Assembly (NCBI RefSeq): GCF_016786325.1
Contig: NZ_JADWYU010000192.1
Location: forward strand, 1 to 36,122
Direction of reading: 5' to 3'
Source: Frankia nepalensis
Lineage (GTDB): Bacteria > Actinomycetota > Actinomycetes > Frankiales > Frankiaceae
DNA: 36,122 bases
Shown here: one piece after another, positions 1-36,122 of the stretch
How the letters are laid out: the number at the start of each line of letters is the position of its first letter
Position numbering within the stretch: the stretch's first letter is position 1
Position numbers and translations under genes: made by a program
The notes under the pieces: model-generated
The model's database searches: none
What the model was told of the DNA's origin: nothing
The model's input: the letters and a program-made list of their open reading frames with translations, nothing else

Positions 1-119
1 GCCACCCGACGCCTACCAGCGGCCAAGCGCCCCGGTGGGCGCGAGCCTGACCACGTTGCGTTGGGTTTTCCAGTCAGCGCCTGAGCATCTCGAGGGCTCA
101 AGGCCCCTGGCCGGGCATC

Positions 120-242
120 GAGGTCCAGTCGGCCGTGAACCGCCTGCCTCGGCTGGCCAGCGGAAAGGTCGACATCACCACGCTCCGCCAGCTCCTCACC
201 GAGGAGGGCGTCGCGAGCCACCGGAAGGCGAGGCCAGCATGA
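120..242 (+). pseudogene. C-terminal remnant of an acyl-CoA synthetase
   Basis: Frame 3 reads a tail typical of the C-terminal domain of AMP-forming acyl-CoA synthetases: LPRLASGKVDITTLRQLL, in which the Lys of the SGK motif would be the catalytic lysine of adenylation. The same frame has a stop at 48-50, and residues before about position 120 do not look like a ligase, so the upstream 450 or so residues are missing. The stop TGA (240-242) overlaps the next ATG (239), which suggests the original gene belonged to an operon with what follows. Family assignment rests on about 35 residues only. Confidence 0.5.
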
Positions 243-379
243 ACGCAGAAGCCATGATCCTGGTGAGCGTCGACGATCACCTCGTCGAGCCACCCTCCGT
301 GTTCGAGGGCCAGTTCCCGGCCCGGTTCACCGACGCGGTGCCGAAGGCCGTCCGGAACGCCGAGGAGGGCACCCGATGA
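239..379 (+). pseudogene. Truncated amidohydrolase, N-terminal 46 codons
   Basis: The frame starts at the ATG overlapping the preceding stop. It reads ILVSVDDHLVEPPSVFEGQ and then a stretch like the start of the amidohydrolase-2 family, metal-dependent hydrolases or decarboxylases of about 380-400 residues whose D-x-H metal motif lies near the N-terminus. It stops at codon 47, right where the next gene starts (ATGA overlap at 376-379), so about 350 residues are gone. The clean overlap with the following gene makes an in-register deletion more likely than a sequencing frameshift. A functional 46-residue peptide is unlikely. Confidence 0.6.
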
Positions 380-1407
380 ACCTCGCGCCGGCCGAGGAGC
401 AGGAGGCGCTGGTCGCGTCGTTCGCCGATCTGCTGGCGAGACACGCGACTCCGGATCGCGTCCGCGCCGCCGAGCGAACAGACGGCTTCGACCCCGAGCT
501 GTGGAAGGCGCTGCTGGATGTCGGAGTGGTCGAGATGGCCGTCCCGGAGAGCCGCGGTGGATGGGGCGCGGCGCTGCTCGACCTGGCTCTCGTCGCCGAG
601 CAGATCGGCGCGGCCGCGGCCGCGGCGCCGGTCATCGAGGCGCAGGTCGCCGCTCGGCTGCTGGCCGCGCTCGACACAACGGCGACTCGGGAGGCCCTGG
701 CGACGGCGCTGAACGGTGACCGTCTGGTGACGATCGCGGTCCGGCCGGCCGATGCCGGCGTCGCTTCGCTCGTCCCGGGGGGCGCCGTCGCCGACGAGGC
801 GGTCGTGTTCGACGGGGACCGTCTCCTGCTGGTGCCGCTGCTCGACGGTACGCGTACCGCGGTCGCGAACCTCGCCGCCGCCCCGCTCGCCGACGTCACG
901 ATCGCCGCGGACGTGACCGAGCTGGCCGAGGGCGAGCCGGCGGCCGGCGCGTTCGAGGCGGCCCTCGACGAATGGCTGGTGCTGACGGCCGCCGCGCTCG
1001 TCGGCCTGGGGGCGGCCTCGCAGCGCCTCACCGTCGGGTACGTCAAGGAGCGTCGGGCCTGGGACCTGCCCATCGGGGCCTACCAGGCGGTGGCTCACCC
1101 GCTGGCGAACGCCGCCACGGCATTGGACGGCGCGCGGCTGCTGGTCGCCCGGGCGGCCGAGGAGCTAGGGCAAGGCCGCCCGCGGGGCCGTGAGCTGGCG
1201 GCGATGGCCTTCGCGTTCGCGGCGGAGACCGCCCGACAGGTGACCTATGACGGTGTCCACTTCCACGGAGGCAACGGCTTCACGCTCGAGTTCGACGCGC
1301 AGCTCTACTACCGGCGGGCGCGCGGCTGGGCGCGGGTATGGGGCGAGCCGCGTGACGCCTACCGGCGCGTGGGCCGGACCCGGTACGGCCGCGCCCAGGA
1401 AGTCTGA
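376..1407 (+). CDS. Acyl-CoA dehydrogenase (FadE-type, probably one subunit of a heteromeric enzyme)
   Basis: This 343-residue flavoprotein would oxidise an acyl-CoA to the enoyl-CoA. The N-terminal helical domain starts at residue 1 (EEQEALVASFADLLARHA). The C-terminal helical domain carries YVKERRAWDLPIGAYQAVAH, the usual R-x-x-F/L-G-x-x-I-x-x-x-Q region in altered form, and HFHGGNGFTLEFDAQLYYRR, the counterpart of the HGGxGFTxExxxxxxxR motif. It is shorter than the usual 380 residues, as is common for one subunit of the alpha2-beta2 steroid-type ACADs. Those enzymes are normally encoded beside their partner; here only the tail of another ACAD follows (1440-1550), so this gene may have lost its partner. 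The start overlaps the previous stop. Confidence 0.85.
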   Translation: MNLAPAEEQEALVASFADLLARHATPDRVRAAERTDGFDPELWKALLDVGVVEMAVPESRGGWGAALLDLALVAEQIGAAAAAAPVIEAQVAARLLAALDTTATREALATALNGDRLVTIAVRPADAGVASLVPGGAVADEAVVFDGDRLLLVPLLDGTRTAVANLAAAPLADVTIAADVTELAEGEPAAGAFEAALDEWLVLTAAALVGLGAASQRLTVGYVKERRAWDLPIGAYQAVAHPLANAATALDGARLLVARAAEELGQGRPRGRELAAMAFAFAAETARQVTYDGVHFHGGNGFTLEFDAQLYYRRARGWARVWGEPRDAYRRVGRTRYGRAQEV

Positions 1408-1439
1408 GCGCGATCGAAGTCGTGGGTGGCCGGATCGAA

Positions 1440-1550
1440 CACGCGTCGCGTTTCTCCGTCGGGACCACGATCTATGCCGGAACCAGTGAGATCCAGTGCA
1501 ACATCATCGCCCAGCACCGCCGCGGCCTGTCCCGGAAACAACGCCGCGCG
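1440..1550 (+). pseudogene. C-terminal relic of a second acyl-CoA dehydrogenase
   Basis: The frame reads GTTIYAGTSEIQCNIIAQHR followed by GLSRK, which closely follows the conserved ACAD C-terminus (GGTSEIQRNIIAxxxLGLPR). The usual Arg after EIQ is Cys here. No N-terminal or middle domain exists between the end of the preceding gene (1407) and this tail, so about 340 residues are missing. After the tail the frame continues into unrelated sequence. It is probably the residue of the partner subunit of the gene at 376-1407. From 1551 to 1754 I see no gene. Confidence 0.6.
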
Positions 1551-1754
1551 AGGTCCTACCGGAACGGCGCCTGGCGCGACCGGTGGGACAGCGGGGCGTG
1601 TCCGAAGGGCCAACCGAGCTGGCGCGATCAGCGCCGCCCGGCTGGTTCCTTCCTCGAAGGGGCGGTGACCAGGGCGACATCGGCGTCCACGACCAGCGGG
1701 CCTTCCGCGGGCGCGGCGACGTCCGGGGCGCTCGACCGCCGAAAGGATGAAGTG

Positions 1755-2801
1755 TCAGGAGAGGCGGTGCTCGTCGAAGAAGTCCAGCATCACCTCGGTG
1801 GCGTCGATGCTGGAGGTGTCGCCGGCCATGGGTTGCCCGCCGTGCCGGGTGGACGCGCCGAACCAGGTGTGGCCGCCACCTTCGACGGTGTAGAGCTCGA
1901 CCGCCTGTCCTGGTGGGCACTTCCACACTGAATGCCGGATGTCCGCCCCGGGACGGTCCTGGGCAGGCTCCGGATCGCAGCCGCCGAGCGTCGCGTGGTC
2001 GGTGACGCGCTTCTCCACCGGTGGAATGGAAATGGGAAGACCCAACAGGTTTCCGCCGCCGTAGGGAACCGCGCTGTCCGCGGTGCCGTGAAGGGCCACC
2101 AGCGGCGTCGCCCGCTTGGCCGGGCAGACCACGTTCATCGTGATTCCGGCGACCGGGGCGGCCGCCGCGAACAGTTCGTCGCGTTCGCAGACGAGCGCCA
2201 TCGTCAGACCTGCTCCGTTCGAGATGCCCGTCACGTACTCGCGGGCGGCGTCGATGCAGAGGCGGGTTTTGACATGGTCGAGGAGGCTCGTGACGAAGCC
2301 GAGGTCGTCCTGGACCGCGAAGCCTGGTTCCTGCTGCGTGCCAAGCCACGGCGTCACGTTGAAGAACGGGCCGGTGAGGACGCTCCCGCCGACCTCGGCC
2401 GAAATTTCCTCACCCAGTGGGGTGACGACGACGTAGCCTCGTTCCCCCGCCGCGCGGGGCAGGTCCGAAGCCTGATCCTGCTGTTCGATGCTCGAGGTGA
2501 AGCCGTGCAGGCTCAGTACGAGCGGCGCGGGACGAGTTCCGTCGTATTCGGGAGGGACGGACAGTTCGTAGTCGCGGTCCAGTCCGCCGAACTCGAACGT
2601 CAGCCGCTCGGCGCCGGCCGGCGCCGAGCGGCCCGGCTCGCAGGCGCCCGTCCCGGTGGGCACGACGCCGGGGGCCGCCCCGTCCACGCCACCGTCGTCC
2701 CCGCCGCACGCGCCTAAACCCAAACATGCCGCCGTCATCCACAGCAGCGCCAGGGGTCGTGCATGGCGTCGGAGTCCAGCGGGAGAAAGTTTCTTTGCCA
2801 T
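1755..2801 (-). CDS. Secreted lipoprotein esterase, PHB-depolymerase/LpqC-like
   Basis: This 348-residue alpha/beta hydrolase probably acts outside the membrane on short-chain or aromatic esters. The N-terminus has basic residues, a hydrophobic stretch (about 15-30) and a lipobox LGAC with Cys32, followed by an acidic/Gly linker. The fold markers follow in order: LHGFTSS (oxyanion region), GISNGAG (nucleophile Ser in G-x-S-x-G), HGTADSAVPY (Asp) and GGGHTW (His). The family is COG3509, which includes poly(3-hydroxybutyrate) depolymerase-like and feruloyl-esterase-like enzymes. The start is set at ATG 2801 because GGAG lies about 12 bases upstream; an upstream ATG at 2828 is possible. The substrate is not evident and the gene stands alone. 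Confidence 0.85.
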   Translation of the reverse strand: MAKKLSPAGLRRHARPLALLWMTAACLGLGACGGDDGGVDGAAPGVVPTGTGACEPGRSAPAGAERLTFEFGGLDRDYELSVPPEYDGTRPAPLVLSLHGFTSSIEQQDQASDLPRAAGERGYVVVTPLGEEISAEVGGSVLTGPFFNVTPWLGTQQEPGFAVQDDLGFVTSLLDHVKTRLCIDAAREYVTGISNGAGLTMALVCERDELFAAAAPVAGITMNVVCPAKRATPLVALHGTADSAVPYGGGNLLGLPISIPPVEKRVTDHATLGGCDPEPAQDRPGADIRHSVWKCPPGQAVELYTVEGGGHTWFGASTRHGGQPMAGDTSSIDATEVMLDFFDEHRLS

Positions 2802-2944
2802 GTCACACCGTCTCCGATCCACCGACACATCGGTCGAAGATCAAGCTCCGTGCCAGTTGTCTGGTCGGCGTTTATCTTGCGCATCATTTCCCGCCAGTGA
2901 CACCCCCCTGCGGGGGTAATGATCTGTACTTGGATACGTTTTAC

Positions 2945-3139
2945 GCTCGTCGAGCGCCGCGTCGGCGTTGAGTGCCTCGGTGAGTTCCCGTGTGGCGAGG
3001 TGGGGCGGCAGAGCCTCAAATGCTGCGCCTCGTGGGAGGGCTGCCCGATGCTCGAGACGAGGTTGAAGGCCTCTGTCCGGGCGTCGTCGAGTTCCTGATC
3101 GGTCAGACGCGGGAATAGCAGGGTGAGCGCGCGAAAAGC
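2945..3139 (-). pseudogene. Possible frameshifted relic of an unknown gene
   Basis: Reading the minus strand, 3139 down to about 3015 gives a plausible protein segment (ALTLLFPRLTDQELDDARTE, then AFNLVSSIGQPSHEAQHL). The next frame, from about 3024 down to 2945, gives AFEALPPHLATRELTEALNA and then DAALDERK. Both pieces have the amphipathic helical composition of real GC-rich coding DNA, and they join by a frame change near 3015-3024. I do not recognise the family. The piece ends at an AT-richer stretch near 2940. It could be chance. Confidence 0.2.
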
Positions 3140-3224
3140 GTACGGCCGATCATGACGACCGTTGATTGTGGAGGTGGTGGCCAGCGGGGCGGCCAGCGCG
3201 GCGGCGAGCGTTTCCCTTCCCTGT

Positions 3225-3336
3225 CCTTTTCCTGCTGCTACAGCGCGAACCGCTACAGCGAGAACCGCGGATTACGGCGCACCGCCAGCACGATCACCTC
3301 GACCGGGAACCGGAACCCGGCGGGATCCGACGCCGG
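3225..3336 (-). mobile_element. Relic of an IS6-family transposase
   Basis: The minus strand from about 3318 reads GFRFPVEVIVLAVRRNPRFS and then L, stop, RFAL and further stops. IS6-family DDE transposases begin with a similar segment (FRFPxEVIxLAVRWYLRxxLSYRDVEELLAERG), so at least the first 20 residues match the family start and the continuation is destroyed by stops. No inverted repeats or catalytic DDE region are visible. The assignment is from memory of the family consensus. It marks a former insertion next to the decayed left part of the window. Confidence 0.45.
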
Positions 3337-3489
3337 GGCCGGAGCGCGCGCGACACCTCGGGACGCGACACGATCATGCGGGCCGCCGAGCCCGGATCTC
3401 TCTCTCGGCCACACGCGACAGAGTCGGTCCATTCTGGCGCCAGCCGGCGGGCGATGACCGCCCTCTCGCCGATCAGGGTGGGGACAGGC

Positions 3490-4497
3490 TCATGTGCCCG
3501 CCTCGGCCCGCGGCATCTCCACGACGACCTTGCCGAAGGCCCGCCGTTCGTACACGACTCGCAGTGCCTTGATGGTCTCGGCGAGCGGGAAGCGATGCCC
3601 GATCACCGGACGGATCAGTCCCTTGCGGTACCAGGAGAACAACTGCTCGAAGTCCTCGGCGTTGGCTGCCGGGTCGCGCAGAGCGGACAACCCGTAGGCG
3701 ACCCCGACCACTGAAATGCACTTCAGGATCGCCTGGTTGAGGCTCATCGTCGGGATGTCTCCTGACGCGAAGCCGATGACCAGGTAGCGGCCGTTCCAGG
3801 CCAGGCAACGCAGTGGTTCTCGGGCGTCCGGGCCGCCGACGGTGTCGAAGACGACGTCCACGCCCTGGCCGGCGGTGTGCTCCTTGACGGCGGCCGAGAG
3901 CGAGGGAAGGTTGTGGTGGTCGAGGACGACGTCGGCGCCGATGCCTCGGACCAACTCGCACTTGTCCGCGCCGCCGGCCACCGCGATCACGGTGGCGCCG
4001 ACCGCCTTCGCGATCTGGACCGCGGCCGATCCGCATCCCCCACTGGCCCCGAGGACAAGCACGGACTCGCCGGCTCGCAGCCCACCGCGGCGGAGGAGGC
4101 CCTGGATCGCGGTGCCATAGGTGATGGTCAGGGCGGCGGCCTCGTCGAACGGCATCTCGTCCGGCATGCGGTGCAGCTGAGTGCGCGACGGGTTGCACAC
4201 CACCTCGGTGGCGAAGGCGCCGGTGCCGATCATGCCCAGCACGCGGTCTCCCACGGCGAGGCCAGTGACGTCCGGTCCCGTCTCGGTGATGACACCCGAG
4301 CACTCGGTACCGGCGACGAACGGCGGTTCGATCCTCGTCTGGTACTGGCCCCGGACGAGCAGCACGTCTGGGAAGTTCACCGACGCGGCACGAACGGCGA
4401 TGCGTACTGTCTCCCGGCCGAGCGGGGACCGCTCCCAGTCCCGCACCTCCACAGCGTCCTCACCGGTTAGTGCCCTGCACACCGCGGCGGTGATCAT
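3490..4497 (-). CDS. NADPH:quinone oxidoreductase-like protein (zinc-free MDR family)
   Basis: This 335-residue medium-chain dehydrogenase/reductase has an N-terminal GroES-like domain (ASVNFPDVLLVRGQYQ, then PFVAGTECSGVI) and a Rossmann domain with LVLGASGGCGSAAVQIAKA (the A-x-x-G-x-x-G/A pattern for NADPH). It lacks the four structural Cys of zinc alcohol dehydrogenases. Such proteins reduce quinones or enoyl groups. The start at ATG 4497 is supported by GAAGGAG 8 bases upstream; the frame stays open further upstream but that part is not protein-like. It is divergent from the synthetase gene at 4868, and the shared 370-base spacer holds an operator-like palindrome, so the two may be co-regulated. 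Confidence 0.85.
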   Translation of the reverse strand: MITAAVCRALTGEDAVEVRDWERSPLGRETVRIAVRAASVNFPDVLLVRGQYQTRIEPPFVAGTECSGVITETGPDVTGLAVGDRVLGMIGTGAFATEVVCNPSRTQLHRMPDEMPFDEAAALTITYGTAIQGLLRRGGLRAGESVLVLGASGGCGSAAVQIAKAVGATVIAVAGGADKCELVRGIGADVVLDHHNLPSLSAAVKEHTAGQGVDVVFDTVGGPDAREPLRCLAWNGRYLVIGFASGDIPTMSLNQAILKCISVVGVAYGLSALRDPAANAEDFEQLFSWYRKGLIRPVIGHRFPLAETIKALRVVYERRAFGKVVVEMPRAEAGT

Positions 4498-4635
4498 GCC
4501 TACGCTCCTTCGGGTGGTTGCCGGAAGGTCATCGGCGTCGCCGTCTCGCGGGCCCGCGCGTCGGACGCCGAGTGCCTGCCGCCAGGTGTCGGTCCGTCGC
4601 CCTGGGTCGTCCTCAAGGCGGCGCGCCCCGGCTCG

Positions 4636-4653
4636 TTGATGCGGTTGCATCAA
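4636..4653. promoter_or_regulatory. Operator-like perfect palindrome, copy 1
   Basis: TTGATGC-GGTT-GCATCAA is a perfect 7-4-7 inverted repeat in the divergent spacer between the oxidoreductase and the synthetase. A near-identical copy lies at 6572-6589 before the ACAD. The form fits a TetR-type operator. The TetR encoded at 9931-10614, at the end of the same operon, is the natural candidate regulator, but this is inferred. Confidence 0.6.
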
Positions 4654-4674
4654 CTTGTTTATCTCATGCATTCT
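4646..4674 (+). promoter_or_regulatory. Candidate promoter of the synthetase operon
   Basis: TTGCAT (4646-4651), a 17-base gap and CATTCT (4669-4674) form a -35/-10 pair whose -35 box lies inside the palindrome. The same arrangement, TTGCAT-17-TATTCT, is found before the ACAD at 6582-6610. A repressor bound to the palindrome would block the -35 box. The transcript would start about 190 bases before the synthetase start codon. Confidence 0.45.
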
Positions 4675-4867
4675 TCCCTCTGTCGCGCTCCCACCGCTCC
4701 CGACGCCCGCGGTCGGGAGCCGCGGTCCTCGACGTCACTGGCCGCGCCCTCGTGGCCGCCCGCGACGCCAGATCCGTCGCGGTCTGCTTCCGCGGCGCGT
4801 TGAGGGGCGCCGCGCGCGTTCGGTCACCCGGCCGAGGAACCCTCGCACGGAGGTCAGGAGGAGCCGC

Positions 4868-6511
4868 ATGACAAATGGCGAATGGTCACTGCCCGCGGTA
4901 CTCGACGTTGTCACCGAGGCGGTGCCCGATCGGGAGATGCTGGTGTGGTCGACGGTGCGCCGCACCTACGCCGAGGTGGCCGACCGGTCCCGGCGCCTGG
5001 CCGCGTTCTTGCGCCAGAGGGGACTCGGCGCGCGGCGAGAGCGGTTCGAGCTGGCGCGATGGGAGTGTGGGCAGAGCCCGGTCGCTCTCGTGCTGCCGAA
5101 CTGCCCGGAGTACCTGGAGGCGATGATCGGCGCCTACCGGGCACGCGCGGTGCCGTTCAATGTCAACCATCACTACCGCCCGGGCGAGGTCGCCGCGCTG
5201 CTGGGTGGGATCAGGGCCGAGGCGGTGGTCTATCGCCGAGCCCTCGGCCCGTTGCTCGCCGACCGCGCGGGGCTCGGCGACTGCCTGCTTCTCGACATCG
5301 ACGACGGCTCCGGCGTCGCCCCGCTGCCCGGCAGCACGCCGTACGAGGAGGCGATAGCCACCGCGACCGGTGTCGACGACCTACCTGTGCCCTCGCCGGA
5401 CGACCTTCACATGGTGTGCACAGGCGGTACGACGGGCGCGCCCAAGGGTGTTCTGTGGCGGCAGGCCGATGCCCTGGTCGGAGCCATGAGCGGTGGCGAG
5501 GGGGCGACCCGCGCGGACATCGCCGCGGTGGCCCGTGCGGGCACCGGCGTCTGGTTCGCGACGCCACCACTCATGCATGGCACCGCCCAGTGGACCGCGT
5601 TCGCCGGCATCACCAAGGGCGCGACGGTCGTCCTGCACGACGACACCGGGCCCTTCGACGCGCGGACGATTCTCGAGATCGCGCAGCGCGAGCGCGTCAA
5701 CATCATGACGATCGTCGGCGACGCCTACGCGCGTCCCCTCGTCGACGAGCTGCGGGCACGGCACTACGACCTCACCTCGCTGGCGAGCCTCGGCAGCGGT
5801 GGCGCGGCGACGAGCCCGGGAATCAGGCAGGCGCTGCTGGACCTGCTGCCCCAGGTGGCGTTCTCCGACGGGTACGGCGCGTCCGAGAGCGGGCCGATCG
5901 CCTTCGCCAGCTCGACCAGCGCCACGACACAGGGCCGGTTCATGCTGGCACCGAGGTCCGCCGTGCTGGCGGCTGACCGTTCCCGGTTCCTCCGCCCGGG
6001 AGATGAAGAGATCGGCTGGCTGGCGCGCACCGGCCGGGTCCCGCTCGGCTACCTCCATGATCCGGAAAGGACGCGGCGGACGTTCCCGATCGTCGCCGGC
6101 CAGCGGGTGGCGGTGCCTGGCGACCGGGCCAGATACGCCTCCGACAGTCAGATCGTGATGCTCGGGCGCGACTCCATGGTCATCAACACCGGCGGGGAGA
6201 AGGTGTTCGTCGAGGAGGTCGAGGAGGCTCTGCGCCTGCATCCCGACGTGGTGGACGCGCTGGTCGTCGGCCGGCCAAGCGACCGCTTCGGCGAGGAGGT
6301 CGTCGCCCTGGTGCAGCTCCGCCCCGGTGCCGAGCTGTCCCCTCTGGAGGTGCGCGAGTTCGCGGCCGGTTCGGTCGCCCGCTTCAAGGCGCCCCGCGCC
6401 GTGCTGGTGTGCGACCGGATCCGGCGGCATGCCACTGGCAAGCCCGACTACCGATGGGCGCGTCAGGCCGCGCTCGACGCCACGCCCGCCGCCGGCACCG
6501 CGAGGCGATAG
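4868..6511 (+). CDS. Acyl-CoA synthetase (FadD, resembling FadD17/FadD19)
   Basis: This 547-residue AMP-forming ligase would activate a carboxylic acid with ATP and CoA. Motifs in order: MVCTGGTTGAPKG (P-loop, near residue 181), SDGYGASESG (adenine-binding), GWLARTGRVPLGYLHDPE, GRDSMVINTGGEKVFVEEVE (hinge and C-terminal domain) and HATGKPDYRWA, whose Lys is the catalytic one. The phrase GVLWRQ after the P-loop recalls FadD19-like synthetases for steroid side chains. Start ATG 4868 follows AGGAGGAG. It is the first gene of the set at 4868-10614, and with a kinase and an ACAD downstream its substrate may be a keto- or hydroxy-acid. Confidence 0.88.
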   Translation: MTNGEWSLPAVLDVVTEAVPDREMLVWSTVRRTYAEVADRSRRLAAFLRQRGLGARRERFELARWECGQSPVALVLPNCPEYLEAMIGAYRARAVPFNVNHHYRPGEVAALLGGIRAEAVVYRRALGPLLADRAGLGDCLLLDIDDGSGVAPLPGSTPYEEAIATATGVDDLPVPSPDDLHMVCTGGTTGAPKGVLWRQADALVGAMSGGEGATRADIAAVARAGTGVWFATPPLMHGTAQWTAFAGITKGATVVLHDDTGPFDARTILEIAQRERVNIMTIVGDAYARPLVDELRARHYDLTSLASLGSGGAATSPGIRQALLDLLPQVAFSDGYGASESGPIAFASSTSATTQGRFMLAPRSAVLAADRSRFLRPGDEEIGWLARTGRVPLGYLHDPERTRRTFPIVAGQRVAVPGDRARYASDSQIVMLGRDSMVINTGGEKVFVEEVEEALRLHPDVVDALVVGRPSDRFGEEVVALVQLRPGAELSPLEVREFAAGSVARFKAPRAVLVCDRIRRHATGKPDYRWARQAALDATPAAGTARR

Positions 6512-6571
6512 GGCGAGGCGGCCGGGCACGGGCGTGTGCGGGCCGCGCGCGGTGGAGCCATCGACGCGTCA

Positions 6572-6610
6572 GTAATGCGGTTGCATCAAAAAATGATATC
6601 GGTGTATTCT
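6572..6610 (+). promoter_or_regulatory. Operator copy 2 and overlapping promoter of the ACAD
   Basis: GTAATGC-GGTT-GCATCAA (6572-6589) repeats the palindrome of 4636-4653 with two changes in the left arm. It overlaps a good promoter: TTGCAT (6582-6587), 17-base gap, TATTCT (6605-6610), about 60 bases before the ACAD start. The ACAD can therefore be transcribed separately from the synthetase, under the same regulator. The matching position of palindrome and -35 box in both copies argues against chance. Confidence 0.6.
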
Positions 6611-6673
6611 GGGGCTGCGGTGCCCGCGTGCCCGGTGTCGGCGCACAGGTCGCCGCGGAGGAGAAGGTGGGCC

Positions 6674-7969
6674 ATGTGGGACTTCGAGACCGACCCGGAC
6701 TATCAGCGTGAGCTGGACTGGGCTGCCGCGTTCCTCCGGGAGGAGATCGAGCCGCTGCAGTACGTCGTCCCGAACATCCTCGACCGCGCGAATCCGGTCC
6801 GCGAGGCGCTGATCCCCCCGCTGCAGCGCCAGGTCCGGGAGCGAGGGCTGTGGGCCACCCACCTCGGGCCCGAACTCGGTGGCCCGGGGCACGGGCAGGT
6901 GAAGCTCGCACTGCTCAACGAGATCCTCGGCGCACTCCCGACGGCGCCGGTGATCTTCGGCTGCCAGGCGCCCGACAGCGGCAACGCGGAGATCATCGCC
7001 GTCTACGGGACGGAGGAGCACAAGAAGCGGTACCTGCAGCCGTTGCTGGACGGCGAGATCTATTCCTGCTTCTCGATGACCGAGCCGCAGGGCGGCTCCG
7101 ACCCGCAGACGTTCACGACGAACGCCGTGCTCGACGGTGACGACTGGGTGATCAACGGCGAGAAGTGGTTCTCGTCGAACGCGCGATATGCGGAATTCCT
7201 CATCGTGATGGCCGTGACGGAGCCGGACGGCTCGCCATACCGGCGCCATTCGATGTTCATCGTGCCGACCGACACCCCCGGCGTCGACATCGTGCGCGGC
7301 GTCGGCCACACCGGCTTCGAGCCGCTCGACGAGGGGACCCACGCGTATCTCCGCTTCACGGACGCGCGGGTGCCCAAGGACAACCTGCTCGGTGGGCGGG
7401 GCCAGGCGTTCGCGGCGGCTCAGACGCGGCTCGGCGGGGGCCGGATCCACCATGCCATGCGCACCGTCGGGATGGCCCGGCGGGCACTGGACATGATGCT
7501 GGAGCGCGCGGTCTCCCGGCGGACCCAGGGCGAGCTGCTCGCGAACAAGCAGCTCGTGCAGGAGATGATCGCCGAGTCGTGGCTCGACCTGGAACAGTTC
7601 CGCCTCCTGGTCCTGCGCACCGCCTGGCGGATCGACCGGTACCAGGACTACCAGCGGGTCCGCGGCGACATCTCGGCCGTGAAGCTCGCGATGCCCGGGG
7701 TGTTGCATCGCATTGCCTCCCGTGCACTGCAGGTGCACGGCTCGCTCGGTGTCAGCCAGGAGATGCCGTTCATGGGAATGATCGCGAACGCCTACCACAT
7801 GGGCCTGGCCGACGGGCCGACCGAGGTGCACAAGACGACGCTGGCCCGCTCGCTCCTGCGCGGCGTCGAGCCCGCTCCCGGGCTCTGGCCCACCCAGCAC
7901 ATCCCCGCGAAACGCGATGCCGCGCTCGCCAAGTACGCCGACGTCCTGACGACGGTAGGCCCGCGGTGA
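6674..7969 (+). CDS. Acyl-CoA dehydrogenase, ACAD10/11 or LvaC type
   Basis: This 431-residue ACAD has CFSMTEPQGGSDPQTFTTNA (FAD and substrate-binding middle domain), DWVINGEKWFSSNA, and a C-terminal part reading GSLGVSQEMPFMGMIANAYH then LADGPTEVH. The DGPxEVH ending is typical of the ACAD10/11-like branch rather than of fatty-acyl dehydrogenases. In that branch the enzyme works with a phosphotransferase: a 4-hydroxyacyl-CoA is phosphorylated and the phosphate is then eliminated. Here the kinase gene overlaps the stop codon (GTGA), which supports such teamwork. Start ATG 6674 follows GGAGAAGG; an in-frame ATG upstream at 6575 lies within the promoter region and is rejected. Confidence 0.88.
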   Translation: MWDFETDPDYQRELDWAAAFLREEIEPLQYVVPNILDRANPVREALIPPLQRQVRERGLWATHLGPELGGPGHGQVKLALLNEILGALPTAPVIFGCQAPDSGNAEIIAVYGTEEHKKRYLQPLLDGEIYSCFSMTEPQGGSDPQTFTTNAVLDGDDWVINGEKWFSSNARYAEFLIVMAVTEPDGSPYRRHSMFIVPTDTPGVDIVRGVGHTGFEPLDEGTHAYLRFTDARVPKDNLLGGRGQAFAAAQTRLGGGRIHHAMRTVGMARRALDMMLERAVSRRTQGELLANKQLVQEMIAESWLDLEQFRLLVLRTAWRIDRYQDYQRVRGDISAVKLAMPGVLHRIASRALQVHGSLGVSQEMPFMGMIANAYHMGLADGPTEVHKTTLARSLLRGVEPAPGLWPTQHIPAKRDAALAKYADVLTTVGPR

Positions 7970-8967
7970 GCGTCCAGCCGGTGCGTCCCGGCGACGAGCT
8001 CGACTGGGCGAGGACCGAACAGCATCTGCGTTCGGTGCTCGACCTGCCGGCCGAGCCGATGGTCGTGGGCCAGTTCACCACTGGGCACGCGAACCTGACC
8101 TACTTGCTGGAGTTCGGCACGCTACGGCTCGTGCTGCGCCGCCCGCCTCGCGGAAGGCTCGCGTCGGGTGCGCACGACATGCACCGCGAGTACCGCGTGC
8201 TGTCGAGGCTGAACGCCGTGTACCCGCGGGCGCCGTACGCGCCGCACTTCAGCGACGACATCGACATTCTTGGCGCGCCGTTCGTGATCATCGAGTTTCG
8301 CGACGGTGAGGTCGTCGGCGACACGCTGCCGGCCTCCATGGCCCACCATCCGGATGTCGAGCGACGGCTCGACCTCGCGCTCATCGACGCCGCCGCCGAC
8401 CTGCACACCCTCGACGTCACCACCGTCGGGCTCGCCGACCTCGGCCGGCCCGACGGCTTCGGTGACCGACAGGTCGCCGGCTGGACACGACGGTGGGACC
8501 GGGTCTCCTCAGACGGCCAGCTCCCGCTGATGGAACGGGTCGCGCAGCGGCTCGCGCGGACGGTGCCGCCCCCACCCGCCGTGTCGATCGTGCACAACGA
8601 CCTCAAGCTCGACAACTGCCAGTTCGACCCGGCCGACCCGGACACGGTGACCTCGGTCTTCGACTGGGACATGGCGACGATCGGCGACCCGCTGTTCGAC
8701 ATCGGGTCGCTGCTCGTCTCGATGGGCCGCAGCCCGCTGTGGGTGCTGTCGGACGACGAGGCCCTGGGCCGCTACGAGAAACGCTCGGGAATCAACGTCG
8801 GCCACATCGACTGGTATGTCGCCTTCGCCGTGTGGCGCACCGCCGTCGTCGTGCGGCAACTGGCCCACCGCTACGAATCCGGGGACAGCGCCGACGATCG
8901 CCTGGCCGGCATCGGCGCGGCGATCGGCGACTTCGCCGAGCGGGCGTGGGATCTCCTGTCCCGCTGA
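7966..8967 (+). CDS. Aminoglycoside-phosphotransferase-like kinase (LvaA / ACAD10-11 kinase-domain type)
   Basis: This 333-residue kinase-fold protein has GQFTTGHANLTYLLEF as nucleotide-binding loop, an RREP-like segment, VHNDLKLDNCQF (H210, D212, N217: the Brenner catalytic loop) and VFDWDMATIGDPLFDIG (D233/D235 metal ligands). Proteins of this family next to ACAD genes are often annotated as phosphotransferases. Its relatives LvaA and the kinase domain of human ACAD10/11 phosphorylate the hydroxyl of 4-hydroxyacyl-CoA. The GTG start overlaps the ACAD stop by 4 bases, so translation is probably coupled. Antibiotic resistance is unlikely given this context. Confidence 0.85.
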   Translation: MSVQPVRPGDELDWARTEQHLRSVLDLPAEPMVVGQFTTGHANLTYLLEFGTLRLVLRRPPRGRLASGAHDMHREYRVLSRLNAVYPRAPYAPHFSDDIDILGAPFVIIEFRDGEVVGDTLPASMAHHPDVERRLDLALIDAAADLHTLDVTTVGLADLGRPDGFGDRQVAGWTRRWDRVSSDGQLPLMERVAQRLARTVPPPPAVSIVHNDLKLDNCQFDPADPDTVTSVFDWDMATIGDPLFDIGSLLVSMGRSPLWVLSDDEALGRYEKRSGINVGHIDWYVAFAVWRTAVVVRQLAHRYESGDSADDRLAGIGAAIGDFAERAWDLLSR

Positions 8968-9041
8968 CGCCCTACGCCTGGGGCCACGTGCCGCTGATTC
9001 CGACGAGTTGCCTCAGGCGTGACGACTGAGGAGCCAAAGAG

Positions 9042-9167
9042 ATGATCACTGTGGCGAGAGTGCTCGCCGATTCACCCGTCGCGCGCTGGAGCCGCCCCGA
9101 CCAGGCCGTGCGCGCGCCCGGTCCCAGCCTGCCTGGCGTCGGCGTCATCTTCAGGAGGTGTGACTGA
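9042..9167 (+). CDS. Possible small protein of 41 residues
   Basis: ATG 9042 follows GAGGAG by 9-10 bases. The frame (MITVARVLADSPVARWSRPD and so on, ending FRRCD) closes with a TGA that overlaps the ATG of the SDR gene (TGATG at 9165-9169), which is usual for coupled genes. No family is recognised. The stretch sits between kinase and SDR, where the levulinate operon of Pseudomonas has the small accessory gene lvaB, but 41 residues is much shorter and no similarity can be claimed. It may instead be a leader that couples translation, or chance. Confidence 0.3.
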   Translation: MITVARVLADSPVARWSRPDQAVRAPGPSLPGVGVIFRRCD

Positions 9168-9934
9168 TGGCGGACGAACTGTTCGATCTGTCAGGCAAGG
9201 TCGCCGTCGTCACGGGCGGCAGCCGAGGGCTGGGCCGGTCCATGTGCCTCGCGTTCGCCGGACGGGGCGCCGACGTCGTCATCGCCAGCCGCAAGATCGA
9301 GGCCTGCGAGGCTCTCGCCGCCGAGATCGAGAAGACGACCGGGCGGGCCGCGCTCGCGACGGCATGCCACGTCGGGCGCTGGGGTGACTGCGATCGTCTG
9401 GTGGAGAGCGCCTACGACCGCTTCGGCCATGTCGACGTGCTGGTCAACAACGCGGGCATGTCGCCGCCGTACCCGTCGCTGCCGGAGGTCAGCGAGGAGC
9501 TGTTCGACAAGGTTCTGGCGGTCAACCTCAAGGGTGCGTTCCGGTTGTCGACGCTGTTCGGGACGCGGATGGCTGAGGCAGGAGGCGGCTCGATCATCAA
9601 CGTGACCAGCATCGCCGCGGTCTACCCCGGCGCGGACGAGTTGCCCTACGCGGCGGCCAAGGCCGGGCTCAACGTGCTGACCGCCGGCTTCGCTCGCGCC
9701 TTCGCTCCGTCCGTGCGAGTCAATTGCATCATGCCGGGCATGTTCCGCACCGACATCGCCAACGCCTGGTCCTCCGATATGGTCGCCGCGGCGATGAGGA
9801 CGTTGCCGTTCGGTCGGATGGGCGAGGCGTCAGAGATCATAGGCGCCGCCCTCTACTTCGCCAGCGAGGCATCCAGCTACACGACCGGCGCGATCCTCAA
9901 GATCGACGGAGGTACAGCATTCCCAGCAGCATGA
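9167..9934 (+). CDS. Short-chain dehydrogenase/reductase (classical SDR)
   Basis: This 255-residue classical SDR has TGGSRGLG (16-23) for NAD(P) binding, NNAG (94-97), Ser148, and Tyr161-x-x-x-Lys165 (YAAAK). It ends in the usual IDGG motif. Residues SRK after the second strand suggest NADPH preference. Start ATG 9167 is preceded by AGGAGGT. It follows the kinase by 199 bases and overlaps the TetR gene at its end (ATGA). In the kinase/ACAD context it could reduce a 4-ketoacyl-CoA to the 4-hydroxyacyl-CoA, as LvaD does, but this is inferred from neighbours only. Confidence 0.9.
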   Translation: MADELFDLSGKVAVVTGGSRGLGRSMCLAFAGRGADVVIASRKIEACEALAAEIEKTTGRAALATACHVGRWGDCDRLVESAYDRFGHVDVLVNNAGMSPPYPSLPEVSEELFDKVLAVNLKGAFRLSTLFGTRMAEAGGGSIINVTSIAAVYPGADELPYAAAKAGLNVLTAGFARAFAPSVRVNCIMPGMFRTDIANAWSSDMVAAAMRTLPFGRMGEASEIIGAALYFASEASSYTTGAILKIDGGTAFPAA

Positions 9935-10614
9935 CCGGCACGACCCGCGATCGGCTCATCTCCGCCGCCGAACGCCTGTTCGCGGAGCGCGGGATCGACG
10001 CGGTGAGCCTGCGGGAGATCACCCGCGCCTCCGGTGCTCGCAACGCCATCGCCGCCCAGTACCACTTCAACGATCGTTCCGGCATGGTCCAGGCGATTCT
10101 CGACAAGCATCGGCCCGATGTCGAGGCACGTCGCAACGCGCTCCTGGACCAGTACGAGGCAAGCGACGCCCGCGACCTGCGGCTGCTGGCCGGGGCGCTC
10201 GTGCGGCCGCCGGCCGCGAAACTCGCCGACCCCGACGGCGGCCGAGAGTATCTGCGGGTCTATGCCGACCTGCTCAACCGCCCCCAGCCCCACCTCGATC
10301 TGCGGGAGCCGAGCCTGGGACGCTGGCGCGATCTGGTCGGCCCGCTCCTGGAGGACGAGGCCCTGACCCTGCACCGCCGGTTCACCGCGATGCTGCACAC
10401 GGCGGTGGAGCTCGGCCGACGGGCCCGGTCCACGAGCCGTGACGACGACCGACTGTTCACCAGCTGGCTTGTCGACGTCGTCGCCGCCATCCTGGCGGCC
10501 CCGGTGTCTCCTGAGACGCGACGTCTCATGAAGGACAATCCCCCGAAGGGGTCGGCGGAGATCGACGGCGCTTCTGGCCGCCAGGAACAAGAATCGCGCG
10601 AACCATTCACGTAG
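9931..10614 (+). CDS. TetR-family transcriptional regulator
   Basis: This 227-residue regulator has an N-terminal helix-turn-helix (RLISAAERLFAERGIDAVSL, then REITRASG and YHFNDRSG, residues about 5-50) and a variable C-terminal ligand domain. The ATG overlaps the SDR stop by four bases, so it is the last gene of the 4868-10614 operon. A TetR in this position commonly represses its own operon and is released by the substrate or its CoA ester. The palindromes at 4636 and 6572 are the likely binding sites. The C-terminal tail from about residue 200 is polar and probably disordered. Confidence 0.88.
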   Translation: MTGTTRDRLISAAERLFAERGIDAVSLREITRASGARNAIAAQYHFNDRSGMVQAILDKHRPDVEARRNALLDQYEASDARDLRLLAGALVRPPAAKLADPDGGREYLRVYADLLNRPQPHLDLREPSLGRWRDLVGPLLEDEALTLHRRFTAMLHTAVELGRRARSTSRDDDRLFTSWLVDVVAAILAAPVSPETRRLMKDNPPKGSAEIDGASGRQEQESREPFT

Positions 10615-10920
10615 CACCTCGATCGCATCTTCAATAGTTTCTGTGCGTCACCCATGGGTGGTATGGGACACGGTGATGGAACCCGGATCCGCCGTGCGTG
10701 GGACGCCGGATCCTTCCGGGGATCCGACCTCGGAGCCACCGTTACGGTGGGATATACCGCGCGCGGATGAGGCACCTGGTAGTCGTGCTCCACGGAGGTG
10801 TGGGCGCGCCATGTTCGTTGGTCGTTGAGAGGAATCGGAAGTGGCCGGGCGCAGGTGTGCCCACCACATGGCCATGCCGTGGGCGACGGCATCCCGATCC
10901 GGACCGATGGAGGTAGATGT
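10615..10920. promoter_or_regulatory. Intergenic region with two dyads
   Basis: No gene is seen in these 306 bases. They contain CACCCATGGGTG, a perfect 12-base palindrome at 10649-10660, three GGATCC sites between about 10685 and 10725, and CCACCG-TTA-CGGTGG at 10736-10750, directly followed by GATATACC (10751-10758), which could be a -10 element. The second dyad is therefore placed like an operator before the nitroreductase gene. No good -35 box is visible. Confidence 0.35.
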
Positions 10921-11619
10921 ATGGATTTACGCGAGGCGATGCGTACCTCGGGTGCGGTGCGAGAGTTCACCGGCGAACCGGTGCCGGACGAGGTGCTCGA
11001 CCGGGTGCTCGACCATGCCCGGTTCGCGCCCAGTGGTGGCAACATCCAACCGTGGACAGTGATCATCCTGCGCGACCCGGTGATCCGCCAAGGCATCCGC
11101 GATCTCTCCGTGCTGGGCTGGCGTGAATACTGGGCGCAGGTCGCGGCCGGGGCGCGACCCTTCGCGCCCGGACCGGACGGCCGCTGGCACGGCCCGGTGA
11201 TCGACCTCGCCGAGGCCGCGGCGACACCTGTGCCGATGGAGTTCATCGACAAACTCGACGAGGCACCCACACTGCTCGTTCTGTGCGCGCGGCTGACGGC
11301 GCTCGCGGTGATGGACGTCGACCTTGACCGGCAGAGCATCATCGGCGGCGGGTCAATCTACCCGTTCGCCCAGAACGTGCTGCTCGCCGCGCGGGCCGAA
11401 GGGCTGGGTGGGACCTTGACGACGTTCCTCGCGCGCCGCGAACCGGCTGCCGCGGCGCTGCTGGGCATCCCGGCGGACCACGCGATTGCCGGAGTCATCG
11501 CGCTCGGATATCCCCAGCGCCGGGCCACCAGGCTCACCCGGCGCCCAGTCGAAGAGTTCGCTCGGCTGGATACATTCGGCGGTCCAGCCTTCCGCGGCAC
11601 GGCGCCAGCCGCCTCCTGA
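10921..11619 (+). CDS. Nitroreductase-family FMN oxidoreductase
   Basis: This 232-residue protein starts MDLREAMRTSGAVREFTGEP with the Arg-containing FMN phosphate contact, then RFAPSGGNIQPWTVIILRD, the typical P-S-x-x-N-x-Q-P-W motif. The middle has GSIYPFAQNVLLAARAEGLG and the end GVIALGYPQRR, both usual in the family. Such enzymes are FMN-dependent and reduce nitro compounds, quinones, enones or related acceptors with NAD(P)H. A GGAGG lies 8-9 bases before ATG 10921. It has its own upstream region and may be regulated apart from the preceding operon. The substrate is unknown. Confidence 0.88.
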   Translation: MDLREAMRTSGAVREFTGEPVPDEVLDRVLDHARFAPSGGNIQPWTVIILRDPVIRQGIRDLSVLGWREYWAQVAAGARPFAPGPDGRWHGPVIDLAEAAATPVPMEFIDKLDEAPTLLVLCARLTALAVMDVDLDRQSIIGGGSIYPFAQNVLLAARAEGLGGTLTTFLARREPAAAALLGIPADHAIAGVIALGYPQRRATRLTRRPVEEFARLDTFGGPAFRGTAPAAS

Positions 11620-11757
11620 CAGCGCGGGGTAAGGCGTTGGCCGGCCGCGCCGCTGTCGTCAGAATTCTCCACCTCAGGCGTTCAAGGTCTCCTTGTCCGT
11701 TGTTCAGGATGCCCTCTGGGAAACCGGAGGGGCGCACTAGGCGACGGGTAGCTCACA

Positions 11758-12546
11758 ATGAATCGGGACAAGATCATGGATGGTCAGAATTTCGTGGGCG
11801 TGGGGGAGCGGCTTCGTCCCGGCGCCCACCGGGTCGCGGTCGTGACCGGCGGAGCGAGCGGTATTGGCCGGGCCACTGTCAACCTGCTTGCCGCCCAGGG
11901 AACGCGGGTGGCGGTGCTTGACCACGCGGGCGACGCTGGCCTGCCCGACGCCGCGATCGGTCTGGGCCCGGTGGATGTCAGCGACGGTGTCGCCGTGCGC
12001 GATGCCGTCGCCCAGGTGCGCGCTGAGCTCGGGCCTGTCGGCGTGGTGGTGAACGCCGCCGGGATCCCGGCTGGCGGGGAGCTTTCCGATGACCGTTACG
12101 TCGAGACCTGGGAGCGGACTCTAGCGGTCAACCTCACCGGCGCGATGCTGGTGGTCCGGGCATGCCGGGACGACCTGGTCGCCTGCGGTGCCGGTCGAAT
12201 CGTCAACGTTGCCTCCACCGAGGCGCTCGCGGCCGGCCGGCGCACGGGACCGTACACGGTGTCCAAACATGGCCTGCTGGGGTTCACCCGGTCGCTCGCG
12301 GTCGAGCTGGGCCGGCAGGGAGTCACCGCGAACTGTGTGTGCCCCGGCGCGACGCAGACCGGAATGACCGCGGCGATCCCGCCGCCCGAGCGAGAGGTAT
12401 TTGCCCGCCGTCACATTCCAGCCGGCCGGTATGGACGCCCGGAGGAGGTCGCCCACATGATTGTCGCTCTGGCCGCCGTGGAGGCATCCTTCGTGAACGG
12501 ATCGGTGATCACCGTGGATGGCGGAATGTCCGTGCAGGGCCGTTGA
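11758..12546 (+). CDS. Short-chain dehydrogenase/reductase
   Basis: This 262-residue SDR has TGGASGIG (30-37), Asp55 after the second strand (AVLDHAG), which favours NAD(H), NAAG (98-101), Ser152, Tyr165 and Lys169 (YTVSK). The end VDGGMSVQGR is typical. About 20 extra residues precede the Rossmann fold; the start at ATG 11758 has no clear ribosome site (GGGTAGCTCACA precedes it), and ATG 11776 is an alternative. The gene ends exactly where a truncated TetR gene on the other strand begins to be readable, suggesting a past junction at about 12546. Confidence 0.88.
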   Translation: MNRDKIMDGQNFVGVGERLRPGAHRVAVVTGGASGIGRATVNLLAAQGTRVAVLDHAGDAGLPDAAIGLGPVDVSDGVAVRDAVAQVRAELGPVGVVVNAAGIPAGGELSDDRYVETWERTLAVNLTGAMLVVRACRDDLVACGAGRIVNVASTEALAAGRRTGPYTVSKHGLLGFTRSLAVELGRQGVTANCVCPGATQTGMTAAIPPPEREVFARRHIPAGRYGRPEEVAHMIVALAAVEASFVNGSVITVDGGMSVQGR

Positions 12547-12863
12547 CGGCGCTCGCTGACATGCGCGAGCACCTCGGTGAGTGCTTCGCGCCCACGGCGG
12601 TGCTCGTCCAGCGAACGGTCCGGCATGAGTACCGGGGAAGCGGCTATCAATTCGTCGAACATCGTGGTGCATACGCTGGCGGCGAGATCGTGCATGTCCC
12701 TGTAGTGCAGGTAGAACGTCGACCGGTTGACCTCGGCGCTCTTGGTGACGTCAGAGATCGAGATGTGGGCCAGGTCGCGCTCCGCGAGGAGTTTCAGGAG
12801 GGCGGTCTCCAACGCGGCGCGGGACCGACGGGACCGGCGGTCCAGAGGTTGCCGGGCGGTCAC
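12547..12863 (-). pseudogene. TetR-family regulator truncated at its C-terminal half
   Basis: The minus strand from GTG 12863 reads a good TetR start: RRSRAALETALLKLLAERDL, then AHISISDVTKSAEVNRSTFY and LHYRDMHDLAASVCTTMFDE. It stays family-like to about LAHVSERRQR and then runs, still open, antisense into the SDR at 11758-12546 (to 12411), where it makes no sense as a regulator. A full TetR would have about 80-100 more residues, so a deletion or insertion at about 12546 removed its end. The DNA-binding domain is intact and could be translated. GTG 12863 has GGGGAG immediately adjacent, so the true start is uncertain. Confidence 0.6.
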
Positions 12864-12878
12864 CTCCCCAGCAATACT

Positions 12879-12913
12879 GTCCGATATCTGTTGTTTAGCC
12901 AGCGCCTGTCGGA
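12879..12913. promoter_or_regulatory. Inverted repeat between divergent TetR and SDR genes
   Basis: GTCCGA (12879-12884) and TCGGAC (12908-12913), each with TGT in front on the plus strand, form a spaced dyad in the 96-base gap between the truncated TetR and the SDR at 12960. The spacing of 23 bases is wide, so this is only a weak operator candidate. Confidence 0.25.
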
Positions 12914-12959
12914 CTTGTGTGCCAGCCAGTCGCCGGTCGTCCCGCGAGGAAGTGGATCC

Positions 12960-13784
12960 ATGGAACGTGATGTGGCGGTGGTGATCGGTGTCGGCGGGAT
13001 GGGGCAGGCAATCGCTCGCCGTATCGGCGCCGGCGCGCAGCTGCTGATCGCCGATGTCAGTGAAGCGCGCCTGCGGTCGGTCGCGGATCAGTTGGAGGGC
13101 GAGGGCTATGCGGTAGCGACCTCCGTAGTGGACGTGTCCTCCCACGAGTCGGTGGTGGCCCTTGCCAAGTACGCGGGCACTCTCGGGATGGTGCGGTCGG
13201 TGGTGCACACCGCCGGGCTCTCTCCCGTGCAGGCCCCGGTGTCCGCGATCCTGGCGGTTGACCTGTTGGGTGTGGCGCTGGTCCTGGACGAGTTCGCCGA
13301 CGTTGTCGCTCCCCGGGGAGCCGGTGTTGTGATCGCGAGCATGGCCGGCCACCTCGCCTCGTCTCTGGCACCGGACGTGGAGCGGCAGCTCGCCACCACA
13401 CCGGCCAGCGAACTGCTGGCGCTTCCGGCCACCAGTCCGGATCGGTTCCCCGACAGCGGTCAGGCATACAGCTTCGCGAAGCGCGCGAACCAGGTCCGCG
13501 TGCAGGCGGCCAGCACCACCTGGGGCGCCCGCGGTGCGCGGGTGAACTCGATCAGTCCCGGTGTGATCGCCACCCCGATGGGTACGGCGGAGTTGACCAG
13601 CGAGCATGGCGCCCTCATGCGCATGATGGTCGACGCCTCCAACGCCAAGCGGCTCGGAACGCCCGCTGACATCGCCGCCGCCACCGAGTTCCTTCTCAGT
13701 CCCGGCGCCAGCTTCATCTCCGGCACCGACCTGCTCGTCGACGGCGGTTCCATCGCCGCCATCCAGACCGGAGCGTTTGGCTAA
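12960..13784 (+). CDS. Short-chain dehydrogenase/reductase, atypical
   Basis: This 274-residue SDR has an unusual cofactor motif, GVGGMGQA (10-17), in place of TGxxxGIG, and Asp32 after strand two (IADVSEARL), which favours NAD(H). Ser127, Tyr170 and Lys174 (YSFAK) keep the catalytic set, and LLVDGGS closes the fold. An inserted segment (about 135-165, LAPDVERQLATTPASELLAL) lies between Ser and Tyr; similar inserts occur in actinobacterial SDRs related to 3-alpha-hydroxysteroid or steroid dehydrogenases. ATG 12960 follows GAGGAAG by 9 bases. It is divergent from the truncated TetR, which was probably its regulator. Confidence 0.88.
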   Translation: MERDVAVVIGVGGMGQAIARRIGAGAQLLIADVSEARLRSVADQLEGEGYAVATSVVDVSSHESVVALAKYAGTLGMVRSVVHTAGLSPVQAPVSAILAVDLLGVALVLDEFADVVAPRGAGVVIASMAGHLASSLAPDVERQLATTPASELLALPATSPDRFPDSGQAYSFAKRANQVRVQAASTTWGARGARVNSISPGVIATPMGTAELTSEHGALMRMMVDASNAKRLGTPADIAAATEFLLSPGASFISGTDLLVDGGSIAAIQTGAFG

Positions 13785-13799
13785 CCTGGAACCGGCGCC

Positions 13800-13850
13800 A
13801 CCGTCTCCCGCTGGAGGTCGAGGCGGCGCTGCGTGCCCTGCCCGGCGTCA
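13800..13850 (+). pseudogene. Possible fragment of an acyl-CoA synthetase
   Basis: One frame reads RLPLEVEAALRALPGV, which resembles the C-terminal domain of AMP-forming synthetases (VYPxEVEAALxxHPxV). Nothing before or after fits the family. It comes directly after the SDR stop, in a stretch (13785-14184) without any intact gene. The match is short and may be chance. Confidence 0.25.
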
Positions 13851-13879
13851 CGACCCAGCGCGCCGGGCCCGCCCGCGAC

Positions 13880-13913
13880 CGGCACGAACGGCCCGGCGGC
13901 GCCGTTCGTGCCG
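13880..13913. terminator. Strong hairpin downstream of the SDR
   Basis: CGGCACGAACGGC and GCCGTTCGTGCCG form a perfect 13-base stem around an 8-base loop, about 95 bases after the SDR stop. There is no T tract, which is common for actinobacterial terminators. It is the best candidate for transcription end of the 12960 gene. Confidence 0.5.
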
Positions 13914-14084
13914 CGATGCCGGCCAGCGGCGGCGCGTCGGTCGTCCATCCGGACGGTGCCTGCGCCCAGCATTGTGCCCGCGGTTGCCTGGCTGCCAGAG
14001 GCGAGCCCATCCCCGGCCGGTCCACAGGGCCGGTCACGCGGTGGCGGGGTACGGGCGCGGACGGCACGGCGACTGTCCGACTCT

Positions 14085-14103
14085 TATAATATTTAGATGT
14101 ATC
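14085..14103 (+). promoter_or_regulatory. AT-rich motif, copy 1 (TATATATAGATGTATC type)
   Basis: TATAAT (14085-14090) runs into AATATTTAGATGTATC (14088-14103), which matches the 28153-28168 sequence at 14 of 16 positions. The block stands out in very GC-rich DNA. No intact gene follows on the plus strand within 850 bases, so if it is a promoter/operator its gene has been lost. On the minus strand it follows the hairpin at 14099-14130 and could act as the tail of a terminator for the LivF remnant. Confidence 0.4.
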
Positions 14104-14130
14104 GCGGCTTGTCGCCGCAGGCCGCGATAC
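14099..14130. terminator. Hairpin next to the LivF remnant
   Basis: GTATCGCGGC and GCCGCGATAC form a perfect 10-base stem with a 12-base loop. It lies 55 bases beyond the stop of the LivF fragment on the minus strand and is followed there by an AT-rich run, so it fits an intrinsic terminator for that gene. Confidence 0.45.
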
Positions 14131-14184
14131 CAGACTCCCCGTCGCGCCAGGTGAGGGTGACCGCTCGCGCGAGCGGCGGTTCGT

Positions 14185-14463
14185 TCACCGTCGGTCCTCC
14201 GATCCGAAGTAGGCCTGCTGGAGGCGGCCGGGGTCGCCGGTGAGGTCGGCGGCGGCTCCGCGCAGGACGATGGCGCCGCGGTTGAGGATGGCGGCCTGGT
14301 CGGCCGCCTTCAGCGCCAGGTTGACGTGCTGCTCGACGAGCACGACGGCGCATCCGTGGTCGGTGGCGATCGCGCGGACGGTCTCGAACAGGCTCGCGAC
14401 GACCAGCGGCGCGAGCCCCATGCTGAGTTCGTCGACGAGCAGGACCTTGGGCTGCTGGACCTA
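14185..14463 (-). pseudogene. livF: C-terminal remnant of a LivF-type ABC ATPase
   Basis: The minus strand reads QQPKVLLVDELSMGLAPLVV (Walker B region and D-loop), then LVEQHVNLALKAADQAAILN (the H-loop His of LVEQ-x-V/N) and GRLQQAYFGSED. This is the last ~90 residues of the branched-chain amino acid type ATPase LivF (about 235 residues). Walker A, the Q-loop and the signature are absent, and an in-frame TAG stands just before the first recognisable residue at about 14463, so a break removed the front. No Liv permease or LivG gene is present. The lipoprotein binding protein at 14966 may be what remains of the same transporter locus. Confidence 0.7.
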
Positions 14464-14753
14464 CGCGGAACGGGTCGCGGCGGGTTGGCTCGCGTCGACC
14501 AGCCGCGATCCTCCGCGGCAACGACGCTGCCCACGGGGAGGCGTGCGGGCCGCGCCGCGACCTGACTTTCTGGTCGGGCGGTGGCCGCGTGCGGGCATCT
14601 CAACGGACCAGCAGGCCGGCGGCGGAAATTTGGGCATGCAAGATCAGGAAGTGTCATTACCTCGTGCTCGCTGGTGTTCCGCATGGTGACCAGGTCGGGA
14701 AGGCCTGACGTGAGCGCCGGCCGGGTGAGCCTTCCTCCGCCACTCCCGGAAGC

Positions 14754-14817
14754 TTGGCTATCCAGCTAAAAAAGTCATACTTTCTGCCTGAGGTACTGTA
14801 CCTCCAGGTGCCTGGAG
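14754..14817 (+). promoter_or_regulatory. Candidate promoter with three consecutive palindromes
   Basis: TTGGCT (14754-14759), 16 bases and CATACT (14776-14781) form a possible promoter towards the binding-protein gene. It overlaps AAAGT-CAT-ACTTT (14771-14783) and is followed by GAGGTAC-T-GTACCTC (14790-14804) and CTCCAGG-TG-CCTGGAG (14802-14817). All three are perfect inverted repeats, within 47 bases. The second and third share bases and are mutually exclusive as hairpins in RNA, so they could be either operators or alternative leader structures. Confidence 0.45.
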
Positions 14818-14879
14818 CGACCACACCCGATGACGCGGGCGGGCCCGTCCGGGCCTCGGTCCTGGGCGGAGATCGCAAT

Positions 14880-14899
14880 CGAAAGAGCTATAGCTTTCG
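14880..14899. promoter_or_regulatory. Inverted repeat before the binding-protein gene
   Basis: CGAAAG and CTTTCG flank AGCTATAG, and the inner AGCTATAGCT is itself palindromic. It is 67 bases before the start of the lipoprotein gene. It may be an operator or hold a -10 box (CTATAG or TATAGC). Confidence 0.35.
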
Positions 14900-14965
14900 C
14901 CGCCTGTACTGGGGCGACCACCTCACAGGGCGGCTCGTCGGGCCATCGGCCCAGCAGGGAGAATC

Positions 14966-16249
14966 ATGGAACACACCAGCAGGCCCGCGGGCACACGCCG
15001 GCTGCCCGGCATGCGCCGGGTGGCGGCGGTGGCGGCCGTGGCGGTACTGACACTCGTCGGCGCGGCGTGCGGAGGTGATGACTCGAGCAGCTCCAACGAG
15101 CCCGTCGACACCTCGGTGCTTGGACCCACGCAGGTGGCCAGTGGGACGCCGATCAAGATAGGCACGCTCAGTGACGGGCAGACGCCGGCATTCGACAACA
15201 CCATTCAGATCGACGCGGCCAAGGCCGTCGCCACGTTCCTCAACGAGCATCGGGGCGGCATCGGGGGGCATCCGATCGAGCTGGTCGTCTGCGAGACCCA
15301 GGGCGACCCGGGCAAGGCGTCGGACTGCGCGAACCAGCTGATCCAGGCTGACATCGCGATCGCGGTGTTCGGCGAGATCGCGAATATGGCGCAGGTGTGG
15401 CGGCCGCTGCACGACGCGAAGATCCCGGTCTTCACGTACGCGTCCACCGAGGCACCCGCGCTGGCGGACCAGGACTCGACCTTCATCCTCGCGAACCAGG
15501 TCGCGGGGCTCGCCGACGTACCGATCGGGGTCGCGAAGGAGAACGGCCTGAAGAAGGTGACGGCGATCGTCATCGACGTGCCGGCGGCGACGGACTTCTA
15601 CGAGACCACCGGCAAGAAGATCTTCGCGGACGCCGGCGTCGAGCTGAAGCTGGTCAAGGTGCCGCTCGGCACCGCCGACATGTCCCCGCAGATGGCGGAC
15701 ATCGTCTCCGGCGGGCCGACCGAGGTGCACATCATCGGCAACGACTCGTTCTGTATCGCGGCCTTCAACGGCCTGCGCGCGGTGAACTTCACCGGCCCGA
15801 TCAGCACGCTGAACCGGTGCGCCACCGACAGCGTGCGCAAGGCGATCGGCAGCGGCCTGGAGGGCGTGACCATGGGCGCGACGGCGGCACTTGGTGAGGA
15901 CACCGACAAGGACATCCAGCAGTGGACGGCGATCGCCAAGACCTACGGTGACGACATCGATCTCAGCAACTCGATGGGGCCGACGATCTACATGACGTTC
16001 GTGGCGCTGCACTCGGCACTCGAGGGCATCACGGGTGACCTCACTCCGGACGCGCTCGTCGCGAAGATCAAGGCGGCGCCGAGCATGCCCGTGCCCGCCG
16101 GCGGCGAACTGGCCTTCCGGTGCAACGGCAAGGCTCGCCCGCTGATGCCGGCGGTCTGCATCCGCGGCACTCTGCTGACGTCGCTCGACGAGGACGGTAA
16201 TCCCGTCCTGCCTTACCGAGCGACCGGCAACACGCCCATCGAGGACTGA
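14966..16249 (+). CDS. Lipoprotein solute-binding protein of the branched-chain amino acid ABC type
   Basis: This 427-residue protein is a periplasmic-binding-protein type I lipoprotein (LivJ/LivK-like). The N-terminus has Arg residues, a hydrophobic stretch (about 18-34) and a lipobox-like VGAAC (Cys35), followed by GGDDSSSS linker. The mature part starts IKIGTLSDGQTPAFDNTIQI and includes GIGGHPIELVVCETQGDPGK, typical of the family. It would bind a small acid, amide or aromatic outside the membrane and deliver it to a LivHMGF transporter. No permease is in the window and only a LivF tail lies upstream, so it either uses a distant transporter or is an orphan. GGGAG lies 5-6 bases before ATG 14966. 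Confidence 0.88.
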   Translation: MEHTSRPAGTRRLPGMRRVAAVAAVAVLTLVGAACGGDDSSSSNEPVDTSVLGPTQVASGTPIKIGTLSDGQTPAFDNTIQIDAAKAVATFLNEHRGGIGGHPIELVVCETQGDPGKASDCANQLIQADIAIAVFGEIANMAQVWRPLHDAKIPVFTYASTEAPALADQDSTFILANQVAGLADVPIGVAKENGLKKVTAIVIDVPAATDFYETTGKKIFADAGVELKLVKVPLGTADMSPQMADIVSGGPTEVHIIGNDSFCIAAFNGLRAVNFTGPISTLNRCATDSVRKAIGSGLEGVTMGATAALGEDTDKDIQQWTAIAKTYGDDIDLSNSMGPTIYMTFVALHSALEGITGDLTPDALVAKIKAAPSMPVPAGGELAFRCNGKARPLMPAVCIRGTLLTSLDEDGNPVLPYRATGNTPIED

Positions 16250-16328
16250 CACCGACGTGCCCCGCCCGGCCGGGTCTCGCGCGCCCGGCCGGGCGATTCG
16301 TGGATCTGGAAGTGAATGGGAGCGAGCT

Positions 16329-16898
16329 GTGGATCTCGGTGTGCGTGGCCATGGTTATCTGATCTTTGGCGGCACTTGAGGCATAGGCCTGGCGGCGGCG
16401 ACGACACTTGCTGCCGACGGCGCGAATGTCGCCATCGTCGGACGGGACGCCACACGGGCGCGTGAGGCCGCGGTGAAGCTGGGTGCCGGCCAGTCCGGGA
16501 CGGTTGTCGGGCTGGCCGGGGACCTCGAGACCGCGGGCGAGGCCGAGCGCGCCGTCGCCGCCGCGGTCGAGGCGTTCGGCGGCCTGCGCGGGATGGCGGT
16601 GACCACCGGGCTCGGCCCGCGCGGTCGGCGTCCTGTGCTCGACGCCGAGGACGCTGACTGGGAGCACACGTTCACCGACGTCGTTCTCACCACTGTCCGC
16701 GCGTGCCGCGCGGACATCCAGGCGCTGGCCGAGCTGGTCGGTGTCGAGCGGATCCTGTTCGGCTCCGACTGGCCGCACGGTGAAGGGCTCGCCGAGCCGA
16801 CCGACTTCGTCAAGGAGCTGCACGGCTTCGACGACGCCGCCGTCCGCCGGATCATGCGCGACAACGCCCTCGAACTACTCGGCGTCGAGTCGCTCTGA
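16329..16898 (+). pseudogene. Chimera of an SDR and an amidohydrolase, with internal stop
   Basis: From GTG 16329 the frame reads VDLGVRGHGYLIFGGT, stop (TGA 16377-16379), then GIGLAAATTLAADGANVAIV. This is an SDR start in which the Arg of GGTRGIG, likely CGA, has become TGA. The SDR continues to about VRACRAD (16715) and then passes in frame into GVERILFGSDWPHGEGLAEP and RRIMRDNALELLGV, the C-terminus of an amidohydrolase-2 protein with its metal-binding Asp (SDWPH). SDR catalytic Ser/Tyr/Lys and most of the amidohydrolase are absent. A reinitiated product from about 16473 would be an inactive hybrid. So a deletion fused two genes and a nonsense mutation followed or preceded it. Confidence 0.75.
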
Positions 16899-16910
16899 AC
16901 ACCGGCCCGA

Positions 16911-16960
16911 CGAACAGGGGCCGGGCGACGCGGATGACCACGTCACCCGGCCCCTGCTCG
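16911..16960. terminator. Bidirectional terminator between convergent genes
   Basis: CAGGGGCCGGG (16915-16925) pairs with CCCGGCCCCTG (16946-16956), and after one mismatch GACG pairs with CGTC, around a 10-base loop. It lies between the chimera on the plus strand and the synthetase on the minus strand, which end 13 and 20 bases away respectively. Confidence 0.7.
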
Positions 16961-16979
16961 TTGCCGCCCGGCGGCGGCG

Positions 16980-18695
16980 TCACCAGGCCCGGATGATCAC
17001 ATCCATGGCCTCGGTGACCTGGGCGCGCACCTCGTTCTTGGCCACCTTGCCGGTGGCCGTCTTGGGCAGCTCGGCGAGGAGGTGGAGCGCCTCGGGGCAC
17101 TTGAAGGCGGCCAGCCGGTCGGCCGCGAACGCGCGCAGGCCGTCGAGGTCGAGGGTGGCTCCTGGCCGGGGCACGACGACCGCGCACACCCGCTCGCCGA
17201 GCGCCGGCTCGGCCAGGCCGATGACGGTCACCTCCGCCACGCCCGGGTGCTCGTGCAGGACCGCCTCCACCTCCGCGCAGTAGACGTTCTCGCCGCCGCG
17301 GATCACGACGTCCTTCATCCGGTCGACGACGTGCACGTACCCGTCGGCATCGAGGAAGCCGACGTCGCCCGAGTGGAACCAGCCGTCGCGGAACGAGGCC
17401 GCGGTCGCCGTCGCGTCGTTCCAGTAGCCCCTGGCCACCTGCGGCGACCGGAAGCACAGCTCGCCGACCTCGCCGGTGTCGAGTACGCCGTGCGCGCCGA
17501 CGACGCGGACGTCGGCGGTGAGGTTGGGCCGCCCGACGCAGTCGGGGTGGGCCTGGAACTCGACGCCGACGTTGGTCACCACGGCGGAGGTGGTCTCGGT
17601 GAGCCCGTAGCCGTTGAGCAGCTGGATGCCGTCGCCGAAGACCTCGACCGTGCGGGCCACCAGGTCGGGCGGCACGGCGGCACCGCCGATCGAGAAGGTC
17701 TGGACGTGCGCGCGCAGCCGCGGGGTGCGTGGGTGCTCGAGGATCTGCCGGGCGACCGGCGGCACCCCGCCGAAGGCGGTGACCTGCTCCTGCTCCGCCA
17801 GCCGGATGGCCTCCTCGACGTCCCACCGCCGCATCAGCACGATCTTGGCCCCGCCGAGCGGGCAGGAGAAGATGGTGGTGACACCGCCGATGTGGAACAG
17901 CGGGGCCGTCGAGAGCGTCGTGGGCTGGCGGGCCGGCCGTGGCGGCCTGCCCGCGAGGATGCCCTCGCGCAGGTTCGTGAAGGCCATGTTCCAGATGTTG
18001 GCCATGGTCGCCCGGTTCGTGCTGATCGCGCCCTTGGGCCGGCCGGTCGTGCCGGAGGTGAACAGCAGCGTCACGGGGTCGTCCCGGTCGAGCCGGGCGA
18101 TCGCGTCGTCGTCGATCGGCGCCGCGGCGGCGAGGTCGGCGAACGGCACGTCGCCGAGCTCCGAGCGCACGCCGACGAGGGTGAGGCCGTCGGGGCGGCC
18201 GGCCGAGCGCACCCGGGCGAGACGCTCGTCGTCCGCGAACAACACCGAGACGCCGGCGTCGCGCAGCGCGTAGCCGAGCTCGGGTCCCGTCCACCACGAG
18301 TTCAGCGGCGTGACGATGGCGCCCGCCAGCGCGGCACCCCAGAACGACGTGACGAACTCCGGCAGGTTGCGCATCGCGATCGCGACCCGGTCGCCCGGGC
18401 GCACCCCGTAGGCCGTCCGCAGCTCGCCGGCCAGGGCGCGCGCCTGGCGGCGGACCTGGGCGAACGTCAGCCGCTCGTCCCCGTAGACGATGTTGGTCAG
18501 CGCCTCGTGCGCGGCGCCCATCAGGAAGATGTCGTTGACGGTGCGGGGCGCCCGGACGAAGTCGCGCAGCGGCACCCCGTCGAGCAGCACGCTCTCGACC
18601 TCGAACGGACCGCCGGGGCCGATGAACGGCGCCAGCCGGGGGTCGTCGCGGTACACCGACGCGAGGCCGTCGTCCGCCACCGTGGGTCGGGTCAT
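16980..18695 (-). CDS. Acyl-CoA synthetase (AMP-forming)
   Basis: This 571-residue ligase has LFTSGTTGRPKG (P-loop), LNGYGLTETTS (adenine motif), GWFHSGDVGFLDADGYVHVV, DRMKDVVIRGGENVYCAEVE (hinge, C-domain) and ELPKTATGKVAKNE with the catalytic Lys. It would form an acyl-CoA from an unknown acid; the sequence is of the medium/long-chain FadD or aryl-CoA ligase kind. The start is set at ATG 18695 with a GAAGGG about 12 bases upstream; ATG 18719 in the same frame is possible but has no ribosome site. It diverges from the LLM genes at 19154 and ends on the shared terminator. The AT-rich motif at 18992-19007, in its orientation, lies 300 bases upstream. Confidence 0.88.
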   Translation of the reverse strand: MTRPTVADDGLASVYRDDPRLAPFIGPGGPFEVESVLLDGVPLRDFVRAPRTVNDIFLMGAAHEALTNIVYGDERLTFAQVRRQARALAGELRTAYGVRPGDRVAIAMRNLPEFVTSFWGAALAGAIVTPLNSWWTGPELGYALRDAGVSVLFADDERLARVRSAGRPDGLTLVGVRSELGDVPFADLAAAAPIDDDAIARLDRDDPVTLLFTSGTTGRPKGAISTNRATMANIWNMAFTNLREGILAGRPPRPARQPTTLSTAPLFHIGGVTTIFSCPLGGAKIVLMRRWDVEEAIRLAEQEQVTAFGGVPPVARQILEHPRTPRLRAHVQTFSIGGAAVPPDLVARTVEVFGDGIQLLNGYGLTETTSAVVTNVGVEFQAHPDCVGRPNLTADVRVVGAHGVLDTGEVGELCFRSPQVARGYWNDATATAASFRDGWFHSGDVGFLDADGYVHVVDRMKDVVIRGGENVYCAEVEAVLHEHPGVAEVTVIGLAEPALGERVCAVVVPRPGATLDLDGLRAFAADRLAAFKCPEALHLLAELPKTATGKVAKNEVRAQVTEAMDVIIRAW

Positions 18696-19153
18696 CGCGG
18701 GATACCGCCCTTCGTACATAAGTCATGCGTGCGTAAGGCTTTGGTGCGCAGGGCTTTCGTGCGCGTGGACGCCGGCGGTCCCGCCGGCGCGGCGCGGCGC
18801 TGGGACCGGGGGAATCCGTGGCTGGCCCCGGCCCGAGACAGGTGCCCTCCGGGCCGAGGCCGCGGAACACCGAAACGGCTCGCCCTGCGTCGGCTGGTGG
18901 GGTGGGTCATCGCCGTGTACCTCCTCAGGAGGCCAGCCGTACCGCCGGCCTCGACGCGGCATCCCTGAGCCGGTTCTACCTCATCCAGACAGAGACATCT
19001 ATATGTATAGACCTTCAGGTTTGGTAGGTTGCCGGCCATGACCGCAGGTGGCGGCCGGGGACGCCGGTCGCAGCACCGGTGCCCGCGGCCCGGTCCGCGG
19101 CACGGTCGCGTGGTCGGGGGCGGCGCGGAGATCTCCTCGAGGAAGGCGGCGGC
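18696..19153. promoter_or_regulatory. Divergent intergenic region with AT-rich motif, copy 2
   Basis: No gene is seen in these 458 bases. Near the start are two imperfect 15-base tandem units (18730-18744 and 18745-18759, 12 of 15 identical). GCCGGCGG-TC-CCGCCGGC, a tight GC dyad, lies at about 18770-18790. The AT-rich element GAGACATCTATATGTA (18992-19007) is, on the minus strand, TACATATAGATGTCTC, 14 of 16 identical to the element before the ligase at 28206, with ACAT-CTAT-ATGT as inner dyad. It probably controls the synthetase, the LLM genes or both. Confidence 0.45.
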
Positions 19154-20065
19154 ATGTCGGTGGGGCGGTTCGGCCTGCTGATGACGAACTACTCGCACGG
19201 CCTCGCGCCGGACCGGCTGTTCGGCCGGGTCGGGGAGATCGCTCGGGCCGTCGACGAGAGCGTCTTCGACACGTTGTGGTTGCCCGACCACCTCATGCAG
19301 GGGCCTGTCGGGGACATCGAGGCCAACCAGGGCGCGGCGTCGCGGACGCCGGACGGGCCCCGCGGCCGGCGCACGCCCATGTTCGACGCTCCGACACTGC
19401 TCGGCGCACTCGCGGTCGCGACGACGCGGGTGCGGCTTGGCCCGCTCGTCAGTCCGGTCACTACCCGTCATCCGGCGCTGCTGGCCAAGGCCATGGCGAC
19501 GGTCGACGTGGTCTCCGGCGGGCGCGCCGTCGTCGGCCTGGGGGCGGCCTGGGACGCCGACGAGCATCAGCGGTTCGGGATCCCGTTCCCGCCGGCGCGG
19601 GAGCGGGTGGACGGTCTCGAGGACGCCGCGCGGATCTGCCGCGCGATGTTCGACGAGCCGACCGCGAGCCACCAGGGTCGCCGGTTCTCGGTCGACCGGG
19701 CGATCAACGAGCCTCGGCCGGTCAGCCCGCGGGTTCCGCTGCTGGTCGGTGGAACCGGCGCCCGGGTACTGCGGATCGCGGCGACCTACGCCGACGCCTG
19801 CAACCCGATCGGGGAGGCCGACGCCGTGCGCCGCGCGTTCGCGGCGGTTGACCGGTGCTGCGCCGAGATCGGCCGCGATCCGGCCGAGGTCGCGCGCCTG
19901 GCCGGCGTGATGTTCCACCGGACCGCGGACGTGCCCGCCCTGGTGGCCGAAGCGTTCGCCGTGGGAGCCGACGGCGTGATCCTCGTCCCGTGGCAGATCG
20001 CGCTGTCGCCCGAGTGGGTCAGCGCGATCAGCGGCCAGCTTGCCTCGGAGTTCGGGGATGCCTGA
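19154..20065 (+). CDS. LLM-class, probably F420-dependent oxidoreductase
   Basis: This 303-residue TIM-barrel protein starts MSVGRFGLLMTNYSHG and has FDTLWLPDHLM, TTRVRLGPLVSPVTTRHPAL, SGGRAVVGLGAAWDADEHQR and PLLVGGTGARVLRIAATYAD. These are the standard segments of luciferase-like monooxygenases; the VGLGAAWxxxEH form is typical of actinobacterial F420-dependent members. It may reduce or oxidise a C-O or C=C bond of the substrate. GAGGAAGG lies before ATG 19154; a GTG at 19079 is rejected because the extra residues are Arg/Ala/Gly filler. Its stop lies inside the next gene (8-base overlap). Confidence 0.88.
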   Translation: MSVGRFGLLMTNYSHGLAPDRLFGRVGEIARAVDESVFDTLWLPDHLMQGPVGDIEANQGAASRTPDGPRGRRTPMFDAPTLLGALAVATTRVRLGPLVSPVTTRHPALLAKAMATVDVVSGGRAVVGLGAAWDADEHQRFGIPFPPARERVDGLEDAARICRAMFDEPTASHQGRRFSVDRAINEPRPVSPRVPLLVGGTGARVLRIAATYADACNPIGEADAVRRAFAAVDRCCAEIGRDPAEVARLAGVMFHRTADVPALVAEAFAVGADGVILVPWQIALSPEWVSAISGQLASEFGDA

Positions 20066-21083
20066 CGAACGGGACGCCGGGCAGAGTGGTGCCGCCGACG
20101 GGCGACCGGCGGCGCGGGGCCTGAAGGTCGGGCTGTTCGTGGACGCGCGCAACCCACCGCCGTGGCAACGTCCCTGGCGGGAGCACTACCCGAGGGTGCT
20201 CGACCTGGCCGCCGAGGCCGACCGGCTCGGCGCGGACTGCCTCTGGCTCACCGAGCACCACGGGTTCGACGACGGCTACCTCCCGCAGCCGCTCGTGCTG
20301 GCGGCCGCCATGGCCAGCCGCACGAGGCGGGCGAGGATCGGCACGGCCGTCCTGCTGGGGCCGATCCGCGATCCGCGCCACCTGGCCGAGGAGGCGGCGC
20401 TCGTCGACCTCCTCTCGGACGGGCGGCTGGAGCTCGGTCTCGGGGCGGGGTACGTGCCCGGCGAGTTCGAGATGTTCGGCGCCGACATGACGGCCCGCTT
20501 CGCCACCCTCGACGCGGTCTTCGCCCGGGTGCGCGCCCTGCTGAACGACGGCGAGATCACCCCGGCGCCACTGCAACGTCCCGTGCCGATGTGGCTGGGC
20601 TACGGCGGGCCCGTCGGGGCGCGCCGGGCCGGGCGGATGGGCGCCTCGCTGCTCACCATCGGCCGGCGGACGGCGGCCGCGTATCTCGAGGGCCTGGCCG
20701 AGGGCGGGCACGACCTCGCCTCGGCCCGGCTGGCGGGCGACGTGGACATCATCGTGGCCGACGACCCGGAGGCCGCCTACGAGCGGATCAGGCCGCACTA
20801 CCTGTACCAGCTGAACTCCTACCGGCTGGCGGCCCGGCGCAGCCCCGCGCACACCGAGGCGGAGCTTGGTGACCGGCTCGGGCGGGGCCGTGGCCCGGTA
20901 CAGGTGAACCTGCTCGTGCTGTCGCCCGACGAGGCCGTGGCCAAGATCCGCGGACGCGTCGCGGGCCTGCCGGTGGAGCACGTCTTCACCTGGGCCACGG
21001 TCGCCCAGATGCCCGAGGACCTGACCTCCCGCCACCTGCAACTGTGGCTTGGCCCGGTGCGAGACGCCTTGTTGGGCGCCTGA
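20058..21083 (+). CDS. LLM-class flavin/F420 oxidoreductase
   Basis: This 341-residue luciferase-like protein has LKVGLFVDARNPPPWQRPW (start of the barrel), EADRLGADCLWLTEHHGFDD (the EHH of the LLM family), RIGTAVLLGPIRDPRHLAEE, DGRLELGLGAGYVPGEFEMF and PVPMWLGYGGPVGARRAGRM. It overlaps the preceding LLM gene by 8 bases (ATG 20058, stop 20065), so the two are coupled and may act on one substrate or on consecutive steps. It is not a close paralogue of its neighbour: the EHH and YVPGEFEMF segments belong to another branch. Whether it uses FMN or F420 cannot be told from sequence. Confidence 0.87.
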   Translation: MPDERDAGQSGAADGRPAARGLKVGLFVDARNPPPWQRPWREHYPRVLDLAAEADRLGADCLWLTEHHGFDDGYLPQPLVLAAAMASRTRRARIGTAVLLGPIRDPRHLAEEAALVDLLSDGRLELGLGAGYVPGEFEMFGADMTARFATLDAVFARVRALLNDGEITPAPLQRPVPMWLGYGGPVGARRAGRMGASLLTIGRRTAAAYLEGLAEGGHDLASARLAGDVDIIVADDPEAAYERIRPHYLYQLNSYRLAARRSPAHTEAELGDRLGRGRGPVQVNLLVLSPDEAVAKIRGRVAGLPVEHVFTWATVAQMPEDLTSRHLQLWLGPVRDALLGA

Positions 21084-21128
21084 CCGCCGGTCACGCACGT
21101 CGACACGCGCGACCATGGAGGCGCAGCT

Positions 21129-21518
21129 ATGGACCTGGCCGACCGGCTGGCGCTGGGCGAGCTCCCGAGCCGATACGGCGATCTGATCGACGACCGCAAC
21201 TGGCGGGATCTCGATCAGATCTTCCTGGCCGACGCCACCTTCGAGATACCCGGCCAGGTCCTCGACGGGCTGGCGGAGATCCGGGAGTTCATGGTCCAGG
21301 CGCGGCACCCGCGGACCCACATCATGACCAACATCTATGTCGATGAGACGCCGGACGGCGTCATCCTCCGGTTCCGCCTCGTGGGCATGCGGCCCGACGG
21401 CCGGATCATGTCCGGCCGGTACCGCGACGTCGTGGTGAAGCGCCCGGAGGGCTGGCGGGTGGCGCGTCGGGTCTTCACGGCGACCCCGTACGAGGAGCCG
21501 GTCCCGCCCTCGAACTGA
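21129..21518 (+). CDS. SnoaL/NTF2-like protein
   Basis: This 129-residue protein has an alpha+beta cone fold pattern: LADRLALGELPSRYGDLIDD, then RNWRDLDQIFLADATFEIPG, then HIMTNIYVDETPDGVILRFR and a C-terminal strand GWRVARRVFTATP. Families with this fold include SnoaL polyketide cyclases, ketosteroid isomerases and dehydratases. The conserved H-I-x-x-N-I/x strand resembles many actinobacterial proteins found with steroid and aromatic catabolism. GGAGG lies 9-10 bases before ATG 21129, and the gene follows the LLM pair by 45 bases. Its substrate is unknown. Confidence 0.85.
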   Translation: MDLADRLALGELPSRYGDLIDDRNWRDLDQIFLADATFEIPGQVLDGLAEIREFMVQARHPRTHIMTNIYVDETPDGVILRFRLVGMRPDGRIMSGRYRDVVVKRPEGWRVARRVFTATPYEEPVPPSN

Positions 21519-21555
21519 CCGGCGAGACCCGCGGCGGCGTGACCGCGGGTCCTGG

Positions 21556-22170
21556 CTACCTGGCCGCGAGACCTGGCGAGGTCGTGTTCGCGGGTGGCGT
21601 CAGGATTCGGATGATCATCTCGATGATGTTGTCGATGGGGTGGTGCCGGGCGGCGGCGAGTGGCACGAAGATCCGTCCGAGGAGGATTCCGTGGACGGCG
21701 TCGAAGACCTCGTCGAGGTCGAAACTGGGTTCGACGCCGGCGGCTTTGACGATGGCGTAGAAGTGCGGCCGCAAGGAGAACTGCAGCCACTGGGCCGGCG
21801 GCGGGGCCTCGTGTTGGTAGGCGGCCATGAGGCCGGGGATGGCCGCGCGGGCGGCGGGCGCGCCCAGGCCGCTTTCGAACATGTGGATGAGGTGGCGCAG
21901 GTCGCCCCGCAGGTCGCCGGTGGGCTCGACGGTGACCTGGGTGAGGGCCGAGAACGCGGCTTCCTCGATGAGGGCCAGCCGGGTGGGCCAGCGGCGGTAG
22001 ATGGCGGGCACGTTCACGCCGCACCGACGCGAGATCTCCTGCACCGTGGTGGCCGCGAATCCGGATTCGCCGAGAAGCTGGCGCGTCGTCGCGAGGACGA
22101 CGGGCTCGATGTTCGGGTCCCGGGGTCTTCCGCGCGGACGGCGGCGTGACGGTGGCTCGTGGTCGGCCAT
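21556..22170 (-). CDS. TetR-family regulator of the P450 operon
   Basis: This 204-residue regulator has an Arg-rich start (SRRRPRGRPRDP), a helix-turn-helix (VLATTRQLLGESGFAATTVQ, then EISRRCGVNVPAIYRRWPTR) and a C-terminal domain with DEVFDAVHGILLGRIFVPLA, common in actinobacterial TetRs. It is divergent from the P450 gene with 89 bases between them, and a dyad there is an obvious operator (22223-22241). It therefore probably represses the 22260-26687 operon and itself. The effector is unknown, but the neighbouring genes suggest a hydrophobic acid or CoA ester. Confidence 0.88.
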   Translation of the reverse strand: MADHEPPSRRRPRGRPRDPNIEPVVLATTRQLLGESGFAATTVQEISRRCGVNVPAIYRRWPTRLALIEEAAFSALTQVTVEPTGDLRGDLRHLIHMFESGLGAPAARAAIPGLMAAYQHEAPPPAQWLQFSLRPHFYAIVKAAGVEPSFDLDEVFDAVHGILLGRIFVPLAAARHHPIDNIIEMIIRILTPPANTTSPGLAAR

Positions 22171-22180
22171 GGGCTCCTGG

Positions 22181-22241
22181 TTGACGTGACGGTTCGGGCC
22201 CTCCTATTCTCCCCCCACGTTAACGTAAGTGCCTCTTACGT
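22181..22241 (+). promoter_or_regulatory. Promoter and TetR operator of the P450 operon
   Basis: TTGACG (22181-22186), an 18-base gap and TATTCT (22205-22210) make a good promoter. Downstream of the likely start point lies ACGTAAG-TGCCT-CTTACGT (22223-22241), a perfect 7-5-7 dyad. It also contains the overlapping palindromes ACGTTAACGT at 22217-22226 and TTACGTAA at 22236-22243. A TetR bound there would block elongation or initiation, and it also sits close to the TetR start. Confidence 0.6.
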
Positions 22242-22259
22242 AAATAGGGAGAGGGGTTC

Positions 22260-23456
22260 ATGGCGCAAGCCGATCATCCCGTCACCAAGGTCGACTTCGT
22301 GAACCTCGTCGCCAGCTTCGGTGGCACGGCGACCTCGACCCAGCCGCAGCCCGTCAACCACGCGCTGGTCGAGCGGGGGGCCGTCCGGCTGGGTGACGCG
22401 GTGCTGGTCAACAGCCGGGCGCTGGCCGACGCGACGCTGCGCAACCGGTCGTTGTTCTCCTCGGAGGACCTCGTCGAGCAGGGCAACACCCTGCCGCTGA
22501 TCCCGCTGGGCATCGACCCGCCGGACCACACCGCGTACCGCAGGTTCCTGGACCCGCTGTTCTCGCCGCGCCGCGTCGACGCGCTGGAGGCCGACATCAC
22601 CGCGCGGGTGAACCGGTTCGTCGACACGTTCGTCGACCGCGGCTCGTGCGACTTCACCGCCGAGTTCGCGGAGCTGTTCCCGTCGTCGGTGTTCCTGGGG
22701 ATGCTGGGGCTGCCGTGGGAGGAGCTCGGCACGCTCGTCGGGTTCCGCGACGGTCTGCTGCGTCCGGGCGACCTGGCGATGCGGCCGGAGGAACGCTCGG
22801 CGATCCAACGGGACACGGCGCGGCAGGTCTACGCCTACTTCGACGCGGTGCTCGACCAGCGCGCCGCGGCGCCCCGCGACGACCTGCTGTCGCTGTTCGT
22901 CAGCGCGCAGACGGCCGAGGGCCGGTTTCGCCGCGACGAGCTGCTGTCGATCTGTTTTGTGCTGCTCACGGCCGGGCTGGACACGGTGACCGACTCACTC
23001 ACCTGCTTCTTCGCGTTCCTTGCCCAACATCCCGGCCACCGGCGGCGCATCGTCCAGGACCCCGACGTCATCGCGAACGCCGTGGAGGAGCTGCTGCGGT
23101 GGGAGACACCGGTCCCGTCGGTGGTCCGGTGGGCCAGGCAGGACGCCGCCCTCGGCGGGGAGACGGTCGAGGCCGGTCATCACGTGATGGTGAACCTGGG
23201 CGCCGCCAATCTCGACCCGGCCGAGTTTCCTGACCCGCTGGAGGTCCGTTTCGACCGGGAGGTCAACCGCCATCTCGCGTTCGGCGGCGGTGTGCACCGC
23301 TGCCTCGGTTCCCATCTCGCCCGCCGGGAGCTGCGGATCGCCCTGCGGGAATGGCACCGACGGATTCCCGAGTACACGCTCAGCCCCGGCTACGAGGTCA
23401 GCTACCTCCCGCCGCTGCGCTACGTCCCCGACCTCAGACTCTCGTGGGCGACGTGA
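22260..23456 (+). CDS. Cytochrome P450
   Basis: This 398-residue soluble bacterial P450 has the I-helix oxygen motif AGLDT (238-242), ExxR at Glu277-Arg280, and the haem loop FGGGVHRCLGSH with Cys348. IDPPDHTAYRRFLDPLFSP is the usual C-helix/FG region of class I bacterial P450s. It would hydroxylate a hydrophobic substrate, taking electrons from a ferredoxin and reductase that are not encoded here. It is the first gene behind the operator, GGGAG is 8 bases before ATG 22260, and its stop overlaps the next GTG (GTGA). It could supply a hydroxyl for the downstream reductases. The CYP family cannot be named from sequence alone. Confidence 0.93.
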   Translation: MAQADHPVTKVDFVNLVASFGGTATSTQPQPVNHALVERGAVRLGDAVLVNSRALADATLRNRSLFSSEDLVEQGNTLPLIPLGIDPPDHTAYRRFLDPLFSPRRVDALEADITARVNRFVDTFVDRGSCDFTAEFAELFPSSVFLGMLGLPWEELGTLVGFRDGLLRPGDLAMRPEERSAIQRDTARQVYAYFDAVLDQRAAAPRDDLLSLFVSAQTAEGRFRRDELLSICFVLLTAGLDTVTDSLTCFFAFLAQHPGHRRRIVQDPDVIANAVEELLRWETPVPSVVRWARQDAALGGETVEAGHHVMVNLGAANLDPAEFPDPLEVRFDREVNRHLAFGGGVHRCLGSHLARRELRIALREWHRRIPEYTLSPGYEVSYLPPLRYVPDLRLSWAT

Positions 23457-24508
23457 GCAGCCGGGTCGTCCAGTGGGCGACGGGTACCACCGGCCGGCTG
23501 GCCCTGCGGGCCGTCATCGACGCGCCCGACCTCGAGCTCGTCGGCGTCCGGGTCTACGACCCCGAAAAGGTCGGCGCCGACGCGGGAGACCTCGCCGGCC
23601 GCCCCGCGACCGGGGTCCGCGCGACCGACAGCAAGGACGAGCTGCTCGCCCTCGCCCCGGACGTCGTGCTCTACATGGGCCGGGTCGAGACCAACCCGGA
23701 GGGCTGCTTCACCGACGTCGCCGACCTGCTGGCCGCCGGCGCCGACGTCATCGCGACCGGCAGCTCGTTCGTCGACACCCGCGCGTTCGACCTCGAACGC
23801 CACCAGGCTCTCGCCGCCGCGTGCGAGAAGGGCCGGAGCACCTTCCTCGGTCTCGGGCTGTTCCCCGGGTTCTGGGGCGAGGTCGTCGCCCCGGTCCTGT
23901 CCCGGCTCGCGTTCCAGTGCGACCGCATCTTCGTGCGAGAACACCTGTCCTACGCCGAATACCCGAGCACCCAGCTGATCTTCGACGTCATGGGGTACGG
24001 CCATGCCCCGGACGCGACCGGCCCGCTGCTCAGCGACCCGCGCCGCGCCGCCGGTGCCTTCACTGGCACGGCGACGATCCTCGCCAAGTCTCTCGGCCTC
24101 GCCGTCGCCTCCGTCGAGCCGTTCCGCGAGGTAGCCGTGACCGACCGGGAGCTGACGGTCGCCGCCGGCGTCATTCCCGCCGGGACGGTCGGGGCGATGC
24201 GACTCGGCGTCCTGGCCGACTGCGGCCCGGTCACCATCGCCGTCGAGCACGTCACCTGGATGGCGCCCGACGTCGCGCCGCGGTGGTCCGCCCCCGGCGA
24301 GGGCTACCAGATCGAGTTCGACGGCGCGCCAACCCTGCGCTGCACCCTCGTCCTCGGCACCAGGGGCGAGGACCACACCGACATGGGCTGCCTCGCCACC
24401 GCCATGCACGCCGTGCACGCGATTCCCGCCGTGCGGGCGGCGGCGCCAGGCGTCCTGGACCTCGCGGACGTACCGACCTTCCTGGGGAGACTGCCATGGC
24501 CGACGTGA
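23453..24508 (+). CDS. DapB-like NAD(P)-dependent reductase 1
   Basis: This 351-residue protein starts SSRVVQWATGTTGRLALRAV, a Rossmann motif of the dihydrodipicolinate-reductase-like / 2,4-diaminopentanoate-dehydrogenase-like family. It continues with DLELVGVRVYDPEKVGADAG and LFPGFWGEVVAPVLSRLAFQ. True DapB is about 250 residues and makes lysine; this branch is about 350 residues, common beside actinobacterial catabolic genes, and is often called amine-dehydrogenase-like. Substrates are not generally known. GTG 23453 overlaps the P450 stop, and the 3' end overlaps the next gene by 13 bases, so translation is coupled. A second copy follows at 25608. Confidence 0.82.
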   Translation: MSSRVVQWATGTTGRLALRAVIDAPDLELVGVRVYDPEKVGADAGDLAGRPATGVRATDSKDELLALAPDVVLYMGRVETNPEGCFTDVADLLAAGADVIATGSSFVDTRAFDLERHQALAAACEKGRSTFLGLGLFPGFWGEVVAPVLSRLAFQCDRIFVREHLSYAEYPSTQLIFDVMGYGHAPDATGPLLSDPRRAAGAFTGTATILAKSLGLAVASVEPFREVAVTDRELTVAAGVIPAGTVGAMRLGVLADCGPVTIAVEHVTWMAPDVAPRWSAPGEGYQIEFDGAPTLRCTLVLGTRGEDHTDMGCLATAMHAVHAIPAVRAAAPGVLDLADVPTFLGRLPWPT

Positions 24509-25611
24509 CACCGGCCCGCATCGGCCTGCTCATCGACTATCTCGACGCCGACGGCGGCTACGACGAGAACATCCTGCTCACGCTGCGACTCGTCGCCGAC
24601 GACTACTTAGCCCGCGGCGTCCTCGAACGGCCGGTCGAGTTCGTCGTCCGCGCCGTGCAGGGACTGCCGAACGGCACCTTCCAAGCCGTGCGCGCCGCCT
24701 TCCGCGAACTGGTCGAAGAGGGCGTACTGGTGATCTTCGGGCCTTGGGTGTCCGAGAACGGCGTCGCCCTGCGCCCCTACGTCGAGCAGCTGGGCGAGGT
24801 CGCCTGCATCACCATGGGCGCCTCCGAGACCATGCTCGGCGAATGGGTCTTCGGCCTCCCCGCCGGCTCCATGGAGGAGGAGCCGATCATCATGGCCACC
24901 ATCGCCGCTCTCGACGGCTGCCGCACCGTCGGTATCGCGTACGAGGACTCCCTCATCGGCGCCGAGTACTTGCGCACCACCCGGGTCGCCTGCAAGGAGG
25001 CCGGCCTGCGTATCACCGCGGAGGTCCCCATCCCCCAGGTCCAGGCCGACAAGCAGGCCGCGATGAAGCAGCTGGCCGTCGACCAGCCCGACGGGATCCT
25101 GCACGTCGGGTTCGGCCTCGGCATCCCCGGCATGAACGACGCCCTCGCCGAAATCGGTTGGACGCCACCCCGGTACACGACCACCGCGTTCGAGTTCGCG
25201 GCCACCAGCGCCTGGTGGCGCGACCAGCTGGCCGGCTGGATCGGCCTCGACCAGTACGACGAACGCAACCAGACCGCCGTCGCGTTCCTCGACCAGTTCG
25301 AGGCTCGCCACGGCCGTCGGCCCGCGTACTTCTTCCCGCTCTACTGCTACGACGTCGGCCGGATGATGATGCTGGCGCTGGCCGGCGCCCGCCCACTCAC
25401 CGGCCCCGGCGTCAAGGACGCCCTCGAGAAAATCAAAATGCTTCCGGCCGCGTCCGGCGCGCCGGGAACCCGCCTGCGGTTCGGCCGCTACATCCGGCAC
25501 GGCTGGGTCGGAAGCGAGTTCCTCGTGGCCCGACGCGTCCTGCCCGACGGCAGCCGAAGCGTCCTGCACGCCACCATCGAAGGCCTCGTCGAACCGCCCT
25601 CCACCCCGTGA
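24496..25611 (+). CDS. Solute-binding-protein-like protein without signal peptide, 1
   Basis: This 371-residue protein has the fold pattern of type I periplasmic binding proteins: RIGLLIDYLDADGGYDEN, FGPWVSENGVALRPYVEQLG, GLPAGSMEEEPIIMATIAAL and PDGILHVGFGLGIPGMNDAL. But it begins MADVTPARIGLLIDYL, with no charged-hydrophobic signal and no lipobox, so it probably stays in the cytoplasm. It overlaps the preceding gene by 13 bases and the next by 4. Its paralogue lies at 26820-27932. A cytosolic ligand-binding or enzyme role, possibly as a chaperone for a CoA ester, is inferred. It contains one TTA codon (24607-24609), rare in such GC-rich DNA. Confidence 0.85.
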   Translation: MADVTPARIGLLIDYLDADGGYDENILLTLRLVADDYLARGVLERPVEFVVRAVQGLPNGTFQAVRAAFRELVEEGVLVIFGPWVSENGVALRPYVEQLGEVACITMGASETMLGEWVFGLPAGSMEEEPIIMATIAALDGCRTVGIAYEDSLIGAEYLRTTRVACKEAGLRITAEVPIPQVQADKQAAMKQLAVDQPDGILHVGFGLGIPGMNDALAEIGWTPPRYTTTAFEFAATSAWWRDQLAGWIGLDQYDERNQTAVAFLDQFEARHGRRPAYFFPLYCYDVGRMMMLALAGARPLTGPGVKDALEKIKMLPAASGAPGTRLRFGRYIRHGWVGSEFLVARRVLPDGSRSVLHATIEGLVEPPSTP

Positions 25612-26687
25612 CCCGGGTCGTCCAGTGGGCGACCGGCCCCGTCGGCACGGCCCAGCTCCGCGAAGTCATCGACAGCCCCGGCCTCGACCTCGTCGGCCTG
25701 TTCGTCTACAGCCCACACAAGGTCGGCGTGGACGCGGGCGATCTCGTCGGCCGCGGCCCCACCGGCGTCGTCGCCACCAACGACAAGGCGGCGATCCTCG
25801 CGCTCGACGCCGACCTCGTCCTGCACGCCGCGAGCAAGGCCTACTCCGACAACACCAACACCGACGACATCGTCGCCCTGCTCGAATCGGGCAAGGACGT
25901 CATCACCACCACGTCCTACAACCACCTCCCCACCTTCGGGGCGGCAGCCCGCGAGCGGGTCGAGAGCGCCTGCCAGCGGGCGGGCACCCGGTTTCACGCC
26001 GCGGGGGAACATCCCGGCTTCATGTTCGAGCGGCTCGCCACCACGCTCACCGGACTCTCGCAACGAGTCGACAAGATCGTCGTCCAGGAGTTCGTCGACT
26101 GCCGGGGCCTGTCGTCGAAGGAAATGCTCGTCGACCTCATGGGCATGGGTAAACCGCCCGAGGACATCACGATCACCTCCCCCATGTTCCAGGCCGTGTC
26201 GATCCAGTACGAGCAGGCGCTCGCGGCCACCGCCGACATACTCGGCCTGCGCATCGACGAGATCCACCGGTCGATCCGCACAGCGACCGCTTCCACAGAT
26301 GTCGAGACCCGGTGCGCGACCCTGCCGGCCGGCACCGTCGTCGGACAGATCCTGTCCTGGTCCGCTCACCACGGCGGCATCCCGGTGCTCGTCGCCGAGG
26401 AGCACTGGACCGCCACCGGCGGCCTACCCACCTGGGAGCACCTGCCCGACGGCGAGTTCCTCGTCCGCGTCCAGGTCGACGGAGCCCCGTCCCTGCACCT
26501 GGACCTACGCATCGGCAACGAGCCCATCGCGGGATTCCCCGGCGTCGGCGGCGGCCAGCTCGCGGTCGCCATGACCGCCATCCGCGCCATCCCCGACGTC
26601 CTCCAAGCCCCACCCGGAGTCGTCATTCCCGCCATCTTCGGCGCCTACCGCTGGCCCCGGAACCCAGCCAGGACCCCAGCACGCTGA
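25608..26687 (+). CDS. DapB-like NAD(P)-dependent reductase 2
   Basis: This 359-residue protein is a paralogue of the gene at 23453. It begins TRVVQWATGPVGTAQLREVI, has DAGDLVGRGPTGVVATNDK, GEHPGFMFERLATTLTGLSQ and ends with GAYRWPRN. It shares RVVQWATG-x-x-G and DAGDL-x-GR with copy 1, but the middle regions differ (AASKAYSDNTNTDDIVALLE here against MGRVETNPEGCFTDVADLLA), so the substrates probably differ or they act as a heteromer. The GTG start overlaps the binding-protein-like stop (GTGA). It is the last gene of the P450 operon; 132 bases separate it from the convergent second binding-protein-like gene. Confidence 0.82.
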   Translation: MTRVVQWATGPVGTAQLREVIDSPGLDLVGLFVYSPHKVGVDAGDLVGRGPTGVVATNDKAAILALDADLVLHAASKAYSDNTNTDDIVALLESGKDVITTTSYNHLPTFGAAARERVESACQRAGTRFHAAGEHPGFMFERLATTLTGLSQRVDKIVVQEFVDCRGLSSKEMLVDLMGMGKPPEDITITSPMFQAVSIQYEQALAATADILGLRIDEIHRSIRTATASTDVETRCATLPAGTVVGQILSWSAHHGGIPVLVAEEHWTATGGLPTWEHLPDGEFLVRVQVDGAPSLHLDLRIGNEPIAGFPGVGGGQLAVAMTAIRAIPDVLQAPPGVVIPAIFGAYRWPRNPARTPAR

Positions 26688-26819
26688 ATATTGAGGTCCC
26701 CGACTCCGCGCCCTACCAGACCGCTATCAACCGGTAACCGGCAAAACAACGGACGTGGTGCCTTTCCCGATGGCGAGCACCGCCGGAGGAGAACAGCTCG
26801 TGGCGGGCGTGACGCGGGC

Positions 26820-27932
26820 TTAGCTGGGTTCGAAGCGGGCGACGAGGCGGTGGGACTTGCGGTCGGGTTCGAAGGCGCGGGCGACGAGGTAGCTTGAGCC
26901 CATCCAGCCGCGGCGGGTCCACTGGCCGAAGGAGATCGTCGTTCCGGGGGCGCCGGAGGCGGCCGGGACGAGTTTCACGCGTTCGAGGGCGTCGCGCACG
27001 CCCCGCGGCGACAGCGGCTCGGCGCCCGCGAACGCGCGCGCCAGCGCCACGCCCGCGTCGTGGCACAGCCCCGGCGCGTAGTACTGCGGCCGGCGGCCGT
27101 ACGCGGCCTCGAAGCGGTCCAGGAACCGCTGGCCGACCAGGTTGTCCTCGTCGTACTGCTCCAGCCCGACCCAGCCGACGTACGCGTCCCAGATCTCGTC
27201 CGAGAAGTACGCGTCCTCGAACGCGGTTCCCATGTATCGCGGCGGGTCCCAGCCGAGGGCGCCGAGCGCCTCGTTGATCCGGATCACGCCGTAGCCGAAG
27301 CCGAGGTGCACGAGCGCGTCGGGCCGCGACCCGTGGAGGGAGCGCACCGCGTCGCCGATGTCCTGCCCGGTCTGCGCGATGGTCTCCTCCGCGACGATGC
27401 GCAGTCCCTGCTCCCGGCAGGCGTCGCGGAAGCCGCGCCCGTACAGCTGACCGATCACCGAGCGTTCCACGAGCACCCCCGCCGTGCGCGCGCCGGCCCT
27501 GGCGGCGAGGTTCGCGAGGATGATCGGTTCGTCGGTCATCGACCCGTTGGGCAGCGCGAAGGTCCACTTCCCGAGCCACTGGTCGGCGCCGCAGACGCTG
27601 ATCGAGGGCACCCGGAACCGCCGCTCGATCTCGGGCCGCAGGGCGAGGGTGTTCTCGGAGATGTGCGGGCCGAAGACGGCGAGGCAGCCCTCGTCGACGA
27701 GTTCGCCGTAGCTGTCGATGACGGACTTCACGCTGCCGGTCGGTAACCCGTCGGCGTCGCGCTCGACGAGTTCCACCGGCCGGTCGAGCAGTCCGGACTC
27801 CTGCGCCTCGCGGAAGACCAGCGCGAGCGCGTCGAGGAAGTCCTGGCGGGTGTCGTAGGCCCTGCCGGGCGGGATGGTGAAGTCCTGCAGAACGCCGAGC
27901 TTGATCGGCTTCGCCTGATGTCCCACGGCCAC
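26820..27932 (-). CDS. Solute-binding-protein-like protein without signal peptide, 2
   Basis: This 370-residue protein is a paralogue of the one at 24496: FGPHISENTLALRPEIERRF, ALPNGSMTDEPIILANLAAR, LVHLGFGYGVIRINEALGAL and SGAPGTTISFGQWTRRGWMG align block by block. The start is set at GTG 27932, which has GGGAG 7 bases upstream, giving AVGHQAKPIKLGVLQDFTIP. The 67 residues read further upstream are Arg/Ala filler and not a signal peptide. It therefore also lacks an export signal. It is convergent with the P450 operon and divergent from the CaiC-like ligase at 28206, so its promoter would lie near the AT-rich motif at 28153. Confidence 0.83.
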   Translation of the reverse strand: MAVGHQAKPIKLGVLQDFTIPPGRAYDTRQDFLDALALVFREAQESGLLDRPVELVERDADGLPTGSVKSVIDSYGELVDEGCLAVFGPHISENTLALRPEIERRFRVPSISVCGADQWLGKWTFALPNGSMTDEPIILANLAARAGARTAGVLVERSVIGQLYGRGFRDACREQGLRIVAEETIAQTGQDIGDAVRSLHGSRPDALVHLGFGYGVIRINEALGALGWDPPRYMGTAFEDAYFSDEIWDAYVGWVGLEQYDEDNLVGQRFLDRFEAAYGRRPQYYAPGLCHDAGVALARAFAGAEPLSPRGVRDALERVKLVPAASGAPGTTISFGQWTRRGWMGSSYLVARAFEPDRKSHRLVARFEPS

Positions 27933-28150
27933 GGTTCGTCTCCCTGATCTCGTCACTTGCCCGAACCCGAGGGCGTTCGCCAGGCGAGGCGCCCGCGGCC
28001 TTCCGGCCGTCGAGCCCCGGCGGACGCTCCCGGCGTGGGCGGGCGCGGTCCCGACCCGCGCCCGAAGGCATCGACGCGAAGACATCGATACGTGCGGGAA
28101 GCCGGGTCGACGGCGCGGAAGGATCATGCGCATGTCGGTTGGCGGACTGT

Positions 28151-28168
28151 TATATATATAGATGTATC
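28151..28168 (+). promoter_or_regulatory. AT-rich motif, copy 3, before the CaiC-like ligase
   Basis: TATATATATAGATGTATC lies in the 273-base divergent spacer, 38 bases before the ligase GTG. It contains the 16-base element shared with 14088-14103 and 18992-19007 (minus). ACAT-CTAT-ATAT on the other strand is the imperfect inner dyad. It may be both a -10 region and an operator. The rest of the spacer (27933-28150) shows nothing else. Confidence 0.5.
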
Positions 28169-28205
28169 ACCGCGCGGGGGTGCTGGCGAGGAGGGGACGA
28201 GTCAG

Positions 28206-29837
28206 GTGAGTGACGGTGTCTGGGGGAGTGCCTCGCGGCATACGACCACGGAGCTGCTGGTGCGGCGGATCGAGAAGGAGCCGGACAGCGAGTACCTGGA
28301 CATCGGTGGGACCACGCTGACGGCCGCGCAGGTCGGCGCGGCGGCGGCTCGGCTGGGTGGTGGTCTTCGGGAGCTGGGGGTCGGCCCTGGTGACCGGGTG
28401 GCGATGTTGTTGGAGAACTCGCCGGAGATGCTGGTCGCGTGGTGGGCGGCGCAGTGGGCGGGTGCCGTGGCGGTACCGATCAACACGGCGTACAAGGGCG
28501 AGTACCTGCGTCATCAGCTGCGGGACTCCGGGGCGACCGTGCTGGTCGTCGCCCACGATCTCGCGGATCGCGCCGCGGCCGTGTCCGGCGATCTCGACGA
28601 GCTGGCGCATGTGGTGGTCACGGGCCCGGAGGTGCCGGTGTTCCCGGGCGCGGCCGGTCACCGGTTCGACGACCTGCTGTCGGGTGCGCCGCTGGCGGAG
28701 CCGGTCGCGCGCCGCCCGTCGGACCTGGCGACGTTCATCTACACGGGTGGGACGACGGGTCTGTCGAAGGGCTGCATGCTCAGCCACAACTACCACGAGG
28801 CGCTGGCGAGGCAGATCGGCTACAGCTGGGGCCGGACGGCGGCGGACGTGGTGTGGACGCCGCTGCCGATGTTCCACTACAACGCGCTGGTCACGGCGGT
28901 GGTGGGGACGCTGGTGTACGGCGGGCGGGCGGCGATCTACCGGAAGTTCTCGGTGTCGAACTTCTGGCCGGAGATGAACCGGACCGGCGCGACGATGACC
29001 TCGACGCTCGGGACGATGGCCTACCTGCTGGCGCACGACGAGGACAGACCGGAGATGCCGCGCTCGGGTGCGCCGGAGGCGAACACGTCGCTGCGGCTGA
29101 TGGGGGCGGCGCCGCTGCCGCCGGAGGTCGACGACGTGATCCGTTCCCGGTTCGGGATCGACACGTTCTCCGGTGCCTACGGGGTGACCGAGGCGAGCCT
29201 GATCTCCTGGCAGCCGCCGGGCGTGCGCAACAGGCCGCGCGCCGCGGGGGTCGTGAACACCGAGTACTTCGATGTGCGGATCTTCGACGACGAGGACAAC
29301 GAGCTGCCCCGTGGGACGGACGGGGAGATCGTGATCCGGCCGAAGCTGGCGCACGTCATGTTCGAGGGGTACTGGGGCCGTCCCGAGGTGACGGTGGAGA
29401 CGAGCCGGAACTGGTGGTACCACACCGGGGACATCGGGAAGATCGACGAGGACGGCTACCTGTACTTCGTCGACCGCAAGGCCGACTACCTGCGCCGGCG
29501 CGGCGAGAACATCGCGAGCTTCGAGGTCGAGCGGATCCTGATGGGCCACGGCCAGCTCGCCGACGTCGCGGTGCACGCGGTGCCGAGCCAGCTGACCGAG
29601 GACGACGTGAAGGTGACGGCGACCCGGGTCGCCGGCTCGGCGCTCACCGAGGAGGAGCTGTTCCGGTGGTGCGTGGACGCGCTGCCGTACTTCGTCCTGC
29701 CGCGCTACATCGAGTTCCGCGACGAGCTGCCCCGCAGCCCGGTCGGCCGGGTCCTCAAGCGTGAGCTGCGCGCCGAGGGCGTCACCCCCGCCACCTGGGA
29801 CGTCGAGGCCGCCGGCATCACCTACGAGAAGCGCTGA
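28206..29837 (+). CDS. ATP-dependent acyl-CoA ligase (CaiC-like)
   Basis: This 543-residue AMP-forming ligase has FIYTGGTTGLSKGCMLSHNY (P-loop), FSGAYGVTEAS (adenine motif), WYHTGDIGKIDEDGYLYFVD and RKADYLRRRGENIASFEVER (hinge), as in crotonobetaine/carnitine-CoA ligase-like enzymes. At the end it reads LPRSPVGRVLKRELR: the position of the usual catalytic Lys (GK) is Arg, although a Lys stands three residues later. GTG 28206 is preceded by GGAGG at about 11 bases. It starts the plus-strand set with thiolase, SDR, alcohol dehydrogenase and two ACADs, and would activate the starting acid. Confidence 0.88.
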   Translation: MSDGVWGSASRHTTTELLVRRIEKEPDSEYLDIGGTTLTAAQVGAAAARLGGGLRELGVGPGDRVAMLLENSPEMLVAWWAAQWAGAVAVPINTAYKGEYLRHQLRDSGATVLVVAHDLADRAAAVSGDLDELAHVVVTGPEVPVFPGAAGHRFDDLLSGAPLAEPVARRPSDLATFIYTGGTTGLSKGCMLSHNYHEALARQIGYSWGRTAADVVWTPLPMFHYNALVTAVVGTLVYGGRAAIYRKFSVSNFWPEMNRTGATMTSTLGTMAYLLAHDEDRPEMPRSGAPEANTSLRLMGAAPLPPEVDDVIRSRFGIDTFSGAYGVTEASLISWQPPGVRNRPRAAGVVNTEYFDVRIFDDEDNELPRGTDGEIVIRPKLAHVMFEGYWGRPEVTVETSRNWWYHTGDIGKIDEDGYLYFVDRKADYLRRRGENIASFEVERILMGHGQLADVAVHAVPSQLTEDDVKVTATRVAGSALTEEELFRWCVDALPYFVLPRYIEFRDELPRSPVGRVLKRELRAEGVTPATWDVEAAGITYEKR

Positions 29838-29953
29838 GGCAGGCGCGCGGACGGCGCCCGGTCAACCCACCCCCCGACTACCAGGCTCGCGACCACCAGC
29901 AGTTCGACAGTGTCCGGCGTCCCGGGCACGCGCCAGATCCCGAGGAGTCCACC

Positions 29954-31126
29954 GTGACCGACGCAGTCATCGTCTCGACCGCTCGCACGCCCATCGGGCG
30001 TGCCCGTAAGGGATCGCTGGTCGGGCTGGACGCGTTCCAGCTCGCAGAGGTCGTCGTGCCCGCGGCGCTCGAGCGCGCCGGCGTGCCCGCGCGGGACGTC
30101 GACGGCCTGGTGCTCGCCGAGGCGTACCAGGGCGGCGGGGTCATCGCCCGCAACGTGGCCGTGCGGCTTGGCCTGGACGACCTCGCCGGCCTCGCCACCA
30201 ACCAGCACTGCGCCGGCGGCCTCGCCGCCGTCGCGATCGCGGCCGGCAGCGTCCGCGCCGGTATGGACCAGGTGGTCATCGCCGGTGGTACCGAGAGCCT
30301 GACCAACAGCGCGATGACGACCACCAGGAAGGGGCCCGACGGGCAGCCGGTGACGTGGGTGTCCGCGTCGCACCCGGAGACGCCGGACGCCCCGGCCTTC
30401 GACATGTCGATCACTGTCGGCGAGAACACCGCCCGTGAGCTGGGCCTGACCCGTCGCGACGTGGACGAGTGGGCCGCCTACAGCCACGGTCAGGCGGTCG
30501 CGTCGATCGACGGCGGCTACTTCGCCGACCAGATCGTGCCGGTCGAGGTGACGGCGCCGGACGGCACGACCAGGCTGTTCGACACCGACGAGTTCCCGCG
30601 CCGCGGGGTCACCGTCGAGTCGCTCGCCCAGCTGCGGCTGCTGCATCCCGAACTGCCGGACGCGACGGTGACCGCCGGCAACGCCGCGGGCCTGAACGAC
30701 GCGGCGGCCGCGGTCACGCTGGCCAGCGGCGAGTACGCGGCGGCGAACGGGCTGGCGCCGCTGGCCCGGATCCGGTCGTGGGCGTCGGTCGGGGTGCCCC
30801 CGGCGCTGACCGGGCTCGGCCCGTCGCTGGCGATTCCGAAGGCACTCGACCGGGCCGGGCTCACGCTCGCCGACATCGACCTCTTCGAAATCAACGAGGC
30901 CTTCTGCTCCGTCCCGGTCGCGGCCATCCGCAAGCTCGGGATCGCCCCGGAGATCGTGAACGTCAACGGCAGCGGCGCGAGCCTGGGCCACCCGATCGCC
31001 GCCACCGGCGCGCGGATGGTCGTGACGATGGTCCACGAGCTGCGCCGCCGCGGGAACACCCTCGGCGTCGTGTCCATGTGCGCCGGCGGCGGCATGGGCG
31101 CCGCCATGGTCATCGAGGCCCTCTAA
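29954..31126 (+). CDS. Thiolase (acetyl-CoA acyltransferase family)
   Basis: This 390-residue thiolase has NQHCAGGLAAV with the acyl-accepting Cys86, LFEINEAFCS (NEAF motif), GHPIAATGARM with His346 and MCAGGGMGAAM with Cys376 as the second catalytic Cys. All residues needed for cleavage or formation of a 3-ketoacyl-CoA are present, so it is likely active as a degradative thiolase or an acetyltransferase. It is not of the SCP2/steroid type that needs a DUF35 partner, and none is present. GTG 29954 follows GAGGAG. It lies 116 bases after the ligase and is followed by two hairpins. Confidence 0.93.
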   Translation: MTDAVIVSTARTPIGRARKGSLVGLDAFQLAEVVVPAALERAGVPARDVDGLVLAEAYQGGGVIARNVAVRLGLDDLAGLATNQHCAGGLAAVAIAAGSVRAGMDQVVIAGGTESLTNSAMTTTRKGPDGQPVTWVSASHPETPDAPAFDMSITVGENTARELGLTRRDVDEWAAYSHGQAVASIDGGYFADQIVPVEVTAPDGTTRLFDTDEFPRRGVTVESLAQLRLLHPELPDATVTAGNAAGLNDAAAAVTLASGEYAAANGLAPLARIRSWASVGVPPALTGLGPSLAIPKALDRAGLTLADIDLFEINEAFCSVPVAAIRKLGIAPEIVNVNGSGASLGHPIAATGARMVVTMVHELRRRGNTLGVVSMCAGGGMGAAMVIEAL

Positions 31127-31146
31127 CCCGATCCGGTTCACGAATC

Positions 31147-31214
31147 GGCTCGCCCCGATGGGCGGGCCACCCGCTTCTCCCGGTTGGCTCGCCGATGGGC
31201 GAGCGAACCGGGAG
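31147..31214. terminator. Two tandem hairpins between thiolase and SDR
   Basis: The first (31147-31168) pairs GGCTCGCCC with GGGCGGGCC (one G-T) around CGAT. The second (31177-31214) pairs CTCCCGGTT-G-GCTCGCC with GGCGAGC-G-AACCGGGAG, a 17-base stem with one mismatch around GATG. The second is very stable. It ends 25 bases before the SDR start, so it may be a terminator, an attenuator or a processing site that sets the ratio of thiolase to SDR. Confidence 0.55.
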
Positions 31215-31239
31215 CTCGGACATCCTGGAAGGAATCGCC

Positions 31240-32091
31240 ATGGGCAAGCTCGACGGCAAGGTCGCCTTCATCACCGGAGCCGCGCGCGGCCAGGGCCGCA
31301 GCCACGCGCTGCGGTTAGCCAGCGAGGGCGCGGACATCATCGCGGTCGACCTGTGCGAGCAGATCGCCAGCGTCCCCTACCCGCTGGGGACGCCGGAGGA
31401 CCTCGCCCAGACCGTCAAGGAGGTCGAGGCGCTCGGCCGGGGCATCGTCGCGGTGAAGGCCGACGTCCGGGAGCGGTCCCAGCTGCGGGCCGCGCTCGAC
31501 GAGGGGCTGGCCCGGTTCGGCCGGCTCGACATCGTGCTCGGGAATGCCGGTGTCTGTGCCTGGGACGACCTGTCGCTGTGCGGCGGGTTCGTCGACGTCA
31601 CCGATGTCGACCTCATCGGCGTGATGAACACCGTCGCGGTCAGCCTGCCGCACCTGACCGCCGGTGCCTCGATCATCCTGACCGGCTCCACCGCCGGCAT
31701 GATGAAAGGCACCACCGAGATCATGGGCAACACCGGCGGCGTCGGCTACTCCTGGGCCAAGCAGACCGTGCTCCGCTACACCGAGGTCCTGGCCCTGCAG
31801 CTCGCGCCGCACAACATCCGGCTGAACGCGATCCACCCGACGAACGTCAACACCAACCTGCTGCAGAACGACCGGATCTACAAGACGTTCCGCCCGGACC
31901 TGGAGAGCCCCACCCGCGAGGACGCGGAGCTGGCGTTCCCGGTGCTGCAGGCGATGCCGATCCCGTACATCGAGCCGAACGACGTGAGCTCCCTGGTGCT
32001 GTTCCTCGCGTCCGACGACGCGAAGTACATCACCGGCCTCAACATCCGCATCGACGCCGGCGGAATGCTCAAGGGCGAGTCAGCCCTCTAG
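31240..32091 (+). CDS. Mycofactocin-type short-chain dehydrogenase
   Basis: This 283-residue SDR has TGAARGQG (12-19), Asp37 (IAVDLC), an insert PYPLGTPEDLAQTVKEVEAL after strand two, NAG (102-104), Ser150, Tyr170 and Lys174. This early insert with LxTxxxVExLGR is the hallmark of SDRs that keep their NAD and need the redox cofactor mycofactocin to reoxidise it. No mycofactocin biosynthesis gene is in the window. It would oxidise a secondary alcohol of the substrate. ATG 31240 follows GGAAGGA. Codon 26 is TTA, rare here. Confidence 0.9.
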   Translation: MGKLDGKVAFITGAARGQGRSHALRLASEGADIIAVDLCEQIASVPYPLGTPEDLAQTVKEVEALGRGIVAVKADVRERSQLRAALDEGLARFGRLDIVLGNAGVCAWDDLSLCGGFVDVTDVDLIGVMNTVAVSLPHLTAGASIILTGSTAGMMKGTTEIMGNTGGVGYSWAKQTVLRYTEVLALQLAPHNIRLNAIHPTNVNTNLLQNDRIYKTFRPDLESPTREDAELAFPVLQAMPIPYIEPNDVSSLVLFLASDDAKYITGLNIRIDAGGMLKGESAL

Positions 32092-32240
32092 GCCCGACGC
32101 GGGGCCCGGTCGGGCTGGGCTGGCGGCGGGCGTGGTCCCGTCGACGCGGACCGGCCGAGCCCTCCGCCGGGCCACCGTGACAGATATGTCTGAATGGATC
32201 TCGGGCGATCGCGGGGCGGTCCCCGAGCTGCGGAGGTGTC

Positions 32241-33224
32241 ATGCGCGCGGCTGTGGTCGTTCCCGGCGGACGGTACGAGGTCACCGAGGTGCCGGATCCC
32301 TCGCCAGGCCCGGGGGAGTTACTGCTGCGGGTCACGGCCTGCGGGTTCTGTGGCTCGGACATCAAGGCCCGCGCGGCGATGCCCGAAGGCACGGTCATGG
32401 GACACGAGTTCGGTGGGCAGATCGTCGGGGTCGGGCCGGACACGGCCGGCGACTGGCGGGAAGGCGCGCATGTCGCGGTGCTGCCGGCGCTGTCCTGCGG
32501 AGGCTGCGACTGGTGCGCGTCCGGCTACGTGATCCACTGCCCCCGGGTGCGGCTCGTCGGGCTCGGCGGCACCGGTGGCGGCTTCGCGGAGCTCGCCGTG
32601 GTCACCACCGCCGCCGCCTTCCCGCTCACCCCGGACATCGACCCGCTGCACGGCGCCCTGGTCGAGCCGTTCGCGGTGGGCCTGCACACCGCCCGCACCG
32701 GGCGGATCGAGGCCGGCGACGACGTGCTCGTCGTCGGCGCCGGCACCGTCGGGCTGACCACCATCGCGTGGGCCCGGGCGCTCGGAGCCCGCCGGATCAC
32801 CGCCGTCGACCCGGCCGCGATCCGCCGGGCGGCCGCCGAGAGGTTCGGGGCGACCGACGTCCTCACCTCCGTCGAGGAGGCGACGGCCGGTTCCTACGAC
32901 GTCGTCGCCGAGTGCGCGGGCAGGGCGGGACTGCTGGACGCCTTCGTGACCGCGGCGCGGCCGCGGGGCCGGATCGTCCTGGCGGGCGTGACCATCGACG
33001 CCACCCCGTTCCAGTCGTGGGCGGCGCTGATGAAGGAGGTGTCCGTGGGCTTCGCGGTCTACTACACGCCGGAGGAGTTCCGGACCGTCATCGCCGCGTT
33101 CACCAGTGGCCTGATCGATCCGGCGCCGCTGCTTGCCCGGCAGGTCGGGCTTGGCGAGGTGAACGAGGCGTTCGACGACCTCGCCCAGGTCGCCGCCAGC
33201 GGGAAGATCCTCGTCAGCCCCTGA
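32241..33224 (+). CDS. Zinc-dependent alcohol dehydrogenase
   Basis: This 327-residue MDR protein has Cys37 (CGFCGSD) and His55-Glu56 (MGHEF) for the catalytic zinc, and Cys86, 89, 92 and 100 (CGGCDWC, then C) for the structural zinc, followed by a Rossmann GAGTVG (166-171) and an Asp in AVDPAA after the next strand, suggesting NAD. It is somewhat short for the family (about 340). It probably oxidises an alcohol of the pathway. GGAGG is 5 bases before ATG 32241. Codon 27 is TTA. It lies 149 bases after the SDR, with an imperfect CAGA-TATG-TCTG dyad at 32181-32192. Confidence 0.9.
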   Translation: MRAAVVVPGGRYEVTEVPDPSPGPGELLLRVTACGFCGSDIKARAAMPEGTVMGHEFGGQIVGVGPDTAGDWREGAHVAVLPALSCGGCDWCASGYVIHCPRVRLVGLGGTGGGFAELAVVTTAAAFPLTPDIDPLHGALVEPFAVGLHTARTGRIEAGDDVLVVGAGTVGLTTIAWARALGARRITAVDPAAIRRAAAERFGATDVLTSVEEATAGSYDVVAECAGRAGLLDAFVTAARPRGRIVLAGVTIDATPFQSWAALMKEVSVGFAVYYTPEEFRTVIAAFTSGLIDPAPLLARQVGLGEVNEAFDDLAQVAASGKILVSP

Positions 33225-33450
33225 CGGGGAATGCCCGGCCGTCACGGTCCCCGATCCGGACAACGCCGACGGACACGCCGAGGGAGGACGCCGACGGATG
33301 GCGCCACCGGGTGGCGTCGCCCAGGCGCGTCACGCGCGGCCGGCGCGGGAGGCCACGCGCCGTCGTTGCCGCCGCGGGGCGATCACGTCCCGGCGGCGTG
33401 GCCGGCGGCCGTAGACGAACGAGACACGCGAGTCAGCGGAGGAGCGGGCC
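33225..33450. other. Intergenic region before the acyl-CoA dehydrogenase pair
   Basis: About 225 GC-rich bases without a credible gene. No clear promoter was found. Only the ribosome site GGAGGAG just before 33451 is evident. Confidence 0.4.
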
Positions 33451-34710
33451 GTGGATGATGTGCTGACCGACGAGCAGCGGATGCTGGTGGACGCGTCCGC
33501 GCGCTTCATCGCGCGGACCTGTCCATTGGAGAAGGTGCGAGAAGGCACCTACGCCGGCGCCGGCTTCGCCGCCGCGTACCGGCGCCAGGCGGGCGAGCTG
33601 GGCTGGTACTCACTGCTCGTCCCGGACGAGCTCGGCGGCGGGAGCGTCTCGGGCAACGGCGTGCTCGACGCGGCGCTCGTGGCCTACCACCGGGGCCGCG
33701 CGCTGCAGCCCGGGCCGTTCGTCGGCACGAACGTCGTGGCGTACGCGCTCGCCGCGGCCGGCGCCGGCGAGCAGACGGCGAAGGTACTGCCCGCCCTGCT
33801 GTCAGGGGAGACGTCGGCGGCCTGGGTGCCCGCCGCGGCGCTGGTTCCGCCGTCGTCGGCGGGTTCGGCGGCCGCGCCGCCGGCCGCCCCGGTGGGCCGG
33901 TCGGCGTCGGCCGGGGCCGTGTCGGCGGTGGAGGCCGGCGGTGGCTGGCGGTTGTCCGGGCAGGCCACGTTCGTGGAGGATCCCGGTCCGGACGGCTGGT
34001 TCCTGGTGACCGCCAGCACCGGTCCCGCGAGCGCGGGGGACGGTGGAGGCGCCGGGCTCGCGCAGTTCCTGCTGCCGGCCGGCACCCCCGGTCTGCGGGT
34101 GGTGCCGCTCGAGTCGTTGGACCTCACCCGCCGGTTCGTCCGGCTGGACTTCGACGACGTCCCCGTCGCGTCGGCTGGGAGCAGGCTTGGCGCGGCGGGC
34201 GATGGGGGCGGCGCGGACGAGCTGGTCGCCCGGCAGCTCGCGCTGGCGTGTGTCCTGACCACGGCCGAGTCGGTCGGCGCGATGGATTTCGAACTCGCGA
34301 TGACGGTGCAGTACGCGAAGGACCGGATCGCGTTCGGCCGGCCGATCGGCTCGTTCCAGGCGCTGAAGCACGTGCTCGCGGACACCAGCCTCGCGCTGGA
34401 GATGAGCAAGGCGATCACGACGGCCGCGGCCCAGCGGCTCGGCGAGGTGGACGGCTCGCCCGGCGCGGCCGAGCCGGGCGGCTCTCCCGGCTCGGCTGGC
34501 TACGGGCTGGAGGCGGCGAGCATGGCGAAGGCGTTCGTCGGGGACAGCGGCGTCGACCTTGCCCAGAACTGTTTCCAGGTCTTCGGCGGGATCGGCTTCA
34601 CCTGGGAGCACGACCAGCATCTCTTCCTGCGCCGGCTGACGACCGACGCGGCGTTGTTCGGCGACCCGAGCTGGCACCGGGAGCGCCTGTGCCAGCTGTC
34701 CGGGATCTAG
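33451..34710 (+). CDS. Acyl-CoA dehydrogenase, small-subunit type of a heteromeric pair
   Basis: This 419-residue ACAD has LTDEQRMLVDASARFIARTC (N-terminal helices), WYSLLVPDELGGGS, DRIAFGRPIGSFQALKHVLA (R-x-x-F-G-x-x-I-x-x-x-Q) and CFQVFGGIGFTWEHDQHLFL (the GGIGFTWE motif). Two Ala/Ser/Pro/Gly-rich inserts, at about 131-155 and 332-350, make it longer than usual. GTG 33451 follows GGAGGAG. It is 26 bases from the next ACAD; such adjacent, dissimilar pairs form alpha2-beta2 enzymes that dehydrogenate steroid or other bulky acyl-CoAs. It probably acts after the ligase at 28206. Confidence 0.9.
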   Translation: MDDVLTDEQRMLVDASARFIARTCPLEKVREGTYAGAGFAAAYRRQAGELGWYSLLVPDELGGGSVSGNGVLDAALVAYHRGRALQPGPFVGTNVVAYALAAAGAGEQTAKVLPALLSGETSAAWVPAAALVPPSSAGSAAAPPAAPVGRSASAGAVSAVEAGGGWRLSGQATFVEDPGPDGWFLVTASTGPASAGDGGGAGLAQFLLPAGTPGLRVVPLESLDLTRRFVRLDFDDVPVASAGSRLGAAGDGGGADELVARQLALACVLTTAESVGAMDFELAMTVQYAKDRIAFGRPIGSFQALKHVLADTSLALEMSKAITTAAAQRLGEVDGSPGAAEPGGSPGSAGYGLEAASMAKAFVGDSGVDLAQNCFQVFGGIGFTWEHDQHLFLRRLTTDAALFGDPSWHRERLCQLSGI

Positions 34711-34736
34711 GCCGTGTCTAGGCGAGGGTGTGACTG

Positions 34737-36005
34737 ATGACCGATGAGGTTTCGGACGGCGCGAGCGGGCTCGACGAGTTCCGCGCCGAGGCGCGGGCGT
34801 GGCTGGCCGCGAATCTGGAGCGGCGGCCGGCCGGTGTGCGCGATGGCGGAGAGGCCCGCGGCGACGAGGAGGTCGCCGCCGCTCGGCCGCTGCAGCGCAA
34901 GCTGTTCGACGGCGGGTACGCGGGCCTGTCGTTTCCCCGGGAGTACGGCGGCCGCGGGCTGACGGGGCACCACGAGCGGGTGTTCGTGGAGGAGTCGCGG
35001 GGGTATCTCACGCCGCACTTCGGTGGCGCCGGCCACGTCACGTTCACCGCGATCGCGCGGTCGATGCTCGCGCACGCGTCGCCGGAGTTCCTGCGCCGGC
35101 ACATCCCGCCGATCCTCAAGGGGGAGCGGCTGTGGTGCCAGTTCTACTCGGAGCCCGAGGCCGGCTCGGACCTCGCCGGGATCCGGACGACGGCGCGCCG
35201 CGAGGGCGATCGCTGGGTGCTGAACGGGTCGAAGATCTGGAGCACGGGCGCGCACCAGGCCGACTACGCGATGTGCCTGGCGCGCACCGACTGGGACGTC
35301 CCGAAGCACCGCGGCCTGACCTGGTTCGCCGTCCCCACCGACGCCAGGGGCGTCACGGTCCGGCCGATCCGGCAGATCAACGGGGAGTCCGGGTTCTGCG
35401 AGGCGTTCCTGGACGACGTGGTCGTGTCCGACGAGGACATCATCGGGGAGGTCAACCAGGGGTGGTCGGTCGCGCAGACGATGCTGGTCTACGAGCGCGG
35501 CGCCGGGAGCTCCGGCGGGGCCCGGGTGGAGCCCCGCGTGCTCGCCCCCGAGCTCGTCGCGCTCGCCCGGAAGGTGGGCCGCCTTGACGACCCGCTCGCG
35601 CGGCAGGCCATCGCGCGGGCACACGTCAACGAGTTCGCCCAGTACCACCTCGGCCTGCGGATCGCCGCCCGGCTGCGAAGCTCGGCCACACCGCAGCCGG
35701 CGGTCGCCGCCTACGGGAAGCTGGCCGCCGGCGTACTCTCGCCGATCCGGGCCCGGCTCACGGTGGAGATCGGCGGGGCCGAGGCGCTGACCTGGCCGCG
35801 GGGCGCCGACGAGACGGCGACCCAGCCCGCGACCAGCTACCTCAACGGCCGGATGGTCGCCATCGCCGCCGGCACGAACGAGGTGCAGCGCAACGGCATC
35901 GGCGAGCGCGTGCTCGGCCTGCCGCGCGAGCCGAGCTTCGACGCCCGCAAGCCGTTTCGCGACGTCGTGCGCGACGCCCGAACCTGGGACGGCCGCATCG
36001 GCTGA
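34737..36005 (+). CDS. Acyl-CoA dehydrogenase, large-subunit type of a heteromeric pair
   Basis: This 422-residue ACAD has FDGGYAGLSFPREYGGRGLT, CQFYSEPEAGSDLAGIRTTA (FAD and substrate region), WVLNGSKIWSTGAHQADYAM, and a C-terminal IAAGTNEVQRNGIGERVLGL (the GTxEIQR-like tail, with NEVQRN). It pairs with the preceding gene. GAGGG stands before ATG 34737. A 77-base stretch of its 3' part (35771-35847) is repeated exactly after its stop at the window's end. It is complete and in frame. Confidence 0.92.
   Translation: MTDEVSDGASGLDEFRAEARAWLAANLERRPAGVRDGGEARGDEEVAAARPLQRKLFDGGYAGLSFPREYGGRGLTGHHERVFVEESRGYLTPHFGGAGHVTFTAIARSMLAHASPEFLRRHIPPILKGERLWCQFYSEPEAGSDLAGIRTTARREGDRWVLNGSKIWSTGAHQADYAMCLARTDWDVPKHRGLTWFAVPTDARGVTVRPIRQINGESGFCEAFLDDVVVSDEDIIGEVNQGWSVAQTMLVYERGAGSSGGARVEPRVLAPELVALARKVGRLDDPLARQAIARAHVNEFAQYHLGLRIAARLRSSATPQPAVAAYGKLAAGVLSPIRARLTVEIGGAEALTWPRGADETATQPATSYLNGRMVAIAAGTNEVQRNGIGERVLGLPREPSFDARKPFRDVVRDARTWDGRIG
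35771..35847 (+). repeat. 77-base direct repeat, inner copy
   Basis: This part of the ACAD gene is identical base for base to 36046-36122, at an offset of 275 bases. The base before it differs (T here, G in the other copy). Confidence 0.9.
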
Positions 36006-36022
36006 GCCGCCGCGCGCGGCGC

Positions 36023-36044
36023 GCACCGAGCCCGCACCGAGCCC
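36023..36044 (+). repeat. Two tandem 11-base units
   Basis: GCACCGAGCCC occurs twice in a row directly before the 77-base repeat copy. It is a short local duplication next to the breakpoint. Confidence 0.7.
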
Positions 36045-36045
36045 G

Positions 36046-36122
36046 CGGCGGGGCCGAGGCGCTGACCTGGCCGCGGGGCGCCGACGAGACGGCGACCCAG
36101 CCCGCGACCAGCTACCTCAACG
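36046..36122 (+). repeat. 77-base direct repeat, terminal copy
   Basis: Exact copy of 35771-35847, running into the end of the window. It encodes a piece of the ACAD C-terminal domain but has no gene context here. It is either the start of a duplication or an assembly overlap. Confidence 0.9.

Follow-up and report, generated by a model that had tools for sequence, protein, structure and literature searches.

A putative P450 operon of Frankia nepalensis with a signal-less binding protein encoded between two dehydrogenases

Introduction

What does a binding protein of transporter type do between two dehydrogenases? The question is raised by a contig of Frankia nepalensis (NZ_JADWYU010000192.1; 36,122 nucleotides, all of it analysed and called the window here) in which the gene of such a protein, SBP1, lies between two dehydrogenase genes, DapB1 and DapB2, behind a cytochrome P450 gene. 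SBP1 has the type I periplasmic-binding (PBP) fold in common with LivJ-type substrate-binding proteins (Peripla_BP_6); it differs from them in that no signal peptide is seen, no permease gene is found on the contig and the gene sits within an enzyme operon. To our knowledge, no substrate-binding protein (SBP) is known to serve a metabolic enzyme as subunit or carrier, and our literature search found no example of one; searched by title and abstract, open-licence papers included none describing this gene set.

Results

Layout of the operon

The P450, DapB1, SBP1 and DapB2 genes overlap by 4, 13 and 4 bases, exactly as a preliminary description of this DNA had claimed (Table 1). It had also placed them behind a single promoter and a TetR operator. 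The operator is a probable one, a perfect palindrome ahead of the P450 gene; its sequence has one match in the window against a chance expectation of 0.01, with up to two mismatches allowed. In Frankia AgB1.9 (locus L064; L036 and L090, whose contigs have an identical length of 37,253, were taken to be this stretch too) the TetR gene has a counterpart at the same place with 72% identity, and a copy of the palindrome with one mismatch was read by eye upstream of the P450 gene. The single promoter is a possible one, suggested by one 9/12 consensus match where 0.3 are expected by chance.

Table 1. Features of the window (positions in the 36,122-nucleotide stretch)
Feature	Position	Strand	Remarks
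TetR-family regulator	21556..22170	-	divergent from operon; Pfam TetR_N 51.6 bits
Possible promoter, TTGACG-18-TATTCT	22181..22210	+	consensus match only
Probable operator, ACGTAAG-N5-CTTACGT	22223..22241	none	perfect palindrome
Cytochrome P450	22260..23456	+	ExxR, AGxDT and FGxGxHxCxG motifs read from sequence
DapB1, dehydrogenase of native-amine-dehydrogenase fold, without paired glutamates	23453..24508	+	GTG start; GTG 23444 possible
SBP1, signal-less type I periplasmic-binding fold, presumably cytosolic	24496..25611	+
DapB2, another dehydrogenase of this family, distinct from DapB1, also lacking paired glutamates	25608..26687	+	GTG start
SBP2, not in the operon; signal-less paralogue of SBP1 (47%)	26820..27932	-	GTG start 27932; divergent from acyl-CoA ligase
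Acyl-CoA ligase	28206..29837	+	close homologue adjoins SBP2 orthologue in L091, L092, L093
Thiolase	29954..31126	+
Mycofactocin-coupled short-chain dehydrogenase	31195..32091	+	TIGR03971, 345 bits, cut-off 300
Two adjacent acyl-CoA dehydrogenase genes	33451..36005	+

The enzymes

The P450 matches Pfam p450 with 91.8 bits (cut-off 22.8) and has the heme-Cys, ExxR and I-helix motifs (Table 1). By sequence its nearest PDB chains are CYP143-like, followed by CYP101/CYP267 and others. P450 genes are abundant in this genome, at 89 places.

Both dehydrogenases were labelled DapB-like reductases in the preliminary description, a label that proved imprecise. They exceed the cut-off of the C-terminal domain DAP_DH_C (PF19328; 29.5 and 30.0 bits, cut-off 23.3) and stay below those of DapB_N (PF01113; 23.7 and 20.2 bits, cut-off 25.6) and of HTPA reductase DapB (TIGR00036; 28.3 and 26.0 bits, cut-off 122). 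A Foldseek comparison with the PDB, made for DapB1, returned as its best 18 matches only chains of native amine dehydrogenases or 2,4-diaminopentanoate dehydrogenase; thus DapB1 shares the fold of these enzymes, and PF19328 extends the likeness to DapB2. Scores for the 2,4-diaminopentanoate dehydrogenase Ord (NF040740) were 68.4 and 87.9 bits, below the NCBI curated cut-off of 400. Native amine dehydrogenases have an adjacent Glu-Glu that includes the catalytic glutamate P3, whereas this glutamate is absent from both proteins, the position being Ser-Ser in DapB1 (aligned to 7xdu) and Ser-Tyr in DapB2 (aligned to 6g1m). In PMC11164908, members of group G5 mostly lack Glu P3 and were inactive on the tested substrates unless the glutamate was present; its gene-context analysis, in a passage on another group, did not yield a function.

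The binding proteins

SBP1 and SBP2 score 84.3 and 106.2 bits with Pfam Peripla_BP_6, and the LivJ-type PBP type I fold is present in the structure model of SBP1 (pLDDT 90.8). The absence of signal peptides claimed earlier was borne out: judged by eye, the N-termini of SBP1, SBP2 and their orthologues showed none, unlike exported-type paralogues, of which five of six had a signal by the same reading and the sixth was cut short at the start of its frame. Both proteins look unexported, and SBP1 is presumably cytosolic. An exported SBP serving a distant Liv system was considered and rejected, given the lack of a signal in the orthologues and of a Liv-type permease (PF02653) on the contig, which is the window itself; none was found at the 20 SBP1 loci compared either. 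SBP2, described before as a paralogue converging on the operon, does converge on it, but is not part of it.

At locus L078 the reading frame extends upstream through a hydrophobic stretch; in its close relative L079 a stop precedes the start by 19 codons. The presumed cleft loops were not clearly better conserved than the rest, with 36/340 and 107/340 shifts equal or better (an exported SBP row was removed from the second alignment).

Neighbouring genes

The window holds three CoA ligases, one thiolase and four acyl-CoA dehydrogenase genes. A mycofactocin-coupled short-chain dehydrogenase, present in the window, is also encoded beside DapB2 in L069. Both the window and the surroundings of a second version of the module (below) hold members of the actinobacterial alcohol dehydrogenases linked to mycofactocin (TIGR03971, TIGR03989). 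Excerpts of PMC3023750, which describes mycofactocin-linked dehydrogenase families, make no mention of a DapB1-SBP-DapB2 trio.

Recurrence of the gene order

The gene order, which the preliminary description had proposed to look for in other actinomycetes, was found in Frankia AgB1.9 and in mycobacteria and is thus not unique. All four genes occur in order at 5 of 20 SBP1 loci, and a DapB-like gene lies within 8 kb of SBP1 at 12. Wherever DapB2 adjoins SBP1 (9/9 loci, window included), the 4-base overlap between them is kept, gene starts in the compared loci being those of a simple gene caller. DapB1 is absent from two loci (L075, L076), and one dehydrogenase is shortened in L064 and L070. Eight of the 20 loci have no orthologue of the P450, DapB1 or DapB2; in three of these (L071, L073, L077) SBP1 lies directly upstream of mce genes. 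In two others of the eight, L081 and L082, a different P450 is encoded within 8 kb; L081 has a DapB1 fragment as well. Among 297 Mycobacterium genomes, with up to six candidates scored per genome, 11 had SBP1, 7 had DapB2 and 4 had the P450, in nested fashion: all those with the P450 have DapB2, and all those with DapB2 have SBP1. SBP1 is, as far as these gene counts tell, the most widely kept part of the module. Since the genomes are related, neither locus nor genome counts are independent.

Proximity was measured in 10 of 35 genomes, leaving out short fragment rows (save one), some weak SBP rows and 1 of 89 P450 rows. Close SBP homologues lay within 5 kb of a DapB-like gene in 7 of 17 cases against 0.31 expected from gene density, and more distant SBP-like paralogues within 10 kb of one in 1 of 30 against 1.04 expected. 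DapB-like genes in general also lie near P450s (10/27 within 5 kb, about 2.6 expected).

A second, diverged version

A second version of the module, with DapB1', DapB2', SBP' and another P450 (P450'), was present at 6 of 7 further mycobacterial loci, a figure that does not describe a random sample because the seven were picked for genomes holding both SBP1 and a DapB2-like match. Locus L109 has DapB1', DapB2' and P450' and lacks SBP'. An NDMA-dependent alcohol dehydrogenase is encoded beside the second version at 4/4 loci tested, and L106 has Mce and YrbE genes near it. A neighbour of 335 residues matched nothing in Pfam or NCBIfam, and its PDB matches were no better than E 0.64.

In the dehydrogenase tree (cleared of rows containing stops and of matches shorter than about 280 residues) DapB1 groups with DapB1' (100/100) and DapB2 with DapB2' (100/99). 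In the SBP tree (cleared of near-identical rows, rows containing stops and matches shorter than about 300 residues) SBP1 groups with SBP' (100/99), SBP2 falling outside; both trees carry a long-branch warning. The trio sub-families thus recur in both versions across deep branches, with rearranged orientation. As the trio members pair across versions while the two P450s share only 27% identity, the lasting unit is the trio: DapB1-SBP1-DapB2 has a common descent in two versions, and the P450 was exchanged. PDB sequence relatives fix a substrate for neither P450; the nearest chains of P450' are mixed, with PikC, CYP142 and CYP125 among them.

A hydrophobic stretch is readable upstream of SBP' in L106, L110, L111 and L113. 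It was rejected as an export signal and is a conserved DNA element, not a protein segment: in L108 no start codon precedes it, and in L112 it is not in frame.

Discussion

We tentatively propose, as a reading that may well prove wrong, that the products of the four genes act together in the breakdown of a lipophilic compound, SBP1 serving the enzymes as an intracellular binding protein. Catabolism of a lipophilic compound is indicated by the mycofactocin-coupled dehydrogenases, CoA ligases and acyl-CoA dehydrogenases, and by the Mce importers elsewhere; the substrate would probably be terpenoid- or steroid-like. The P450 would hydroxylate the lipophilic substrate, and DapB1 and DapB2, probably as one heteromeric NAD(P)-dependent enzyme, would carry out redox chemistry on the oxygenated product, with further redox steps by the mycofactocin-coupled dehydrogenase. 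The CoA ligase, acyl-CoA dehydrogenases and thiolase would then degrade the product, and SBP1 may receive or buffer the substrate or an intermediate inside the cell. A bolder form of this proposal, which we think unlikely as it stands, is that DapB1, DapB2 and the internal SBP make up one substrate-presenting oxidoreductase system, where an SBP recruited to the cytosol captures the lipophilic product of the P450 and passes it on to the Glu-less heterodimer, varied P450s feeding a constant trio. The earlier idea of the SBP-like proteins as cytosolic partners of the reductases, perhaps binding the P450 product or its CoA ester, is supported in part, by the recurring order, the unexported look of the SBPs, their nearness to DapB-like genes and the catabolic surroundings. 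The occurrence of SBP1 without the other operon genes weakens a strict partnership with the dehydrogenases. Further points against the module are the lack of SBP' in L109, the missing or shortened dehydrogenases at four loci, the cleft-loop result and the more distant paralogues, which show no association with DapB-like genes.

Through the module, amine-dehydrogenase-like proteins that lack the glutamate gain a conserved setting of P450, mycofactocin enzymes and CoA activation as well as a constant partner, which makes a search for their substrate feasible. It also points to binding proteins of transporter appearance whose place of action is probably intracellular; in actinobacteria and sphingomonads, such genes would then have to be interpreted differently.

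Among the alternatives, the wide retention of SBP1 and its place before mce genes would also suit a role of SBP1 and SBP2 as intracellular partners of an importer (Mce or Liv) that take up the ligand on its entry, the nearby P450 and dehydrogenases being only one of several downstream pathways. In agreement, an exported SBP gene adjoins a signal-less one in L083 and in L102, Liv permeases are encoded close to SBP-family genes in L087, L100 and L102, and the second version in L106 has its Mce and YrbE neighbours. However, few SBP1 loci have an importer gene nearby (Mce 3/20, Liv-type permease 0/20), and the coupling of SBP1 to DapB1 and DapB2 would be left unexplained; we regard this role as unlikely.

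We consider it rather unlikely that SBP1 is a cytosolic ligand sensor controlling the operon by holding a regulator. The known partners of AmiC- and NasS-type sensors are ANTAR proteins; a search of the genome gave six ANTAR places, none on the contig of the window, and even the closest pairing of an ANTAR place with an SBP-family gene, on contig C209, spans about 16 kb. The regulator family also varies between loci, as TetR or GntR, while SBP1 and the dehydrogenases stay constant, and in the window the SBP1 gene shares bases with the enzyme gene on either side. Nevertheless, AmiC is among the structural matches of SBP1 (1pea, rank 49), and a regulator gene is often near it (GntR 9/20 loci, TetR 4/20). 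AmiC and NasS are likewise signal-less binding proteins in operons of small-molecule metabolism; SBP1 differs from them in having no ANTAR gene nearby in its own genome and in its association with a P450 and dehydrogenases. NasS, which binds NasT, is a documented case of a signal-less SBP (PMC3795266).

That the co-location reflects only general clustering of catabolic genes and transfer as one cassette, SBP1 and the dehydrogenases being functionally unconnected, appears improbable: the many other contexts of SBP1 and the general nearness of DapB-like genes to P450s speak for it, but the same three sub-families stand together in two deeply split versions with rearranged orientation, which is not as hitch-hiking predicts. 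As to the catabolic or biosynthetic role first suggested, the neighbourhood favours the catabolic half, and a biosynthetic P450 tailoring operon, with dehydrogenases acting on a secondary metabolite, is very improbable: a weak similarity of the P450 to biosynthetic P450 models (all far below cut-off) and the many P450 genes of the genome speak for it, but Pfam found no polyketide, peptide or terpene synthase in 29 of the 30 genes called in the window, where the contig ends, and the neighbours are of catabolic type.

Additionally, viral contigs gave no relative and plasmid records no SBP1 match, while 14 plasmid records held DapB2 matches of less than 60% identity.

Organization of the operon

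The four genes of the operon and their overlaps agree with what the preliminary description had reported (table below). The window corresponds to the entire contig C13 (36,122 bases), one of the 398 contigs that make up a 10.7 Mb genome, so the gene context can be read only up to its two ends. A TetR gene lies upstream in divergent orientation, and between both we found a perfect palindrome, the single such site in the window against 0.01 expected by chance. By reading, a copy with one mismatch precedes the P450 of Frankia sp. AgB1.9, the nearest relative found for the operon.

Features of the window
Feature	Position	Remark
P450	22260-23456	first gene of operon
DapB1	23453-24508	follows P450
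SBP1	24496-25611	follows DapB1
DapB2	25608-26687	follows SBP1
SBP2	26820-27932	strand opposite to operon; end 132 bases from DapB2
Palindrome	22223-22241	between TetR gene and operon
SDR	31195
Lipoprotein-type SBP	14966-16249
ABC ATPase-like frame	14185-14421	78 residues

Conservation of the module

The P450/DapB1/SBP1/DapB2 module is real and conserved, and no published description of it was found by title and abstract among open-licence papers. A single scan of genome contigs found SBP1 relatives at 19 loci, which makes 20 with the window (two from Frankia, 14 from mycobacteria, three from sphingomonads and one from a Rhodovastum bin). The search for the same gene order elsewhere, suggested in the preliminary description, recovered the full order in four loci besides the window (L064 from Frankia AgB1.9, L066, L067 and L074), that is in 5 of 20. 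DapB1-SBP1-DapB2 without P450 occurs in two (L065, L068), P450-DapB1-SBP1 in three (L069, L070, L072) and SBP1-DapB2 in two (L075, L076), while eight have none of P450, DapB1 and DapB2 (L081 retains a DapB1 fragment). In L069 and L070, DapB2 is on the other strand, about 1.8 kb before P450 and beside an SDR gene; in L072 it is on a 51,359-base contig, taken from this length as the same contig that carries P450-DapB1-SBP1. Wherever SBP1 and DapB2 adjoin, they overlap by 4 bases (9/9 loci, window included). At the E-value limits used, SBP1 was present in 11 of 297 Mycobacterium genomes, DapB2 in seven of these 11 and P450 in four of these seven, and neither DapB2 nor P450 in any other of the 297. 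The sphingomonad genome of L079 also holds a DapB2 relative (61%).

Weaker DapB2 matches in SBP1-bearing genomes led to seven further loci, with a second, diverged version of the module whose gene order and orientation differ from the first. SBP', DapB2', P450' and DapB1' are together in six of them (L106, L108, L110, L111, L112 and L113), DapB1' being just a fragment in L112, and L109 is without SBP'. In trees, DapB1 grouped with DapB1' (100/100, 15 rows), DapB2 with DapB2' (100/99, 21 rows) and SBP1 with SBP', leaving SBP2 outside (100/99, 25 rows); only one other DapB-like row from the window's own genome, at contig C384, fell inside the dehydrogenase clades, with DapB2. Identity between versions is 57% for DapB1, 47% for DapB2, 54% for SBP and 27% for P450. 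As the clades of DapB1, DapB2 and SBP are joined across versions and P450 identity is so low, this trio has remained together while the P450 was exchanged; no other finding argues as strongly for the trio as a functional unit. Directly before SBP' in the same six loci is a conserved stretch of DNA that includes a CAACAT...ATGTTG-like palindrome and may serve as operator for the divergent TetR gene found in L106.

The dehydrogenases

The designation "DapB-like" is imprecise: DapB1 and DapB2 are both above the PF19328 cut-off but below those of DapB_N, TIGR00036 and NF040740, and the fold is that of native amine dehydrogenases, which make up the 18 best PDB matches of the predicted DapB1 model (pLDDT 90.1). 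The adjacent Glu-Glu of these enzymes is replaced by Ser-Ser in DapB1 and Ser-Tyr in DapB2. According to PMC11164908, Glu P3 is the catalytic residue, and group G5, mostly without it, was inactive on the substrates tried, Glu-bearing members excepted. Both dehydrogenases are present in 9 of the 12 first-version loci that carry either (in two, one is shortened) and in 7/7 of the second version (one is a fragment). The joint occurrence of two distinct clades suggests that DapB1 and DapB2 may form a heteromer.

The DapB2 of Frankia AgB1.9 (L064:9113-10057) has an uninterrupted reading frame that covers only residues 1-132 and 281-350, and the loss of about 148 residues may be a real deletion or an assembly artefact; a similar internal loss affects DapB1 of a Mycobacterium bin (L070:7609-8010, residues 1-40 and 256-350, in frame). 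The genome that carries the window has 27 DapB-like and 89 P450-like places, and 10 of the 27 DapB-like genes have a P450 no more than 5 kb away (about 2.6 expected).

The binding proteins

The predicted SBP1 model (pLDDT 90.8) has a type I periplasmic-binding fold, with PDB matches including binders of aromatic acids, fatty acids and amino acids, and AmiC. The reported absence of signal peptides was borne out by eye: the first strand of SBP1 spans residues 7-13, in SBP1 and SBP2 orthologues no more than about a dozen residues separate the likely start from the beginning of the like stretch, and several have an in-frame stop close upstream (L068, L082, L075, L065). Read likewise, 5/6 exported-type paralogues, among them the one encoded in the window, showed lipoprotein-type signals, the sixth frame (L099) being cut at its start by gene calling. 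Apparent signal-bearing exceptions, L078 and SBP', were rejected on inspection. Some more distant family members have other N-terminal extensions, and in L085, L051, L053 and L086 these contain a conserved WYEGGGRIGEKA-like stretch; in L085, three Amidohydro_2-like genes surround the SBP-like gene. Two loci (L083:7533-10135 and L102:7894-10450) pair an SBP gene of the exported lipoprotein type with a signal-less one immediately after it, an arrangement that would fit binding of one ligand both outside and inside the cell.

Only SBP homologues of at least 40% identity are associated with DapB-like genes, with such a gene within 5 kb in 7/17 (0.31 expected) and within 10 kb in 9/17 (0.57 expected), against 0/30 and 1/30 of more distant homologues. 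Of the roles considered for SBP1, that of a putative carrier is the most likely. The main points against it are that SBP1 has a wider occurrence than its partners, that SBP' is absent from one second-version locus and that a conservation test of the presumed cleft gave a weak result.

Importers and pathway context

No Liv permease is encoded on C13, and among 53 loci examined with a profile from seven own-genome permeases only L087, L100 and L102 carry one. The window also encodes a lipoprotein-type SBP, with no permease in the window, and near it a frame that by eye resembles a piece of an ABC ATPase, with no Pfam match. Mce genes directly follow SBP1 in L071, L073 and L077, and YrbE and Mce genes are near the second version in L106. 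In L071:9341-16950, no YrbE permease gene was recognised between SBP1 and the mce genes directly 3' of it.

When 29 of the 30 called window genes were scanned with Pfam, no synthase for polyketides, peptides or terpenes was found; the genes recognised include a thiolase, three CoA ligases, four acyl-CoA dehydrogenase genes, two luciferase-like monooxygenases and several dehydrogenases. The SDR of the window, likewise that beside DapB2 in L069, is above the mycofactocin-coupled family cut-off, and the ADH beside the second version exceeds that of NDMA-dependent ADHs in 4/4 loci tested (L106, L108, L110, L113); both families are tied to mycofactocin in PMC3023750. CoA ligases, acyl-CoA dehydrogenases, thiolase, mycofactocin-type dehydrogenases and Mce genes together suggest that a lipophilic compound is imported and then catabolized. 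Also, a family of about 335 residues without Pfam or NCBIfam match (L076:6988-7995, L110:12078-13088, L113:4550-5542, L071:5802-6818) recurs beside SBP1 loci, mce loci and the second version.
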